Positions 1 to 64,000 of a DNA stretch of 64,000 nucleotides are shown here, in pieces. Source of the DNA: Rhodococcus erythropolis NBRC 15567 (GTDB taxonomy: Bacteria > Actinomycetota > Actinomycetes > Mycobacteriales > Mycobacteriaceae). The position numbers and the translations under genes were made by a program. Within the stretch, counting starts at the first letter, position 1; each line of letters begins with the position of its first letter. The notes under the pieces were generated by a model. That model was not told the origin of the DNA. It searched no databases and saw nothing but the letters and a program-made list of their open reading frames with translations. The stretch lies in NCBI RefSeq assembly GCF_001552595.1, contig NZ_BCRM01000001.1:992001-1056000 (forward strand), read 5' to 3'.

Positions 1-11
1 ATGAACGCACA

Positions 12-44
12 AGACCCGGCGCCTCTGAATGAGGCGCCGGGTCT
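12..44. terminator. Perfect 14-bp hairpin beyond tRNA-Lys
   Basis: Positions 12-25 and 31-44 are perfect reverse complements around a 5-nt loop. There is no strong T run on either side. It lies just past the 3' end of the minus-strand tRNA-Lys and would also serve a plus-strand gene ending left of the window, so it is most simply a shared terminator of the U-poor actinobacterial kind. Confidence 0.6.
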
Positions 45-51
45 GTGTTTG

Positions 52-124
52 TGCCCCCAGTAGGACTCGAACCTACGACCTGCGGATTAAAAGTCCGTAG
101 CTCTACCAACTGAGCTATAGGGGC
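52..124 (-). tRNA. tRNA-Lys (anticodon TTT)
   Basis: A 73-nt cloverleaf on the minus strand. The 7-bp acceptor stem (GCCCCTA with TGGGGGC, one G-T pair), the GGTTCGAGTCC T arm and an anticodon loop CTTTTAA are all visible. The discriminator base is A and CCA is not encoded. It lies 12 bp beyond the stop of the MFS gene on the same strand. Confidence 0.95.
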
Positions 125-136
125 GCGGCGCAGAGT

Positions 137-1528
137 CTAACGGGACCGCAGAGTCCGTGAAAACACCACCCCCACCAGAAGGGCGATTCCGATGACGGCG
201 ATGGTCCCGCCCGTGCGATGCAGACCCGCGTCGTCGATGGTTCCGCGCATGGTCAGCTCGATGACGACGGCCGCAAGGTTGGCGCCGATGTACTGGATTG
301 TTCGGTAAAGGCCGATCGCGGTCCCGACGTCGGCGGAGGTGGTCACCGAGTTGATCAGGTTCTGGTTTCCCATGTTGTTGAAGCCGTTGGGGATGCCCAG
401 GATCGCCGCTATGAGCAGGAGTGCCACAAGGGGAGTCGAACTGGATTCGACAAAGGCGATCAGAATCCCGCCGACAGCCAACGCGGCGGTGCCGATCAGG
501 AGGGTGATTCGTGCGCCGAATTTCCCGTACACCCTGGACGCGGACATGGTCGCGAAGATCCCGACCGCAGCGACGGGCAGCATGAAGAGCCCGGCGCTGA
601 TCGGTGACATTCCGCGGGCTACCTGTAGCCACTGGGGGAGTCCGAAGAAGATGCAGTAGAACGCTGTGTAAGTCAGCAGGGTCCGGCCGAGAGTCATGCT
701 CAGTGCGCGGTTTCGGGCGATGGCACGGACGTCGATGAACGCCGAGGCGGTTCGACGTTCCCACCAGACGAACAGGAACGCGAAGAGTGCGGTCGACGGG
801 ACGAGATACCACTTCGCGTGCTCGGCGAGAGACAGGAGAAAAAGCATCGTCGACGTCGTCAGGGCCAGAAACAGCGTGATACCGAGTGGGTCGAGAGACT
901 TGAACAACGCAGCGGCGCCGGCCCGGTCGGGCAGGGCGGAGTCGCTCGGAGCGGCGAAGAAGACCCATACGGCAGTGACGACGACAAGCGGGAGGTTCAC
1001 CCACATGATCGACTGCCAACCGAGTGTGCCGACCAGCAACCCGCCGAGAGTAGGCCCCAGCGCGACGACCGATTGAGCGCAAATGGTGAGTGTTGCTATA
1101 GCTGAACGGGTTTGAGCCCGGTGACGGTCAGCGTATTCGCGGATGACGGTCATCGCATTCGGATACTGTGTCGCCGTGCCGATTCCGAGCAGAATCCGCG
1201 CCGCGATAAGCCAACCCAGTGACGGGGCGAGCGAGCCGAGGATCGATCCGGCAGCGATCAGACCCAATCCCGCCAGATAGACGCGTTTGGCGCCGAGGAT
1301 CGATCCGAGTCGCCCCGCCGCCGGTGCCGTGACTGCAGTCGCGATGTAGAGAGCCGAGATGACCCACGCTGTGCCCGAACTGGAACCGAAGTATGTGGCG
1401 ATCGGGACGATTGCCACCGCAATCATCGACGAGTTCAGTGCCTGAAGAACGGTTCCCGAACCGAGAGCAAGACTCAGTTTCAGGGGAACGGAGGCTTGGG
1501 GTGTCGACGTTTCGGCGACTGCGGTCAC
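137..1528 (-). CDS. MFS drug-efflux-type transporter
   Basis: A 463-residue integral membrane protein with hydrophobic segments throughout, matching the major facilitator superfamily. A motif-A-like sequence (AGRLGSILGAKR) follows the second helix, as in proton-coupled drug exporters. The start is GTG at 1528, which overlaps the TGA of the upstream MarR gene in a GTGA junction, so the two genes are translationally coupled. The natural reading is a MarR-controlled efflux pump for a small toxic compound. The substrate cannot be told from sequence. Confidence 0.88.
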   Translation of the reverse strand: MTAVAETSTPQASVPLKLSLALGSGTVLQALNSSMIAVAIVPIATYFGSSSGTAWVISALYIATAVTAPAAGRLGSILGAKRVYLAGLGLIAAGSILGSLAPSLGWLIAARILLGIGTATQYPNAMTVIREYADRHRAQTRSAIATLTICAQSVVALGPTLGGLLVGTLGWQSIMWVNLPLVVVTAVWVFFAAPSDSALPDRAGAAALFKSLDPLGITLFLALTTSTMLFLLSLAEHAKWYLVPSTALFAFLFVWWERRTASAFIDVRAIARNRALSMTLGRTLLTYTAFYCIFFGLPQWLQVARGMSPISAGLFMLPVAAVGIFATMSASRVYGKFGARITLLIGTAALAVGGILIAFVESSSTPLVALLLIAAILGIPNGFNNMGNQNLINSVTTSADVGTAIGLYRTIQYIGANLAAVVIELTMRGTIDDAGLHRTGGTIAVIGIALLVGVVFSRTLRSR

Positions 1529-2016
1529 GGGTTCATCAGTGACTCCTCTGATATCGATGTCGATGCTGGGGACGCGCCCTGGCCTAGTCTGCGCAGGATG
1601 CGGCCGGCGATCAGCAGCAAGTCACGCTCGGCTTCGGTGCACTCGGCGTCGATGACCTCGGCCAGCCACTGCGTGCGTTTCGTTCGGTCTTCGTGAAGGG
1701 TCGATGTGCCTAGTTCGGTCATCGTGACCAGGGCCGCGCGGCCGTCCGATGGATCCGCCCTTCGCGTGACCATGCCCTGTTCCTCGAGCGCGGCCACGGT
1801 CTTGGCGATGGATTGCGGTGTGACGCGCTCGAATTTCGCCAACGCTTTTGCGGTCAACGGACCTTGTCGGTCGAGGTGGCCGAGAGCTTGGATCTGGCTC
1901 GGCGTGAGTTTGTGGTCGTGGCGTTTGGTGCGAAGACGCCGGACGAAGGCACCTAGATCGTCCCAAAGTACGTCGATCTCGTCCCGAGCCTTGCTGCGAC
2001 CCTCGCCATCGTTCAT
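1525..2016 (-). CDS. MarR-family transcriptional regulator
   Basis: 163 residues with a winged helix-turn-helix at about residues 40-115: the recognition region around TAKALAKFERVTPQSIAKTV and the wing with DPSDGRAALV are typical of MarR. It begins with ATG at 2016 and its TGA overlaps the GTG of the MFS gene. Such pairs usually autoregulate and are released by the pump's substrate. A short dyad, ACAG-5 nt-CTGT, lies just upstream within 2020-2036 and may be part of the operator. The ligand is unknown. Confidence 0.88.
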   Translation of the reverse strand: MNDGEGRSKARDEIDVLWDDLGAFVRRLRTKRHDHKLTPSQIQALGHLDRQGPLTAKALAKFERVTPQSIAKTVAALEEQGMVTRRADPSDGRAALVTMTELGTSTLHEDRTKRTQWLAEVIDAECTEAERDLLLIAGRILRRLGQGASPASTSISEESLMNP

Positions 2017-2175
2017 TTAGACAGCCTAACTGTGTTATTTCGATGCTGCCAGCACGGTTTCGACAAAAACTGGGGAATAAACAATCGCATTAGTTGTTTA
2101 AAACCTTGGGATTGCCGTTCATCCGTCGGCGAAGCAGTTCCGTCTGCGAGGTCGGATTATCGGAATCTCGGACAC

Positions 2176-2280
2176 GAAAAAGCTCGGATGCGCACCCCCT
2201 GCGGCGCACCCGAGCGGCCAAAACCATACCACTTGGTGTCTTTTGGGCATAAAGTCGGTTGTTGTCCCCCGAACAGCCGA
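2176..2280 (-). ncRNA. Candidate structured small RNA with three hairpins
   Basis: The 405-bp gap between the MarR and TetR genes holds no convincing ORF but has three consecutive hairpins. They are 2182-2193 with 2204-2215 (12 bp, one mismatch), 2218-2223 with 2241-2246, and 2255-2263 with 2272-2280 (9 bp, one wobble). Read on the minus strand, the last hairpin is followed at once by TTTTT (2177-2181), a good intrinsic terminator with no gene upstream to need it. Read on the plus strand, two loops carry CCCCC, reminiscent of the actinobacterial 6C RNA. Orientation and identity are uncertain. Confidence 0.3.
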
Positions 2281-2421
2281 TTGCCTCTAGTACTTTTGGC
2301 GGGTATCGCTCTAGTCCTTACGTAGGGTGTGTTGGAGGGGATATTGTGAGGTTTCGGGGGATGACAGGCGCCGATCACGGCGATTCTGCGTACCAACTCT
2401 GCGAGAGGCACAACACCGTAA

Positions 2422-3075
2422 ATGGCACGTCAACAAGAGCGTGCGCGGCGTACCCGCGCCGCCCTGGTCGAAGCGGCTGCAGTCGAATTCGCCAAGCGCG
2501 GCTATGCAGCTGCGTCGGTGAACACGATCCTCGAGGGCTCCCGCGCCACCAAAGGCGCCATGTATTTCCATTTCCAGTCCAAGGAAGAGTTGGCGCGAGC
2601 GGTTCTGACCTCGGCTATCGAAACCTTCACTGGAATCACTGATCGTTGGGCCAAGAGAACAGACCTCGATCCATTCGTCGCTTTGCACGGGCTCGTGCTC
2701 GACATTGCCGAGGTCTTCCGTGCCGAGGTAATCGTGCAGGCGGAATTTCGGCTGATCATCGAGCCCGAGTTCTACAAGGATGTGCAATCGGGTGGCGGGC
2801 AGGTCTGGGGAAAGACCGCCTACGAGTTGGCATTGCGTGCCAAGGGCGACGGTTTGCTCCGAGAAGACGCCGACCCGGACAAATTCACGCGCGTACTGGC
2901 AGCAAGCCTTGCCGGCCAGCGGTACATGGCGGACTTGATTGCCTCGAGTGGGGATCTGGGTGTGTGGTTCGAGGAGTCCCTCGAAGTGGTGCTCGAAGCC
3001 ATGGCCACACCGGAGTGGTTGGAGAAGTTTCATCGCGACGGCTGGCCACAAGTGGAGTTCCCCGACGCGGAATAG
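2422..3075 (+). CDS. TetR regulator, gamma-butyrolactone-receptor (ScbR/ArpA) type
   Basis: 217 residues. The N-terminal helix-turn-helix (about 10-60) reads like gamma-butyrolactone autoregulator receptors: RRTRAALVEAAAVEF, then GSRATKGAMYFHFQSKEELA. The C-terminal ligand domain has the DADPDKFTRVLAASLAGQ pattern near residues 150-170 seen in that family, and a Trp before it (QVWGK) at about the place of the family's conserved ligand-pocket Trp. The start is ATG 2422; a GAGAGG sits about 15 bases upstream, farther than usual. No butenolide synthase gene is in the window, so it would be an orphan receptor. A general TetR with another ligand is also possible. Confidence 0.8.
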   Translation: MARQQERARRTRAALVEAAAVEFAKRGYAAASVNTILEGSRATKGAMYFHFQSKEELARAVLTSAIETFTGITDRWAKRTDLDPFVALHGLVLDIAEVFRAEVIVQAEFRLIIEPEFYKDVQSGGGQVWGKTAYELALRAKGDGLLREDADPDKFTRVLAASLAGQRYMADLIASSGDLGVWFEESLEVVLEAMATPEWLEKFHRDGWPQVEFPDAE

Positions 3076-3186
3076 TCCACTTTTCGCCCATGACCAGGCG
3101 ATTTGTGATTTCCGAACGCTGTGCCATAAGCTATCCAAGCTCCCAACGGAACGCCGTTGGGGTACTAGTTCGGAGAGATCCGGCGG

Positions 3187-3259
3187 GCCCCCTTCGTCTA
3201 GCGGCCTAGGACGCCGCCCTTTCAAGGCGGTAGCGCGGGTTCGAATCCCGTAGGGGGTA
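3187..3259 (+). tRNA. tRNA-Glu (anticodon TTC)
   Basis: A 73-nt cloverleaf with acceptor GCCCCCT pairing to AGGGGGT (terminal G-T wobble), anticodon loop CTTTCAA, T arm GGGTTCGAATCCC and discriminator A. CCA is not encoded. It is first in a Glu-Asp-Phe cluster on the plus strand. Confidence 0.96.
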
Positions 3260-3394
3260 CGTTTTGCGAAAGCGAAACGATGCAGTATGGTTTGACCCGC
3301 ACGACACGCTTTGAGATGCACAAATGCCAGGCCAGGACAGTGGTTTGGGAGCGGCTCGAAGATGTAGTACGGTTTCACAGCAAGGAAAAAGCAA

Positions 3395-3468
3395 GGCCCT
3401 GTGGCGCAGTTGGTTAGCGCGCCGCCCTGTCACGGCGGAGGCCGCGGGTTCGAGTCCCGTCAGGGTCG
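3395..3468 (+). tRNA. tRNA-Asp (anticodon GTC)
   Basis: A 74-nt cloverleaf: acceptor GGCCCTG with CAGGGTC, anticodon loop CTGTCAC, T arm GGGTTCGAGTCCC and discriminator G, the Asp identity base. CCA is not encoded. It sits 135 bp after tRNA-Glu. Confidence 0.96.
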
Positions 3469-3472
3469 CAAA

Positions 3473-3506
3473 GCTTTGTTCTCAACCAATTGGTTGAGAA
3501 CAAAGC
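3473..3506. repeat. Perfect 34-bp palindrome between tRNA-Asp and tRNA-Phe
   Basis: Positions 3473-3489 and 3490-3506 are exact reverse complements, each arm 17 nt with no spacer. It starts 4 nt after the discriminator base of tRNA-Asp. In RNA it would form a long hairpin with a small loop. No T run follows, so it may be a U-less terminator, an attenuator or a processing element that separates the two tRNAs. Confidence 0.8.
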
Positions 3507-3538
3507 AATGCGATAGGCATTCGGTTCGGGTGCCGTCC

Positions 3539-3615
3539 GGCCAGGTAGCTCAGTTGGTACGAGCGTCCGCCTGAAAAGCGGAAGGTCGCCGGTTCGATCC
3601 CGGCCCTGGCCACCA
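3539..3615 (+). tRNA. tRNA-Phe (anticodon GAA), CCA encoded
   Basis: A 74-nt cloverleaf (3539-3612) followed by a genomically encoded CCA at 3613-3615. Acceptor GGCCAGG pairs with CCTGGCC; the anticodon loop is CTGAAAA; the T arm is CGGTTCGATCCCG. It is the only tRNA of the four here with an encoded CCA. Confidence 0.96.
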
Positions 3616-3630
3616 TAATTCTTATCGACA

Positions 3631-3674
3631 AGCTCCAATCTCATGTTCTTCGAACATAAGGTTGGAGCTTTTTC
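3631..3674 (+). terminator. Intrinsic terminator of the tRNA cluster
   Basis: Arms 3631-3648 and 3652-3669 form an 18-bp stem with two mismatches and a TTC loop, followed by TTTTTC. It is correctly placed to end transcription through tRNA-Phe. Confidence 0.9.
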
Positions 3675-3856
3675 GTGTTCGGATGTCAGTCGCCGTCAAC
3701 CACTCGGCCCGATCATCTCAGTTGTGCGCATCCTTTGTCTCCGTGAATGTTTCCGGTCACCGGGAACGTGCTGGGCGTCACTCCACGGAGGACATCACTA
3801 TTAGCCGATTGCGGCCGATCCGTGGCTGCGTCTACTGGAAGTGAGGTGGAATCTCC

Positions 3857-5485
3857 GTGTCGCACTCGAGATCTTGGCGCATCGGGAAAGTCAGCCGGGT
3901 CGCCGTCGCGTTGCTCGGTACCGGGGTTCTGTTGGTGGGCTGCGCGAGCAACGGTGACGACAGCGGGACCGATACGACGAACACGTCGGGGGACGTCGTG
4001 ACCGGCATGGTCAACGAGCAACCGGACCCGGGCGACGCGGTCGCCGGCGGGACCATGACGTACGGCGTGCAGGTGCTCGTTCCCTCACTCGACCCGACCA
4101 AGACGGCAGCGCGCGGCGGTTCCGGCGGTGAGGCCTTCGCTGCGGTGTACGACGTCCTGATGAGTTACGACACTGCGAGCGGCGAGTTCGAGCCCAAGTT
4201 GGCTCAATCGCTCGATACCAGCGACGACGGAAGCATGTGGACGTTGAAACTTCGCGACGGTGTGAAGTTCAGCGACGGTTCCGCGCTCGACGCCAACGCC
4301 GTGATTGCAAGCATCGATCGGTACAACGCGGGCAAGGGCAATGGCGCCGAGTTGTGGCTGGCTTCGGTGGAATCGGCGCAGGCAAGCGGTCCCACGACGG
4401 TCGACTTCAAGCTGAAGACGCCGTGGATGCGCTTTCCGTCGATGCTCGCTCTCGGGCACGGGATGATCGTCGCCCCGAGTTCGCAGCAAGGCGACAAGTT
4501 CACCGCGGTGGGTGCCGGACCCTTCACCGAAGATCTCTTCACACCGAGCGTCGAGCGAATCTTCAAGGCCAACCCGTCCTACTACGGCGGTGCTCCCAAG
4601 CTGGACAAACTGCGGATGGTTGCACTCAACGGTCCGCAGGCCAATCTCGAATCATTGAACAGCGGTCAGCTCGATGTTGCCTACATTCGCGGCCTTACTT
4701 CGGCGATCAATTCCGCCAAGTCCGCTGGTTACCCCGGCTACATCGACGTGCTCAACGCCGGTAGTGCCGAGATTGTCAACAATCGTGAAGGCCGACCGGG
4801 CTCGGATGTTCGCGTCCGCCAGGCGATCGGCTACGCGCTCGACACGACATTGATCGATCAGCGCGTGGAAAACGGTGAGGGACTGCCTGGCTCGGAGTTG
4901 TTCGGTCCGACGTCGCAATGGCATGTGGACACACCGGGTATTGCCTACGACCCCGAAAAGGCCAAGGAGCTTCTGAATCAGGCGAAGGCAGACGGATACG
5001 ACGGCACTCTCGACTACGTCGTGCTCAGTGAGCCCAAGGACCACGCGATCGGCCTCGCCGTGCAGTCACTGTTGCAGGCCGTCGGGTTCGAGGTGAACTT
5101 GATCTTGGCCAACAACGCCGGCGACATCGTGCAGAACGTCTACGTCAAGCACGATTTCGACCTCGCGCACGCGGGCATCGGAATGTACGAGTCGATTCTC
5201 GATCTCGGATTGTTCTCCACGACCAACAGCACCTCGATGGCGAATACTGCTGGATATGCGAACCCGGCGATGGATCAGCTGATCGCAGATCTACAACAAG
5301 CCAAGGATAATTCGTCGACCCTGGCGATCATCGGCAAGATTCAGACGCTGTGGAACGAGACGGTTCCGTCGGCGCCGATCGGCGGGCTCACGTCGTTCTG
5401 GGCTTGGCAGAAGAACGTGCACGGTGTGGTTCCGACTGCAACCGGCATCATGCTGTTCGATCAGGCATGGATGGGCGCGAAGTAG
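3857..5485 (+). CDS. ABC-transporter solute-binding lipoprotein, SBP_bac_5 (peptide/nickel) family
   Basis: 542 residues. The N-terminus has arginines, a hydrophobic stretch and a lipobox LVGC (Cys near residue 29), so it is a membrane-anchored lipoprotein. The body fits family 5 binding proteins: PSLDPTKTA near the start, then YDVLMSYD, MWTLKLRDGVKFSDG and VRQAIGYALD. The GTG start at 3857 follows a good GAGGTGGA site at 3843-3850. No permease or ATPase genes are adjacent, so it must work with a distant transporter or act alone. It precedes the SAM-riboswitch unit, and a sulfur-containing or peptide ligand is only a guess from that context. Confidence 0.88.
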   Translation: MSHSRSWRIGKVSRVAVALLGTGVLLVGCASNGDDSGTDTTNTSGDVVTGMVNEQPDPGDAVAGGTMTYGVQVLVPSLDPTKTAARGGSGGEAFAAVYDVLMSYDTASGEFEPKLAQSLDTSDDGSMWTLKLRDGVKFSDGSALDANAVIASIDRYNAGKGNGAELWLASVESAQASGPTTVDFKLKTPWMRFPSMLALGHGMIVAPSSQQGDKFTAVGAGPFTEDLFTPSVERIFKANPSYYGGAPKLDKLRMVALNGPQANLESLNSGQLDVAYIRGLTSAINSAKSAGYPGYIDVLNAGSAEIVNNREGRPGSDVRVRQAIGYALDTTLIDQRVENGEGLPGSELFGPTSQWHVDTPGIAYDPEKAKELLNQAKADGYDGTLDYVVLSEPKDHAIGLAVQSLLQAVGFEVNLILANNAGDIVQNVYVKHDFDLAHAGIGMYESILDLGLFSTTNSTSMANTAGYANPAMDQLIADLQQAKDNSSTLAIIGKIQTLWNETVPSAPIGGLTSFWAWQKNVHGVVPTATGIMLFDQAWMGAK

Positions 5486-5502
5486 CGTTCCAGCGCACAC
5501 CG

Positions 5503-5540
5503 AGAGCCCCGTCCGACGCGAGTCGGGCGGGGCTCTTTGG
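5503..5540 (+). terminator. Terminator after the solute-binding protein
   Basis: Arms 5503-5517 and 5522-5536 form a 15-bp GC-rich stem with one G-T pair, followed by TT. It sits 17 bp after the stop and insulates the riboswitch-controlled genes downstream. Confidence 0.85.
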
Positions 5541-5630
5541 TGTCTACGTCGGCTAGCGTTGCGCAACCCTTTCGATCAGGATGATTGTATTGAAATATGT
5601 TGTAGGTCAATATGATTCGTAAAGTGCGAT

Positions 5631-5659
5631 TTGACTTGTTCAGCGTCGCCCGCATAGAT
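5631..5659 (+). promoter_or_regulatory. Sigma-70-type promoter for the riboswitch transcript
   Basis: TTGACT at 5631-5636 and ATAGAT at 5654-5659 are 17 bp apart. The predicted start of transcription near 5666 falls immediately before the first paired element of the S-box riboswitch. Confidence 0.65.
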
Positions 5660-5667
5660 TGCATCCA

Positions 5668-5757
5668 CCATCCAGAGTGGCTGAGAGACCTGGCTCGATG
5701 ATGCCGCAGCAACCCGCTTCGTTTGCGCAGTGTGGGTGCTACCGCCAGGACCGATGG
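5668..5757 (+). promoter_or_regulatory. SAM-I (S-box) riboswitch
   Basis: The conserved S-box core is readable in order: AGAGTGGCTGAGAGACCTGG (5674-5693), GATGATGCC, GCAGCAACC, then GGTGCTACCGCC (5735-5746). The closing stem pairs CCATC (5668-5672) with GATGG (5753-5757). The Shine-Dalgarno GGAGG (5756-5760) of the next gene overlaps that closing stem, so SAM binding should hide it: this looks like translational control. No terminator lies between aptamer and gene. S-box elements of this kind govern sulfur assimilation genes. Confidence 0.9.
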
Positions 5758-5764
5758 AGGACAC

Positions 5765-6844
5765 ATGACTGTATTTGCCGTGGGTATCGAACTGGACGGC
5801 GAGGGCACTCACCCCGCTGCCTGGCGCCGAAGCTCACATCGCCCGGATCAGTTGCTCACGGGTAAGGCTGTGCGCGATCGCGTCGCGGCTGCCGAGAATG
5901 CGGGCTTCACCTTCGCGACGTTCGACGATTCCATCCTCCCTCCGAGTGGTGACATTGTCGGCCGCATCGATGCCGTCTCCAGGGCGTCATACGTGGCGGC
6001 GACGACCAGCACGATCGGACTGGTCCCCGTCGTCGGGACCACGTACGCCGAACCGTTCCACACCTCTTCGCAATTGGCGACATTGGACTACTCCTCGCGT
6101 GGGCGTGGCGGCTGGCTTGCTGTTCCGGTCGAAGACGATGCCGCGGCGAGGGCGTGGGGGAGGGCTCCGGTAACGACGGAGTCGGCGCGTCAGCAGGAGC
6201 AGCGGGATTCGGTTACCGTCGTGACAGATCTCTGGGATTCGTGGGAGGACGACGCCGTCGTCCGTGACTATCTCAGTGGGCGTTTCCTCGAGCGTGATCG
6301 TCTGCATTACGTCAATTTCGAGGGCGACACCTTCTCGGTGAAGGGGCCGTCAATCGTTCCGCGGCCGCCGCAAGGCCAGTTGGTGGTGTTCGGCCGCTAC
6401 GGCGCCATCGAACCACACCAGGCCGATGTTGTTCTCGTTTCCGGTGATTCGGTGGAGGTCATTGCACAGTCGGCTGCCAAGGCGCGCGATGAGGGCGCGT
6501 CATTGGTGGTCGCCGAGGTCGATGTGGCATTCGATACGCCGAATCTGTCTGCGGCGCAGCGGTTGATCGAGCTGAACTCGTACGGGAATGCCGTCGTCAC
6601 TGGCCGACTGCACCTGGCTGCAGATCCGGGGGAAGCGGCCGCAGTTGTCGAAGAGCTGGGCCGGCACCTCGACGGTGTTCATTTTCACCCTCTCGTGATC
6701 GACGAGGACCTTCCGGTGCTGGCCAAATTCGTGCTTCCGGCGCTGTCCAAGGCCGGGTTGACGCGACGCCCGGTTCCGGGATCGACTCTGAGGGGCAACC
6801 TCGGCCTGCAGCGGCCCGCAAATCGATTCGTCCACTCCTCCTGA
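5765..6844 (+). CDS. LLM-class flavin-dependent monooxygenase (sulfur scavenging)
   Basis: 359 residues of the bacterial luciferase-like fold. Recognisable blocks are AAENAGFTFATFDDS near residue 40, TSTIGLVPVVGTTYAEPF near 80-100 and LATLDYSSRGRGGW near 105. The ATG at 5765 is chosen over an in-frame GTG at 5723 because the latter is inside the SAM riboswitch, while GGAGG at 5756-5760 fits 5765. It is shorter than the NtaA/SnaA/DszA type encoded next. Family members oxidise sulfonates, sulfones or related compounds with reduced flavin. Being under SAM control, it most likely releases sulfite or sulfide from an organosulfur compound; the substrate is unknown. Confidence 0.87.
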   Translation: MTVFAVGIELDGEGTHPAAWRRSSHRPDQLLTGKAVRDRVAAAENAGFTFATFDDSILPPSGDIVGRIDAVSRASYVAATTSTIGLVPVVGTTYAEPFHTSSQLATLDYSSRGRGGWLAVPVEDDAAARAWGRAPVTTESARQQEQRDSVTVVTDLWDSWEDDAVVRDYLSGRFLERDRLHYVNFEGDTFSVKGPSIVPRPPQGQLVVFGRYGAIEPHQADVVLVSGDSVEVIAQSAAKARDEGASLVVAEVDVAFDTPNLSAAQRLIELNSYGNAVVTGRLHLAADPGEAAAVVEELGRHLDGVHFHPLVIDEDLPVLAKFVLPALSKAGLTRRPVPGSTLRGNLGLQRPANRFVHSS

Positions 6845-6873
6845 CTTGACTTCGCGCTAAGGACATTTCGGCT

Positions 6874-8268
6874 ATGACTGCATCACGCTCCGCCGTACCT
6901 CGACCCGACGCTCACGTTCACTTCGGCGTCTTCTTCCAAGGGGTCAACCACACCACCATCTGGTCCGATTCCTCGAGCGGATCCCAGATCGACTTCGAGA
7001 CGTTTCGGCGGTTGGTACTCACCGCCGAGCGAGGCCTGTTCGACGCCTTCTTCCTCGGTGAGGGCCTTCGCCTTCGCGAGCAGAACGGCAAGATTCTCGA
7101 TCTGGATATCGCCGGCCGCCCCGACGCCATTGCGCAGTTGGCCGCCCTCGCCGGTATCACCGACAAGATCGGGCTGGTCGCGACACAGAACACCACGTAC
7201 AACGAACCGGCCGACCTCGCCCGTCGACTCTCCGGCCTCGATCTACTTTCCGACGGACGGGCCGGCTGGAACGCGGTGACCACCGACAACGCTTGGACGG
7301 GAGAGAATTTCCGTCGCGGTGGTTTCCTCGACCACGCCCTGCGTTACGAGCGTGCCGGGCAGTTCATCGAAACCGCGCGGGCACTGTGGGATTCGTGGGC
7401 CGACGACGCGATCTCGGACTCTTCTACGTCCGAGAACTGGTCGACTCCGGGAGCCGTGAGCGACGTACGCCGCCAGACTTCGCAGTTCGACATCACCGTG
7501 ACGCCGACGCTTCCCCGCAGCAGACAGGGACATCCGGTCATCTTTCAAGCGGGCGATTCGCCGACTGGACGCGATTTCGCGGCGACGCACGCCGACGTCA
7601 TCTTCTCGCGACACGGGACGCATTTCGACGGCGCGCTCGACTTCGCCGACGACATTCGGGCTCGGTTGCGTAGCGTCGGGCGACCGGAGGACGACGTCAA
7701 GATCCTGCCCAGCACGCAGATCGTGTTGGCGGAGAACGAGTCCGAGGTCGAAGAGAAGGCGCGGTGGGTCCTCGAAGGTCAGTTCACCGGCCAAACCGCA
7801 CTGTCCCTTGTCGGATTGGTGTGGGGGAAGGACCTTTCCGACCGAGACCCGGACGGTCCACTACCGGAGGAAGATCCGGTTGCCCGCCCGGTGTCCGAGA
7901 CGCGCGGTTCCGCACGAGACGGCAACGACCCCATTGCGATTGCACGTGAATGGCGGGCTCTCGCCGAGGCAAAGAATCTTTCCCTACGTCAGGTCGCCAT
8001 CGAGACCTCGCAGCGTTCGGGTTTTGCGGGCACTCCGGGGCAGGTGGCAGATCAGTTGGTCCATTGGGTGCGCAACGGAGCTTCGGACGGCTTCAACATC
8101 TCGCCGTACCTGGTGCCGACCGGCCTCGACGAGATCGTGGACTGGTTGATCCCGGAACTGCAGGAGCGTGGGGCGTACCGCACCGAGTACTCCACGTCGA
8201 CGCTGCGAGAGCACTTGGGGTTGCGACCGCCGCTCACGCGTCGGGCCGCGTCTGAAGCTGCGGGGTAA
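6874..8268 (+). CDS. NtaA/SnaA/DszA-family flavin monooxygenase
   Basis: 464 residues, the normal length for this family. Signature blocks are FQGVNHTTIW near 25, RGLFDAFFLGEGL near 60, VATQNTTYNEPADLARRLSGLD near 108-129, GRAGWNAVTTDNAW near 133 and VIFQAGDSPTGRDFAATHAD near 225. Members use FMNH2 from a separate reductase to oxidise sulfones, nitrilotriacetate or similar molecules. It lies 29 bp after the previous monooxygenase and 6 bp before the MFS gene, in one SAM-riboswitch transcript. An organosulfur substrate is the best inference. No flavin reductase gene is adjacent. Confidence 0.9.
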   Translation: MTASRSAVPRPDAHVHFGVFFQGVNHTTIWSDSSSGSQIDFETFRRLVLTAERGLFDAFFLGEGLRLREQNGKILDLDIAGRPDAIAQLAALAGITDKIGLVATQNTTYNEPADLARRLSGLDLLSDGRAGWNAVTTDNAWTGENFRRGGFLDHALRYERAGQFIETARALWDSWADDAISDSSTSENWSTPGAVSDVRRQTSQFDITVTPTLPRSRQGHPVIFQAGDSPTGRDFAATHADVIFSRHGTHFDGALDFADDIRARLRSVGRPEDDVKILPSTQIVLAENESEVEEKARWVLEGQFTGQTALSLVGLVWGKDLSDRDPDGPLPEEDPVARPVSETRGSARDGNDPIAIAREWRALAEAKNLSLRQVAIETSQRSGFAGTPGQVADQLVHWVRNGASDGFNISPYLVPTGLDEIVDWLIPELQERGAYRTEYSTSTLREHLGLRPPLTRRAASEAAG

Positions 8269-8274
8269 CGGGTC

Positions 8275-9699
8275 CTGTCCCACACGGTCACAGCGGCGGC
8301 CGAATCCACCAAGCTCGATTCGGCCGTCCGCTGGGAGATCATCGTCTGCGTAGCCGCGGGCTTCACCACCCTTCTCGATTCGGCGGTGCTCGGAATCGGG
8401 GTTCCGTCGATCCGGGCGTCGCTGGGCGCGTCGACCTCCGAGGTGCAGTGGATCCTTGCGAGCTATTCGCTGACTTTCGGCTTGGCCCTTGTGCCGGCGG
8501 GCCGACTCGGTGACGTCGTCGGGCGTCGACGCTTGTTCTTGGCGGGGCTGAGCATTTTCGCTGTGATGGGAATCCTCGGAGCATGTGCGTCGGATCCGTC
8601 GATGATCGTGTTGGCTCGCCTGGGGCAGGGGATCGGCGCAGGCACCATCAGTTCGCAGGTGCTCGGCATCATCACCGACCGGGTGTCCGGAAAGGCTCGG
8701 GCGAAGGCGTTAGGCGCTTACAGCACCGCGGGCGGTCTGGCCGGCGTTTCCGGACCGATCCTCGGTGGCGTTCTGCTGAAGTATTCCGACGCCGACTTCG
8801 GATGGCGGTTGCTTCTCGTTCTCAACGTGCCGTTTGCCGTGATCACTCTGATCTTGGCGTTTCGCTTTCTGCGCCGTGATCGAACTACCCGATCAGGCGC
8901 ATCGATCGATCCGGTTGGGCTGTGTCTGCTGGCGACTACGACCGGGCTCCTGTTGTGGCCCATCGTGACCCGAACCAGTGTCACTGTGGCTGCGGCTTTC
9001 CTGATCGGTGCGTTCGGCGCTGCCGTTGCCTTCTGGTTCTGGGAACGTCGGTACGCCGAGCGCGGCGGGACGCCGGTACTGCTTCCGTCGTTGATCGCCT
9101 CACGGGGCTTCCGGTTGGGTACGACGGTTGCACTCTTCTGGTTCGGATCCATCCTCGCCGTCAACGCGGTGCTCAGCCTCTACCTGATCGAAGGTTTGGG
9201 CTTCGCCCCGCTGAGTGCGGCGTTGATCATGACCGGTAGCTCACTCGCGATGGCATTGACGTCGGCTTTCGGATGGCGGCTGGTTGCCAGGTTCGGCCGA
9301 AGTGCAGTGGTTTTTGCCATAGTCGGCGAGATCCTTGTCATCCTCGGGTACATCGCAGCGGTCAATCTGATTCCGCGGGAACATCTGATCCCGGTGCTGG
9401 TGGTCCTGGCGGTGTTGTCGGGAGTTGCCAGCGGTTTGGTCGACGCGCCCAATCGGGTGCTGACTCTCGAATATGCACCGCCGGGCGCGAACGGTGTTGC
9501 GGCGGGTTTCCTTCAACTGTCTCAGCGCCTGTCAGCGACCATCTCGCTGGCCGCGGTATCGGGGTTGTATCTCGGTGTACTCGGATCGTCGCCCGACGGA
9601 TACGGACGTGCGTTCGGGATCGCGCTTGCCGTCTGCGTGGTCATGTTGACGCTCTCGTTGGCGGGGGCGGTGGCAGACCGACGCCGGCGAAGGACGTGA
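8275..9699 (+). CDS. MFS transporter of the sulfur unit; non-canonical start
   Basis: 474 residues if read from CTG at 8275. The first helix (RWEIIVCVAAGFTTLLDSAV) and its LDSAVLGIGVPSI motif are typical of 14-helix DHA2 transporters, and motif A follows (AGRLGDVVGRRRLF). The first ATG/GTG/TTG in frame is GTG 8386, which would cut that first helix in half. The frame is open back to the TAA (8266-8268) of the monooxygenase. CTG at 8275 lies about 9 nt after GGGG (8262-8265) and gives a natural-looking N-terminus. It probably moves the organosulfur substrate or a product. Confidence 0.82.
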   Translation: MSHTVTAAAESTKLDSAVRWEIIVCVAAGFTTLLDSAVLGIGVPSIRASLGASTSEVQWILASYSLTFGLALVPAGRLGDVVGRRRLFLAGLSIFAVMGILGACASDPSMIVLARLGQGIGAGTISSQVLGIITDRVSGKARAKALGAYSTAGGLAGVSGPILGGVLLKYSDADFGWRLLLVLNVPFAVITLILAFRFLRRDRTTRSGASIDPVGLCLLATTTGLLLWPIVTRTSVTVAAAFLIGAFGAAVAFWFWERRYAERGGTPVLLPSLIASRGFRLGTTVALFWFGSILAVNAVLSLYLIEGLGFAPLSAALIMTGSSLAMALTSAFGWRLVARFGRSAVVFAIVGEILVILGYIAAVNLIPREHLIPVLVVLAVLSGVASGLVDAPNRVLTLEYAPPGANGVAAGFLQLSQRLSATISLAAVSGLYLGVLGSSPDGYGRAFGIALAVCVVMLTLSLAGAVADRRRRRT

Positions 9700-9800
9700 C
9701 CTGGTATTTCGTGGGTCTCCATGGACCTCGGGAGGCCGAGCCCGTGTGACTCATGGGACTTGTGTTACCCATGGGTTAGGAGTCGTGGGACGATACTTGT

Positions 9801-11300
9801 GTGGTGACCGGTCGCAGTGAAGACAAGCCCAACGGTCGCGGGAGTGGAGAGCCAGTTAACTCACCCCGTGGATCGTCGGACAAACGTGACCGCACATCGA
9901 CACCCTTCCGCGCTCGAACGGCGATGTGGACGAATCGGCCACTGTTCGATTTCCATATGATCGTCGGTCTGGTCGTGCTGATCGTCGCGTTCGGACTGCT
10001 GATGGTGCTGTCGTCTTCGGGCGTCGAATCCTATGTTCTGTCCGGGACGTCCTACGCCCGCTTCTGGCCGCAGTGCATGTTCGCAGCGATCGGTTTGGTG
10101 ATGTTCGTGGCGGTCGTGCGGTTGCCGACCGAAACGATGCGTAGAGCCTCACCATGGCTGCTGATCCTGTGTCTTGTTCTGCTTGTCCTGGTGCTGATTC
10201 CAGGTATCGGCTCGGAACAGATGGGTGCTCGCAGCTGGTTTGTGATCGCGGGTATTTCCTTCCAGCCGTCGGAGCTGGCCAAACTTGCTCTGGCGATCTG
10301 GTCCGCGGCGACGGTTGCGTCGTTCATGAACGCGCGGATGGATGTCAACCGTGCGCTGCCGGTGATCGGCGGTACGACGCTGCTGGTTCTGGTTCTGGTG
10401 GTGTTGGAGAAGGACCTCGGAACCACGATCACCATCGGCATCATCTTCATGTCGGTGCTGTGGTTCGGGCTGTTCCGGATGAAGACGTTCATCAGCCTCA
10501 CGCTCGGTTCCGCAGTCGCATTTCTCGTGCTCGGGCTTACTGCTGGTTACCGCTCGGATCGCATCAAGGCTTTCCTCAATCCTGATCTCGACCCGCAAGG
10601 CTTGAACTTCCAGAGCACTCAGGCCAAGTACGCCTTGGCGAACGGCGGCATCTTCGGTCGCGGTCTGGGGCAGTCCGACGCCAAATGGAGTTACCTCCCG
10701 CAGGCGCACAACGACTTCATTTTTGCCGTGATCGGTGAAGAGTTGGGTCTGGTCGGTGCGCTGATCGTCGTTGCTCTCTTCGCCGCGGTTCTGATCGTCG
10801 GACTGCGAATCGCGAAGCGGTCGACCGATCCGTTCCTCAAGGTCATGACGGCGACAGCAACGACGTTGATCGTCGTGCAGGCGTTCATCAACATCGCCTA
10901 CGTCGTTGGCCTGATCCCGGTGACCGGTCTGCAACTACCGCTCATCTCGGCGGGCGGAACGTCGATGATCACCACCTTGCTGATGTTCGGGCTCATCGCG
11001 CACGCAGCCTTCCGTGAGCCCGAGGCTGTCGCCTCGGCCGAGAGCAGCGGTCGCGGTTGGATTCCGCTGGTCTTCGGCAAGCCTCGGTTCGGCATTGCCA
11101 AGAAGCCACAGACTGACCGACGTCGGCCGCCTGCTCGCCGCGCCCAGCCGGCCCCTACTGGTCAACGCCGACCGGAGCGACGGGCGCCGCAACCCGACAG
11201 GCGCCGGACTCAAGCGCCGGGCCGACGCGCACCGTCGCGCGACTGGTCGGAAGATCCACGTAGACGCGGCCGATCCGATCGGCCGCGGCGCGCTTCCTGA
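9801..11300 (+). CDS. FtsW/RodA-type SEDS peptidoglycan glycosyltransferase
   Basis: 499 residues. About ten hydrophobic segments span residues 50-410, with SEDS signatures GARSWFVIAGISFQPSELAK near 147, YALANGGIFGRGLGQSDAKW near 275-295, LPQAHNDFIFAVIGEELG near 297 and PLISAGGTSM near 380. The last 90 residues are a basic Arg/Pro/Gln-rich tail. The genes normally around ftsW (murD, murG, ftsQ, ftsZ) are absent, so this is probably a second, FtsW-like copy. The start is GTG 9801; a GTG codon-frame alternative (9804) would be out of this frame. An ACCCATGGGT palindrome lies upstream near 9769-9778. Confidence 0.88.
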   Translation: MVTGRSEDKPNGRGSGEPVNSPRGSSDKRDRTSTPFRARTAMWTNRPLFDFHMIVGLVVLIVAFGLLMVLSSSGVESYVLSGTSYARFWPQCMFAAIGLVMFVAVVRLPTETMRRASPWLLILCLVLLVLVLIPGIGSEQMGARSWFVIAGISFQPSELAKLALAIWSAATVASFMNARMDVNRALPVIGGTTLLVLVLVVLEKDLGTTITIGIIFMSVLWFGLFRMKTFISLTLGSAVAFLVLGLTAGYRSDRIKAFLNPDLDPQGLNFQSTQAKYALANGGIFGRGLGQSDAKWSYLPQAHNDFIFAVIGEELGLVGALIVVALFAAVLIVGLRIAKRSTDPFLKVMTATATTLIVVQAFINIAYVVGLIPVTGLQLPLISAGGTSMITTLLMFGLIAHAAFREPEAVASAESSGRGWIPLVFGKPRFGIAKKPQTDRRRPPARRAQPAPTGQRRPERRAPQPDRRRTQAPGRRAPSRDWSEDPRRRGRSDRPRRAS

Positions 11301-11408
11301 TCTCGGCCAGCCCTACTGGCGGCCAGCTCGGAAGCGGGCAGTCATGCACCCGACGATTGCGTTGGGCGGCTACATTGGGAGTCGGCAAAACGACGTCTAA
11401 TTAGGGTT

Positions 11409-12047
11409 GTGGACATGGCAGGTGGCGACAAGGCAGACCAGTCGGTGGTCGAACGTAGCTCGGTGACCGGACGTCGTACGACGCCGTCGCAACGAGCGCG
11501 TTTTCGCCGGATTGTCGACGCCGCAATGGAATCCGCCTCCGAAGGCGGCTACGACGCGGTGCAGATGCGATCGGTGGCCGATCGCGCCGGCGTCGCGATC
11601 GGCACTGTTTACCGGTATTTCCCGTCCAAGAACCACATGCTTGTCGTCGCATTGTTGTGGATGTTCGAGGGTTTGCGTGACAGATTCCAAGACTTTGTAA
11701 TCCCGGGGGAGACTCCGTCGGACCGGATTCTGTTTGTGCTGCGCAAGAATACGGAGGTCCTCGAGACCGATCACCTCCGTTACGAAGCGTTGGTTCGGGC
11801 GTACATGTTCGCGGACGCGTCGGCGACTCCGGAACTCAACGCGCTCGGTGGGGTCGTGACCGAGATGTTCGCGAAGGCGATCGGCGTCGAGGAAGTCTCG
11901 CAACAGCAGATGGATGCGGTGAAGGTCATCGACGACGTCTGGATGTCGAGTCTGGTCTCGTGGGTTGCCGGCCGGATGACGACGGACGAGGTGATGGCGC
12001 ACCTCGAACTTGCCGTGCGACTGGTCTTTCGCAAGTTGGGTGGATAG
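11409..12047 (+). CDS. TetR regulator of the KstR-like group
   Basis: 212 residues. The N-terminal domain carries GGYDAVQMRSVADRAGVAIG followed by TVYRYFPSK, very close in wording to the cholesterol regulator KstR, and the C-terminal part keeps RAYMFADASATPELNAL and VISDVW-like IDDVWMSSLVSW elements found there. It starts at GTG 11409 (ATG 11415 is also possible). It is convergent with the SDR gene, 3 bp apart. KstR relatives bind CoA thioesters of sterols or fatty acids. A palindrome at 12837-12856 upstream of the SDR and VIT genes is a plausible target. Confidence 0.85.
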   Translation: MDMAGGDKADQSVVERSSVTGRRTTPSQRARFRRIVDAAMESASEGGYDAVQMRSVADRAGVAIGTVYRYFPSKNHMLVVALLWMFEGLRDRFQDFVIPGETPSDRILFVLRKNTEVLETDHLRYEALVRAYMFADASATPELNALGGVVTEMFAKAIGVEEVSQQQMDAVKVIDDVWMSSLVSWVAGRMTTDEVMAHLELAVRLVFRKLGG

Positions 12048-12050
12048 CGC

Positions 12051-12809
12051 TCAGACGGTGTAGCCGCCGTCGACGTTGAGCTTTTGACCGCTGATGAATC
12101 CGGCCGCGTCGCTTGCGAGGAAACATACTGCTTCGGCGATGTCGGCAGCTGATCCGAAGCGCTTCAACGGAATTCGGCTCATTGTCACGTCGAGTGCGCT
12201 CTGGTCGAGTTCGGCGGAGTTGATCAGTCGCTCCGCCATTCCGTCCGTCAACATGCCTGGTCCTACCGCGTTGAACCGAACGCCGTAGCGTCCTTCCTCT
12301 GCGGCGAATCCGCGAACAAGTTGTTCGACAGCCCCTTTGGTGCCTGCGGAGAGTCCGTCACGCACGGGAAAACGATCCGTTGCCGCGGTTGTTACCGCTA
12401 CCACCGAACCCGAGGATGCACGCAGCGCAGGCAGGGCGGTGTGGACGAGCGTGAAGAACGCCGCGGCTTCCTGGTTCAGTTGTTCGGTGAAGAACGCCGG
12501 AGTCACACGTGAGAGGTGCGTCATCGGGACGTGCGGTCCCGCAGCGTGGACGAGGGTCGTCAATGCGCCCAGATCGCTGACCGCATCGCGGACGGCGACG
12601 CTGATCGACAACTCGTCGGTCAAGTCGAGAGAGTACGAGTGGGCGAGCACGCCATGCGCTCGAATCTGCTCGCTCAGTTGCTCGGCAGCGTCCTTGTTGT
12701 TTCGGTAGGTGAAGGCGACGTCGTGCCCGCGTTCGGCGAGAGTCAGGGCGATCGCCGACCCGATTCCACCGGTTCCGCCGCTGACAAAAGCGGTGCGTGC
12801 TGCGCTCAC
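12051..12809 (-). CDS. Short-chain dehydrogenase/reductase with an altered active site
   Basis: 252 residues from GTG 12809, chosen because TGGAGG lies 4 nt upstream on the minus strand; an ATG at 12836 lacks a site. The NAD(P)-binding GGTGGIGSA is intact near residue 11 and the C-terminus has the usual FISGQKLNVDGGYTV. The catalytic YxxxK is not: the aligned block is GLSAGTKGAVE, with Ser in the Tyr position, and the usual catalytic Ser region reads VAVTTAATD. It may be a non-catalytic or differently working SDR. Otherwise it resembles 3-oxoacyl-ACP reductases. Confidence 0.82.
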   Translation of the reverse strand: MSAARTAFVSGGTGGIGSAIALTLAERGHDVAFTYRNNKDAAEQLSEQIRAHGVLAHSYSLDLTDELSISVAVRDAVSDLGALTTLVHAAGPHVPMTHLSRVTPAFFTEQLNQEAAAFFTLVHTALPALRASSGSVVAVTTAATDRFPVRDGLSAGTKGAVEQLVRGFAAEEGRYGVRFNAVGPGMLTDGMAERLINSAELDQSALDVTMSRIPLKRFGSAADIAEAVCFLASDAAGFISGQKLNVDGGYTV

Positions 12810-12836
12810 AATGCCTCCAGAGGTGTGCCGTTTCAT

Positions 12837-12856
12837 AACCTAGCAAATGCTTGGTT
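12837..12856. promoter_or_regulatory. 20-bp palindromic operator candidate (TetR type)
   Basis: AACCTAGCAAATGCTTGGTT is palindromic at 16 of 20 positions. It lies between the divergent SDR and VIT genes. TTGGTT (12851-12856) can also serve as a -35 box with TATATC (12873-12878) 16 bp later, so a bound repressor would block the rightward promoter. The nearby KstR-like TetR is the obvious candidate binder. Confidence 0.45.
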
Positions 12857-12940
12857 GGGTTCTGTCTGGGAATATATCAGTACGCGAAGGACAGGCTCAG
12901 ATTGCTATCGCAACCGGACTGATCGTCCTAATCTGTTGCC

Positions 12941-13681
12941 ATGTCCGGAGACAGTGTGCAGTTGACCGACGGGGCGCCCGGTGGGGAATCGGAACCTCAC
13001 GCACCGAGTTTGAACAATCGCCTGAATTGGCTGCGTGCAGGTGTTCTGGGGGCAAACGACGGAATCGTCTCGACCGCAGGCCTCGTGGTCGGTGTCGCGG
13101 CAGCCACAACCGAGCGCTCCGCGATCTTCACGGCCGGTTTCGCTGGTCTGGTTGCCGGTGCTGTGTCCATGGCGTTGGGTGAGTACGTCTCGGTCAGCGC
13201 TCAGCGAGACACCGAACGCGCACTCCTGCAGAAGGAGAAGAAGGAACTCCTCGAGACACCGGAGGCGGAACTCCAGGAACTGACCGAGATCTACGAGAAC
13301 AAGGGATTGAGTCCGGAGACGGCCCGCCGCGTCGCCGAAGAATTGACCGAGCACGATGCTTTTGCGGCACACGTCGAAGTCGAATTGGGTATCGACCCGG
13401 ACGATCTCACCAATCCATGGCATGCGGCGATTTCGTCGGCAATCTCGTTCACGATCGGTGCGGCGATCCCGTTGGTCGCAATTCTGTTGCCGCCGACGGG
13501 TATCCGCGTCCCCATCGCCTTCTTTGCAGTGCTGATCGCACTTGCACTGACGGGGACGATCAGCGCGACGCTCGGCGGAGCCCGCAAGACCAGAGCGGTG
13601 CTGAGAGTGGTGATCGGCGGCGCGCTCGCGATGGCTGTGACGTACGGAGTAGGTCAGCTGGTGGGGACGGGCCTCGCCTGA
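12941..13681 (+). CDS. VIT1/CCC1-family iron or manganese transporter
   Basis: 246 residues with five hydrophobic segments and the hallmark order of the VIT family: NWLRAGVLGANDGIVSTAGLVVG near residue 30, then GLVAGAVSMALGEYVSVSAQRDTE near 70-92. A charged cytoplasmic metal-binding stretch follows, rich in Glu and Lys (EKKELLETPEAELQELTEIY), then two C-terminal helix pairs. The family exports or stores Fe(II)/Mn(II). ATG 12941 is the start. The gene ends at a strong bidirectional terminator. Confidence 0.93.
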   Translation: MSGDSVQLTDGAPGGESEPHAPSLNNRLNWLRAGVLGANDGIVSTAGLVVGVAAATTERSAIFTAGFAGLVAGAVSMALGEYVSVSAQRDTERALLQKEKKELLETPEAELQELTEIYENKGLSPETARRVAEELTEHDAFAAHVEVELGIDPDDLTNPWHAAISSAISFTIGAAIPLVAILLPPTGIRVPIAFFAVLIALALTGTISATLGGARKTRAVLRVVIGGALAMAVTYGVGQLVGTGLA

Positions 13682-13686
13682 CCCCT

Positions 13687-13732
13687 GCTGTGCGCCTTTA
13701 TTAACCGCGGGGGGTTAATAAAGGCGCACAGC
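13687..13732. terminator. Bidirectional terminator between VIT and USP genes
   Basis: Arms 13687-13706 and 13713-13732 are perfect 20-bp complements around GCGGGG. It separates the convergent VIT (plus) and universal stress protein (minus) genes and lies 3 bp from the latter's stop codon. Confidence 0.9.
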
Positions 13733-13735
13733 AAT

Positions 13736-14626
13736 TCAGGCGCGACAGATCATGACCGGCCCTGGCGCATGGTGCAGCAGATTCTGGCTGGTCGAGCCCA
13801 TCACGGCGGCGGCCATCGCACTGCGGCCATGGCTTCCGACAACTATCAACTGCGCGTCGTCGGCGTACTTGAGCATGACGGGGGCGGCGGCGCCGGGTTC
13901 ACTGATGCGGGTGACCGGCACGTCCGGGTACTGATCGGCCATGCCGGCCAGGTTCTCTGCCAGCAGTGCCGATTCCTCCTGCTCGACGGCCTCCCAGTCG
14001 ATGAGGATTCCCGCTCCGCCTTCGCGGAAGGTGGACGAGCCCTGCCAGGTGTGGACCGCGATAAGCGGCGCGTCGAACTGATCGGCATAACGAAACGCGT
14101 ACTCGACGGCCTTCTTGCTCAACGCACTTCCGTCGACTCCGACGATGACGGGACGTTGATCCGGACCGGGATTCTCCGCCGAACCACGCCAGACGGTGAC
14201 CGGACAGGTTGCGTGATTTGCCACCTTCAGTGCGGTCGATCCGAGCAGTCGCGAGCGCAGTGCGCCGGATCCGGTCGACCCCATCACGATCAGGCGTGCG
14301 GTACCCGAGGATTCGAGGATGTGCGTCGACGCCGGGCCCGGTGCGATCTCGGATTCGATGGTCAGTTCCGGGAATTCAGCTGAAATCACCGCGGCGGCGG
14401 CATCGACGATCGCTTCGCCGTCTTCGCGGATCTGGCTGAGGAACTGCGACTGCAACATCACTGCAGCGGGACTGTAAATCGGACCCTCCTGCGGCAGGGC
14501 ATGCACCAGAATCAGTCGTGAGTTCACCGCGTTCGCGACCGAGGCTGCCCACCGGGCCGCCGCCGTCGAGGCCTCGGATCCGTCGATACCGGCGACGACG
14601 TCCTGGTGTCCTGCAAGTGTGTTCAT
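13736..14626 (-). CDS. Tandem-domain universal stress protein
   Basis: 296 residues made of two UspA domains. Domain 1 (about 8-145) has VVAGIDGSEAST and the ATP-loop GSTGSGALRSRLLGSTA. Domain 2 (about 158-296) has VIVGVDGSALSKKAVEYAF and GSHGRSAMAAAVMGSTS. Both keep the G-2X-G-9X-G(S/T) ATP-binding pattern. Such double USPs in actinobacteria respond to hypoxia and stationary phase. ATG at 14626 follows a GAGGAG site. No DosR-type box was identified. Confidence 0.93.
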   Translation of the reverse strand: MNTLAGHQDVVAGIDGSEASTAAARWAASVANAVNSRLILVHALPQEGPIYSPAAVMLQSQFLSQIREDGEAIVDAAAAVISAEFPELTIESEIAPGPASTHILESSGTARLIVMGSTGSGALRSRLLGSTALKVANHATCPVTVWRGSAENPGPDQRPVIVGVDGSALSKKAVEYAFRYADQFDAPLIAVHTWQGSSTFREGGAGILIDWEAVEQEESALLAENLAGMADQYPDVPVTRISEPGAAAPVMLKYADDAQLIVVGSHGRSAMAAAVMGSTSQNLLHHAPGPVMICRA

Positions 14627-14674
14627 GTCTACTCCTCTGAAATGATCGAGATCGGTCGACTGGTTGCAGCCTGG

Positions 14675-16210
14675 TCACCAGAGTGACGACGCTGATTTGA
14701 CGGCTTCCTTCCACGTCTTGCGGAGCAGTGTTGATTGCCCGTCGGCGATTTCCAGTTCTCGTCGGTAGGCCATGCCCAATCCGAAACTGGTGAGCGAGGT
14801 GTGCTCCTGCTCCGCAGCAATTTCGAGCAGATGATGTTGGGCTACAACGGAATCCTGATGCTCGCCGAGAACGTCCTGGAAGTGGCTGAAATGCTTCAAG
14901 GCACGCTTGGCCCGGCTCTTCGACACCGGTTCCATGACCTCGATCGCGTACTTCATCCGCTTGGCGCCCTTGCGTGCGCGGTGCATTCGCTCGTCACGCT
15001 CGGTGCGGGTATCGGCATCGAAGACGTGATCGACCCGCTTACCGACCTTGTGAGCTAGATGGCGCAGGGTATGAGCCAACTCTCGCGCCGACGCCTTCTT
15101 TCCTACACGGTGGGCGGCAGTGTCGAATTCGAGGTCGCCGACGTACTCGTCGAGTCGATCGAGCAGTGTGGTGTAGCGCTCGGAATCGAGCGCTTCGAGG
15201 GCGGTTTCCTGTGCGGTTTCACCGCGGGCCGAGAAGTACTCGTCGATTCGAGCGCGCACTGCTTCTCGCTCGGGCATCTCGTCGATTTCACCGAGTCGTT
15301 CCACGAGACGCTCCCACTGGACCTCGACGTCGCGGGCGTCACCGAACTTTCCACCGATCCACCGAAGATCCGTGATGAGATCGTCGGTCTTGGGGGAGTG
15401 ACCGGCGTACGACTGTAGAGCGCTGCGGATACGACGTGCTGCGACCCGGAAGTCGTGAACGGCTTCGTCGTCGGCGCGGCGCGTGCCGAGATCCGCGGCG
15501 ACCAGTGCGCGCAGTTGTTCGATGAGGTAATTACGCAACAGAATTCGCGGATTCGACGCTTTGCCAGTGGTGACCTCGTGGCCGACGTATGGAGTGACCG
15601 AAGTGCCCAGTGCTCGTTTGAGTTTGGACGGACTCGCAGAACGCTCGAGCCCCGCGTCCAGTAGAACCGACTCGATTGCATCGGCCAGGGCTTGCCCGCC
15701 TGCGCCTTGTTCGACCTCGACTTCCTGCCACGTCGACTCACCGGAACCGTCTGCCTTGCAGGCGATGACGGTGTCGGAGACCACTTCGGCAAGCAGAACA
15801 CCGTTTTCGCCGTTGAGTCTGGTGCGCTCCCGATCGGTGATGATCAGGGCGACCGGCACCAGATCGTGGCCGCGGATGACCGCCCGGATCAGACTCGCCA
15901 GCGGCGAGGGCACATCGGTGCTCTCGTCCGGGGGAAGCTGGATTTCGGTTCTAGTGTCCTCGCCTGCGGGAAGTTTCATGTGCCACCCCGCGTCGTCGCC
16001 GCCCTCACGCTTGCGCAGCGTGATCTTCTCGGCGAGTAACCGGTAGTCGGCGGTGTCGAAGTAGGTGGCAGAGAGCTGTATCGAGTCGTGGACCGGTTCG
16101 CCGACGACACCGGGAAGTCCACCCAGCGCGGGAACTTCCTGCTCGGCCGGCGCCTCGTACTTGCGCTCGATCTCCCGTACGGCTTCGGGTACGACGGCGG
16201 TCTTGCTCAT
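14675..16210 (-). CDS. CYTH and CHAD domain protein
   Basis: 511 residues. The N-terminal CYTH domain (about 10-205) starts with the ExExK signature EIERKYE and has acidic and basic tunnel residues (KITLRKREGGDDAGWHMKL). The CHAD domain (about 220-505) is helical with conserved His and Arg, for example VHDFRVAARRIRSAL and ERMHRARKGAKRMKYAIEVM. CYTH domains act on triphosphates and CHAD domains bind polyphosphate, so a polyphosphate-linked role is likely. ATG 16210 is preceded by GAGGAGACC. It is followed by the USP gene 48 bp downstream. Confidence 0.93.
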   Translation of the reverse strand: MSKTAVVPEAVREIERKYEAPAEQEVPALGGLPGVVGEPVHDSIQLSATYFDTADYRLLAEKITLRKREGGDDAGWHMKLPAGEDTRTEIQLPPDESTDVPSPLASLIRAVIRGHDLVPVALIITDRERTRLNGENGVLLAEVVSDTVIACKADGSGESTWQEVEVEQGAGGQALADAIESVLLDAGLERSASPSKLKRALGTSVTPYVGHEVTTGKASNPRILLRNYLIEQLRALVAADLGTRRADDEAVHDFRVAARRIRSALQSYAGHSPKTDDLITDLRWIGGKFGDARDVEVQWERLVERLGEIDEMPEREAVRARIDEYFSARGETAQETALEALDSERYTTLLDRLDEYVGDLEFDTAAHRVGKKASARELAHTLRHLAHKVGKRVDHVFDADTRTERDERMHRARKGAKRMKYAIEVMEPVSKSRAKRALKHFSHFQDVLGEHQDSVVAQHHLLEIAAEQEHTSLTSFGLGMAYRRELEIADGQSTLLRKTWKEAVKSASSLW

Positions 16211-16285
16211 CTGGTCTCCTCTTGCGGTGCGGTCTGCGCTTCCATCCTCCCGGTATCGGAGGCGCAGTGGAAGGGTCCGGGGTCC

Positions 16286-17257
16286 CTACGGCGAGTCGCC
16301 ACGGCCTGATTCGTCCGGCCAGGACAGGGTCCGCCGACTTTCGAACCGTTGCAGCCGGCCGGTCGTGGGATCCTCGAACTCGAGAACCTTCGACAGCAGG
16401 CGCAGCGGGTTCGAATAATCCTCTGCGGCAACGTCGTAGAAGTCGGGATAGAAGTTGTCGCCGTGGATCGGGAGCCCGAGCGAGGTCATGTGCAGGCGAA
16501 GTTGATGGGTCTTGCCGGTATGGGGAATCAACCGGTACCGCGCGAAGCCGTCTCGCGTCTCGATCAGTTCGATCCGCGACTCGCTGTTGGGTTCGCCCTC
16601 GATCTCCGCGGCCTTGAGCACGCCCCTTTCTTTCACGATGCGACTGCGCACGATCGCGGGAGTGCTCACCTGCGCGTCGTAACGCGCGATGGCCTCGTAT
16701 TCCTTGGTGACGCGGCGGTCGGCGAACATGGTCTGATAGCCGCGCCGGGCCGCCTGATGCACGGTGAACAGCAGCAGTCCTGCCGTGACGCGGTCGAGGC
16801 GATGCGCTGGACTCAACTCCGGCAGATCGAGATCCCGACGCAACCGCACCAAGGCCGATTCGGCGATGTATCGCCCGCGGGGCGTGCTCGCGAGAAAGTG
16901 CGGCTTGTCCACGACCAGGATGTTTTCGTCCCGATAGAGGATGTCGATCTCGAACGGCACCCGCGCTTCGACCGGAGCGTCGCGGTACAGGTAGACGAAA
17001 CGCCGGGGGGCGAAACCGCTCGTCTCGGTGATCGCGACGCCCTTCTCGTCGACGACCTCCCCGGCTGCGACTTTCTCCCGTAGGCGGACGGCGTCCTGGG
17101 GAAACCGTTCGAGCAGGTAGTCGAGCGTCGTCGCCCACATGCCGTCGTCTGGCTGACGGATGCGACTCGGGTTCAGGCCGTCGCGGACGGGAAGGGGAGA
17201 TCGTGACACATCTTCAAAGCTAGCCGTCCGGGCGGCATCGAGACCTATTGACGACAT
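16286..17257 (-). CDS. RluA-family pseudouridine synthase
   Basis: 323 residues. The catalytic motif HRLDRVTAGLLLF near residue 153 contains the Asp nucleophile of RNA pseudouridine synthases. Other RluA landmarks are ILYRDENILVVDKPHFLASTP near 106 and TGKTHQLRLHMTSLGLPIHGD near 245. The N-terminal PLPVRDGLNPSRIR is part of the usual actinobacterial form, which supports the ATG at 17257. The target base in rRNA or tRNA is not known. It lies 75 bp upstream of CYTH-CHAD on the same strand. Confidence 0.92.
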   Translation of the reverse strand: MSSIGLDAARTASFEDVSRSPLPVRDGLNPSRIRQPDDGMWATTLDYLLERFPQDAVRLREKVAAGEVVDEKGVAITETSGFAPRRFVYLYRDAPVEARVPFEIDILYRDENILVVDKPHFLASTPRGRYIAESALVRLRRDLDLPELSPAHRLDRVTAGLLLFTVHQAARRGYQTMFADRRVTKEYEAIARYDAQVSTPAIVRSRIVKERGVLKAAEIEGEPNSESRIELIETRDGFARYRLIPHTGKTHQLRLHMTSLGLPIHGDNFYPDFYDVAAEDYSNPLRLLSKVLEFEDPTTGRLQRFESRRTLSWPDESGRGDSP

Positions 17258-17349
17258 ATGGGACGGAAGTTACTATCCGGTAAGTTCGTGACGCCGGTCA
17301 CTGTCGTGGGGGCAGGGCTGGGTCATCACAACAGAAAATTGGGGTTTTC

Positions 17350-19377
17350 GTGAGGACACGACTACTACGTCGAAGGTCGACAACGATTGCGGTGGGGCTG
17401 TGCGTCGTGGGATTGACGGTGCCGAGCGCCGTCGCTTCCGCGGATCCGACGGGAGGGTCGGACGGACAGACCTGGCTCGCGGCCACGGAGACTGCGCCGC
17501 AGTATCCGGGCGTCTCCGTCGAGTGGGACGTACCCATCACGATGAGTGACGGCACGGTTCTGCAGGCAAATGTGTACCGACCGGCGGATGCGTCCGGGCG
17601 CGCTGTGGAATCGAAGGCGCCTTCGGTTCTCAACATAACTCCGTACACGAAACTGCTGGACACGTTGGTGGATTCAGCTCTGTCGATCCCGCAGGTGGGT
17701 GAGACGTTGATGGACGTGGCGAACTCGCTCGACCTCGCGGCGCCGTTCGACGGAGTCTCGGAGTTGACGGGCGTCATAGCCGGCGGAGGCGCCAGGGTTC
17801 TCGGCGTCAACCGTGATCTGGTCCAGAACGGATACACGCAGGTAGTGGTCGACGCTCGTGGAACCGGCTTCTCCCAAGGTAATTGGGACGTGCTCGGCAA
17901 GCGCGAGCAACAGGATTCGGTCGAAGTCATCGATTGGATGAGCAAGCAGGGGTGGTCCGACGGCAAGGTGGGGATGGCCGGAATCTCGTACTCCGCGATC
18001 AACTCCGTACAGGCCGCGAGTAACAATCCGCCTGCGTTGAAGGCAATCTTCCCGGTCGAACCAGGCAACGATCTGCTACGCGACATCGTCGGAACCGGTG
18101 GCGGACTCGGAGTCGGGTTCATGCCGTTGTGGCTGACCGCGGTCAACGGGCTCAAACTCATTCCGAACGTTCAGGACATCCTGCAAGGCAACTTCGATCC
18201 ACTGTGGTTGGCGAGCCGCCTCGAGGATCCCGGCACCCTGATTCCTGAACTGGTACAAGCGATGACGGCCCAGAGAATCGAGGACGTGTCACCGTCGACT
18301 CTGCAAGTCGCACAGGACGGTCAGTTCTATCAGGACCGATCCGCTGACGTCGGCAACATCACTGTTCCGACGATGGTCTACGGCGGTTGGCACGACATCT
18401 TCGCCAACAGCGAGCCGCGGATCTACAACGGAATCGATCTGCCGGCCGGGCAGAAGCAGTTGATCATGGGCAACGGCTATCACGTCACTCCCGGTGGAGG
18501 ATTCGGCAAGGACGGTGCGCCGCCGCGCCTCGACGTACTCGAACGCGCGTGGTTCGACAAGTGGCTCAAGGGCATCGACAACGGAATCGAGCGATACGGT
18601 CCGGTGACGATGTTCCAGCAAGGTGGCGGATGGATCACGGATGATCAGTTCCCGCGAGCGGGCGCGACGTACGAACGTATGTATCTGAACTCCGCGCCCA
18701 GCGGAACTGCCGCACACGCGGCCTACGACGGTTCACTGACCAGTGACCAGCCCAGTGCCGCAGCGCGATTGACAGTCGCACCCGGACTGCGAGGCTTCTG
18801 CTCCGGTGACGGCACTCAGGGCACTGCCGGGATCTCCGTGGTGCTCGGTGCGTCGTGTTCCAAGGATTCCCGATTCCAGGAAGCGGAGGGTCTGACGTTC
18901 ACCGGTGAGGCAGTCGCGGAGCCGACCTCACTCTCGGGCCCGATCAACGTCCACCTCGAGACAGTCCTGGACGCGACGGACGGATTCTGGGCAGCGACGG
19001 TCAACGACGTAGCGCCGGACGGAACATCGACACCGATCACGAACGGCGCTCTGACTGCGTCGCTCCGGGCGGTCGACGATTCCAAGAGCACTCGCTCGGC
19101 CAACGGTGACTACAGTGAACCGCACCACTATCTGACGATCGACACGCGTCAGCCGGTGGTTCCCGGTGAGGTCACCGCCGTCGACATCAACATGCTCCCG
19201 ACGGACGCAGTGCTACAACCCGGTCACCGGCTCCGCGTCGACGTCTACGCTGCCAGCGTGCCGCGATACCTGGCGCTCGGGCCGATGCTTGCCGACAGCC
19301 AACTGAAGCCGCAGCACATCGAATTGGCTGCGGATCGGCCGAGCTTCGTCAACGTTCCGTTCGTCGGGGGTCGCTGA
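17350..19377 (+). CDS. Secreted CocE/NonD-family hydrolase (X-Pro dipeptidyl-peptidase-like)
   Basis: 675 residues. A Sec signal peptide (basic RTRLLRRRS, a hydrophobic core, cleavage near AVASA-DP at about residue 34) directs it outside the membrane. The alpha/beta-hydrolase domain has VVVDARGTGFSQGNW near 165, the nucleophile elbow GMAGISYSA near 207 and YGGWHDIFANS near 340. The C-terminal third is the jelly-roll domain of CocE/XPDP proteins. Ester or acyl-peptide substrates are expected. The start is GTG 17350, divergent from the pseudouridine synthase. Confidence 0.9.
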   Translation: MRTRLLRRRSTTIAVGLCVVGLTVPSAVASADPTGGSDGQTWLAATETAPQYPGVSVEWDVPITMSDGTVLQANVYRPADASGRAVESKAPSVLNITPYTKLLDTLVDSALSIPQVGETLMDVANSLDLAAPFDGVSELTGVIAGGGARVLGVNRDLVQNGYTQVVVDARGTGFSQGNWDVLGKREQQDSVEVIDWMSKQGWSDGKVGMAGISYSAINSVQAASNNPPALKAIFPVEPGNDLLRDIVGTGGGLGVGFMPLWLTAVNGLKLIPNVQDILQGNFDPLWLASRLEDPGTLIPELVQAMTAQRIEDVSPSTLQVAQDGQFYQDRSADVGNITVPTMVYGGWHDIFANSEPRIYNGIDLPAGQKQLIMGNGYHVTPGGGFGKDGAPPRLDVLERAWFDKWLKGIDNGIERYGPVTMFQQGGGWITDDQFPRAGATYERMYLNSAPSGTAAHAAYDGSLTSDQPSAAARLTVAPGLRGFCSGDGTQGTAGISVVLGASCSKDSRFQEAEGLTFTGEAVAEPTSLSGPINVHLETVLDATDGFWAATVNDVAPDGTSTPITNGALTASLRAVDDSKSTRSANGDYSEPHHYLTIDTRQPVVPGEVTAVDINMLPTDAVLQPGHRLRVDVYAASVPRYLALGPMLADSQLKPQHIELAADRPSFVNVPFVGGR

Positions 19378-19439
19378 CCCGGACTGGATCGGCGGCGTGA
19401 GAACCTGCGGGCTCGCGGACGTTCTGCGAAGATCGTCCG

Positions 19440-20684
19440 ATGACAGAATCCCGACTCTCCGCCGCCGTCCACGATCGTCTGGACGGACTTCTGGATCCGG
19501 TGGACGAGCGGCTCGCGGCGCAGTACCCGGGAAACCGTGACGAGATCCAGCCCGTGCACACGATTTACGTCAGTGCCGCGGATGCAACCGTCGACACCCC
19601 TCGTCTCTGGGGTGAGCAGGCGATCGCGCTTCTCGATTCCCATGCGCATGTGTTCGCCGATCTCGACACGGAGAATGCGCTCGCAGATGTGCGAGTTCAA
19701 CTCGGCCGCAAGCCGGTCCAAGACTTTCGGATCGATTTCGAGGACGGGTACGGACGCCGCAGCGACGAAGAAGAAGACGCAGCAGCGACGTCGGCCGGGC
19801 GGACGCTTGCGGCGTTGAGCGCTGATCCTGCCGGGCCGAACTGGGGTGGCATCAGGTTCAAAGGGCTGCCGGCCGGTGAGCGTCGGCGCTCGATCAGGAC
19901 GCTCGAGCTTGTGCTCGACGCGGCCGGCGGAGTGCCGGACGGATTTGTCTTCACCGTTCCCAAACTGCGCGCGGTGGAGCAGGTCACGGCGACGGTGGTG
20001 CTCTGCGAAGAACTGGAGAAGGCGCACGGACTCGAGACCGGGTCGCTTCGGTTCGAGCTGCAGATCGAGAGCCCGCAGGCGGTCATCGCTGCCGACGGAA
20101 CTGTGGCAGTTGCTCAGGCCATCCATCGCGGTGCCGGCCGTCTGACCGGTTTGCATTACGGCACTTACGATTACAGTGCGGCTTGCGGAATTGCATCGCG
20201 TCATCAGTCGCTCGAACATCCGGTGGCAGACCACGCAAAGGCTCTCATGTTGGTTGCTGCCGCGCAGACCGGCGTCTGGGTGTGCGACGGGTCAACTCAG
20301 GTCGCGCCCGTCGGGAGCGCCACGGCGATCCGCGACGCGATCACTCGGCACCACCGCCTCGTCACGCGGTCCCTGGAACGCGGTTACTACCAGGGGTGGG
20401 ACATGCACCCCGGACATCTGGTCACCCGCTGGCTCGCCACGTTCGGCTTCTACCGCAACGCGCTCGGCGCCGCTGCCCCGCGCATCCAGTCGTACCTGGG
20501 GCGCCAAGGTGGCGACGTGATGGACGAACCTGCAACTGCCCAGGCGCTGGCAGCGGTGGTACTGCGTGGGCTCGACGCGGGGGCTTATCCAGAATCCGAA
20601 GTTCTCCGGCTCGCCCCGAGCGCGGACACCAACGCACTCCACCACCTCGTAGGACGCACCACACCGATCACAGGAGAACACTGA
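19440..20684 (+). CDS. DUF6986 protein, HpcH/HpaI-citrate lyase aldolase superfamily
   Basis: 414 residues. The beta-barrel features of malate-synthase and citrate-lyase-beta relatives are visible: DFRIDFEDGYGRRSDEEED near 98 (acidic metal site), RFELQIESPQAVI near 202 with a catalytic-type Glu, and LHYGTYDYSAACGIA near 240. It is first in an operon with allantoicase (3 bp gap) and PuuE. Superfamily members make or break C-C bonds with glyoxylate or acyl-CoA, and glyoxylate is the carbon product of ureide breakdown. A glyoxylate-handling role is inference; the family has no firm assigned reaction that I can name. Confidence 0.82.
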   Translation: MTESRLSAAVHDRLDGLLDPVDERLAAQYPGNRDEIQPVHTIYVSAADATVDTPRLWGEQAIALLDSHAHVFADLDTENALADVRVQLGRKPVQDFRIDFEDGYGRRSDEEEDAAATSAGRTLAALSADPAGPNWGGIRFKGLPAGERRRSIRTLELVLDAAGGVPDGFVFTVPKLRAVEQVTATVVLCEELEKAHGLETGSLRFELQIESPQAVIAADGTVAVAQAIHRGAGRLTGLHYGTYDYSAACGIASRHQSLEHPVADHAKALMLVAAAQTGVWVCDGSTQVAPVGSATAIRDAITRHHRLVTRSLERGYYQGWDMHPGHLVTRWLATFGFYRNALGAAAPRIQSYLGRQGGDVMDEPATAQALAAVVLRGLDAGAYPESEVLRLAPSADTNALHHLVGRTTPITGEH

Positions 20685-20687
20685 CCG

Positions 20688-21674
20688 ATGAGCACCACCG
20701 AATTCACCTTGCTGCCCGACCTGGCACTGCGCACCCTCGGCGGAGCCGTCATCTGGGCGAACGACGAGGCATTCGCCGAGCGCGAGGCCCTGATCCGACC
20801 AGGTAAAGCCGGATACCAGCCGGCGACGTTCGGACACAAGGGGCAGGTGTACGACGGTTGGGAGACGCGTCGTCGCCGTGTGGCAGGTCATGACGAGGCG
20901 ATCGTGCGCCTCGGTGTTCCTGGAGTGGTGCGGGGCGTCGTGGTCGACACCGCGTGGTTCAAGGGCAATTACCCGCCCGAGATCTCGGTGGAAGCAATCT
21001 CCGTCGACGGGTATCCGGATCCCGTCGACCTGGCCGGATCCGGCGAGTGGACAACCATCGTCGAACGCTCGACCGTGCACGGTGACTCGGAGAATCCGTT
21101 CTCGGTGGTTTCGGAGGATCGATGGACGCACGTCAAGCTGACCATTTATCCGGACGGCGGCGTTGCGAGATTCCGTGTTCACGGTGAAGCACGGCCAGAC
21201 CCGCGTTTCCTCGATGCCGGGCCGTTGGACCTTGCAGCACTCGAAAACGGTGGCCGCGTGACCGATTGCTCCAACATGTTCTACAGCTCACCGCAGAACA
21301 TTCTGTTCCCCGGACGCGCTGCTTCGATGGGGGACGGGTGGGAGACCGCCAGGCGCCGCGACGACGGAAACGACTGGGTGCAAGTACAACTCGCGGGTGA
21401 AGGCGTGTTGAGTTTCGTCGAGATCGACACCTCGTACTTCCTCGGAAACAGTCCAGGTGAGGGCGCTCTGACCGGCCGAACTCCGGAAGGGGAGTGGTTC
21501 GAACTGTTGCCGCGTACGACGCTGCGTCCGGACACGCGCCATCGCTTTCCGATCGATTCCGAAGTTCCGGTCACCGATGTTCGTCTGGACATCTTCCCGG
21601 ACGGTGGCCTGGCGCGGCTGAGAGTATTCGGCGTACTCACCGACGCTGCTCGCGCTGTGATCTCCGGGCGCTGA
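20688..21674 (+). CDS. alc: Allantoicase
   Basis: 328 residues with two homologous jelly-roll allantoicase domains (about 15-170 and 185-325). Each has a DGWETxRRR block (VYDGWETRRRR near 48; MGDGWETARRR near 218) and a VDTxxFxGNxP block (VVDTAWFKGNYPPE, EIDTSYFLGNSPGE). The reaction is allantoate to ureidoglycolate plus urea. ATG 20688 lies 3 nt after the DUF6986 stop, so they are probably co-translated. Confidence 0.95.
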   Translation: MSTTEFTLLPDLALRTLGGAVIWANDEAFAEREALIRPGKAGYQPATFGHKGQVYDGWETRRRRVAGHDEAIVRLGVPGVVRGVVVDTAWFKGNYPPEISVEAISVDGYPDPVDLAGSGEWTTIVERSTVHGDSENPFSVVSEDRWTHVKLTIYPDGGVARFRVHGEARPDPRFLDAGPLDLAALENGGRVTDCSNMFYSSPQNILFPGRAASMGDGWETARRRDDGNDWVQVQLAGEGVLSFVEIDTSYFLGNSPGEGALTGRTPEGEWFELLPRTTLRPDTRHRFPIDSEVPVTDVRLDIFPDGGLARLRVFGVLTDAARAVISGR

Positions 21675-21690
21675 CGGTAAAGTTGTTGCC

Positions 21691-22620
21691 ATGAGCGACT
21701 ATCCGCGCGACGACTATCCCCGGGACATGGTGGGGTATGGCCCTCATCCGCCGCATCCGCACTGGCCCGGCGACGCGCGGATAGCGGTTCAGTTCGTACT
21801 CAACTACGAAGAGGGAGCCGAGAACAACGTCCTCGACGGGGACGCGGCTTCGGAGACTTTTCTGTCGGAAATGACTCCGGCGGAGGCATTTCCGAATCGA
21901 CACATGAGCATGGAATCGCTGTACGAGTACGGCTCCCGGGCCGGGTTGTGGCGTGTCCTGCAGACCTTCGAGCGGCGAAACCTGCCTCTCACGGTCTTTG
22001 CGGTGGCGCGGGCAATGCAGCGTAACCCGGAAGCAGTCAGTGCTTTTCAGGAGTTGGGTCACGAGATCGCGTGTCACGGATTACGTTGGAAGTCTTACCA
22101 ATCCGTGGACATCGAGCGTGAACGCGCCGACATGGCCGAGGCAGTCCAGATTCTGCAAGATCTGACGGGTTCGGCGCCTCTCGGTTGGTATACCGGACGC
22201 GATTCACCGAACACCCGCGAATTGGTGGTCGAGCACGGCGGCTTCGTCTACGACTCCGATTCGTACGCCGACGATCTGCCGTACTGGGTAGACGTTCCGC
22301 GTGGCACAGAGTCGGTGAAGCATCTCGTCGTTCCGTACACGCTCGATACCAACGACATGCGTTTCGCCTCTCCAGCAGGATTTCCCAGCGGCGATCAGTT
22401 CTTTGCGCACCTACGTGACGCCTTCGACGTGCTGTATGCGGAGGGAACGGCCGGATCACCGAAGATGCTCTCCGTCGGGTTGCACTGCCGCATAGTCGGA
22501 CGCCCTGCCCGAGCTGCCGCCCTCGAGCGTTTCCTGGACCATGTGCAGTCACACGAAAAGGTCTGGATCACGCGGCGAATCGACATCGCCGAGCACTGGA
22601 AGACCATTCACCCCGCGTAA
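21691..22620 (+). CDS. puuE: PuuE-type allantoinase (polysaccharide-deacetylase fold)
   Basis: 309 residues of the NodB-like fold but of the allantoinase subgroup: RIAVQFVLNYEEGAENN near 30, FPNRHMSMESLYEYGSRAG near 68, FAVARAMQRNP near 109 and GHEIACHGLRWKSY near 128. It opens the allantoin ring to allantoate, the substrate of the gene just upstream. It starts at ATG 21691, 16 bp after alc. The pathway order is PuuE, then Alc, then ureidoglycolate cleavage, for which no classical lyase gene is present here. Confidence 0.93.
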   Translation: MSDYPRDDYPRDMVGYGPHPPHPHWPGDARIAVQFVLNYEEGAENNVLDGDAASETFLSEMTPAEAFPNRHMSMESLYEYGSRAGLWRVLQTFERRNLPLTVFAVARAMQRNPEAVSAFQELGHEIACHGLRWKSYQSVDIERERADMAEAVQILQDLTGSAPLGWYTGRDSPNTRELVVEHGGFVYDSDSYADDLPYWVDVPRGTESVKHLVVPYTLDTNDMRFASPAGFPSGDQFFAHLRDAFDVLYAEGTAGSPKMLSVGLHCRIVGRPARAAALERFLDHVQSHEKVWITRRIDIAEHWKTIHPA

Positions 22621-22627
22621 TGCGGGG

Positions 22628-23380
22628 CTATTTGCGCGCCTCGATCAGAAATCGACTCGAGTACGCGACAAAAGATCCGTCTCGACGGATCTGCTGATCG
22701 AGTTCCCGGAGCCGGTCCAGATACTGCGCGACGGTGAATCCCGGAACCATCCAGATCACCTTGCGTAAGAAGTAGACAACGGCGCCGATATCGAAGAATT
22801 CCATGCGAAGACGCTCGAAACGAAGGTCGACGACGGTGAGCCCGGCCGAAATCGCGTCGGCGCTTTCGTCCTCGTAGTGCCGTCCGCGACGAGCCTGCGG
22901 CTGAGGACCGAGGAAGAACTCGACGAGTTCGAACACGCTGGCGTGACCGACATGTTGAGCGAAGTACGTTCCTCCCGGTTCGAGTACCCGAGCGATCTCG
23001 GCCCACCACACCGTCGCAGGGTGTCGACTGGTCACCAGATCGAAAGCCGAATCGGCAAACGGTAGCGGTGGCTCGTCCGGATCCGCGACCACCACCACAC
23101 CTCGGGGACGCAGAAGCGCGGTGGCCTTGGTTACGTTCGGTGGCCAGGATTCGGTTGCCGCCATCACCGGCGGGAGTGTCGGTGCAGCGGCGAGGACTTC
23201 GCCGCCGCCGGTCTGGATGTCCAGCGCAGCGCCGGCTCCACCGAGACGTTCACCCATCAACCTCTGATACCCCCACGACGGACGCTGCTCCGTGGCGCGC
23301 CCGTCGAGCCACGAGAAGTCCCACCCGTCGACGGAGGCGGATTCGGCTTCGGCGACAAGTTCCTCGAAACTTCGTGACAT
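22628..23380 (-). CDS. Class I SAM-dependent methyltransferase
   Basis: 250 residues from ATG 23380, chosen because GAAGGCGAG precedes it; an in-frame ATG at 23416 lacks a site. Motif I is degenerate (ALDIQTGGGEVLAAA near 53), but VVVVADPDEPPLPFADSAFDLVTSRH near 95-120 and ARVLEPGGTYFAQHVG near 133 are typical of methyltransferase fold proteins. The substrate is not known. It lies 82 bp downstream of the MCE gene and on the same strand, and is convergent with puuE, 7 bp apart. Confidence 0.85.
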   Translation of the reverse strand: MSRSFEELVAEAESASVDGWDFSWLDGRATEQRPSWGYQRLMGERLGGAGAALDIQTGGGEVLAAAPTLPPVMAATESWPPNVTKATALLRPRGVVVVADPDEPPLPFADSAFDLVTSRHPATVWWAEIARVLEPGGTYFAQHVGHASVFELVEFFLGPQPQARRGRHYEDESADAISAGLTVVDLRFERLRMEFFDIGAVVYFLRKVIWMVPGFTVAQYLDRLRELDQQIRRDGSFVAYSSRFLIEARK

Positions 23381-23462
23381 GCTCTGTGACTCGCCTTCAG
23401 GCGTTCCTTGCGACATCACATCATCATCGTCGCGGAGCGTCGACGGTGCCAGTTGTTTACGG

Positions 23463-24713
23463 CTACTTCGGGGTCGCACCGAGCATCGGTGCGAGTTGAG
23501 TGGCAATCGGGTTCAGGTTCAGCTTGTCCGGGTCCACCTTGGGCTTGCTGTCCCACGGTTGCGAGGTGTTCGGGTCGGCGAACGCGATGCGGTTGGCGCT
23601 CCGAACTCCCGTTTCGCTGCCCTGAGGTGCCTGGCAGTTGGCGGCAGTGTTCAACGGGAAGTTCTGCGTCGTGTCGTCGAAGTTCGGGTCTTTGCGCTTC
23701 ATCTCGTCGAGGATCGCCATGGTCCCTTCGTAACCGACGGTGCACGAGAGCGGGTTGTTGGTCTCGAGTACCAAGCCCAGATGTACCGTGCCGTCTCCCG
23801 GTGCAACGGTGGGCGCCGCCCCGGCGAGGGCAGGCAGGAAGAGCAGGAAGGGCTGCAGCGAGGGCAGTGTCGGGGCGGCTGCCGCTGCAACGGCGGAGAG
23901 GTTGGAGAGGTTGGTCGTGAGCGCGGGGCCGGCTTCGGTGACGAGAGAGCCGACTTGTTCGCTGGCCGGTATGCCGTTGTCGATCACGCGTCGGATGTCG
24001 GGGTCGCTGGTGCGCAATTGCGCAGTCAGTGCGTCGAGGTCGGTGCTGAACTGCTTGATCGCCGACGATTGATCGGACTGGGTCGTGAGTACCGTCTGGC
24101 TGTCGCGGATCAGTCCGAGGGTCTGGGGAAGGGTGTCGAGGCCCGACTGGGAAATCCCCGACAGCGAGTCGGCAAGGACTTGCAGATCTTCGCCCTTGCC
24201 GTTGAATGCCGCGCCGAGTTCCTTCGCGACGGTGTGGAGTGCGTCGACCGGAACGGAGTGCACCAGACCGTTGGCGCTGGTCAAGACGTTCTCGATGGGA
24301 ATCGGCGTGGTGGTGTCGCCCACGGCGATCACCGAGCCGTCTTCGAGGAACGGGCCCTGGTCGGTATCGGGCTGAAGGTCGACGTACTGTTCACCGATGG
24401 CTGAGCGATTGGCCACCACGGCTCGCGCGGATGCGGGAATCTGTGGAGCATTGCTGTCGATCAACAGGTCGACTTCGATTCCGTCGGACGTGAGCGACAT
24501 GTCGCCGACGCGTCCGACGGGTACACCGCGATAGGTCACTTCGGCGTTGGTGAAGATGCCACCGGACGTCGCCAGTTCGGTTTTGACCGTGTATTGGCCG
24601 AATCCCAGAAGATTGTCCAGCCGTACGTATTTCGCTCCGACATAGATCAAACCCAGGAGTGCAACCACGACGAGGGCGACCAGCTGCCACTTGGCGAGCT
24701 TCGACATCACCAT
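23463..24713 (-). CDS. Orphan MCE (mammalian cell entry) protein, MceF-like
   Basis: 416 residues from ATG 24713; longer versions of the frame reach 24815 but are poorly supported, and ATG 24707 is also possible. One transmembrane helix at about 8-28 (QLVALVVVALLGLIYVG) anchors it. The MlaD/MCE domain follows (GGIFTNAEVTYRGVPVGRVGDM near 48), then a helical region and a Pro/Asn-rich tail. MCE proteins form periplasmic lipid-transport conduits, normally six per operon with YrbE permeases. Here it stands alone, so it may be a specialised or remnant subunit. Confidence 0.88.
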   Translation of the reverse strand: MVMSKLAKWQLVALVVVALLGLIYVGAKYVRLDNLLGFGQYTVKTELATSGGIFTNAEVTYRGVPVGRVGDMSLTSDGIEVDLLIDSNAPQIPASARAVVANRSAIGEQYVDLQPDTDQGPFLEDGSVIAVGDTTTPIPIENVLTSANGLVHSVPVDALHTVAKELGAAFNGKGEDLQVLADSLSGISQSGLDTLPQTLGLIRDSQTVLTTQSDQSSAIKQFSTDLDALTAQLRTSDPDIRRVIDNGIPASEQVGSLVTEAGPALTTNLSNLSAVAAAAAPTLPSLQPFLLFLPALAGAAPTVAPGDGTVHLGLVLETNNPLSCTVGYEGTMAILDEMKRKDPNFDDTTQNFPLNTAANCQAPQGSETGVRSANRIAFADPNTSQPWDSKPKVDPDKLNLNPIATQLAPMLGATPK

Positions 24714-24986
24714 GTGGGGACGGCCCTGAACTGATGCGGTGTGTTCATGGTTCGACTCCCGAATGACTAGCCGGGTACGGCTGGTGTTGAGCGAATTGTG
24801 TTCACCCGCGAGCATTCTCGGGCGAACCGGAAACTTCCGGCAATTCGTTGTTGGCGATAACTATAAACAAGTCGTCACAGATAGAAAGTCGGCGCTGAGA
24901 TTTCCGCAGGTCGTCGAAACGTAAGTGGCACAGCTCACTTCAAATGCGTCGATGTGACGTACGTAGCTTTGCGTCCGAATCGGGCT

Positions 24987-25010
24987 TGACTTCGCCAAAC
25001 ATATCCATAA
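24987..25010 (+). promoter_or_regulatory. ArsR promoter region with operator-like repeat, copy 1
   Basis: The 340-bp gap between the divergent MCE and ArsR genes contains TTGACT (24987-24992), a possible -35 box, directly followed by CAAACATATCCATA (24997-25010). Almost the same 14-mer recurs before the MFS gene at 25401-25414. The pair suggests one repressor acting on both. I see nothing else definite in 24714-24986. Confidence 0.45.
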
Positions 25011-25052
25011 AAGTAGATGCGTTCCGGTTGGCGAGGAGAAGGGGTGCGGTCC

Positions 25053-25364
25053 ATGGATGCTTTGGCGATCTTCAAGGCGCTGTCCAACGCGACTCGTCTG
25101 CAGATCTTGGAGTGGCTCGCGCATCCGGCGAAGTATTTCGACGAGGACTCGTACACGCAACAGGATCTCGGGTTTCACATCGGAGTCTGTGTCGGTGACA
25201 TTCAGGGGCGATCGGGACTTGCCCAGTCGGTGATCTCGGGGTACCTGCAGGGCATGAAAGATGTGGGTCTGCTCGAGTCCGAGCGCATCGGGAAGTGGAC
25301 GTACTACCGACGAAACGAAACCGTGATCGGCGAGTTCAGGGAATTCGTTCGCGAAAAGCTGTAG
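25053..25364 (+). CDS. ArsR-family winged-helix regulator
   Basis: 103 residues. The start ATG 25053 is preferred over ATG 25017 because GGAGAAGGGG precedes it and homologues begin at DALAIFKALSNATRLQILEWL. The winged helix follows (SVISGYLQGMKDVGLLESERIG, then wing KWTYYRRN). An insertion with one Cys (HIGVCVGD) lies near residue 45; the classical metal-binding CxC is absent. It lies 99 bp upstream of an MFS gene and shares an operator-like repeat with it, so it probably represses itself and the pump. Confidence 0.85.
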   Translation: MDALAIFKALSNATRLQILEWLAHPAKYFDEDSYTQQDLGFHIGVCVGDIQGRSGLAQSVISGYLQGMKDVGLLESERIGKWTYYRRNETVIGEFREFVREKL

Positions 25365-25400
25365 CGGTCGGATTGCCCTCGTCGGCCGGTTTTGCTCAAT

Positions 25401-25425
25401 CAAACATATCTATATATCTAGATAT
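25401..25425 (+). promoter_or_regulatory. Operator-like repeat, copy 2, before the MFS gene
   Basis: CAAACATATCTATA (25401-25414) matches copy 1 upstream of the ArsR gene at 13 of 14 positions. It runs into a perfect 12-bp palindrome ATATCTAGATAT (25414-25425). The stretch is strikingly AT-rich for this genome and lies about 40 bp before the MFS start. Confidence 0.5.
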
Positions 25426-25463
25426 CTATCTGTCTTGTGTGGCGTAGTAGTAAGGAGTGTGTC

Positions 25464-26639
25464 GTGAAGTCGAAATTGTTGATACCGGTTCTGGCGTTGG
25501 GTGTATTCGGAATCATCACTACGGAGATGGGCATTATCGGGGTTCTGCCTCAGGTCAGCGAAAAGTTCGGTATCACCGCGTCCACTGCCGGATGGTTGGT
25601 CGGTGTGTTTGCGCTCGTCGTGGCGGTGACCGGTCCGTTCACGACGCTGATCACCTCGGGAATCAACAGGAAAACCGTTCTGTTGGTGGCGATTGCAGTC
25701 TTTGCGGTCTCCAACATGGTGTACGCGAGCACGTCGAGTTTCGAGGTGATGTTTGCATTTCGGATCATTCCCGCCGTGGTTCACCCGGTCTTCTTCGCGC
25801 TCGCACTCGCGAGTGCGGTTCGACTGGTGCCACCGGAGGAAGCAACTGCAGCTGTGACGAAAGTATTTGCAGGTGTCACAGTAGGATTCGCATTCGGTGT
25901 TCCGTTGACGTCGTATCTGGCCGAGAACTTCTCGGTGTCCACTGCCTTCGTTTTCGGTGCCGTGGTCAACGTTCTCGCGTTTCTCGGGATTGTCGTACTT
26001 CTGCCCTCGGCTCCGGTGACACAACGCCTGTCGTACGGCGCACAGGTCGGGATCCTTCGCCGGCCGCGCGTGTGGTTGACCATCCTTTCCGTCACCTTCG
26101 TCTTCGCAGCCATGTTCTCGGTGTACGGATACTTCGCCGAATACCTCGGCGGAGTGACGGGCATGAGCGGATCGTGGATCAGCGCGATGCTCTTGGCTTT
26201 CGGTGTCGTGATGATCTTCGGCAACTTCGTCTTCGGGGCGGTGCTCGCCAAGAGTGTGGTGCGCACGGTTGTGGCTTTTCCCTTGCTGTACATCGTCGTC
26301 TACGTGATGCTCTATCTGGCAGGCCCGTACTTCGGTGCGATGGTTGTAGCCGTGTTGGTTTGGGGTGTAGTGCATTCCGGTGGACTGGTGGTTTCGCAGA
26401 GTTGGATGGGGCGAGACGCAGTCGACGCGCCTGAATTCGGCAACAGCCTTTTCATCTCGTTCTCCAACTTGGGGATCACGCTCGGAACTGCGGTCGGTGG
26501 ACTGTTTCTCGCGCATTTCGAAACCCGCCAATTAGTCTGGGCCGGAGTATTGTTCGCGGTCCTTGCGCTGGTGACGATCGGTGCTCGACTCTCGCTCGGG
26601 CATGTTCACAGCGAGAACGGTGTCAGTGTGCCGGTGTAG
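25464..26639 (+). CDS. MFS efflux transporter, DHA1 (AraJ/CmlA-like)
   Basis: 391 residues with about 12 hydrophobic segments. GTG 25464 is used as the start because AAGGAG lies at 25452-25457; an in-frame GTG at 25437 has none. DHA1 landmarks are ITTEMGIIGVLPQVSEKFG near 17 and GWLVGVFALVVAVTGP near 44. It is in the ArsR unit. Its last 34 bp overlap the 3' end of the convergent racemase gene. It is probably an exporter for a small toxic compound; the substrate is unknown. Confidence 0.88.
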   Translation: MKSKLLIPVLALGVFGIITTEMGIIGVLPQVSEKFGITASTAGWLVGVFALVVAVTGPFTTLITSGINRKTVLLVAIAVFAVSNMVYASTSSFEVMFAFRIIPAVVHPVFFALALASAVRLVPPEEATAAVTKVFAGVTVGFAFGVPLTSYLAENFSVSTAFVFGAVVNVLAFLGIVVLLPSAPVTQRLSYGAQVGILRRPRVWLTILSVTFVFAAMFSVYGYFAEYLGGVTGMSGSWISAMLLAFGVVMIFGNFVFGAVLAKSVVRTVVAFPLLYIVVYVMLYLAGPYFGAMVVAVLVWGVVHSGGLVVSQSWMGRDAVDAPEFGNSLFISFSNLGITLGTAVGGLFLAHFETRQLVWAGVLFAVLALVTIGARLSLGHVHSENGVSVPV

Positions 26640-27334
26640 ATTTTGGGCAGTGGCCGTGAGAACTCGCCGCGCGCACTGGTCGACAGTCCGAGGGTGACCA
26701 ACGATTGAACCATCGTGACCCCAGCGGCAACGCCGTCGACTACCGGGACACCGAGTTCGTCGGACAAGTCCTGGCACAGGTCCGCCATACCGGCGCAACC
26801 CAGCACGAGGACGTCCGAGTCGTCTTGCTCCAATGCGTCGAAACAGGCTTCCAAGATCACCTTTCGCGCGTCGGGATCACGATCGAGTTCCAGAACCGGA
26901 ATCTCGCAGGAGTGGATACCCCGGCACCGAGCCTGCATGCCGTACCGGTCCACCAGATCGGCTGCGCGGCCGCGGGTTCGACCGAGGGTGGTCACGATGC
27001 TGAATCCGCGTCCCAGGAAACTTGCGTAGTTCATTGACGCTTCGGCAACAGCTACGACGGGGCCCTTGGCCAGCTCTCTGGCTGCATCCAGGCCTGGGTC
27101 ACCGAAGCAAGCAATGACGTAGCCGTCGACTTCGTTCTTTTCTCCGGCGGCGATCTCGGCCAGGATTCCGGGGATGCTGAGAGCTTCGTCGTAGTGGCTT
27201 TCGATCGACGCGGGACCCATCGCAGGGCTGACGGCCTCGACGAATGTGCCCGAGCCCGCGACGGCCCGGGCACATTCCTCGATCTTGGCGGTCATCGCCC
27301 ACGTGGTGTTGGGGTTGATCACCTTGATTCTCAT
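26606..27334 (-). CDS. Asp/Glu/hydantoin racemase
   Basis: 242 residues from ATG 27334. The two catalytic cysteines of the Asp/Glu racemase fold are visible as ACFGDPG near residue 77 and LGCAGM near 190. N-terminal INPNTTWAMT and ASMNYASFLGRGFSIVTTL are typical of hydantoin racemase. The NCS1 permease gene upstream ends 5 bp before this start, so they form one transcript. It would interconvert D- and L-5-substituted hydantoins, or allantoin enantiomers given the ureide genes nearby. Confidence 0.88.
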   Translation of the reverse strand: MRIKVINPNTTWAMTAKIEECARAVAGSGTFVEAVSPAMGPASIESHYDEALSIPGILAEIAAGEKNEVDGYVIACFGDPGLDAARELAKGPVVAVAEASMNYASFLGRGFSIVTTLGRTRGRAADLVDRYGMQARCRGIHSCEIPVLELDRDPDARKVILEACFDALEQDDSDVLVLGCAGMADLCQDLSDELGVPVVDGVAAGVTMVQSLVTLGLSTSARGEFSRPLPKIYTGTLTPFSL

Positions 27335-27339
27335 GACGA

Positions 27340-28914
27340 TCAGTCGACCGTCACAGTGTCGGGAGAAGAAGCATTCCGGACAGCCAGGGAAGTGCGCGTG
27401 GCGAGTAGGTAGTAGACGGCAAATCCGAGCCCGCAACCGATGAACCAGCTGTACTGCGCTGCGGTGTACATCCCGGTGAGGTCCTTGCCCAGGACCGGGA
27501 CCATTGCGACGACGGCTCCCACCACGGTGGCGATCACTGCAGCAGGATTGTATCCCTTGCTGTACCAGTAGGTTCCGGTCGGCGACATGCTGAACAGTTC
27601 GTCGACGATCACCTTCTGCTTGCGCACGAGGTAGTAGTCGGCAATCAGGATTCCGAACAGCGGACCGATGAAGGCTCCGAGGGTTTCGAGCGTGTAGTGG
27701 ATGACGTCGGGATTGTTGTAGAGGTTCCACGGGGTGATGAGGATCGAGCCGATCGCCGCGATCATCCCGCCGGCGCGCCAGCTGATCTTCTGCGGGCTCA
27801 CGTTGGAGAAGTCGAAGGCGGGGGAAATGAAGTTGGCCACGATGTTGATGCCGATCGTGGCGATGGTGAAGGTGAGTGCGCCGAGGACGATGGCGAAGGT
27901 GCTGTCGATTCGTGCCACTGTTGCGACGGGATCGGTGATCAGTTCGCCGTACACCGGCAGTGTCAACGACGCCGTGACGACGACCAACACCGAGAATACG
28001 AGGAAGTTCAACGGCAAACCGAGGAAGTTGCCCTTCTTGACTGCAGTGAACGACTTCCCGTAGCGGGAGAAGTCACCGAAGTTGAGCATCGGTCCGGAGA
28101 AGTACGAGACAACCAGAGCGATCGCACCGAGCATGACCGGCACGGCGTCGAAACCGGAGTACTTGACGTCGCCGAGTGTGAGATCGACAGCGCTCCAGCC
28201 TGCCTGGTAGATGAGGTACCCGCACAGCATGAACATCACGACATACACAGCCGGCCCGCAGAAGTCGATGAAGCGGCGGATCGATTCCATGCCTCGCCAG
28301 AAGACACAGGCCTGAAGTACCCACAGGAGCATGAAACTTCCCCAGCCCAGTGCGGAGAGTCCGGCGAATCCGTAATCTTCGACGACGGCATACGGTGCGA
28401 GTGACGGAAAGAGTTTGATCAGTACGACATCGAGGGCTGCCGAAGCGAGAAAGGTTTGAATCCCGTACCAGGCCACGGCAATCAGGCCACGAATGATTGC
28501 CGGGATGTTCGCGCCGAGGACACCGAACACGCTGCGGCAGATCACCGGATACGGTACGCCGGTAACTTGGCTGGGCTTGGCGACGAGATTGCAGAAGAAG
28601 TAAACGATCGTGATACCGACCAGCAGGGCGACGAGTACTTGCCAGCTGGCCAATCCCAGTGCGAAAAGACTACCGGCAGTGACATATCCGCCGACGCTGT
28701 GTACGTCGGACATCCAGAAGGCGAAGATGTTGTACGACGACCAGGTCTGCTTGCGAAGCGGCGCCAGATCCTCGTTGGTCAAGCGAGGGTCGTAGCCCGG
28801 TTTGATCAGTCCGCCGCCGACCGGGTGGCCCGCGGCTTCGACGAGGTCGGCCGAGCCGGTTTCCTTTGGGGGAGTTGGGGCAGTGGTCGTTCGGGACGGA
28901 AGAATGTCGGTCAT
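27340..28914 (-). CDS. NCS1-family permease (hydantoin/allantoin/nucleobase)
   Basis: 524 residues and 12 predicted helices. NCS1 features are NEDLAPLRKQTWSSYNIFAFWMSD near 47-70, FGVLGANIPAIIRGLIAVAWYG near 130 with the conserved Trp, GPMLNFGDFSRYGKS near 270 and NIVANFISPAFDFSNVSPQ near 335. The group includes Mhp1 and the allantoin permease PucI. With a hydantoin racemase downstream and an FCD-type GntR upstream, it most likely imports hydantoins or allantoin. Confidence 0.92.
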   Translation of the reverse strand: MTDILPSRTTTAPTPPKETGSADLVEAAGHPVGGGLIKPGYDPRLTNEDLAPLRKQTWSSYNIFAFWMSDVHSVGGYVTAGSLFALGLASWQVLVALLVGITIVYFFCNLVAKPSQVTGVPYPVICRSVFGVLGANIPAIIRGLIAVAWYGIQTFLASAALDVVLIKLFPSLAPYAVVEDYGFAGLSALGWGSFMLLWVLQACVFWRGMESIRRFIDFCGPAVYVVMFMLCGYLIYQAGWSAVDLTLGDVKYSGFDAVPVMLGAIALVVSYFSGPMLNFGDFSRYGKSFTAVKKGNFLGLPLNFLVFSVLVVVTASLTLPVYGELITDPVATVARIDSTFAIVLGALTFTIATIGINIVANFISPAFDFSNVSPQKISWRAGGMIAAIGSILITPWNLYNNPDVIHYTLETLGAFIGPLFGILIADYYLVRKQKVIVDELFSMSPTGTYWYSKGYNPAAVIATVVGAVVAMVPVLGKDLTGMYTAAQYSWFIGCGLGFAVYYLLATRTSLAVRNASSPDTVTVD

Positions 28915-29007
28915 GACAGCTCCTGTGCATCAGTGCAGGAAATCAGCGGACAGTGCACGAGCTCTCAGCGTCAGTGATGAAAACTGTGTTGAGAGAAAGG
29001 TATCGAC

Positions 29008-29022
29008 GCTGTGTTGCACAGC
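29008..29022. promoter_or_regulatory. Dyad, candidate GntR operator
   Basis: GCTGTG-TTG-CACAGC is a perfect dyad with 6-bp arms. It lies between the GntR gene and the NCS1 start and touches the GntR stop codon. The position suits control of the permease-racemase genes by the GntR protein. Confidence 0.4.
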
Positions 29023-29747
29023 TATTGCGCAATCGGTATATCTTTCTCGGCCAGTAGGCCGGTGTCTGTCGGCAGAGTCGCGATCACGGTGTTGAGTCGG
29101 CGATGATGGATTTCGGAAGCACTCAGAAGAGCGGCTGCGTCCCGACGCAGGAATGCGTCCAGCATCGCGGTGTGATCGGAGTGCAGAACCTGGCGATCGA
29201 CGCCGGCAACATGGACCATCGGCTGTACCGGTTCGGTGATGTTCCAGGCAGCTTCGAACATGTGCAGAAGTCGAAGCATTTGCGACGGTCGGGTCAGTGC
29301 GAGGTGAAAGTTTCGGCTCTCACAGTGATAGGACTGAGAGTCGTCGTAGCGCAACGCGATCTCCAGACGGGAATTCACCTCGACGGCGTGTTCGTGATCC
29401 TCTTCGGTGGCCTGCTCGACGGCGACGGCCAATGCAGCTGATTCGAGAGTTTCGCGGACGATGTACATCTCGCGCAGTTCTGCCGGCGTCAACTGAGCAA
29501 CGGTGTAGCCGAATTGGTGGCGGTGGTCGACCAACGACTCTCCGACCAGGGTCTTCAGCGATTCCCGCACTGGTATTCGGCTGACCCCGAACACATCAGC
29601 CACGTCGCCGAGAGGGATCGGGGTACCCGGAGGCGCCGAACCCGACAGAATCACTCGGCGCAGTTCGTCGAGGATCGTTTGTTGTGGACTGCCGGGAGCG
29701 TCGATTACCAGTTGCGTCAGTAGTACCGATCTACGGCGCGGTGGCAT
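29022..29747 (-). CDS. GntR-family regulator, FCD subfamily
   Basis: 241 residues from ATG 29747, which follows GAAGGGAG; the frame extends further but without support. Winged helix at about 20-85 (PLGDVADVFGVSRIPVRESLKTL). The FCD ligand domain at about 90-225 has ELREMYIVRETLESAA and metal-binding-type His in RNFHLALT and HTAMLDAF. FCD regulators bind small carboxylates. It lies upstream of the NCS1 permease and racemase genes on the same strand and probably controls them. Confidence 0.9.
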   Translation of the reverse strand: MPPRRRSVLLTQLVIDAPGSPQQTILDELRRVILSGSAPPGTPIPLGDVADVFGVSRIPVRESLKTLVGESLVDHRHQFGYTVAQLTPAELREMYIVRETLESAALAVAVEQATEEDHEHAVEVNSRLEIALRYDDSQSYHCESRNFHLALTRPSQMLRLLHMFEAAWNITEPVQPMVHVAGVDRQVLHSDHTAMLDAFLRRDAAALLSASEIHHRRLNTVIATLPTDTGLLAEKDIPIAQ

Positions 29748-29943
29748 GTCGGTCTCCCTTCTCGTCGCTGCCAGGGTAGAAATCCGTTGTTTCGGGCGCG
29801 TGACACCGGCATGGCCGTCGTGAATCGCATGCGTGAGGGCCGACATTTCGACTGCGATGACGAAGCAGATGTGAGCGCTGCTCAGGGCGACGAACGCGGG
29901 GGTAGCGTTGATTTGTAGTGGTTGGCAGAAAGCGAGTCGGTCG

Positions 29944-32277
29944 ATGGCATCCGTTGTGCGATCAGAAGCCGACCAGCGAGTTGTCGGCAACTTGCCCTTG
30001 GAGTTGACGAGTTTTGTCGGCCGACGGCGTGAGTTGGCCGAAGCCAGAAGATTGTTCGAGTCGTCCCGTTTATTGACGCTCACCGGTATCGGAGGTGTCG
30101 GCAAGACGCGGCTCGCGATCCGGCTTGCGAGTGCGCTCCAGCGGGTGTTCCGAGACGGCGCGTGGTTGGTGGAGTTGGGCGAGCAGACGGATCCAGAACT
30201 CCTCGAGGATTATGTCGCCGTGATTTTGGGGGTGCGGCCGGTGTCCTCGTCGGACCCGCTGCACACTGTGATCGACTACTGCTCCGATCGCAGTCTGCTG
30301 TTGGTACTCGACAACTGCGAACATCTGGTCGATGCCGTCGCTCTGTTTGCCGGTGCGATCCTACGGCGGTGTGCCGGTGTCAAGATCTTGGCGACGAGCA
30401 GAGAATCGTTGGGAATGGGCGGTGAGGTGACGATGCGCGTTCCCTCGCTCACCACACCGCAGCAACAGCCGCGCGAATTCGAGGGACTTGCCCAGTACGA
30501 ATCCGTGTCGTTGTTCACCGAGCGTGCGGCTTCAGTCGTCCCCGGTTTCACCCTCACTGAGGAGAACAAGCGCGCCGTTGCTCATATCTGTCACGACCTG
30601 GATGGACTCCCGCTTCCGATCGAGTTGGCGGCCGCTCGCCTGCGCGGTATGTCGGCGGAGCAGATCATGGATCGGCTCTCGGATCGTTACCGCCTTTTGA
30701 CTTCCGGTGGACGCGACGTACCGAGTCGTCAGCAGACTCTCCGCTTGTCGATCGATTGGAGTTACGACTTGTGCTCGCCTCCGGAGCAGCAGCTGTGGGG
30801 TCGGCTGACAGTATTTTCCGGCGGGTTCGAGCTGGACGCTGCCGAGGGAGTGTGCGGGCAGGATTCGAGTTCGACGGAAGTGCTCGATCTCGTCACTGCG
30901 TTGGTCGAGAAGTCCATCCTCATTCGTGAGGAGATCGACGGCACCGTTCGCTATCACCTGCTCGACCTCCTGCGGGAGTACGGACGAGAGAAGGCCGAGA
31001 TCTCGAACGACTACGTGGAACTTCAACGGCGCCACCGTGATTGGTTCGAAGCGCTGGTTGTTCGTGCGGAAGCCGAGTGGATCAGTGACCGGCAAGCGGC
31101 GTGGATCGCACGGCTGGGTCGTGAACAGCACAACGTCTACGACGCGCTGGAGTTTTCGATTTCCACTACCGGAGAGGCGCGATCTGCGACGCGAATGGTC
31201 GCTGCGTTGTACAGATTCTGGCTTTCTGGTGGATTGCTTGTGCAGGCACGGTATTGGACGGATCGAGCTCTGAATACAGAGGATCGGGAGCTCGACCCGT
31301 TCCGCGTTGATGTCTTGGCCATCGACGCTGTGAATCACGCGATGCAGGGGGAACTCGAACGGGCACAAGCGCTGGTCGACGAGAGTTGGCACCTGGCGAA
31401 TGCCTTGGCGGACGTACGCTCACGCGGTCTCGCGGCATGGGGTGACGGATACGTCGATACGTTCAGAGGCAACTTCGATACCGCTACAGCCAAGTTGGAA
31501 TCCGCGTTGACGCTGTTTCGATTGGACGAAAATCTGCTGCATGTGGTGATCGGCCTGGACACCCTGGGGATCGCGTACTTTCTTTCCGGGGCCCTCGATC
31601 GCTCGGTGGAGTGCAACGAAGAGACTCTCGCGATCACCGTGCCCGCCAACGAAGTCATGTTCCAGGCTTTTGCGTTGGGAACCCTCGGGCTCGTGGGCTG
31701 GCTCCGAGGTGAATTAGATGACGCACGTGATTATTTGACGCGAAGTCTGAGAATTCTCGATGCCCCGATGAACTCGGCGTGGTGTATCGAACCACTGGCG
31801 TGGATTGCTGCAGCGCAACGTGATTGGAAGAATTCCGCGGTTCTGCTCGGCGCGGCAGCCATGTATTGGCAGAAGGTCGGGGGTCGGCTGGCGGGCCTGC
31901 CGGGTTTGTCGCCGCATCACGACACTGCGGCAGAGACTGCTCGTAGGGCTATGGGTAAGAGTGCTTTCGACAAGTCGTTTCGCAACGGATTTGTGATGTC
32001 CGAGAGTGAAGCTGTCGCGTATGCGCTCGACGAGCGTCGCAGTGTTCCGGGTTCATCGTCAACTGAGGCACCTCACCTGACTCGTCGTGAGCAGCAAGTT
32101 GCGGAACTCGTTGCGCGGGGCCTGACCAATCGCGCTATCGCGGAACATCTCGTGATCTCGCTTCGTACGGCTCAGGGTCATGTGGAGCATGTGCTGACCA
32201 AATTGGGTTTCACCTCCAGAGCGCAGATCGCGGCGTGGTTCGTGTCGACCGAGCAGGAGACCGACTCCCGAGGCTGA
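29944..32277 (+). CDS. STAND-ATPase LuxR-type regulator, copy 1
   Basis: 777 residues from ATG 29944. The NB-ARC-like ATPase has Walker A GIGGVGKT at residues 48-55, Walker B LLLVLD near 118-123 and GLPLPIELAAARLR near 230. A helical TPR-like region spans about 390-690. The LuxR helix-turn-helix is at about 710-770 (LTRREQQVAELVARGLTNRAIAEHL). Such proteins oligomerise on binding an inducer. It lacks an N-terminal SARP domain. Copy 2 follows 88 bp later. No dedicated target gene cluster is adjacent, and the inducer is unknown. Confidence 0.88.
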   Translation: MASVVRSEADQRVVGNLPLELTSFVGRRRELAEARRLFESSRLLTLTGIGGVGKTRLAIRLASALQRVFRDGAWLVELGEQTDPELLEDYVAVILGVRPVSSSDPLHTVIDYCSDRSLLLVLDNCEHLVDAVALFAGAILRRCAGVKILATSRESLGMGGEVTMRVPSLTTPQQQPREFEGLAQYESVSLFTERAASVVPGFTLTEENKRAVAHICHDLDGLPLPIELAAARLRGMSAEQIMDRLSDRYRLLTSGGRDVPSRQQTLRLSIDWSYDLCSPPEQQLWGRLTVFSGGFELDAAEGVCGQDSSSTEVLDLVTALVEKSILIREEIDGTVRYHLLDLLREYGREKAEISNDYVELQRRHRDWFEALVVRAEAEWISDRQAAWIARLGREQHNVYDALEFSISTTGEARSATRMVAALYRFWLSGGLLVQARYWTDRALNTEDRELDPFRVDVLAIDAVNHAMQGELERAQALVDESWHLANALADVRSRGLAAWGDGYVDTFRGNFDTATAKLESALTLFRLDENLLHVVIGLDTLGIAYFLSGALDRSVECNEETLAITVPANEVMFQAFALGTLGLVGWLRGELDDARDYLTRSLRILDAPMNSAWCIEPLAWIAAAQRDWKNSAVLLGAAAMYWQKVGGRLAGLPGLSPHHDTAAETARRAMGKSAFDKSFRNGFVMSESEAVAYALDERRSVPGSSSTEAPHLTRREQQVAELVARGLTNRAIAEHLVISLRTAQGHVEHVLTKLGFTSRAQIAAWFVSTEQETDSRG

Positions 32278-32365
32278 GATCGCGGGCAGTGGTGAGCGCT
32301 TCTCGGGTGCAGTTCGCGGGGGTAGCGTTGGTTTTGGAGTGGAATCGCAGAAAGCGAGTCGGTCG

Positions 32366-34726
32366 ATGGCATCCGCTGTGCGTGCAGAAGCCGATCATCG
32401 GGTTGTCGGTAACTTGCCGTTGGAGTTGACGAGTTTTGTCGGTCGGCGGCGTGAGTTGGCCGATGCCAGAAGATTGTTCGAGTCGTCCCGTTTGTTGACG
32501 CTGACCGGCGTCGGGGGCGTGGGCAAGACACGTCTCGCGATTCGGCTTGCGGGTGCGCTGCAGCGGGTGTTCAGCGACGGTACCTGGTTGGTGGAGTTGG
32601 GGGAGTTGTCGGATCCGGATCTGCTCGCGGATTATGTCGCCGTGACTTTGGGGGTGCGGCCGGTTTCGTCGTCTGATCCGCTGCGCGCTTTGATCGAATT
32701 TTGCGCCGATCGGAGTCTGCTGTTGGTGTTCGACAACTGTGAACACCTGGTGGATTCGGTTGCCAGGCTTGCCGGGGCGATCTTGCGTCGGTGTGCTGGT
32801 GTGAAGATTCTGGCGACGTCGCGAGAGTCTCTGGGTGTGGGCGGTGAGGTGGTGATGCGGGTTCCTTCTCTCACTACGCCGGAACTGCGGGGGCCGCGCG
32901 CTTTCGATGGGCTGGCTCGGTACGAGTCTGTTTTGTTGTTCGCAGAAAGAGCTGCGACTGTGGTGCCGGGTTTCGTGTTGACCGAAGGGAACCGGAATGC
33001 CGTTGCCCGTATCTGCCACGATCTGGACGGATTGCCGTTGCCGATCGAGTTGGCTGCTGCTCGGCTGCGATCTATGTCGGCGGAGCAGATCATGTATCGG
33101 CTTTCTGATCGTTACAGCCTTTTGACTTCCGGTGGGCGTGATGTTCCCAGTCGTCAGCAGACCCTGCGATTGTCGATCGATTGGAGTTACGACTTGTGCT
33201 CACCGCGTGAACAACGGTTGTGGGCGAGGCTGTCGGTGTTCTCGGGTGGGTTCGATCTCGATGCTGCCGAGGGTGTTTGCGGGCAGGATTCGAGTTCGAC
33301 GGAAGTGCTCGATCTCGTCACTGCGCTGGTCGAGAAGTCCATCCTCATTCGTGAGGAGATCGACGGCTCAGTCAGATACCACCTTCTCGATCTACTCCGG
33401 GAGTACGGACGAGAGAAGGCCGAGTTCTCGAACGACTACGTGGAACTTCGACGGCGCCACCGTGATTGGTTCGAAGCGCTGGTCGTTCGTGCGGAAGCCG
33501 AGTGGATCAGCGACCAGCAAGCTGCGTGGATCGCAAGGCTGGGTCGTGAACTGCACAACGTCTACGACGCGCTGGAGTTTTCGATCTCGACGCCGGGTCA
33601 GACGCGATCAGCGACGCGAATGGTCGCGGCGCTGTACCGATTCTGGGTTCTCGGCGGTCGGATCGCTTCGGCGCGGCACTGGGCGGATCGAACCCTGAGA
33701 GCTTCCGATGGGGAGCCGGACACTTATCGCGTGGAAATTCTGTGTATCGACGCCGTAGCGCATGGGATACAGGGTGACCTCGTCCGGGCGCGCGGACAGG
33801 TAGAGGAGAGTTGGCGCCTTGCCGAGGTCGTGGGAGATGTACGCTCTCGAGGCTTGGCTGGATGGGCGGACGGATATGTCGACACGTTCAACGGCGAATT
33901 CGACACTGCCGCCAGGAAGTTGGAGGCTGCCGTATCGCTTTTCCAATCAGCTGAGAATCTGGAGCACAAAGTGGCCGGCTTGATTACCCTCGGGCTCGCT
34001 TGCATCTTTACCGGCGCGCTGGAGCGATCGGTGGAGTGTTTCGACGAGTCCCTTGCCATCACCGGACCGCCGCACGAAGTGATGTATCAGGCGTCGGCGC
34101 TTAGCAATCTAGGGCTTGTGGACTGGTTTCGAGGTGACCTCGAGCGCGCACGTGACCATTTGGCGCGAAGTCTGCGGGCCACGGCCGCTTCAATGAACTC
34201 GGCGTGGTGTATCGAACAGTTGGCGTGGATTGCTGCAGCGCAACGTGATTGGAAGCAATCGGCGGTTCTACTCGGCGCTGCGGCGATGTACTGGCAGAAG
34301 GTCGGGAGTCGGCTCGCGGGGCTTCCGATCTTGTCACCCCACCATGACAAGGCGGCAAACGATGCTCAAAAGGCATTGGGTAAGGGTGCTTTCGACAAGC
34401 AGTTTCACCGGGGAATTGTGATGACCGAGGGTGAAGCTGTCGCGTACGCGCTCGACGAGCATCACAGAGTCCCGGACACATCGTCGACCGAGGCGATTCG
34501 ACTTACTCGTCGTGAACTGCAGGTTGCGGAACTGGTTGCGCAGGGCCTGACCAATCGCGCTGTCGCAGAGCATCTCGTCATTTCGCCGCGGACAGCACAG
34601 GGGCACGTGGAGCACGTGCTGACGAAATTGGGTTTCACCTCCAGAGCGCAGATCGCGGCGTGGGTGGTATCGACTGCGCAGGAGCGTGACTCGCGCGAGG
34701 TCAATGGTTCAGCAGATCGGAGCTGA
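32366..34726 (+). CDS. STAND-ATPase LuxR-type regulator, copy 2
   Basis: 786 residues from ATG 32366, with the same architecture as copy 1: Walker A GVGGVGKT near 48, Walker B LLLVFD near 118 (Phe for Leu), C-terminal HTH LTRRELQVAELVAQGLTNRAVAEHL. The ATPase core and the segment after it are nearly the same as in copy 1. The 400-700 helical region differs more, which may mean a different ligand. Its 3' end overlaps the convergent DUF35 gene by 26 bp. Confidence 0.88.
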   Translation: MASAVRAEADHRVVGNLPLELTSFVGRRRELADARRLFESSRLLTLTGVGGVGKTRLAIRLAGALQRVFSDGTWLVELGELSDPDLLADYVAVTLGVRPVSSSDPLRALIEFCADRSLLLVFDNCEHLVDSVARLAGAILRRCAGVKILATSRESLGVGGEVVMRVPSLTTPELRGPRAFDGLARYESVLLFAERAATVVPGFVLTEGNRNAVARICHDLDGLPLPIELAAARLRSMSAEQIMYRLSDRYSLLTSGGRDVPSRQQTLRLSIDWSYDLCSPREQRLWARLSVFSGGFDLDAAEGVCGQDSSSTEVLDLVTALVEKSILIREEIDGSVRYHLLDLLREYGREKAEFSNDYVELRRRHRDWFEALVVRAEAEWISDQQAAWIARLGRELHNVYDALEFSISTPGQTRSATRMVAALYRFWVLGGRIASARHWADRTLRASDGEPDTYRVEILCIDAVAHGIQGDLVRARGQVEESWRLAEVVGDVRSRGLAGWADGYVDTFNGEFDTAARKLEAAVSLFQSAENLEHKVAGLITLGLACIFTGALERSVECFDESLAITGPPHEVMYQASALSNLGLVDWFRGDLERARDHLARSLRATAASMNSAWCIEQLAWIAAAQRDWKQSAVLLGAAAMYWQKVGSRLAGLPILSPHHDKAANDAQKALGKGAFDKQFHRGIVMTEGEAVAYALDEHHRVPDTSSTEAIRLTRRELQVAELVAQGLTNRAVAEHLVISPRTAQGHVEHVLTKLGFTSRAQIAAWVVSTAQERDSREVNGSADRS

Positions 34727-35126
34727 AGTCCGATTGCAGTTCTCCCCGATCGTCGCCGCACAGGCAGAACACCGGGTACCGCTTACCTAGTTCTCGCCGT
34801 TGAAACAATACTCGCAGCGGTCCGGACGCATCCGCGCGCGGGGATTCCGTGAGCAACGTGTACAGCCACGGCCCCTCGTCCAATTCGACGATGGCGAGAA
34901 CGGTCGTGGGGTCGCCGTGAACCGTTCGCCAGGACACGACAGTGCCGTCTCCGCAACACCGCGTTACGTCCAACCGCGCTCCGCGACACCTGGTGCAGAC
35001 CGCGCTCGCGGGGGAGAGGATGGCATCACATTCCGCGCATTGGGGGAGTGTCAAGCATTCGGATCGTGATGAACGGCCCGAATATCGTTGCGATACAAGA
35101 CTTTTTGTCAAGTTGACGTGATACAT
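34701..35126 (-). CDS. DUF35 zinc-ribbon/OB-fold protein
   Basis: Up to 141 residues. The zinc ribbon is clear (LPQCAECDAILSPASAVCTRC, two CxxC pairs), followed by an OB-fold with GTVVSWRTVHGDP and VLAIVELDEGPWLYTLL. These proteins assist thiolases or acyl-CoA enzymes, or bind acyl-CoA. The start is unsure: ATG 35126 has no ribosome site, and a TTGACA promoter-like hexamer lies inside that extension; TTG 35054 would start right at the zinc ribbon. No thiolase gene is adjacent, which is unusual for the family. Confidence 0.75.
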   Translation of the reverse strand: MYHVNLTKSLVSQRYSGRSSRSECLTLPQCAECDAILSPASAVCTRCRGARLDVTRCCGDGTVVSWRTVHGDPTTVLAIVELDEGPWLYTLLTESPRADASGPLRVLFQRRELGKRYPVFCLCGDDRGELQSDFSSDLLNH

Positions 35127-35127
35127 G

Positions 35128-35667
35128 TCAGTAGCGCCGGGCGAGATAGTATGGCATCGAGTCCACGGGTGCGCGTTTGACCGACTCCCCGGACGTCGGG
35201 GCGTGAAGGACCTCACCGCCTCCGGCATAGATCCCCACATGTTCCCCGCCGTAGTACAGGACTACGTCACCTGGCTGGAGATCGTCCCGGGAAATCGGAG
35301 CTCCGCCGACCGCCTGGTCGTAGGTAGTTCGCGGAATTGAAACGCCCGCTTGTGCATAGGCCCATTGAACGAGGCCGGAGCAGTCGAACGAGTCCGGTCC
35401 GGTCGCGCCCCAGACGTACGGTGCGCCGATCTTGGACTCTGCGGCTGCCAATGCGCGGCCTCCATCCGAGGAATCGAAAGCTGACACTTTCGCCGGATTC
35501 GTGACGACGGAAACTCCGGCGGTGTTCCAGTCCGGAAGCAAGGGGGCCTGAGCGTTCGCGGTGTCGATACTGACGGCAAGGGTTGTCAGTGAAAGAGCGC
35601 CGATGACAAGCGCCCTTCCGAGTGCGTTCTTCGTCGTGCTGGGGCTGGTGAATCGGTGGTGCGACAT
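35128..35667 (-). CDS. Secreted NlpC/P60 cell-wall endopeptidase
   Basis: 179 residues. A signal peptide ends near TANA-QA at residue 39. The NlpC/P60 domain (about 70-179) has the catalytic Cys in SFDCSGLVQWAY, the His in GEHVGIYAGGGEV and a third polar residue in LHAPTSG. It would cut peptide stems of peptidoglycan outside the membrane. The start is ATG 35667. The roughly 140-nt upstream leader has alternative base-pairing, see the separate entry. Confidence 0.9.
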   Translation of the reverse strand: MSHHRFTSPSTTKNALGRALVIGALSLTTLAVSIDTANAQAPLLPDWNTAGVSVVTNPAKVSAFDSSDGGRALAAAESKIGAPYVWGATGPDSFDCSGLVQWAYAQAGVSIPRTTYDQAVGGAPISRDDLQPGDVVLYYGGEHVGIYAGGGEVLHAPTSGESVKRAPVDSMPYYLARRY

Positions 35668-35696
35668 TTCTCGTGTTGCCTTCGCGTCGGTGCGTC

Positions 35697-35802
35697 CCGA
35701 AGCAGGTATCCGGCTGGGCGTGATCGGGCTTCGGCTTGTGACACACAGCCTGGTTTCGCCTCGACGTGTTCGCGCCGGTCAGTTGGACGGGATGCATACC
35801 TG
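35697..35802 (-). promoter_or_regulatory. Structured leader of the NlpC/P60 gene, riboswitch candidate
   Basis: In the minus-strand RNA, CAGGTAT (plus 35796-35802) can pair with ATACCTG (35703-35709), closing a domain of about 100 nt. CCGAAGC (35728-35734) can instead pair with GCTTCGG (35697-35703). The two 3' partners share position 35703 and are adjacent, so the helices compete or stack tightly. Cell-wall hydrolase genes in actinobacteria often carry c-di-AMP (ydaO) riboswitches. I cannot match the canonical ydaO motifs here, so the class is open. Confidence 0.35.
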
Positions 35803-35966
35803 TTTTCGAGTGGCGTGTCGGCAATCGTGACGTCTCGCGAAGTGGCAGAAGAAAGAAGTAGGTACCGATGCAGGTACTACGGTCGTCGCCGCGCCGGTGC
35901 GTGCGCGGCAACATCGAGTTCGATACTTCACCCGGAGAAAAACCTCACCTGAACTGGGATTTGATC

Positions 35967-36860
35967 ATGATTGTCTCCGCAAGTCGAACCGATGCATTCA
36001 TCGAGTGGCGCACCGCCGTGGTCGATTCTCGACCTGTCGACTTCGGCGTCGGTGGGCACGGCGAGACAGTGCTGTTTCTGCACGGTTGGGGGTTGTCCCC
36101 TCGCGCCTATGGATCTGCGCTTGCTGCCGTCGTTCACCGGGGATCCAGGGTGATTGCGCCTGCGCTTCCGAGACTTGGCGGTACGGCTGAACTAGACCGA
36201 GCCAATCGCAACTTCGAAGGTTATGCGGCGTGGGTGACGCGGTTTCTCGACGCGGCCGGAGTTACCGGTCCGGTGACCGTCGTCGGGCATTCGTTCGGCG
36301 GCGGTGTAGCGACAGCAGTGGCGCGGGACTTCCCCACGCGAGTCTCGCGCTTGGTTCTGGTGAACTCGGTTGGTGGTGGCGTGTGGTCGAGTGCTGGTGG
36401 TCAGAAGCGCCCGATTCGCGAACGTCCGTGGTGGAACTGGTGTGTGTCGGCGATGGTCGAGGCTGTCGAGTCGGTACACGCTCGCAGAATCCCGCAGGTT
36501 CGACTCGACGAGTTCGCGTTCAACGCGCTTCGCAACGCCCGTGGAGTGTGGCAAACGGGCAACCTCGCGCGGACTGCGGATCTCATCGATGCACTCGAAG
36601 AGATCGCAGTCCGCGCGATGCCTGTTGTCGTGTTGTGGGGAGCTGATGATCATGTGATTCCGCGAACGAGTTTTCATGCTGTCTGCGCCGCCTTGGGTGA
36701 TCCCGAGGTTCGCGAGGTTCCTGGCAATCACAATTGGCTTATCGACGATGCGGAATTGTTCGGCCAGGTGCTGACGGAATCACTGGCCGGACGAGCTGTC
36801 AGTGCACCTGTTCTGTCTCCTTCGTTCGCGTTCTGTTCGACCACGCGGATTGCGCAGTGA
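35967..36860 (+). CDS. Alpha/beta hydrolase
   Basis: 297 residues from ATG 35967; the frame opens at 35868 but the extra part is unsupported. The catalytic triad is readable: Ser in VVGHSFGGG near residue 109, Asp in LWGADDHVIP near 230 and His in VPGNHNWLI near 257. The oxyanion strand is LFLHGWGLSPRAY. The substrate is unknown. The last 62 bp overlap the 3' end of the convergent MFS gene, so the C-terminal tail (after about residue 275) may be unimportant. Confidence 0.85.
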   Translation: MIVSASRTDAFIEWRTAVVDSRPVDFGVGGHGETVLFLHGWGLSPRAYGSALAAVVHRGSRVIAPALPRLGGTAELDRANRNFEGYAAWVTRFLDAAGVTGPVTVVGHSFGGGVATAVARDFPTRVSRLVLVNSVGGGVWSSAGGQKRPIRERPWWNWCVSAMVEAVESVHARRIPQVRLDEFAFNALRNARGVWQTGNLARTADLIDALEEIAVRAMPVVVLWGADDHVIPRTSFHAVCAALGDPEVREVPGNHNWLIDDAELFGQVLTESLAGRAVSAPVLSPSFAFCSTTRIAQ

Positions 36861-38328
36861 CCAGGCAGCCGGCGATCAGGGTGATGACCGCGATGACGCG
36901 CACGGCGCTGTCCGCGCCGGTGGTGAAGGCACTCAGGACGGCGTCGTGAGCGAGGGGAGTGTCGGCCATCTCGAGTCCGTCTGCGACCGTGCGTGGCGCG
37001 GCGCCGTCTCCGTCGCGCATCGCGTCGGGCAATGCGCTGATGAAACGGCTGGTCAAGATGGTGCCGATGACGGCGACGCCCAAGGCGCTGCCGAATTCTC
37101 GTGCCGTCGCCTGCAGTCCTGAACCGACGCCTGCCTGTTCGAGGGGCAGCGAGTCCGCGATGTCGTGAGTCAATACGGGGAGCGCGGCTGCCGCGCCGAT
37201 GCCGATGACGACGAGCCACAACGCGTAGGCGAAATAGGGAGTGTGGGCTGTGCTGGTCGACAGCCCGAACATGCCGACCCCGATGAACGCGAACGCTGCC
37301 GCCACGGTGATGGTGGAACCCAGACGAGCCGAGATCAGCGGCACGAAGCGAGCACCGAACAGCAGTGGAATGGTCAGCGGTATCACCGCCAGGCCGGTGG
37401 TGAGAACGCTGAATCCCTTGGCGTACTGCAGAAATGATGCGTTGACGTAGAACAGTGCGAACAGACCGAAGAACGCGACGGTCATTCCCAGGCATCCCGC
37501 GCGCAGCAGAGGAAGGCGGAACAACCGCGGATCCAGCAAGGGTTGCTCGACGCGGAGCTCGACGATGATCCATGCCGCATAAAGCGCCGCCGACGCGACG
37601 AATGCTGAGATCACCGTGATGCTGCCCCAACCACTTTCGGGTCCTTCGATGACGCCGACCAGCAACCCGAACGTCGCCGCCGTCAGCAAGACGGTTCCGA
37701 CGGGGTCGAGACCGCGGTGATTTCGAGGGGTGCGAGGAGCAAGGTTGGCGACTGCGGCAGCACCTGCCACCGCGATGGGTACGACGGCGACGAACAACCA
37801 GCGCCAGGACCCGGTCTGCAGAAGCGCGCCACCACCGACATTCCCTGCCACGCCGCCGAATCCGGTCGACGATGCCCAAATGGCAATTGCGCGAGGACGC
37901 TTCTGTGGGGGAGTCGCGTGCATGAGGATTGCGAGGCTGTTCGACAGAACACAGGCGGCTCCGACTCCGGTGACGCAGCGGCCGATCAGCATCACCGCCA
38001 CTGTGGGGGAACTCGCGGACACGGCGGCGCCTGCTGCGAAGAGGATCAACCCGATGGTCAGCACCCCTTTGCGTCCGAAGCGATCACCGAGTGCCCCGCA
38101 GGGGATCACCAGACAGGCGAAGACCGTGACGTAGGAATCGACGATCCATAGAAGCTGCGTCGAGGAAGGATGCAGAGACCCGGACGTCAGGAGCGGAACT
38201 GCCAGGTTGATGGCCGCGACGAACGCAATAACGAGGACGGTGACCGCGCACAACGTTGCGAGCACCAATCCTTGTCGCGCGTCCGAGTTCGCCCGACCCT
38301 CCGTCGGTATCGAAGTATTTGTGGACAA
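36799..38328 (-). CDS. MFS drug transporter, DHA2 (QacA/Smv-like), 14 helices
   Basis: 509 residues from TTG 38328, picked because AGAGG sits 7 nt upstream and the longer frame would run through the LysR operator. DHA2 motifs are AAINLAVPLLTSGSLHPSSTQLLWIVDSYVT near 33-63 and GALGDRFGRKGVLTIGL near 77 (motif A). It is divergent from a LysR gene, with a perfect dyad between them. It is probably a LysR-controlled exporter of antiseptics, dyes or a natural product. Confidence 0.88.
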   Translation of the reverse strand: MSTNTSIPTEGRANSDARQGLVLATLCAVTVLVIAFVAAINLAVPLLTSGSLHPSSTQLLWIVDSYVTVFACLVIPCGALGDRFGRKGVLTIGLILFAAGAAVSASSPTVAVMLIGRCVTGVGAACVLSNSLAILMHATPPQKRPRAIAIWASSTGFGGVAGNVGGGALLQTGSWRWLFVAVVPIAVAGAAAVANLAPRTPRNHRGLDPVGTVLLTAATFGLLVGVIEGPESGWGSITVISAFVASAALYAAWIIVELRVEQPLLDPRLFRLPLLRAGCLGMTVAFFGLFALFYVNASFLQYAKGFSVLTTGLAVIPLTIPLLFGARFVPLISARLGSTITVAAAFAFIGVGMFGLSTSTAHTPYFAYALWLVVIGIGAAAALPVLTHDIADSLPLEQAGVGSGLQATAREFGSALGVAVIGTILTSRFISALPDAMRDGDGAAPRTVADGLEMADTPLAHDAVLSAFTTGADSAVRVIAVITLIAGCLVTAQSAWSNRTRTKETEQVH

Positions 38329-38426
38329 GACGCACCTCTTTGCGGAAATTTGTTCTATTGCGGGAGTTGTTGATCGACAGCCAATTCGGCTACTGAAACG
38401 ACAGTAGGGATCTCGGTAACGTGCGT

Positions 38427-38447
38427 CTACTGCAAAGATTGCAGTAG
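38427..38447. promoter_or_regulatory. LysR operator, 9-bp perfect inverted repeat
   Basis: CTACTGCAA-AGA-TTGCAGTAG is a perfect dyad with 9-bp arms, containing several T-N11-A frames typical of LysR boxes. It lies 21 bp before the LysR start and about 100 bp from the divergent MFS start. Confidence 0.75.
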
Positions 38448-38468
38448 ATAGTTGCGTATGGTGCAACT

Positions 38469-39365
38469 ATGGCGATGGATATGGACCTCAATCTTTTGAG
38501 AGTGTTCGACGCTCTGGTAGCGGAGGGCAGTGTCACCGGCGCGGCCGAGCGATTGAACTTGTCGATACCGGCAACCAGTAGGGCTTTGGGGCGTCTCCGG
38601 AGTGCGATGGATGACCCGATCTTTGTTCGTGCCGGGCGTGGGTTGGTACCGACGCCGTTTGCGTTGCGTGCAGCACCTCAGGTCCGATCGCTCCTGGAAG
38701 GGGCGCAAGGCCTGTTGATCGACCGCAAGAACTTCGAACCAGCAGAACTCGAGCGGACTTTCGTGATCCGAATCAACGAGGGCACGGCGGCCAGCCTCAC
38801 CCCGGCTCTGGTCCGGCGTTTCGCGGCGGAAGCGCCGAACGCTGTAATCCGTTGTGTCGGAGAGGGAAACGAGGACGTCGACTCGCTGCGGAACGGTTCG
38901 ATCGATCTCGATATCGGCGCTGATCCGTTGCCGTCCTCTGATGTGTGCAGTGAGATTCTCTACCGAGAGGGTCATGTGGGCTTGGTATCGAAGTCGTCGC
39001 CGTTGGCCCGCACGGCTCAGCCGACACTCGCGCAGTTGTGTGAGCATCCACATGTCTCGACATCCAGACGTGGCCGGACACACGGACCGATCGACGACGC
39101 GTTGTCCGCAGTCGGAATGCGCCGGCGGGTGATCGCGGTGGTTGCCTCGCCCGTTGCGGCGGCGCTCATGGCGGCCGACAGCGATCTCGTTGCACTGGTG
39201 CCGGAAAGGCTTGCCCGATACTTTGCCGCTCGCCTCGATGTCGCTTGGTTTGCGGTGCCGACCGAACTACCGGCCGTCACCATCCACCAACAGTGGCACG
39301 GTCGGCTGGACCACGATCCAGCACACAAATGGCTGCGCGAACAAGTACGTGAGGCAAGCGTCTAG
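38469..39365 (+). CDS. LysR-family transcriptional regulator
   Basis: 298 residues. The N-terminal HTH (about 5-65) reads LNLLRVFDALVAEGSVTGAA, then SIPATSRALGRLRSAMDDPIF. The ligand-binding domain (about 95-295) is of the NodD/PA2220-like kind with DIGADPLPSSD and HVSTSRRGRTHGPIDDAL. It is divergent from the MFS exporter gene, with the dyad at 38427-38447 between. ATG 38469 is used; ATG 38475 is also possible. Confidence 0.9.
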   Translation: MAMDMDLNLLRVFDALVAEGSVTGAAERLNLSIPATSRALGRLRSAMDDPIFVRAGRGLVPTPFALRAAPQVRSLLEGAQGLLIDRKNFEPAELERTFVIRINEGTAASLTPALVRRFAAEAPNAVIRCVGEGNEDVDSLRNGSIDLDIGADPLPSSDVCSEILYREGHVGLVSKSSPLARTAQPTLAQLCEHPHVSTSRRGRTHGPIDDALSAVGMRRRVIAVVASPVAAALMAADSDLVALVPERLARYFAARLDVAWFAVPTELPAVTIHQQWHGRLDHDPAHKWLREQVREASV

Positions 39366-39399
39366 CTGGAATCGGCAGATGTTCTGTACTCTCGCAGTC

Positions 39400-39705
39400 A
39401 TGCAACAGCGGAGCACGGGAACGGTGACACGGTCACTGTTGCTGATTCTGCTGCCGTTCATCGCTCTTCTCGCCGTGCCTCCGCTTGGATCGTCGGGTAG
39501 CGCCGCGGTGCTGGGAACTGCGATTGCCGTCTTCGTGGTCGCAGCCCTCGCAACGTCGCCGAAGTACGAACTTCTGCAGCTGTGCACGGTTTCGGCCACT
39601 GGCCCCTCTGATGACGAACGCTGCCTGCGTGGCGCTTTCCGCAGGCAGAGCAGCCCGGACGCGCCCGGCCGTCCACAGCCTCGAGCTCCGGGAATCGGTT
39701 TGTAG
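39400..39705 (+). CDS. Small membrane protein, DUF6412-like, before yidC
   Basis: 101 residues from ATG 39400 (ATG 39379 would add seven). Two hydrophobic segments (LLLILLPFIALLAV and AAVLGTAIAVFVVAALA) at about 12-55 are followed by a soluble, basic, Pro-rich tail (GRPQPRAPGIGL). Small proteins of this kind precede extra yidC genes in Corynebacteriales, which is why I call it DUF6412-like. The function is unknown; a YidC partner is an inference from position. Confidence 0.7.
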   Translation: MQQRSTGTVTRSLLLILLPFIALLAVPPLGSSGSAAVLGTAIAVFVVAALATSPKYELLQLCTVSATGPSDDERCLRGAFRRQSSPDAPGRPQPRAPGIGL

Positions 39706-39817
39706 GTCGGCCGTCGGCGGGAGTGAACTCGTCGTAGGTCGGTCAGACGTCTTGCGTCCACGACCATTCCCGCGCTCTCATCTCTCTGAGCGTGCCTCTC
39801 GGTGAGGTTCATTCGTC

Positions 39818-40774
39818 ATGCTCGATTTTGTCTACTACCCCGTGTCCGGAATCCTCTGGTTCTGGCACAAGGTCTTTTCACTGATCTCCGGATCACCCGA
39901 CAACGGCGTCGTATGGGCGTTGTCGGTCGTATTTCTGGTCTTCACGCTCAAGGCTTTGCTGTTCAAACCCTTCGTCAAGCAGGTCCGCACCCAACTGGTG
40001 ATGCAGAAGCTGCAACCTCAGATCAAGGCGTTGCAGAAGAAGTATTCGGGTGACCGGCAGAAACTCACTGTCGAGATGGCCAAGCTGCAGAAGGAACACA
40101 ACTACAGTCCGTTGCTCGGCTGTCTGCCGATGCTCGTTCAGGCACCGGTGTTCATCGGCCTTTATCACGTCCTGCGATCGTTCAATCGGACTGGAGCGGC
40201 ATCGCACGTCCCGTTTCTGAGCCCGACCGAACCGATGTCGGTGGCGGACAACGCGAATACGGCCAACTACTTCTTCAGTGCCTCGGACGTGCAGTCGTTT
40301 CTCGACGCCAAACTGTTCGGCGCGCCGTTGTCCGCCATGATTTCGAGTCCGGCAGCGCAACTGGAAGCGTTCGGCGACGTCAGCCGTATCTCCATCATTC
40401 TGGTTGCCGTACCGCTGATGATCTTCGCCGCCGTCGCTACACATTTCACGTCGCGGGCGTCCATCGCGCGCCAAGTGGTCACCGGAACCGTCAACCCTCA
40501 AACAGCGATCATGAACAAGCTCGCATTGTGGGTGTTTCCGGTGGGTGTGATCGCTTTCGGTGCTTTCGCGCCCGTGGCGATCCTGCTGTATTTCGTGAGT
40601 AACAACTGCTGGACGCTGGGACAACAGCATTTGGTCTACGGCCGGATCGCGGCGGAGCAGAAGGAAGCTGAATCGTCGCCGACACCCGGAGTGACTGCGC
40701 CCCCGTCGCCCAGGGTGGCTGCAGCACCGCCGCTGCCGGGTGCAAAGCCGATCCGCGCCAAACGCAAGCGATGA
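39818..40774 (+). CDS. yidC: YidC/Oxa1-family membrane insertase, probable second copy
   Basis: 318 residues. It starts with [20 protein letters not shown], then the YidC core: [24 protein letters not shown] with the coiled cytoplasmic hairpin ([17 protein letters not shown]) and [20 protein letters not shown] near 100. Five helices are expected. The C-terminus is Pro/Ala-rich and ends KPIRAKRKR. It lacks the usual rpmH-rnpA neighbours, so it is likely a paralogue of the main YidC. It shares the plus strand with the small membrane protein upstream, 112 bp away. Confidence 0.92.
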
Positions 40775-40825
40775 CAGAAAAGCGACCCCTCCCTACCGGC
40801 GGGTAAGGCACGTACGCTGGAATGC

Positions 40826-41701
40826 ATGACCAAATGGACCGCAGAAGACGTAGTCGATCAGACCGGCCGCACATTTGTCGTCACGGGGGCGAACAGCGGA
40901 CTGGGTGAGGTAGTCGCACGGGCGCTTGGCAAAGCCGGGGCCGACGTCGTCCTCGCCTGTCGTGACACCACGAAGGCCGATGCCGTGGCCGCCGAGATCG
41001 GACCCAACGCGGTTGTCCGCAAATTGGACCTCTCGGATCTGTCGTCGGTACGAGCCTTTGCCGACGCAACGGAGAAGGTCGACGTCCTGGTGAACAACGC
41101 CGGCGTGATGGCGGTTCCGTTTCGCCGGACTGTCGATGGATTCGAAATGCAGATCGGCACAAACCATCTCGGGCACTTCGCGTTGACCGGATTGCTGAAG
41201 GACAAGCTCACCGACCGTGTCGTGACGATGTCCAGTGCCCTGCATCAGCTCGGAACTGTCGATCTGGACGATCTCAATTTCGAGCGTCGGAAGTACAACC
41301 GCTGGTTGGCCTACGGGCAGTCCAAGCTTGCCAATTTGTTGTTCACGTACGAACTTCAACGCAGGCTTGCGGCCTCGGGATCTTCGCTCAAAGCGCTTGC
41401 TTCGCATCCGGGATACGCGTCGACGAACCTGCAGGGTCACACCGAGTCGATCCAGGACAAGCTGATGGGAATCGGCAATTCGATCTTCGCGCAGTCCGCG
41501 GAGATGGGTGCCCTTCCCGAACTGTGGGCGGCAACCGCGCCGGATGCCTTCGGCGGCAGTTACATCGGACCGGACGGTCCGTTCGAGCAGCGAGGTTATC
41601 CGAAGGTCGTGGGGTCGAACAAGAAGTCACACGATTCGAAGACAGCCTCGGGTTTATGGACACTGTCGGAGAAGTTGACCGGAGTCTCGTTCGGGATCTG
41701 A
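40826..41701 (+). CDS. Short-chain dehydrogenase, retinol-dehydrogenase-like
   Basis: 291 residues with a complete SDR active site: TGANSGLGE near 20 for NAD(P), NNAGVM near 90, TMSSALH with the catalytic Ser near 135 and [11 protein letters not shown] (YxxxK) near 168. The NFERRKYN segment before the Tyr is typical of the WW-oxidoreductase/retinol dehydrogenase-like group. The substrate is unknown. ATG 40826 is the start, and the gene ends just before a strong terminator. Confidence 0.88.
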
Positions 41702-41706
41702 TTCAG

Positions 41707-41754
41707 ATATGAAGGTGGCCGCGAACTTCGAGAAGTTCGCGGCCACCTTCATAT
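41707..41754. terminator. Bidirectional terminator, 22-bp perfect stem
   Basis: Arms 41707-41728 and 41733-41754 are perfectly complementary around a CGAG loop. It separates the convergent SDR (plus) and NADP-dependent reductase (minus) genes. Confidence 0.92.
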
Positions 41755-41779
41755 TCGTTCGAGCCAGATGTTGTTCGGG

Positions 41780-42783
41780 TTACAGCGTGACAACCATCTT
41801 GCCGGTGTTCGCGCCGCGCATCAGGTCGATGAACGCTTGCGGTGCATTCTCCAGGCCTTCGACGATGGTCTCGTCCCACTGAATCTTGTTGTCGGCGAGC
41901 CACCCTGCCATGTGGGTGCGGAATTCGCCACCGAGGTGACGGTAGCCGCCTACGAGGAATCCGCGCAGTGTGAGCTGCTTGCCGATCATTAGTGCCAGGT
42001 TGTGGGGAGCGGTGGGCTTCTCGGTGGTGTTGTACTGAGCGATGGCTCCGCACAGGGCAATCCGGCCACCCTGGTTCATGGCATCGATGGCGGCTTCGAG
42101 ATGCTCGCCACCGACGTTGTCGAAGTACACGTCGATGCCCTCAGGGGCGGCAGCGGCGAGCAGTTCGGTGATCGGGCCGTCGTGGTAGTCGAATGCCGCA
42201 TCGAATCCGAGTTCGAGAAGTCGGGCAACCTTCGCCGGTGAACCGGCGCTACCGATTACTCGCTTCGCTCCGAGCAACTTGGCGATCTGACCGACGAGCG
42301 ATCCGACGGCACCGGCTGCGCCGGAGACGAACACGGTATCGCCTTCCTTGAACTCCGCAACCGCGGTGAGGCCGGCATACGCGGTGAGGCCAGTCATGCC
42401 GAGGGCACCCAGGTAGGCCGTCGCCGGCGCGATGGACGTGTCGGCCGGAGTCACTGCGGATCCGTCGAGGATGGCGTATTCACGCCAGCCGAGGCCGTGG
42501 ACGACAACGTCGCCCACAGCGCGATCAGCCGACTTGGATTCGACGACCTCGCCGACAGCACCACCGTCGAGCGGCGCACCGACCTGGAACGGCGGAAGGT
42601 AGGACTTCACGTCGTTCATTCGGCCGCGCATGTACGGGTCGACGGAGATGGCGATGTTGCGGACCAGGATCTGGCCGTCTTCGAGTTCGGGGAGTTCTAC
42701 TTCGGCGGTGGCGAAGTTCTCCGAGGTGGGCCAACCGTTCGGGCGTGAAGCGAGACGGATTTCCCGGCTGACAGTGGTGGTGC

Positions 42784-42787
<4 letters not shown>
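41780..42787 (-). CDS. NADP-dependent MDR oxidoreductase (YncB/CurA-like)
   Basis: 335 residues of the zinc-free medium-chain reductase group. [10 protein letters not shown] near 51, [11 protein letters not shown] near 133 and the NADP-binding [17 protein letters not shown] near 155 match leukotriene/prostaglandin reductase and CurA relatives, which reduce alkenal or enone double bonds. Its ATG (42787) overlaps the Ohr stop in an ATGA junction. Being in the peroxide operon, it may reduce reactive enals from lipid peroxidation. Confidence 0.9.
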
Positions 42788-43208
<421 letters not shown>

Positions 43209-43212
<4 letters not shown>

Positions 43213-43670
43213 GACTTCTTCTTTCCGTCGGAGTGGGCATTGGATGCTTGAAGTGACTCACCGAGACGAGTGAGAACGTCTCGAAGTTCTGTGAGTTCGT
43301 CGTTACTCAGACCAGTGGCGCCTGCGAGCTTGGCCGGGATGTCCTCGGCCTTGCTGCGCAAGGTGGAACCCGCCTCGGTCAGGTGAATCTCGACGCGACG
43401 CTCGTCCGTGGTGAGGCGTCGGCGTTCGATGAATCCCAGACCCTCCAGCCTCTTGAGCAGCGGCGACAGGGTTCCGGTATCGAGATCGAGTGCCTCACAG
43501 ATCTCACGCACGCCCCGGCCGTCTCGTTCCCAGAGTGTCAACAGGACGAGGTACTGGGGATACGTGATTCCCAGGTCGTCGAGCATTGCCCGGTACGCGG
43601 CCGTAGTGGCCCGCGACGCCGAATAGAGGGCGAAGCAGACCTGGCGTTCGAGAGCGAGTGGGTTGGTCAC
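43209..43670 (-). CDS. ohrR: OhrR, MarR-family peroxide sensor
   Basis: 153 residues. [14 protein letters not shown] places the reactive Cys12 exactly as in OhrR sensors, and the winged helix has [19 protein letters not shown] and the wing [12 protein letters not shown] second Cys (58) is in the HTH; there is no C-terminal partner Cys, so it looks like the one-Cys type. It heads the ohrR-ohr-reductase operon and should repress it until oxidised. Confidence 0.94.
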
Positions 43671-43684
43671 GAGAACAACTGTAG

Positions 43685-43707
43685 CGCACAGTTAAGTTGT
43701 GCACAAC
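43685..43707. promoter_or_regulatory. OhrR operator candidate
   Basis: GCGCACAGTTAAGTTGTGCAC (43685-43705) has GCACA and TGTGC arms around a TTAA core, in line with AT-centred OhrR boxes. It overlaps a perfect 12-bp palindrome GTTGTGCACAAC (43696-43707). It lies 15-37 bp upstream of the ohrR start. Confidence 0.65.
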
Positions 43708-43748
43708 AAAGAAGTGTCAAATAGATCCGCGGATGCACAGCCGTCTGG

Positions 43749-45131
43749 CTACGGCGTCGACAGAATCTCGGATACGCACCCGAGGAAGGTGAACACTGCC
43801 TGGGCCGCGGGTGCCGGAAATCGGGTGCGCACTGCCAGCCCGTCGTTGGTGCGCGAAAACCAGAACTGAACGTCGTCGGCGCTCGACACGCGACTGAGTT
43901 GCTGCGGATTGATCGGCGCAGGTTGTGAGTCGCCGGGCCGTGATTCGCGGGGGCGAGATCCACCGGGCATGGTCCGGTAGTCGGCGTAGGACACCGAGAA
44001 GATGTCTCGGCGAGTGGGCGAAACCTCGGGCCCCAAGCTCCTCAACACTTGTCTCGACGACACGGACGACAGTGAAAGTGCCTCGTGGAAAGCGAGATTG
44101 ACTGCCCGAGCAGTGCTGTGAAGATCATCCATGCTCGTCACGGTGATGGGTGCATTGGCCACCAGCCAGCCGAAGGTGTGGTTGTGCCGCGGTTCCCGAC
44201 GCGTGTGAACAGGGAACAGAAGGCGTGTGTCTCGCTTTTCGGTCAATTGTGTTGTGGCCAAACCGATCGACGCAAGAATCGCACCGAACGACGAGTGTCG
44301 ATGATCGGCGCAGTTCTGGTCGAACAGCTCTGCTTCGTCGGCGTCGAGGAGCATTCGGGTGTCTGTGCCCTGGGGCGACATGGTCCCGGCGGGCAGTCCC
44401 AGATCTACGGGAAAATGGGGAGTGTCACCCCCGCAAGCTCGAAGGAAAGACCGCCACCCCGCAATGCGGTGGTCGCCGGGCTCTGGATCCGCGGTTGCCG
44501 ATTCACGGAAGCAGTAGTTGAGGAAACTCCCGGGCTCGGGCAAGAGATCCGACGCGATCGGATTACGGTCCGCCCGCGTGTATTCACGATACAGAGTGCT
44601 GATCTCGGTAATTGCGATGCTCATGGACCAGCCGTCGCAGATGGCATGGTCGAATCCGCAGATCACTGTCGACTGGTCCTCGCGGGTGATGGCCCCGAGA
44701 AAGTAGGCGGGAAACGCAAAAGGATTGCACCATCGATCCAAGCGCTCGCCCAAGAGTTCTCGCACCTGTTCCGGCGTTCGCGCATCCGCCACTGTTTCCT
44801 CACGGAGGCGCAGATCGGCGACATCGGCGACGTCGACGAACAGCGCCGAGGATTCATCCGCTTCTTCGGCCTGGGAGAACGAGCACGACAGGGCGTCGTG
44901 ACGGGACGTCCATTCCTCGAAGCTGGCCCGGAGTGCGTCCGTGTCGATCGGGCCGGGAACGTCGAAAGTGGCAGCGAGCCAAGTCGTATCGCCGCGGGTC
45001 CCGGCAAGATGCAGCTGCTGATTCGAGGTCGGAGGAACCGGATACGTCGATCCGGTGGAGATTTCGCTCGGCGTCCACTGCAGGATGCGGCCCGGCCGTG
45101 CCTCGAATCTGTCGAGAAAGGTGATGTGCAT
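43749..45131 (-). CDS. Stand-alone condensation-domain acyltransferase (PapA-like), gene 3 of 3
   Basis: 460 residues, a single condensation/acyltransferase domain. The active-site HxxxDG is HAICDG at 162-167, preceded by Asp (GFDHAICDG). A later FGWLVANAPI block matches the DFGW-like element near 320. Its ATG (45129-45131) overlaps the stop of the previous gene by one base (TGATG), so it is translationally coupled. No carrier protein, adenylation or PKS module is near. PapA-type enzymes acylate glycolipids such as trehalose or phthiocerol lipids; the substrate here is unknown. Confidence 0.85.
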   Translation of the reverse strand: MHITFLDRFEARPGRILQWTPSEISTGSTYPVPPTSNQQLHLAGTRGDTTWLAATFDVPGPIDTDALRASFEEWTSRHDALSCSFSQAEEADESSALFVDVADVADLRLREETVADARTPEQVRELLGERLDRWCNPFAFPAYFLGAITREDQSTVICGFDHAICDGWSMSIAITEISTLYREYTRADRNPIASDLLPEPGSFLNYCFRESATADPEPGDHRIAGWRSFLRACGGDTPHFPVDLGLPAGTMSPQGTDTRMLLDADEAELFDQNCADHRHSSFGAILASIGLATTQLTEKRDTRLLFPVHTRREPRHNHTFGWLVANAPITVTSMDDLHSTARAVNLAFHEALSLSSVSSRQVLRSLGPEVSPTRRDIFSVSYADYRTMPGGSRPRESRPGDSQPAPINPQQLSRVSSADDVQFWFSRTNDGLAVRTRFPAPAAQAVFTFLGCVSEILSTP

Positions 45132-46603
45132 CAGGCGGTCTCCACTTCCTGACGTGCATCCGCCTGACGAACGACACGGTAGTCACCGGTATCGGCGACC
45201 GTTCTCAGGACGTTGCGGAGGTGTCGAAGGTACCGATCCACCGATATGTGCGCTAGCTCGGTATCGGGAAAACTGACCATCACGTACGTACGGTCTTCCT
45301 TCCGGTTGATCCACATCGACAGATCACCCGTCGTTCCTGGCCCACCGAGTGCGCGCGCTTCGAGTTCGTCGTGGTGCTCGGCACCTGGAATCAGGCGCAT
45401 GTCGATGTACGACACCATCGGCGGGACCGAGGTTCCGCCGATGTCGGATCCGGTCAACTTCGACACCTGGGCGATCACCGAGTGAATGGACACGTCCGCG
45501 AGTCCCTTCACGGCTGCGCGAGCAGCGTGAGCAAGGGGGAGTGCATCGGTGAAGGTGGTGACACCACTCAGCGTGAACGAGACCGGGACGAGATTGATGA
45601 ACCAGCCTTGAGAAAACAGGTATCTCGGATCGGAACGAGTACCGACTGCGTTGAGCGCGAAGTAGTTCGCTCTGTCAGCAACTTCGATCTCGGTGAGGGC
45701 GAGGGCTGCGAAGATCCCCGTGGAGAATCCGACGCCATTGGACTTGCACAGCGCTGCGAACGCGGCTGACTCGTCGCTGTCGAGAACGTCGATATGTGTG
45801 CGGGTCGACCGGGTCTGTTCGCCCTGCGCGACGCCGAGGTCGAGGGGGAACGTCGGGAGTTGTCCGGCGTTGGCGGCGAGAATCGAAATCCATTGCTGCA
45901 CAGGTTCTGCGGCTAGGTCGAGGTTCTTCGCCGCTGCCCGTTCTTCGCCGCTGTACTCGACGTAGCTACCGGGAGAGGGAAGTTGAGCGTCGATGCCGGC
46001 GCTTTCGGCGATGTACAGCGCACGAAGTTCTTCGACGCCCAACATCAGCGACAGGCCGTCGGTGTGCGAGTGATCGACGCCGTAGTAGATGGTGAAACCG
46101 GCGCCGGTGCCGTGCTCGACGGCGCCACTGGTGAACGAAGGCCATTGCAGTGGGCTGGTGTCGCCTGCGAAACTTCGGCTGACATGCTCGCGAACCGCAT
46201 CGGTCGTGTTCAGGGAACCGACGCTGTGCGGCGCGAGTTCGATCGTCGATTCATCCACCACGTGACGGTCGATGACCCCGCTGCCGCCAGGATCTTCGGA
46301 TGGTCTCACCTCGAACCAACTGTGAAGTGTGTTGTGCCGCGAGACAAACGCCTGGACAGCCCGACGCAGTGCCTCCCGATCGAGATCACCGGGCAGAGTG
46401 AACGTGAATCCGATCCACGGTGACCAGTCGACGCCTTGTGCGCGCTTGTGATCGGCGGTACGAATGTGTCCCTCTTGGAGGAACGAGAGAGGTTGGTCGC
46501 TCAGTGGTGCTCGAGATGCTGCCGTCAGGGACTGCTCAGTAGGCCTGAACTCGGTGAGCGTCCCGGCTTTCGGTGCCCAGAGATCGATGGGTGTCATTTC
46601 CAT
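45131..46603 (-). CDS. Stand-alone condensation-domain acyltransferase, gene 2 of 3
   Basis: 490 residues from ATG 46603, which has GAGGAG 6 nt upstream; the open frame reaches 46894 but that part overlaps gene 1. The active site is HSHTDG at 178-183, again preceded by Asp. QGWFINLVPVSF near 330 is the FGW-like block. MVSYIDMRLIPGAEHHDE near 400 closely resembles VLSYMDVRHVPGAEQW in gene 1, so the two are likely paralogues. It ends in a TGATG junction with gene 3. Confidence 0.85.
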   Translation of the reverse strand: MEMTPIDLWAPKAGTLTEFRPTEQSLTAASRAPLSDQPLSFLQEGHIRTADHKRAQGVDWSPWIGFTFTLPGDLDREALRRAVQAFVSRHNTLHSWFEVRPSEDPGGSGVIDRHVVDESTIELAPHSVGSLNTTDAVREHVSRSFAGDTSPLQWPSFTSGAVEHGTGAGFTIYYGVDHSHTDGLSLMLGVEELRALYIAESAGIDAQLPSPGSYVEYSGEERAAAKNLDLAAEPVQQWISILAANAGQLPTFPLDLGVAQGEQTRSTRTHIDVLDSDESAAFAALCKSNGVGFSTGIFAALALTEIEVADRANYFALNAVGTRSDPRYLFSQGWFINLVPVSFTLSGVTTFTDALPLAHAARAAVKGLADVSIHSVIAQVSKLTGSDIGGTSVPPMVSYIDMRLIPGAEHHDELEARALGGPGTTGDLSMWINRKEDRTYVMVSFPDTELAHISVDRYLRHLRNVLRTVADTGDYRVVRQADARQEVETA

Positions 46604-48068
46604 GAGAGTTCTCCTCGATCGGTGCAGCGGTATTGATCGGTACAGCGGTGTTGATCGGTACAGCGGTGTTGGTCGGAGGTGAGCATGTGTCGGTCGAGAA
46701 GGCAAAGTCCTCCATTTCGCGGCGTAGGAGTCCCGCGAACTGATGGATGTGGCGGCTTGTGCGCGCGTTGCCTGGGTGGCGTATGGCCAGATTGAGCCCT
46801 TCGGGAGTCCGTGTGAGCCAGATGTAGACGTCGGTTCCCGAATGATCGCGACTACGAAGGCCTCTGGTCTGCCAGCTCGTCCATTGCTCGGCACCAGGAA
46901 CGTGACGAACGTCCATGTACGAGAGCACGAACGGCAGGTGCTGGGGGGAGTCGATCAGCTCGCACACTTTCGAATACGGCAGGGCCGCTGCGGGGCGGAC
47001 GCGTCGCATCTCCGTGCCGGCAACCTTGGCCAGATCGCTCACGCTTGCTGCGGGGGCAATCGGAATCCTCACCGGCACAACACCGATGAACCATCCCAGC
47101 GATGCGGCCCATCGAAGCTCCGAACGGGTGTGTTGCGGCACCACGACGCGGAATTCGTCTGCACCGGTGAGATCACCGGTCACCTTGGCCGCGCACGCGA
47201 GTATCGCGGCCAGGAATCCTTGGTTGCTGCGCTTGCTCGCTTCTGCCAGGCGTTCGGCTCCCCGGGCGCTCAGAAGCCAGGCGGACAGGCTCTGCTGAGG
47301 GACTCGGCGTCCGGCGACCGGTTCGGGCAGCGCTGGAAAGAGCGGAGCCTCGCCCTGCGCGTAGAACTCGCGCCACGTCTGCACCGCCGGGTGAGAGCAG
47401 TCCGCGTGTCCCACGAGATCTCGTTCCCTGGTGCCGAAGTCGATGTAGCTTCCGGTCTCCGGCGGCGAGGGAGGGCTTCCCTCGCTCGACGAACGGTAGA
47501 TCGTCTGCAGTTCGTGCGCGGTCAACGCCACCGAATATCCGTCCAGCAGAGCATGATCAGCGGCAAAGACCACGGTGAAATGGTTGGGACCTTCAATCGT
47601 CGCGAACTGGTACGCAGGCCACACAAGTGGATCGGTCGACCGGTCGAGCAGTTGCTGCAGATGCGTGAAGACGGACATCGAGGACGCAAGATGTCCGACT
47701 TCGTTACCCAGAATTCGGACGTCCCCGGGACCCGCGGTGCGTCGGACTATCGCTTCGCCCTCCATGGCGACTCGTGTTCGGAGCACTTCGTGGCGATCGA
47801 TCCAGTGATCGAGAGTGGCCGCCCAGATCCTTCGGTCGAGTCGGTCGTGGATGCGAAACGAGGTGCCCAGCCACGACGGAGTGCATCCGTCGTTGTGATG
47901 GTGCGCCTGCCGTTTCGCCTGCTCGGCATGTTTCAAGTGTGCTTCGTGTATGTAGCTGGCGGGACGCTGGTCGACAGGCCACAGTTCGGGCGGATTCACT
48001 GCGGCAGGAGTCCACTCGGTGACGGTCCCAGGAGGTAGGGGATAGTCGGCAAGTTCCGTGAATTCCAT
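46536..48068 (-). CDS. Stand-alone condensation-domain acyltransferase, gene 1 of 3
   Basis: 510 residues from ATG 48068. The active site is HALLDG at 172-177 in AADHALLDGYS. LGWFIGVVPVRIP near 325 is the FGW-like block. After about residue 460 the protein leaves the domain and runs through a repeated NTAVPI segment, encoded by an 18-bp tandem repeat, then 68 bp into gene 2 in another frame. The tail looks non-conserved, so changes in repeat number should be tolerated by the enzyme but alter the overlap with gene 2. The operon promoter candidate is at 48127-48156. Confidence 0.85.
   Translation of the reverse strand: MEFTELADYPLPPGTVTEWTPAAVNPPELWPVDQRPASYIHEAHLKHAEQAKRQAHHHNDGCTPSWLGTSFRIHDRLDRRIWAATLDHWIDRHEVLRTRVAMEGEAIVRRTAGPGDVRILGNEVGHLASSMSVFTHLQQLLDRSTDPLVWPAYQFATIEGPNHFTVVFAADHALLDGYSVALTAHELQTIYRSSSEGSPPSPPETGSYIDFGTRERDLVGHADCSHPAVQTWREFYAQGEAPLFPALPEPVAGRRVPQQSLSAWLLSARGAERLAEASKRSNQGFLAAILACAAKVTGDLTGADEFRVVVPQHTRSELRWAASLGWFIGVVPVRIPIAPAASVSDLAKVAGTEMRRVRPAAALPYSKVCELIDSPQHLPFVLSYMDVRHVPGAEQWTSWQTRGLRSRDHSGTDVYIWLTRTPEGLNLAIRHPGNARTSRHIHQFAGLLRREMEDFAFSTDTCSPPTNTAVPINTAVPINTAAPIEENSHGNDTHRSLGTESRDAHRVQAY
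46617..46670. repeat. 18-bp tandem repeat, three units
   Basis: GATCGGTRCAGCGGTRTT occurs at 46617-46634, 46635-46652 and 46653-46670 with two substitutions in the first unit, and a partial fourth (GGTCGG) follows. It encodes repeated NTAVPI on the minus strand at the end of condensation gene 1. It lies directly upstream of the ribosome site and start of gene 2 (46603). Confidence 0.92.
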
Positions 48069-48126
48069 TGGGAAACCTGATCTCTCGAGATGGCGAAAGG
48101 TGGGGATCGTGAACGGGGCGGATGTT

Positions 48127-48156
48127 TGTAACCGAGAGTGACAGATGATTAGTCAA
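48127..48156 (-). promoter_or_regulatory. Promoter candidate for the condensation-domain operon
   Basis: On the minus strand TTGACT (48156-48151) is followed after 18 bp by GTTACA (48132-48127), about 60 bp before ATG 48068. The 470-bp gap 48069-48539 is AT-rich for this genome and contains no convincing ORF; it holds this and the sthA promoter. Confidence 0.4.
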
Positions 48157-48491
48157 GGCAAGTAGAACGCGACCTGAGGCTCCGCGCAACTGCTTCGGTC
48201 CGGGATGTGACGAGGAACATTCTGCTCGTTATTTCGGACAATTCGAATACTGGACATCCGGTTTACTGCCCTGGTCACCTGTCAGTTGATCGATCAATCA
48301 CTCTGGGGTGAAACAAATTTCAACAGACCGTTGTGAACTCCGTCAGACGGCGAAGAATGTGCGCATGCGAATGTCGGAATATGTTTGTGTGTAGCAATTT
48401 TCGTAAGGGTTTGACTGTATCTCTTTTAATTGCAACAGGGTTCGTGTACAGCCGTCGTGCCCGTTCGGCGCGCGGATTGTTCACCGAGTAT

Positions 48492-48520
48492 TGACATGCT
48501 CGGCATCTGCCGGTCGTATG
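48492..48520 (+). promoter_or_regulatory. Promoter candidate for sthA
   Basis: TTGACA (48492-48497) and TCGTAT (48515-48520) are 17 bp apart and end 20 bp before the sthA ATG, which implies a very short leader. Confidence 0.5.
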
Positions 48521-48539
48521 CAGACGGTATTTGTAAGCG

Positions 48540-49952
48540 ATGACTGATCCGATGGAATACGACCTGGTTGTGATCGGCTCCGGCCCGGGTGGTCAGAAGG
48601 CTGCCATCGCGGCGGCCAAGCTGGGTAAACGGGTAGCGATGGTCGAGAAGGGCAACATGCTCGGGGGAGTGTGCGTCAACACCGGCACCATTCCGTCGAA
48701 GACGTTGCGCGAGGCGGTTCTCTACCTCACCGGGATGAACCAACGCGAACTGTACGGCGCAAGTTACCGCGTCAAGGAGAACACCACTCCGGCCGACCTG
48801 CTGGCGCGAACCCAGCATGTCATCACCAAAGAAATCGAAGTCGTGCGATCTCAGCTCCTGCGTAACCGCGTCGAATTGCTGGTAGGGGTCGGCTCGTTCG
48901 TCGACGAGCACACCATCCTCGTCGAGGACGCCTCGCGCGGAGACAAGATGACGATCACGGCAAAATTCGTTGTGATCGCGACCGGAACGTTGCCTGCCCG
49001 CCCGGCGGGGGTGTCCTTCGACAGTCACCGGGTGCTCGACTCCGACGGAATCCTCGATCTGACCTCCATCCCGACCACCATGGTCGTGGTGGGCGCGGGA
49101 GTGATCGGTATCGAGTACGCGTCGATGTTCGCGGCACTCGGCACCAAGGTCACCGTCGTCGAGAAGAGAACGTCGATGCTGGACTTCTGTGACCCCGAGG
49201 TCATCGAATCGCTTCGGTTCCATTTACGCGATCTGGCGGTCACTTTCCGATTCGGTGAAGAAGTGACGGCCGTCGACGTCGGAGCGAACGGAACACTTAC
49301 GACGCTGCGCAGCGGCAAGCAGATTCCCGCCGAGACCGTGATGTACTCGGCGGGACGGCAAGGCCTCACAGCGCCACTCGCGCTGGAGAACGCCGGGCTC
49401 GAAGCCGACGAACGTGGCCGCATCTACGTCGACGACAATTTCCGCACCAAGGTCGAACACATCTACGCCGTCGGTGACGTCATCGGCTTCCCGGCGTTGG
49501 CGGCGACGTCGATGGATCAAGGTCGACTCGCGGCCTACCACGCCTTCGACGAACCAGGCGCGAAGCTGATGGATCTGCAGCCGATCGGCATCTACTCGAT
49601 TCCCGAGGTGTCGTACGTAGGCGCCACCGAGGTCGATCTGACCAAGGAATCGGTGCCGTACGAGGTCGGGGTTTCCCGATACCGTGAACTCGCGCGCGGG
49701 CAGATCGCAGGCGACACCTACGGGATGCTCAAGATCCTGGTGTCGACGGATGACCTGAAACTGCTCGGCGTTCATATCTTCGGCTCGGGTGCAACGGATC
49801 TCGTGCATATCGGCCAAGCGGTGATGGGGTGCGGCGGGACCGTCGAATACCTTGTCGACGCCGTCTTCAACTATCCGACACTGTCCGAGGCGTACAAGGT
49901 GGCGGCGCTCGACGTCATGAACAAGATCAGGGCTCTCAAGCAATTCCACTAG
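48540..49952 (+). CDS. sthA: Si-specific NAD(P)+ transhydrogenase (soluble)
   Basis: 470 residues of the pyridine nucleotide-disulfide oxidoreductase fold. The FAD site [10 protein letters not shown] is near residue 13, the NAD site [20 protein letters not shown] near 180 and the second FAD block [14 protein letters not shown] near 307. The redox-disulfide region reads [18 protein letters not shown], with one Cys only, as in SthA rather than lipoamide dehydrogenase. It balances NADPH and NADH. ATG 48540 is the start. The dimerisation domain ends in [14 protein letters not shown]. Confidence 0.95.
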
Positions 49953-50103
49953 GGGTCGGGGTGTCCCCAGGTACCGGTCAGGGTCGGTCGGTGTACTTCT
50001 CGGGTAGCACTTGTTCGAATACCTGAGGGTGATGTCAGGCCTGGGAAAATAGGGCAGGGTCTATCTCTATGACCATTGCCCATGAACTTCGTGTGGAATT
50101 TCG

Positions 50104-51006
50104 ATGCTGATCGGACTGATTGCCGCGATCGTGGCGTGCGTCGGATACGGCGTGGCGTCGGTGTTGCAGGCGTACGGCGCGCGCAAGTCGGCAGCGGCCG
50201 CCGAGCAGCGAGGCGAGGCCGGACACGTGACGGCGACGGGTGGCCCGACCTTGCGTTCGACGTTCGCCGCCGCGCTGACGGCGTCGTTCATCCTGGGCAC
50301 CGTGCTCGATGCGGTCGGATTCGCCGGTAGTGCCATCTCCGCGCGGCTCATTCCACTGTTCTTGTCGCAGACAGTGGTCAGTGCCAATCTCGTCATCACG
50401 GCAGTGCTGGGGACCGTGGTCCTGGGCATCCAGTTGCATCGTCGCGACTGGTTCGCGATCGCCGCGGTGATCGGATCGCTCCTGCTGCTCGGTTTGTCTT
50501 CGGGTCACGCGGGCGGCGGGAGTTCCAACGAGGTCGTCCACTGGGGTGTCCTGGTGGGCTCGGCGTTGATCTTGTCGATCGGTATCGGTTTGATCCGATG
50601 GTTGGGCTCACGCGCAGCAGTTGTCGCCGGGTTGATCTCGGGTGTGCTGTTCGGCTGTCTGGCCATTGCCGTACGCGTGGTCTACGGAATCGATCCGTTC
50701 GAAATCGGCACGATGCTCCGCGATCCGGCCGGCTGGGCAATCCTCGTCTCGGGCCTGGGCGGTTTCTATCTGCACACGGTGGCGTTGCAACTGGGATCCG
50801 TCAACGGAGCGACAGCGGCACTGGTTGTCGGCGAGACGGTCGTTCCGGGAATCGTCGGCGTCGTGGTGCTCGGCGATGCGTCGCGACCGGGCCTGGAATG
50901 GCTCGCCATCGTCGGATTCGTCGGAGCGATCGCGGGCGCCGTCGCCGTAGCCGTCTTCGGCGCGGCGAGCCACGAGGGGAAACCTGCCGAAGAAGTGACC
51001 GTCTGA
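50104..51006 (+). CDS. DMT-superfamily permease (EamA-like)
   Basis: 300 residues with about nine to ten hydrophobic segments, starting LIGLIAAIVACVGYGVASVLQAYGARK. A hydrophilic insertion rich in Ala, Glu and Gly follows at 30-50. Internal two-fold repetition (AVLGTVVLGIQLHRRDW and GVVVLGDASRPGLEW) supports the DMT fold. The substrate is unknown. ATG 50104 is used. Nothing recognisable lies in the 150 bp between it and sthA beyond short repeats. Confidence 0.82.
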   Translation: MLIGLIAAIVACVGYGVASVLQAYGARKSAAAAEQRGEAGHVTATGGPTLRSTFAAALTASFILGTVLDAVGFAGSAISARLIPLFLSQTVVSANLVITAVLGTVVLGIQLHRRDWFAIAAVIGSLLLLGLSSGHAGGGSSNEVVHWGVLVGSALILSIGIGLIRWLGSRAAVVAGLISGVLFGCLAIAVRVVYGIDPFEIGTMLRDPAGWAILVSGLGGFYLHTVALQLGSVNGATAALVVGETVVPGIVGVVVLGDASRPGLEWLAIVGFVGAIAGAVAVAVFGAASHEGKPAEEVTV

Positions 51007-51094
51007 TTCGAAAACCACAGCCCTTCGAAAACTGGAACGCGAACACGAACACAGACGTGTTAAAAAGACACTTCAAGTCGATGGCGGAGGGTCA

Positions 51095-51961
51095 ATGGTG
51101 CACGAGGGCCAAGCGAAGCACGAGGCAGAAGCCATCGCCGGCAACCGGTCGAATTGGGACGATCGTGCCGAGGTGCATGTGCGCTCCGAAATGTATGACG
51201 TCGGAGGGTTTCTCGCCGACAGAGCGGCCATTTCCAGAGTCGTGCAGAACGATCTGTCGAGTCTGTCTACGCATCTGCCGGCGTCGGGAGTGCGGGATCG
51301 CTCGCTCCTACACTTGCAGTGTCACATTGGTATCGACACCATTTCCTGGGCGCGCCTTGGTGCGGTGGAGGTGCACGGGCTCGATCTTTCGCCCAACTCT
51401 CTGCGCCACGCAGCGCGTATCGCGAAGGCCGACGACCGCGAGATCACGTGGGTGGAAGGTGATGCGCGATTCGCCTCGACGCTGATCGACCGACGTTTCG
51501 ACACGATCGTCACCAGCGCCGGGACAATCGTCTGGTTGCCGGAACTCGCCACCTGGGCCCAGTCGATCCACGACCTCCTCGAGCCGGGTGGGGTGTTTCA
51601 GATCCGGGACGATCATCCGATCCTCGGCGCAATGGCATTCGAGCCGTGGATGATTACCGACGACTACCTCTCCGGAGGCGGCATGCGATCGTACGAAGAC
51701 TCGGCGACCTATACCGGGAACTCCGACGGACAGATAGCGCACACCGCCAACCACGAATGGCGCCACGACCTAGGCGAGGTCATTGGTTCCTTGCTGGATG
51801 TGGGTCTTCATATCGAATCAGTTTCGGAACTTCCCTACATGGACTGGCCGGCCTTCCCCGAACTCGTTCCATGCGCCAACGGATGGACTCTGCCGAGCCA
51901 CTCTCCGCGGATCCCTTTGAACTTCGCCATCGTCGCCAGGCGAAATCAGCGAAGTGAGTGA
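51095..51961 (+). CDS. Class I SAM-dependent methyltransferase
   Basis: 288 residues. Motif I reads LLHLQCHIGIDTISWARLG near 71, with the acidic end of strand 2 in VEVHGLDLSPNSLRHA, then FDTIVTSAGTIVWLPELATW and LLEPGGVFQIRDDHP. The opening NRSNWDDRAEVHV is seen in small-molecule methyltransferases. The start is ATG 51095, just after GGAGGG (51086-51091). The substrate is unknown, and the neighbouring genes give no pathway. Confidence 0.87.
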   Translation: MVHEGQAKHEAEAIAGNRSNWDDRAEVHVRSEMYDVGGFLADRAAISRVVQNDLSSLSTHLPASGVRDRSLLHLQCHIGIDTISWARLGAVEVHGLDLSPNSLRHAARIAKADDREITWVEGDARFASTLIDRRFDTIVTSAGTIVWLPELATWAQSIHDLLEPGGVFQIRDDHPILGAMAFEPWMITDDYLSGGGMRSYEDSATYTGNSDGQIAHTANHEWRHDLGEVIGSLLDVGLHIESVSELPYMDWPAFPELVPCANGWTLPSHSPRIPLNFAIVARRNQRSE

Positions 51962-52213
51962 GCAGAGCCGATCCCTTGGGAGACTTCGAATAATTCCTGC
52001 AGTGGCGTGGCCGTATTTCGTGCATGATCGTCGGATGGCTTTGTCCCGGTTGTTGCCTGCCAACTCGCCCCTATCGCAAGTCGGCGCGTCGAGTGTCGTG
52101 TGTCCAGGGATCGAGTGAATCGTAGTTCTTTCAAGCTAATACTTTTGGTGGATAGTGCTTTTCGCTCGAACTCTGCTCGGCGTTGATGCAACCGTTCGAC
52201 GAATTTGCAATAT

Positions 52214-52231
52214 CAGGTTCGAGTGAACCTG
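52214..52231 (+). promoter_or_regulatory. Inverted repeat upstream of the small peptide gene
   Basis: CAGGTTC-GAGT-GAACCTG is a perfect 7-bp dyad, 125 bp upstream of the small gene. It could be an operator or a hairpin in its leader. The rest of 51962-52355 holds no supported gene. Confidence 0.35.
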
Positions 52232-52355
52232 CGTCGCTGTTCGGTCGGTCCAGCGGTAACGGAAACCGCATTTTCGCAGATAGTTCTAATGCACGACCGA
52301 TGCCTCGCATACGTTGTGCGGTCACAGGCACCGGGTCGTAGACCGGAGGAAAGTA

Positions 52356-52460
52356 ATGAGCAGCTTGGATATTCAACGTTGGTCGAACGACTTCACTGCG
52401 CTGACCAAAGTCATTTCGGAAGGCATCGAGCAGTTTGTTCTCCGGTTCATTTCCAGCTGA
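52356..52460 (+). CDS. Small gene for a 34-residue amphipathic peptide
   Basis: ATG 52356 is preceded by CGGAGGAAAGTA, a near-ideal ribosome site, inside a 580-bp gap with no other gene. The peptide begins MSSLDIQRWSNDF and ends EQFVLRFISS. Hydrophobic residues at 6, 9, 13, 16, 20, 24, 27 and 31 fall on one face of a helix, with Asp, Lys, Glu and Arg on the other. There is no signal peptide. Corynebacterial outer-membrane PorA/PorH peptides and staphylococcal modulins have this general form; homology is not shown, and the gene is called from the ribosome site and helix pattern. Confidence 0.6.
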   Translation: MSSLDIQRWSNDFTALTKVISEGIEQFVLRFISS

Positions 52461-52542
52461 AGTGATCTGAGCTCGCTGCCTGGCAAGGAGTTATTGATCT
52501 CCACCGCGGTTCGGAGGCCGAATCGTGATGAAGCAGAGGTTC

Positions 52543-52977
52543 TTACGGGGTCTGGGAGGCCTGGGCGGGGGCGAGCAGGTAGGAGAACACGTACGTAACT
52601 GCGGCGATGACCGCCAGTACGATCAAGGTCGTCGGGAACCCTGCGGCATCTCGCACCGGGGCACCTGAAGCGGTGACGGCCGCCATGAACACTCCGATTA
52701 CCAACAATGTCACCGCCAAGGCCGAGTACGCAGCGAACCGATGCTTCCAGCAGCAGACTGTGCGCGCCGGCCATGTGTGGCTTGTTCTCAGGGCGCAGCG
52801 CCCGCCTGCAACAGCGCTCGAGCCAACAATCAGCCCGACCAGCGCTCCGATGAAAGCGGGTATGAACAGTCCTACCCAGGACCAGGCTCCATCGCCGATT
52901 ATCGGGATCATCACGGCAACACCTGTGACCGCGCCTGTGAGCGCAGCCAGACTCAGTTCCTTGTCGACCCAGCTCAT
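52543..52977 (-). CDS. Hypothetical four-helix membrane protein
   Basis: 144 residues with four hydrophobic segments at about 9-27 (AALTGAVTGVAVMIPII), 35-57, 85-103 (AYSALAVTLLVIGVFMAAV) and 115-136 (TTLIVLAVIAAVTYVFSYLL). A short loop has two cysteines (ARTVCCWKH). I do not recognise the family. The start is ATG 52977, with no clear ribosome site. Overlapping frames on both strands were compared; this one has the most protein-like pattern. Confidence 0.6.
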   Translation of the reverse strand: MSWVDKELSLAALTGAVTGVAVMIPIIGDGAWSWVGLFIPAFIGALVGLIVGSSAVAGGRCALRTSHTWPARTVCCWKHRFAAYSALAVTLLVIGVFMAAVTASGAPVRDAAGFPTTLIVLAVIAAVTYVFSYLLAPAQASQTP

Positions 52978-53027
52978 GGATCAACTAGAACACAGGCGCG
53001 ATCCCGAGGCTGTGGAGTATTTCGGAT

Positions 53028-54029
53028 TCAGGGGCTGAAGAACTCGAGTCGACTGTGCAGCCGTGCGATCGACGGGTCCCCGATCGTGCGCCTGCCATCG
53101 GTACGAGCTTGGCTCGGAGTCATCCCGTAGAAGTTTTTGAACGCGCGCGCCAATTGGGATTTCGAGGTGAAGCCACATCGCAGGGCCAACGCGTCGATCG
53201 TTTCGTTCGGCATCTCGGCTCTGGTCAACTCGCGGTAGACGAGTTCGAGACGCTTGCGCCGTATGACAAGAGCGATTCCGCCGTCGGATGCGAATGCGCG
53301 GTAGAGCTGTGCTCGGGAAACCGACAATGCTGCGCACATGCTCGTCGGTCCGAGCCAGGTCTCCGAGAGGTGCTCGGCGATGTAGGCGTACGCACGATCG
53401 CGGAGCGAGTGATCGGGCCGCGGCGACAGATCAGGTTCGGCGATACCCAAACTGACACGCAGGAGGGAAGCGACGACGTCCTCGTAGCCGGCCGCAGCAT
53501 CGGGATCGAGATGCGGTAGCGCGAGTACGACCGATTGCATGCACTGAGCGAGCACGACGGCAGGAACTCCGCGCAGTACCGTCCCGTGTAGAGAACGACC
53601 CTTCGACTCCGCTTCGACGAGGGAGCGCGGCGCCAGGAGTGTGATGGTGCGTCCGGTCGCCTCGGTTTCGACGTCAGCAGTCCAGGTTCGCCCGAGGTCG
53701 AAGAACGCGATGTCCCCAGGGCGGGCGACAAAATCCACTCCGTCGGCGTCACCACTGACCTGTCCGCCGAGGACGACCTGGATCATGTACTGATCGTCGA
53801 GTCCGCTCTCGGCGATCACAACTTTGCTGCGGTTGTACTTCTGCGCGTTGAAGGTCGTTTCACCGATCAGCGAGGTCCCGATAGGCAGGGCGGAGATCGA
53901 GCCTTGGAGGGGCGTGTCGGCGCCTATCGGCTCGGTGACGAAGAACGGACGCGTGACGACACGCCAGAAGTCGTTGGCGTCCGCAGGGTCCACCGATCGA
54001 GTCGACACGCGAATGCGGGCGGAATTCAT
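53028..54029 (-). CDS. AraC-family regulator
   Basis: 333 residues from ATG 54029 (GTG 54035 also possible); the longer frame to 54122 would overlap an AT-rich promoter-like region. The N-terminal cupin-like sensing domain of the AraC_binding_2 kind (DANDFWRVVTRPFF near 20, DIAFFDLGRTW near 110) is followed by a double HTH at about 220-325: CAALSVSRAQLYRAFASDGG and ALRCGFTSKSQLARAFKNFYGMTP. It is divergent from the MalT-like regulator gene. The inducer is unknown. Confidence 0.87.
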   Translation of the reverse strand: MNSARIRVSTRSVDPADANDFWRVVTRPFFVTEPIGADTPLQGSISALPIGTSLIGETTFNAQKYNRSKVVIAESGLDDQYMIQVVLGGQVSGDADGVDFVARPGDIAFFDLGRTWTADVETEATGRTITLLAPRSLVEAESKGRSLHGTVLRGVPAVVLAQCMQSVVLALPHLDPDAAAGYEDVVASLLRVSLGIAEPDLSPRPDHSLRDRAYAYIAEHLSETWLGPTSMCAALSVSRAQLYRAFASDGGIALVIRRKRLELVYRELTRAEMPNETIDALALRCGFTSKSQLARAFKNFYGMTPSQARTDGRRTIGDPSIARLHSRLEFFSP

Positions 54030-54267
54030 CGGCACGCGGGCATGATATGTCAGATCCCGCAGGTCGCAGCCACTCTCCCGCAAATAAACGTCAATAGTGA
54101 CCGAGCCCACATAATGAGACAAATCGGGCGTATTTGTGAGACGGCCAGTGCTCGCGTGTCGCGGTGATTCTGTCTATGTTGTTCGTTATGGGTGGACAGG
54201 TTGGGAGTTCGATGCTCGAACGAAATCTCGAGTTCGGCGGGGATCGACTGCTCGTTTGTCGGCCATC

Positions 54268-56913
54268 ATGACATCCACTTCGAATCGGTCGCAGCTATCT
54301 CGAGCAAAGCGAAATCCTCGAGGAAGGGGCACGCTGCAAAGACGGCTCGCCGGGCGTGGAGCCACGGCGATTCGTCCTCGTCTGCTCGGGTTGATGGAAC
54401 GCTCGGCGGGATTGACGGTCATCGATTCGCCGCGTGGGTTCGGGAAGACGGACCTCGCCGCGTTGTGGCTCACGACTCTCGGGCACATGCCCATCAGACC
54501 AGTTGTCTGGGTGCCGGCGCCATCGAATCGGATGACCCCCCTCGAGTACTGGAACACTGCGCTCGCAGTGATTCAAGATTCTCTGGAATCACTCGAGGCC
54601 CCGCCACGAATGCGCGAGGATCCGGTGGGGGCAATCGAATCACTACTCGACTCGTCGCCCACTCCATTCGTGTTGGTGTTCAACCGCATCGACCTGGTTG
54701 AGGGTGACGAGGTGGGACGCCGAATCGTGGATCTGATCGTGCGGCTTCCCGGATTGAAAGTAATCGTCACGCTGCAGGATCGGTCTGCGACGGACTTACT
54801 CGAGGACGTCCGCGTGGACGAGTACCTGTGCGCGAACGACCTCAGGTACACGCTCGACGAGTCCACAGTTCTGTTCGCGGAGGCAGGGATCCACCTTCCC
54901 TCGGGCATCGTCCATTCGATCTGCGAGCGTGTTGCCGGCGTTCCTGTGCTGATGAAGGTTGCTCTGAGTGCGGTTGCGGGGCTGAGTGAACCGAGTCGTG
55001 GGCGCGAACGCGTTCAGCAGCGAGTGGACCAAGCGATCCACGCGTACGTCAGTCGGACCGCTCCTCGATCGGGCAAGTCGCTCGAGTTGTTCGACTTCGC
55101 GACTACGATCGCCGCCGCCCGCACCGTCACACCAGAGATCGCTCGTGTCTTGTCCGACGATCTTGACGTGGAGGGCAAACTGGACTTGCTCGAGTCTTTC
55201 GGTCTGATCTTTCGGGACGGTCTCGAGGGAAAAGCATCCTGGTACTTTGCGCCGTCAGTTCGACTGGCATTCATGCAGATACGGACCGAACAAGGGGATG
55301 GATTCGACGATCCCTTCCAGGTTCTCGTCGATCACGCTCTCGGGACTTCGGATATAGCCGGTGCCGTTCACTACGCCTTGGACGGACGCCATTGGACCAG
55401 GGTGCTCGACATACTCGAGCGTCACTGGGCCGATCTTCTGGTCGATCACACCGGATTGGTCCGGACTGCGTTGCAATCCATACCCGGCGACGTGCTCAGT
55501 TCGAACTCTTCGATTCTGGTGGGCCGTGACCTGCTCGAATCACGCCTGCGGCCGCAGTTGGTCAACGGCGATTCGTTGCCGACGGAACCGGCGGAATTGC
55601 GTGCGATAGGTGGTAGTTCGCATGCGCACAGCTTGTTGAACGTCGGGACGGTCCAATCGGTTGTGCTGAGAACATCCGGTAAGTACCAACGCTCTACCGA
55701 GATCACGCGCAAGTTGGCTCACGTCGTGTACGGACTCGGTGACGAGTCGTTGGGCGCGTTGGGGTCTCAACTGCCCGCCCTGCGCCTGATCTGGGGTGTT
55801 TCGCATCAACTGACCGGTGACCTCGGTGATGCCGCGGTGGAATTGCGACTCGCCTATCAGGGTGCGATGGAACACGGTCCGGAGTTCGTCCTGCGGCACG
55901 CCGCTGGCAATGCCGCGCTCAACTCCGCGCTGATCGGGGACGTCGCGCACGCGACAGACTGGCTTCACCTCGAAAGCACACACCCGGACGTTTCGGGATG
56001 GTTGGGACCGCCCTCGCATATGGGGGGAGCGATCGCGCGGGCACTGGTGGCGTGCGATCGCGTGGACCTGAATGCCGGCGCTGCCGCGATGGACGCGCTC
56101 GCCGAGATCACACCGCCGGGCGACCTGTGGGCGTTCGCGGCCTACACTTACACCAGATTCGCACTGCTGCAATCGGATCCGTTCTCGGGGCTGATTTCGC
56201 TCCAGCGCGCAGTGGCAACGCACGGGCACGTGAATCCGTGTGAACGATCACTCGGTGACGCACTTCTCGCCGCGGCGCGTATCGATCTTCTGTTGGCGTC
56301 CGGGGAGGGTACCAAGGCGCTGGAGGAATCAGTCGCTGCGTCACATACGTTTGCTGTTGTCACGGTTTCTGTCGCTCGTGCGCATCTCCTGACGGGGGCT
56401 CCGTCACAGGCATTGGAATTGTGTCGCGAAATCGACTGGAGCGAGCAGTATCTCACGAGGTTTCGGCTCGAGTCCCTGCTGATCGAATGCGCTGCGCTGT
56501 GCGAACTGGGGAGAATCCCCGCTGCCGCCAGTCCGTGGGAGGAGGCTCGCGGACTGCTCGAAACCTCAGGTGTCCTGTCGGCGCTGGCGACCATATCGCG
56601 TGATCTGATCAGGCAACTGGAAGAGCGGGCCGAGGGCCCGAGCAGTGCCGTCGCAACCTTTCTCGAATCCGAAGTGCCGCAGATGTATCCGGCGGCTATC
56701 GTTCAAGTCCAATTGACGAAGCGGGAGATGGACGTTCTCGTGGAACTGGGTCTCGGCATTCCGATCGGCGAGATAGCGCGAAAGTTGTTCGTATCCAACA
56801 ACACATTGAAGAGTCACCTGCGAGCCCTGTATCGCAAACTCGGTGCGCATTCCCGCGAAGAGGCCGTCGCGGCAGCGCACCGACACAACCTCCTCGGCAG
56901 TGGGCAGGACTGA
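54268..56913 (+). CDS. MalT-like LuxR-family ATPase regulator
   Basis: 881 residues from ATG 54268; the frame opens at 54136 but without a ribosome site. A P-loop reads DSPRGFGKTD near residue 53 (Ser for the first Gly of Walker A), and VLVFNRIDLVEGD near 135 is the Walker B region. A long helical repeat domain follows (about 350-800). The LuxR HTH is at the end (LTKREMDVLVELGLGIPIGE, then KLFVSNNTLKSHLRALYRKL). It belongs to the large ATP-binding LuxR (LAL) group. The inducer and targets are unknown. Confidence 0.87.
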   Translation: MTSTSNRSQLSRAKRNPRGRGTLQRRLAGRGATAIRPRLLGLMERSAGLTVIDSPRGFGKTDLAALWLTTLGHMPIRPVVWVPAPSNRMTPLEYWNTALAVIQDSLESLEAPPRMREDPVGAIESLLDSSPTPFVLVFNRIDLVEGDEVGRRIVDLIVRLPGLKVIVTLQDRSATDLLEDVRVDEYLCANDLRYTLDESTVLFAEAGIHLPSGIVHSICERVAGVPVLMKVALSAVAGLSEPSRGRERVQQRVDQAIHAYVSRTAPRSGKSLELFDFATTIAAARTVTPEIARVLSDDLDVEGKLDLLESFGLIFRDGLEGKASWYFAPSVRLAFMQIRTEQGDGFDDPFQVLVDHALGTSDIAGAVHYALDGRHWTRVLDILERHWADLLVDHTGLVRTALQSIPGDVLSSNSSILVGRDLLESRLRPQLVNGDSLPTEPAELRAIGGSSHAHSLLNVGTVQSVVLRTSGKYQRSTEITRKLAHVVYGLGDESLGALGSQLPALRLIWGVSHQLTGDLGDAAVELRLAYQGAMEHGPEFVLRHAAGNAALNSALIGDVAHATDWLHLESTHPDVSGWLGPPSHMGGAIARALVACDRVDLNAGAAAMDALAEITPPGDLWAFAAYTYTRFALLQSDPFSGLISLQRAVATHGHVNPCERSLGDALLAAARIDLLLASGEGTKALEESVAASHTFAVVTVSVARAHLLTGAPSQALELCREIDWSEQYLTRFRLESLLIECAALCELGRIPAAASPWEEARGLLETSGVLSALATISRDLIRQLEERAEGPSSAVATFLESEVPQMYPAAIVQVQLTKREMDVLVELGLGIPIGEIARKLFVSNNTLKSHLRALYRKLGAHSREEAVAAAHRHNLLGSGQD

Positions 56914-56919
56914 TCGACG

Positions 56920-57675
56920 TCAGTGCAAATTGCGCTCGGAGTAGATCTTCATCGCGTCACGGACCAGCGAAGCGGTGCCTTCTCCGTACTTGTCGTAGTT
57001 TGCAGTGAAGCGGGGATCGTCGACGTACATCTGGCCGAGTCCGGTGAAGGCGTCGGCGCTGGGAGTCCTTCCCTGCCAACCGATTTTTATCCACTCGAAC
57101 TGTCTCTGGGTAATCGTCTGGACGTCGTCGCTTTCCGCGGGTAGGCCCGCTGTCAGTGCTTTTCCGAATGCCGCTGCGATGTCAGCTTGAGCTTGCAGAT
57201 GTGCTTTCCGGTCCTGCTCGGACATCGACCGCCACCAGTTGTCGCCGCTGGTATAGGCGTCCTTGCCCCAACGCTCGATGACCTCGTCCTTGTATCGGGT
57301 GTGGTCGAACCCGTCGAAAACATCTTCCGGCATGAGTGATTCACCTTTCTTCGTCTTGTTCAACGTCCTGTTGACCGATTCGATCTGTCTCGAGATCCGC
57401 GTGCGCTCTTGCTCGAGGAGTTCGAGGTGCGTACGCAGCGCGGCGGCCGTGTCGCGTTCACCGGTGAGGACTTCGGCGATGGCCGGCAATCCGAGTCCGA
57501 GTTCCCGAAGCAGCAGGATGCGTTGCAGTCGCACCAGGGCGTCTTCGTCGTAGAAGCGGTAGCCGTTGGCGCCGATGCGGCTTGGTTCCAGGAGTCCGAG
57601 ATCGCCGTAATGGCGCAGCGTTCTGCTGGTGGTACCGGCGGATTTGGCGAGTTCTTGGATGGACCATTCGCTCAC
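56920..57675 (-). CDS. MerR-family regulator with TipAS domain
   Basis: 251 residues. The MerR HTH is at 1-70 (IQELAKSAGTTSRTLRHYGDLGLL, EPSRIGANGYRFYDE), a coiled linker at about 75-110 (LELLEQERTRISRQIESVNR), and the TipAS antibiotic-recognition domain at about 118-245 (RYKDEVIERWGKDAY, NWWRSM). TipAL-type proteins bind thiopeptides and other compounds and activate their own promoters. It lies 7 bp from the convergent MalT-like gene. A perfect dyad lies in its promoter at 57722-57736. Confidence 0.92.
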   Translation of the reverse strand: MSEWSIQELAKSAGTTSRTLRHYGDLGLLEPSRIGANGYRFYDEDALVRLQRILLLRELGLGLPAIAEVLTGERDTAAALRTHLELLEQERTRISRQIESVNRTLNKTKKGESLMPEDVFDGFDHTRYKDEVIERWGKDAYTSGDNWWRSMSEQDRKAHLQAQADIAAAFGKALTAGLPAESDDVQTITQRQFEWIKIGWQGRTPSADAFTGLGQMYVDDPRFTANYDKYGEGTASLVRDAMKIYSERNLH

Positions 57676-57721
57676 GTGGAGTTCCTACTCTCGGATCGGT
57701 TGTGCTCATTCAGCATGCAAG

Positions 57722-57736
57722 TTGACGTTGCGTCAA
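57722..57736. promoter_or_regulatory. MerR operator, 6-bp perfect dyad
   Basis: TTGACG-TTG-CGTCAA has perfect 6-bp arms and lies 47-61 bp upstream of the MerR ATG. MerR proteins bind such dyads within long-spacer promoters, so autoregulation is likely. Confidence 0.6.
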
Positions 57737-57944
57737 TGTCAAGAAAGTTCTCGGTGTGCATTGTCGGGAACGTTTTATGTCCGTTTCGCCGTATCGCCAC
57801 GAACGGGTCTCCAACTGATTGATTCGATGACCTAGGTCACGTGATTTGGCTCACAAATTGCCAATTTGAATAGTTGAACAAGCCTCTGTTGACGCTTTCA
57901 CATACCTCGACCACGATCATCTGAACAGATCGAGTTACGCGGTT

Positions 57945-57973
57945 GTTGAAAATGCACGGTAGTTGAAATGCAC
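57945..57973 (+). promoter_or_regulatory. Direct repeat before the indolepyruvate oxidoreductase gene
   Basis: GTTGAAAATGCAC (57945-57957) and GTTGAAATGCAC (57962-57973) are near-identical and 17 bp apart, under two helical turns. They lie 24 bp before the ATG, so they are a likely regulator site. The 321-bp gap 57676-57996 otherwise contains only the MerR operator and an AT-rich stretch. Confidence 0.4.
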
Positions 57974-57996
57974 TGCAGACGGAACGGTGGTCCACG

Positions 57997-60900
57997 ATGA
58001 CTGAACTGGTGTCGGGCGTAGCCCAGGCCAAGCCCTATGACCTCGATGATCGGTACCGGTCGGGATCGGGACCGGTGTTGCTGACCGGTGTTCAGGCAAT
58101 CGCACGCGGTTTCGTCGAGCAGCACGTTCGCGACATCCGGGCGGGTAAGCGTATTGCCACTTTTGTCTCCGGTTACCAGGGCAGCCCCCTCGGCGGCGTC
58201 GACAAGATGCTCCACGGCATGCCCAAGGTTCTCGCGGAACACGACATCACCTTCATCCCCGGCTTCAACGAGGAGCTCGCTGCCACCGCGGTATGGGGAA
58301 GCCAGACGGATCTCCCGGCCGGAACCGCGACCCACGACGGCGTGACCGGCGTCTGGTACGGCAAGGGCCCCGGCGTCGACCGCGCTACCGACACCATTCG
58401 CCACGCCAACATGTACGGCGTGAACCCCAAGGGCGGCGTCGTCCTGCTGGTGGGCGACGACCCGGCGTCGAAGTCCTCCACGGTTCCGGCCGTCAGCGAG
58501 CGCTCGCTTGCCGCGATGGGTGTGCCGGTTCTCTTTCCGCGCAATGCCGAAGAGATCATCACGATGGGTATGCACGCCGTTGCACTCTCGCGGGTGTCCG
58601 GTTGCGTCGTAGCGCTGAAGATCGTCGCCGACGTCGCCGACGGTGCCTGGACGATCGACGGGAGCATCGCGGACTTCGACATCGTGGTTCCGGAAGTTCA
58701 GTTCGAGGGCAAGCCCTTCGTCTACAAGCAGCGTCAGATGGCTGCGCCGCCGGACAGTGTCATTGCCGAGGCCGATCTGTACGGCCCGCGATGGGATCTT
58801 GTTCACGCGTACGGAACTGCCAACAATCTCGATGTGATCGAGGTCAACCCCTCGGGTGCGAAGATCGGTATCGCCGCCACCGGTACAACTTTCGACTCCG
58901 TCCGCCAAGCTCTGGCAGACCTCGGCGTCGATGATGCGGCGCTGCACCGCGCCGGGATCCGTCTCCTTCGCATCGGAATGTGCTACCCCGTCGTGGGCGA
59001 GAAGATCAGGGAGTTCGCCGAAGGTCTCGAGCAGATCGTCGTGGTCGAGGACAAGACCGCGTTCATCGAAGCTCAGATCCGGGAAGTCCTGTACGGCACC
59101 GACGATGCTCCTCGCATCATCGGCAAGCGTGACGGCCAGGGCCGTCTGCTCATGCCTGCCAGTGGTGAACTGACCGCAGGCCGGCTGCTCGCCCCGTTGC
59201 GGCGCGTACTGAAGCCGCACGTCGAGCTCAAGCGCACCCTCCCGGCACCGCTGTCACTGAACGTGCTCTCCGCCAAGCGAACCGCGTACTTCTGCAGTGG
59301 GTGCCCCCACAACCGTTCCACCGCTATCCCCGAGGGTTCAATCGGCGGCGGCGGAATCGGTTGCCACACACTCGTCACCATGTCCGGCCGTGAGGACAGC
59401 GCTGTCACCGGCCTGACGCAGATGGGCGGCGAGGGCAGCCAGTGGATCGGGCAGGCACCGTTCACCGACGTGCCTCACCTGTTCCAGAACATCGGCGACG
59501 GCACCTTCTTCCACTCCGGTCAGTTGGCTGTCCAGGCATGCATCGCCGCAGGCGTGAACATCACCTACAAGTTGCTCTACAACGAAGTAGTGGCGATGAC
59601 CGGTGCACAGGACGCAGAAGGTGCCCTCTCCGTTGCTCAACTCAGCCACAAGCTGACCACCGAGGGCGTCAAGCAGATCATCATCTGCGCCGACGAGCCT
59701 TCGCGCCACAACAAGCGCGCCCTGGCCAAGGGCACCAAGCTCTGGCACCGCGATCGCCTCGACGAGGCTCAGAAGGAGCTTCGCGAGATCAAGGGCGTCA
59801 CCGTACTGATCTACGACCAGCACTGTGCGGCCGACGCTCGTCGCCAGCGCAAGCGTGGCACGCTGCCCACTCGCAACACTCGCGTCGTCATCAACGAGGC
59901 AGTGTGCGAGGGCTGCGGTGACTGTGGTGTGAAGTCGAACTGCCTCTCGGTCCAGCCTGTGGACACCGAGTACGGTCGCAAGACGAAGATCGACCAGACG
60001 TCCTGCAACACGGACTACACCTGCATGGACGGCGATTGCCCCTCATTCGTGACCGTCGAACTGGTGCCGGGCAAGAAGGCTCCCAAGGCCGCACGTCCCG
60101 TCCCGCCCGTTGTCGCAGATCCCGATTTCGGACCGCTCACCAGCACGCAGAACGTGTTCCTCGCGGGCATCGGCGGCACCGGTATCGTGACCGTCAACCA
60201 GGTGCTCGCAACGGCGGCACTGCGCGCCGGCCTCGAGGTGGAGAGCCTTGACCAGATCGGCCTGAGCCAGAAGGCCGGACCGGTTGTCTCGCACCTGCGT
60301 TTCAGCTCCAGCGCGCTCGAGCCGTCCAACCGCCTCACCCCGGGCAGCGCGGATTGCATCGTCGCCTTCGACCTGCTGACCGCGACGGACAACAAGAACC
60401 TCGACTACGGCAACGCCGAGAAGACGGTCTCCATCGCATCGACGTCGCAGACGCCGACCGGAGACATGGTCTACGACAAGGCTGTTCGCTACCCCGAGGA
60501 GACGTCACTCCTCGCCCGTCTCGACAAGGTGTCGCGCACCCTGCGCTCGTTCGACGCACTCGCCGCGGCACAGGAGTTGTTCGGTAACACCGCAGCCGCC
60601 AACTTCCTGCTGATCGGTGCTGCCTACCAGAGCGGTGGACTTCGTCTGCCGGCCGAGGCCATCGAAGAAGCGATCGGCATCAACGGCGTTGCCGTGGACG
60701 CGAACATCGCGGCATTCCGTTGGGGCCGTGCAGCAATTGCCGACACTGCAGCGTTCTCGGCCGTCACCACGCCGGCCAAGTCCGTCCGCGAACCCGTTGT
60801 CGCACCGGCTCACATGTTCGCCGGAACCACCTTCACCGGTGAAACCCTGCGACTGGTCGAACTGCGTGCGGCACAGCTCATCGAGTTCCAGTCCGTCAAG

Positions 60901-61452
60901 ATCGCCCAGCGCTACATCGATCAGGTTCAGGCAGTCTGGACTGCTGAACGTGCCGCAACCGAGCGGACCGATTTCAGTGAAGCGGTCGCCCGCGGCCTGT
61001 TCAAGTTCACCGCGTACAAGGACGAGTACGAAGTTGCTCGCATGCTGGTCGATCCTGCCTTCATCGAAGACGTCAAGTCGCAGGTGCCGGCCGGGGAGAA
61101 CCTGACCTACAAGCTCCACCCCCCGATCCTCCGAGTGATGGGCCGCAAGAAGAAGATCGGCCTCGGGCCCAAGTCGCATGTTGCACTGAAGGTTCTGGCC
61201 AAGGGCAAGAAGCTGCGCGGTACCAAGCTCGATCCCTTCGGCTACATGCACGTCCGCAAGGTCGAGCGTGAACTGCTCGCCGAGTACGAGGCCATGATCG
61301 CTGATCTCTCTCGTACGCTCGCAACCGACGGATACGATCGCGCCGTCGAGATCGCGGCGCTGCCGGACGTGGTTCGCGGCTACGAGGACATCAAGCTCGG
61401 CAACATCGAGCTGTACAAGACTCGCCTGCGCGAACTCGGTGTCGGTGAGTAG
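57997..61452 (+). CDS. Indolepyruvate:ferredoxin oxidoreductase, fused large form
   Basis: 1151 residues combining subunits that are separate in archaea. The TPP-binding pyrimidine domain is N-terminal (GSGPVLLTGVQAIARGF near 26, GYQGSPLGGVDKM near 58). The PP-domain has FCSGCPHNRSTAIPEG near 430 and GGIGCH. A ferredoxin-like cluster is near 630 (VCEGCGDCGVKSNC). The gamma domain is at about 720-900 (AGIGGTGIVTVNQVLATAALRAG). It oxidises aryl-pyruvates or branched 2-oxo acids to acyl-CoA with ferredoxin. Codon choice is strongly biased to C-ending codons, suggesting high expression. It ends at a strong hairpin. Confidence 0.93.
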   Translation: MTELVSGVAQAKPYDLDDRYRSGSGPVLLTGVQAIARGFVEQHVRDIRAGKRIATFVSGYQGSPLGGVDKMLHGMPKVLAEHDITFIPGFNEELAATAVWGSQTDLPAGTATHDGVTGVWYGKGPGVDRATDTIRHANMYGVNPKGGVVLLVGDDPASKSSTVPAVSERSLAAMGVPVLFPRNAEEIITMGMHAVALSRVSGCVVALKIVADVADGAWTIDGSIADFDIVVPEVQFEGKPFVYKQRQMAAPPDSVIAEADLYGPRWDLVHAYGTANNLDVIEVNPSGAKIGIAATGTTFDSVRQALADLGVDDAALHRAGIRLLRIGMCYPVVGEKIREFAEGLEQIVVVEDKTAFIEAQIREVLYGTDDAPRIIGKRDGQGRLLMPASGELTAGRLLAPLRRVLKPHVELKRTLPAPLSLNVLSAKRTAYFCSGCPHNRSTAIPEGSIGGGGIGCHTLVTMSGREDSAVTGLTQMGGEGSQWIGQAPFTDVPHLFQNIGDGTFFHSGQLAVQACIAAGVNITYKLLYNEVVAMTGAQDAEGALSVAQLSHKLTTEGVKQIIICADEPSRHNKRALAKGTKLWHRDRLDEAQKELREIKGVTVLIYDQHCAADARRQRKRGTLPTRNTRVVINEAVCEGCGDCGVKSNCLSVQPVDTEYGRKTKIDQTSCNTDYTCMDGDCPSFVTVELVPGKKAPKAARPVPPVVADPDFGPLTSTQNVFLAGIGGTGIVTVNQVLATAALRAGLEVESLDQIGLSQKAGPVVSHLRFSSSALEPSNRLTPGSADCIVAFDLLTATDNKNLDYGNAEKTVSIASTSQTPTGDMVYDKAVRYPEETSLLARLDKVSRTLRSFDALAAAQELFGNTAAANFLLIGAAYQSGGLRLPAEAIEEAIGINGVAVDANIAAFRWGRAAIADTAAFSAVTTPAKSVREPVVAPAHMFAGTTFTGETLRLVELRAAQLIEFQSVKIAQRYIDQVQAVWTAERAATERTDFSEAVARGLFKFTAYKDEYEVARMLVDPAFIEDVKSQVPAGENLTYKLHPPILRVMGRKKKIGLGPKSHVALKVLAKGKKLRGTKLDPFGYMHVRKVERELLAEYEAMIADLSRTLATDGYDRAVEIAALPDVVRGYEDIKLGNIELYKTRLRELGVGE

Positions 61453-61478
61453 GAGCGTCAGCGAGTAGATCGAAGAAG

Positions 61479-61514
61479 ACTGTGCCCCAGCGACCGTTGT
61501 CGCTGGGGCACAGT
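61479..61514. terminator. Terminator, 16-bp perfect stem
   Basis: Arms 61479-61494 and 61499-61514 are perfect complements with a CGTT loop, followed by TGTATT. It lies between the convergent oxidoreductase and lipoprotein genes and may serve both. Confidence 0.9.
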
Positions 61515-61546
61515 TGTATTCAGAGCTGTATCGTACGGAAACGGGT

Positions 61547-62206
61547 TCAGGAGGGCGGGAACTGGCCGTCGGCGACCACAGCGCTGCCGTTCCACGTGAA
61601 ATTCACGATATTCGGTCCGCCTTGAGGGCAGCAGAATGCGTCGTCGTCGAGCAACCATCGGTATTGGACGGACACCGAATTCCTGTTGCTGTCGATGACG
61701 TGTGTGTACGAGTACGGCTTGCTGGTAGCCGTGCCCAGGTAAGTCCCGTCGTGGAAGAACAGGACGTGTGACTGATACGTCGCATCGCCCACGCCGTCAC
61801 CATCGACCGAAACCCAGAGCAGGTCAGGACAATTACCGATCTGCTCCTCGCTCGCGGATCTCGGTATCCAGCTGCCGCCGTTGACGTCGGTTCCCAAGGT
61901 ACCGATTGCGTCCGTGACAACCGGGGAGTCGACGTCGACACAGGGACCTGAAGCCGGGACTGCAGGCGTCGTCGCCGGCACGGATTCGCTTGCTGGGGTG
62001 CCCGATTGCGGCGGGGGAGAACTCGTTACCGTCGTCCCGGATTCGTTTGCCGTCGAGGTCGCCGACGCCGTTGAGCTTGACGCTGTTGAACTCGCCGCCG
62101 CCTCGGGTGTTCCTTCGGTCGACCCGCAACCGGCGACCATCAGGGCAGTGGCCGTCACCAGTGCCGAGACAGCGACGGCGGCCGAAATCGGAGCTTTCCT
62201 GCGCAT
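61547..62206 (-). CDS. LppP/LprE-type lipoprotein
   Basis: 219 residues. The N-terminus has a lipoprotein signal with lipobox MVAGC (Cys near residue 27), then a Ser/Thr/Ala/Pro-rich linker to about residue 85. The C-terminal domain (about 88-219) has four cysteines and the LppP/LprE pattern: NCPDLLWVSVDGDGVGDATYQSHVLFFHDGTYLGTAT, then CCPQGGPNIVNFTWNG. It is anchored outside the membrane; the family function is unknown. The start is ATG 62206. Confidence 0.88.
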   Translation of the reverse strand: MRRKAPISAAVAVSALVTATALMVAGCGSTEGTPEAAASSTASSSTASATSTANESGTTVTSSPPPQSGTPASESVPATTPAVPASGPCVDVDSPVVTDAIGTLGTDVNGGSWIPRSASEEQIGNCPDLLWVSVDGDGVGDATYQSHVLFFHDGTYLGTATSKPYSYTHVIDSNRNSVSVQYRWLLDDDAFCCPQGGPNIVNFTWNGSAVVADGQFPPS

Positions 62207-62299
62207 GCGTCCTCCAGAGAGTGTGGGTTCACGTGTTCAAGTCCCTCCCTCGTTCTGTCGCCGGGCCGCATGCGTGCGTTATCGAACAACTGATAACGA

Positions 62300-63967
62300 T
62301 CAGCTATCGGGCTTCGTGTTGACGGCTTCGGTGTTTGTGGCTCGAGCGGAGTCGTATCGCACGGATCCGGCCACCACGGTCATCGCGATTTCCGTGGTCA
62401 GGAGAGAATCGACCCCTTCGGTGAACGGATCTTGTTTCAGTACGACAAAATCGGCTGCTTTTCCCCGAACCAGTTGGCCGGTCACATCTTCCCACCGGCA
62501 CGAGTAGGCAGCGTCGCGGGTTGCGTGAGCCAGCGCGTCCGCGAGGGGGAGTGCGTACCCCGGCAGGTTGGGTGCCAGTGACGGATCGATTGCGGATCGA
62601 CGGGTGGTGGCGATGAACATGTTCGGCAGCGGCGGGTGGGGCGCCGTCGGAGCGTCCGAACCCAACGCCAGAACCGCTCCGGCCTCGGTGAATTCGGGCC
62701 AGGGGTACGCGCGATTCACCCGATAGTCGCCGAGCATCGCCTGCCAGTTCTCTTGGATAGCAGGGTCAGCGTGAACCGGTTGCATCGAGGCGATGATTCC
62801 CAGGCGGGCAAGCCTTTCGATGTTGTCCCGGGTGATGGACTCCAAGTGTTCCATTCGGTGCCTGCGGGGAATGTCTCCGTTGGCGGCGATCGCGTACTCG
62901 AGTGCCGTCAATCCGATCTCCGACGCCTCGTCGCCGATCGCGTGCATCGCGATCTGCAGGCCTGCGGCGTCAGCGGCTGTCACGACGGGGATCAAGGACT
63001 CGAGATCCCAGATGGGCTCGGCGTTGGTGCCGTCAGAGTACGGCTCTTTCATTGCGGCAGTGCAGCTGTCGATCACACCGTCGATGATGATCTTGATTCC
63101 GGCGATACGGAGCCACGGACCTTGGACGCGCTCGTGGAGTTCGATCACGTCGTGAACTTGTCGGACGTTGTCAGCCTCGTTGTCCTCGCGGGTCATCAGC
63201 CAGTGAGCCGCGACGCGCAGCGGCAATGTGCCGTCTCCTGCATCCAATGCTCTTTCCAGCGAAGCTAATTCGTCCGCGCCGAGAGCCATGTCGACCGCGC
63301 CGGTCACGCCGTCCTCGAGATAGTGGCGGAACGCGAGCGCGAGGGCGGCGTCCCGGTCCTCGTCGGATGCGAGCTCCGCCAGTTTCGGCCAGACGTAGAG
63401 CATCATGGCGGTCTCGTACAGCATTCCGGTGGCTTCTCCGGTGTCCGGATCCCGGCCGATACGACCGCCGATCGGATCGGGCGTGTCCGCGTCGATGCCG
63501 AGTTCTCGCAGTGCTGCAGTGTTCACCCAGACCGAATGTACGTCGTTGGCGTCGAGGTACACCGGGCGATCGGGCACGACGGCGTCGATCATCTCTCGCG
63601 TCGGGTGCCCTCCATCCAGCGCGGAGAACAACCAACTGCGACCCAGCAGGCGTGGTGCATCCGGGTTCGATTCCGCGAATTGCTTGATGCTGGACTGAAT
63701 GTCGGCGAGATCGGTGGCATCACGCAGATCCAACTTCTGCAGCGCGAATCCCATCATGACCAAATGTGTATGGGCGTCGACGAAACCGGGTAGCACGACG
63801 GCGCCTTGGAGATCGATCACCTCGGCGTCGGGAGCCAGGATATCGGCATAGACGGTTTCGCCCACGAATCTGAGCTTGTGGTTCTCGACGACTATCGATT
63901 CGGCCCATCCGTCGTCGGCAGCCGTGAAGATCTTTCCGTTGCGGTAGTGAGTGAAGCTGTCATTCAT
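62300..63967 (-). CDS. YtcJ-type amidohydrolase
   Basis: 555 residues. Metal-dependent amidohydrolase marks are VVLPGFVDAHTHLVMMG near 57 (HxH), a KIIIDGVIDSCTAAM block near 298, MHAIGDEA near 345, HRMEHLE near 371 and LALGSDAPTAPHPPL near 435. The composite beta domain and C-terminal GKAADFVVLKQDPF are typical of the YtcJ/metal-dependent hydrolase group. It would hydrolyse an amide or formamide; the substrate is unknown. ATG 63967 is near the window edge, so its promoter is only partly visible. Confidence 0.9.
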   Translation of the reverse strand: MNDSFTHYRNGKIFTAADDGWAESIVVENHKLRFVGETVYADILAPDAEVIDLQGAVVLPGFVDAHTHLVMMGFALQKLDLRDATDLADIQSSIKQFAESNPDAPRLLGRSWLFSALDGGHPTREMIDAVVPDRPVYLDANDVHSVWVNTAALRELGIDADTPDPIGGRIGRDPDTGEATGMLYETAMMLYVWPKLAELASDEDRDAALALAFRHYLEDGVTGAVDMALGADELASLERALDAGDGTLPLRVAAHWLMTREDNEADNVRQVHDVIELHERVQGPWLRIAGIKIIIDGVIDSCTAAMKEPYSDGTNAEPIWDLESLIPVVTAADAAGLQIAMHAIGDEASEIGLTALEYAIAANGDIPRRHRMEHLESITRDNIERLARLGIIASMQPVHADPAIQENWQAMLGDYRVNRAYPWPEFTEAGAVLALGSDAPTAPHPPLPNMFIATTRRSAIDPSLAPNLPGYALPLADALAHATRDAAYSCRWEDVTGQLVRGKAADFVVLKQDPFTEGVDSLLTTEIAMTVVAGSVRYDSARATNTEAVNTKPDS

Positions 63968-64000
63968 GACTTCTACGTGATCCTTACGCGATGACGGTAG

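Follow-up and report, generated by a model that had tools for sequence, protein, structure and literature searches.

A putative PKS-free set of three PapA2-like O-acyltransferases for sugar polyacylation in Rhodococcus erythropolis

Three stand-alone condensation-domain enzymes are encoded in a single overlapping operon within the window, the 64,000-nucleotide stretch of the Rhodococcus erythropolis NBRC 15567 genome analysed here. We regard it as somewhat probable that they constitute a PKS-free set of PapA2-like O-acyltransferases which polyacylates one sugar at several positions. Comparison of the three proteins, named gamma, alpha and beta in the order of their genes, assigns them to three old subfamilies, each of which is represented a second time, in a core trio, elsewhere in the same genome.

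The operon and its enzymes

The features of the operon region are the following (window coordinates):

43749–45131, minus strand: beta-type PapA2-like acyltransferase, 460 aa, motif DHAICDG, TGATG junction with the alpha gene
45131–46603, minus strand: alpha-type PapA2-like acyltransferase, 490 aa, second gene of the operon, motif DHSHTDG, 68-bp overlap with the gamma gene
46536–48068, minus strand: gamma-type PapA2-like acyltransferase, 510 aa, first gene of the operon, motif DHALLDG
46617–46676, minus strand: 18-bp tandem repeat, 3.3 copies, at the 3' end of the gamma gene and just before the alpha start
48069–48539, no strand: intergenic stretch between the operon and a divergent SthA-like gene, a probable promoter region

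The tight overlap of this minus-strand trio, claimed in the preliminary description, is real at both joints, since the gamma and alpha genes share the 68 bp at 46536–46603 and the alpha and beta genes meet in the TGATG at 45131. The alpha protein likely starts at the ATG at 46603, because GAGGAG stands directly 5' of this codon and both elements are kept in all four aligned relatives; the longer GTG start of the middle gene, which would yield 587 aa, is unnecessary. The 18-bp repeat of the gamma gene occurs as a single copy in 4/4 aligned relatives, versus 3.3 copies in the window. A scan of positions 43000–49000 returned no sigma-70-like promoter match, and the 12-bp palindrome TTGATCGATCAA, located upstream of the operon at 48286–48297, was rejected as a shared operator because it is intact in merely three of five genomes.

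Each window protein consists of one condensation domain (PF00668 only), scoring 85.2 bits in gamma, 52.1 in alpha and 65.5 in beta against a Pfam cut-off of 30.6, and the DHxxxDG motif, with its glycine, is intact in all three, as had been read from the sequence beforehand. Among solved structures, gamma found its best match in the trehalose-2-sulfate acyltransferase PapA2 (6aef, E 1e-27), which was also the sole match of alpha at E ≤ 0.001 (E 3.4e-50) and ranked first for beta (E 5.1e-21), and in this ranking all three proteins lie nearer to PapA2 than to the condensation domains of NRPSs. Being single-domain proteins of 460–510 aa with neither an adenylation nor a carrier domain attached, they fall outside the NRPS condensation domains. 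They are not PapA5 enzymes, since the NCBIfam PapA5 model gave 18.2 and 12.6 bits where 396 are needed, and no match to the WS_DGAT model appeared in the trio up to E 1, which places them outside the wax ester synthase/DGAT family. The PapA name itself derives from a PKS partner beside the gene; as a PKS is neither present in the window nor recognised in the 62 loci holding a trio, we use the label PapA2-like and not PKS-associated.

The catalytic residues appeared firmly conserved. Among 192 distinct sequences, drawn from 217 rows with a minimum length of 400 aa, the His and Asp of HxxxD were invariant in 192/192, which dispels the concern that active sites might be degenerate in most genomes. 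The Gly of HxxxDG was kept in 124 of these sequences (alpha 36/61, beta 30/57, gamma 58/74), and core Rhodococcus alphas mostly carry HAHTDM or HAHSDM instead.

Two trios in one genome and their relatives

The whole genome contains 75 PF00668 matches, most of them in frames of more than 1,000 aa. Strong matches in frames of 477–607 aa are confined to six proteins, the three of the window and three on contig C6, while one weak match, on contig C2, belongs to a wax ester synthase/DGAT (model match 1e-77). On C6 a divergent MFS exporter is followed by alpha, beta, a rhodanese (sseA), SufE, gamma and a biotin carboxylase (accA3), the names sseA and accA3 being assigned from Pfam domains. This core site was read in 14 genomes of the genus and holds alpha, beta and gamma in 12; in the other two (G015, G023) gamma persists alone beside accA3, which shows that a gamma can do without alpha and beta.

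A gamma protein or a paralogue was matched in 27 of 28 genus genomes (E ≤ 1e-20), and the window-type trio in five (G000, G001, G011, G012, G022). Its three proteins are 90–96% identical in the four other carriers (gamma 92–96%), which excludes chance as the source of the operon. In all five carriers the trio sits between a MarR gene and the SthA-like gene; these two genes are directly adjacent, without the trio, in G017 and G002, and in G015, G021 and G023 both the trio and the SthA-like gene are absent from the site. The MarR-OsmC-ADH genes form a separate unit, since genomes lacking the trio retain them. Foreign base composition was discarded as a sign of recent transfer, the GC (61–63%) and GC3 (70–72%) of the trio being within or near those of its neighbours. 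Copies of YidC are linked to the trio both in Nocardia and in the window; an unrooted tree of these copies gave no preference for or against a common origin.

Sets with one member of each subfamily recur in Nocardia, in other genera of the family and in a few more distant actinobacteria. An alpha-profile scan, whose two short patterns limit its recall, yielded 38 named loci, with subfamilies assigned by HMM. Thirteen of them show the order gamma-alpha-beta (three window-type Rhodococcus, nine Nocardia from eight species, one Saccharopolyspora) and 14 the core order alpha-beta...gamma (Rhodococcus, Prescottella). Six hold gamma-alpha (three Streptomyces, two Pseudonocardia, one Amycolatopsis), one alpha-beta and two alpha alone, and in two Flexivirga loci alpha is accompanied by beta and gamma on the opposite strand. 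In 20 further family stretches, picked from homologue matches (loci were sampled by choice and not at random), gamma-alpha-beta was found in 11 (L107, L108, L109, L112, where it occurs twice, L113, L115, L116, L118, L119, L125, L126), another arrangement of the three subfamilies in three (L110, L114, L123) and gamma alone in six. The three-gene order proposed for a search across genomes is a recurrent one, and homologues of sseA, sufE and accA3 adjoin the set in L108, L113, L114, L115, L116 and L126, among others. Across the family, an alpha-type match (E ≤ 1e-60) was present in 176/401 genomes and 13/30 genera, and a match to the gamma query (1e-25), which also picks up alpha and beta, in 106/151. 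With the arrangement so spread over the family and a second copy in the same genome, the suggestion of the preliminary description, that this self-contained trio may be an undescribed lipid-modifying unit, is not supported.

A tree of 99 proteins, each of 400 aa or more and drawn from 34 selected loci among the 80 that gave hits, resolved three clades that agree with the subfamily labels (29 beta, 31 alpha and 39 gamma rows). In single-subfamily trees the window gamma and beta group with Nocardia (96/98 and 100/100, respectively), and the window alpha with Flexivirga (96/91) and then Nocardia (97/97); for alpha, a grouping of the window with Nocardia alone was not rejected (p 0.127). A sister relation between the window and core Rhodococcus proteins, a grouping named after the first tree had been seen, was rejected for each subfamily (p-AU 0.0051 for gamma, 1.6e-11 for beta and 0.0033 for alpha).

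These data bear on the possibility that the window trio duplicates the core trio as a spare and yields an identical product, possibly under different conditions. The presence of the same three subfamilies in one genome, as reciprocal best pairs, would fit such redundancy, but the identities of these pairs are low (42% for gamma, 39% for alpha, 35% for beta), the alpha motif reads HSHTDG in the window versus HAHSDM in the core copy, and the rejected sister relation also speaks against it, so that we consider this explanation unlikely. The three proteins seem to have diverged together: in 20 of 23 trios, three near-duplicates having been dropped and one of the 20, L058, being a core set, their distances correlated (r 0.86, 0.77 and 0.77; 0/5000 permutations each), a correlation to which shared species history contributes.

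Gene neighbourhoods and assembly-line partners

The absence of assembly-line genes from the window, as originally claimed, held for the 43 proteins scanned with Pfam, a part of the window ORFs, among which no AMP-binding, carrier-protein, ketoacyl-synthase or MMPL match was found; nor does the window contain any other PF00668 match. No PKS or NRPS was recognised in the 62 partly redundant loci holding all three subfamilies either, contrary to the fear that homologues might always lie inside NRPS/PKS clusters. Sixty of these loci comprise the window and stretches of 9.6–21 kb, several genomes having been fetched twice. The other two, also devoid of a PKS-size gene, came from 20 further loci taken for their alpha hit, which gave two trios and 18 alphas without beta and gamma; one of these two trios, L168, repeats the record of L092. 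Coding-like frames of at least 900 aa in the 60 trio loci encode LuxR regulators, a UvrD-type nuclease, DNA polymerase III, RNA polymerase, an acyl-CoA dehydrogenase, a pyruvate-ferredoxin-type protein, a glycosyltransferase frame and a single MMPL protein, in Saccharopolyspora L099; the large frame of L070 was identified by its synteny with the window.

A ketosynthase probe matched in none of the 60 trio loci. It did match four of the five PKS-size frames (2,123–2,334 aa) found in 5/18 lone-alpha loci, and thus misses some. The difference between 0/62 trio and 5/18 lone-alpha loci with a PKS-size gene gave a Fisher p of 0.0004, or 0.01 if the trio loci are counted as 24, a rough estimate of the independent ones. 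Absence of a PKS hence goes with the trio, yet 13 lone alphas are also without one.

Could the three co-transcribed enzymes act on different acceptors, outside any single pathway? The gammas standing alone beside accA3, and the absence of beta and gamma from 18 of the 20 further alpha loci, are in favour of such independence. However, the overlap of the genes, the recurrence of one-of-each sets in several orders and the correlated divergence of the three proteins are against it, and we attach little probability to this possibility.

In other genera, the trios have neighbours with which the term self-contained, as applied to the operon at the outset, is too strong, since exporter, glycosyltransferase and acyl-CoA-ligase-like genes lie within a few kb. 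EryCIII-type glycosyltransferases adjoin trios in L072, L107, L113, L125 and L126, and exporters lie near them, of the MFS type in core loci and as ABC parts in L072, L113 and L125; together, these neighbours point to a sugar product. Acyl-CoA-ligase-like genes were located in Nocardia L092, at ∼4 kb from the gamma gene, and in Flexivirga L072, at ∼2 kb from the alpha gene. Next to the window trio no trehalose gene was observed, and the glycosyltransferases of other genera may mean a glycoside other than trehalose.

The glycosyltransferases could likewise be taken to indicate that the trio works in trans, as tailoring acyltransferases whose substrate, a glycolipid or peptide (an NRPS product, for instance), is supplied by another part of the genome, and the abundance of PF00668 matches in long frames does mark this genome as rich in NRPS condensation domains. 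Such a role appears improbable to us, given that the best solved match is PapA2 and not an NRPS domain, and that no NRPS-size gene was recognised in the 62 trio loci.

Proposed function and comparison with known systems

According to the reading that we favour, gamma, alpha and beta would acylate distinct hydroxyl groups of a single sugar, with trehalose or some other small glycoside as the likeliest acceptor; by analogy with the PapA enzymes, the acceptor of the window trio is probably trehalose. Ordinary acyl-CoAs from fatty-acid metabolism and alkane oxidation would serve as donors, so that neither a PKS nor a carrier protein would be needed beside the genes, and the product would be a polyacylated sugar lipid. 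Of the stepwise acylation suggested in the preliminary description, the occurrence together of three PapA-like enzymes without a PKS has stood, and it fits one sugar, while the shared acceptor, the order of steps and the product are our inference. The ligase-like genes of L072 and L092, the lone gammas and the often-replaced Gly of HxxxDG were counted against the one-sugar reading.

The genome holds two sets, a near-general core set beside sseA-sufE-accA3-like genes and an anciently diverged window set kept in the erythropolis/qingshengii lineage, and it is therefore likely to produce a pair of acyl sugars or a pair of acyl patterns. A broader proposal, which we put forward tentatively, is that of an old actinobacterial PKS-free module, in which three co-evolving acyltransferases, one for each sugar position, would use acyl-CoA directly to make polyacyl sugars; the R. 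erythropolis lineage would carry two anciently diverged modules for two acyl-sugar families. If this were true, three fatty acylations and one succinylation would account for the succinoyl trehalose tetraesters of rhodococci. Independently of this proposal, the loci show that an enzyme family whose name comes from polyketide synthase partners is common in sets lacking any. Since an erythropolis-type genome has just six strong stand-alone condensation enzymes, in two trios with one member per subfamily each, position-by-position tests should be simple.

Rhodococcal succinoyl trehalose lipids are useful surfactants whose genetic basis has been called poorly understood (PMC8396431). In those of R. 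erythropolis SD-74 the chains match the length of the alkane fed (PMC7502451), as acyl-CoA donors without a PKS would give. Annotations of rhodococcal papA genes or clusters have been published before (PMC8396431, PMC9229178). Rhodococcus sp. I2R, a producer of new succinic trehalose esters, carries three papA3 and one papA1 on contig 9 (PMC8396431), and their printed lengths (1461, 1431, 1404, a 1.5-kb gap, 1488) fit gamma-alpha-beta, sseA-sufE and gamma2, a layout that resembles L107 and L108 as far as printed lengths and spacing tell. This cluster, an annotation in print, appears to be linked to accA3, in contrast to the window trio. TlsA of Rhodococcus sp. SD-74 is a putative acyltransferase said to acylate trehalose, and the I2R papA genes are its closest relatives in that strain, with printed E-values from 8e-70 to 8e-30 (PMC8396431). 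Among the six proteins it is the core alpha that agrees best, if weakly, with these E-values, compared by way of two proxy genomes, a faint hint that the core trio, and not the window trio, may be the succinoyl trehalose lipid set. Were the core trio the known trehalose lipid set, this would count against our best reading, the window trio being left without a product. In Rhodococcus opacus S8, two copies of papA2 and one papA3 are listed as standard rhodococcal surfactant genes (PMC9229178), a number that agrees with one core trio, and R. opacus-type genomes are without the window trio.

In the portions consulted of the open-licence PMC literature, no description of a three-subfamily set was met. 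Within such portions, a Gordonia biosurfactant paper gave no papA cluster. The terms acyltransferase, papA, tlsA and gene cluster are all absent from a paper on the marine Rhodococcus SP1d, as are papA and trehalose from the main text of a Rhodococcus metabolite survey (PMC5550956). The trehangelin enzymes were dropped as a lead, the trehangelin paper being concerned with angelyl-CoA.

The closest known systems are PapA1, PapA2 and PapA3 of Mycobacterium tuberculosis, acyltransferases of sulfolipid and acyltrehalose synthesis with the same stand-alone condensation fold as the window trio. PapA3 adds acyl groups sequentially to positions 2 and 3 of trehalose (PMC4183827), and trehalose-2-sulfate and palmitoyl-CoA have been docked to PapA2 (PMC6996325). 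The mycobacterial papA genes function together with Pks, FadD and MmpL (PMC4183827), whereas none of these was recognised near the window trio, which further differs from PapA1, PapA2 and PapA3 in uniting three subfamilies in one operon.

Single trio members in relatives

Members of the PapA2-like acyltransferase trio (gamma, alpha and beta) occur alone or broken in several relatives. At two loci, L064 and L065 (genus genomes G015 and G023), gamma alone is retained beside accA3, at a site that lacks alpha, beta and the MFS gene; this gamma may therefore serve a separate role. In R. rhodnii, beta of the core trio, the set that is near-general in the genus, is split across two reading frames (L066, 9854-11613; L106, 8524-10283), reflecting either a genuine disruption of the gene or a sequencing error. 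At five loci (L151, L152, L163, L165 and L167), a frame of 2,123-2,334 aa lies next to an alpha relative that has neither beta nor gamma with it, and a ketosynthase probe matched four of these five large frames. This arrangement is the classical PapA-PKS pairing.

The gamma-alpha junction and the neighbouring YidC

Two features lie within or close to the window trio:

46617-46676, 18-bp tandem repeat of 3.3 copies, at the gamma 3' end and directly ahead of the alpha start
39818-40774, second, non-canonical YidC gene, ~3 kb from the trio

All four relatives aligned at the gamma-alpha junction carry a single copy of the repeat unit, indicating that the repeat is strain-variable; it could influence gamma-alpha coupling. 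A YidC homologue also adjoins the trio in Nocardia (9/9 loci) and, in the six Nocardia genomes searched, the trio-linked YidC was the weaker of the two genome copies.

Flanking genes of the window trio

The trio is bordered by the following elements:

43209-43740, MarR-OsmC-ADH unit, with the palindromic stretch TTGTGCACAA upstream of MarR
48540-49952, SthA-like gene, adjoining the trio

The SthA-like gene was found in only 7 of the 28 genus genomes (E <= 1e-100), and hence the MarR-side stretch is variable even where the trio is lacking. Elsewhere, this single window encodes three large LuxR-type regulators of 925, 789 and 795 aa (54136-56913 and 29908-34726). A similar version of the palindrome occurs in trio-less relatives, and the MarR-OsmC-ADH unit resembles an organic-hydroperoxide ohrR-ohr pair.
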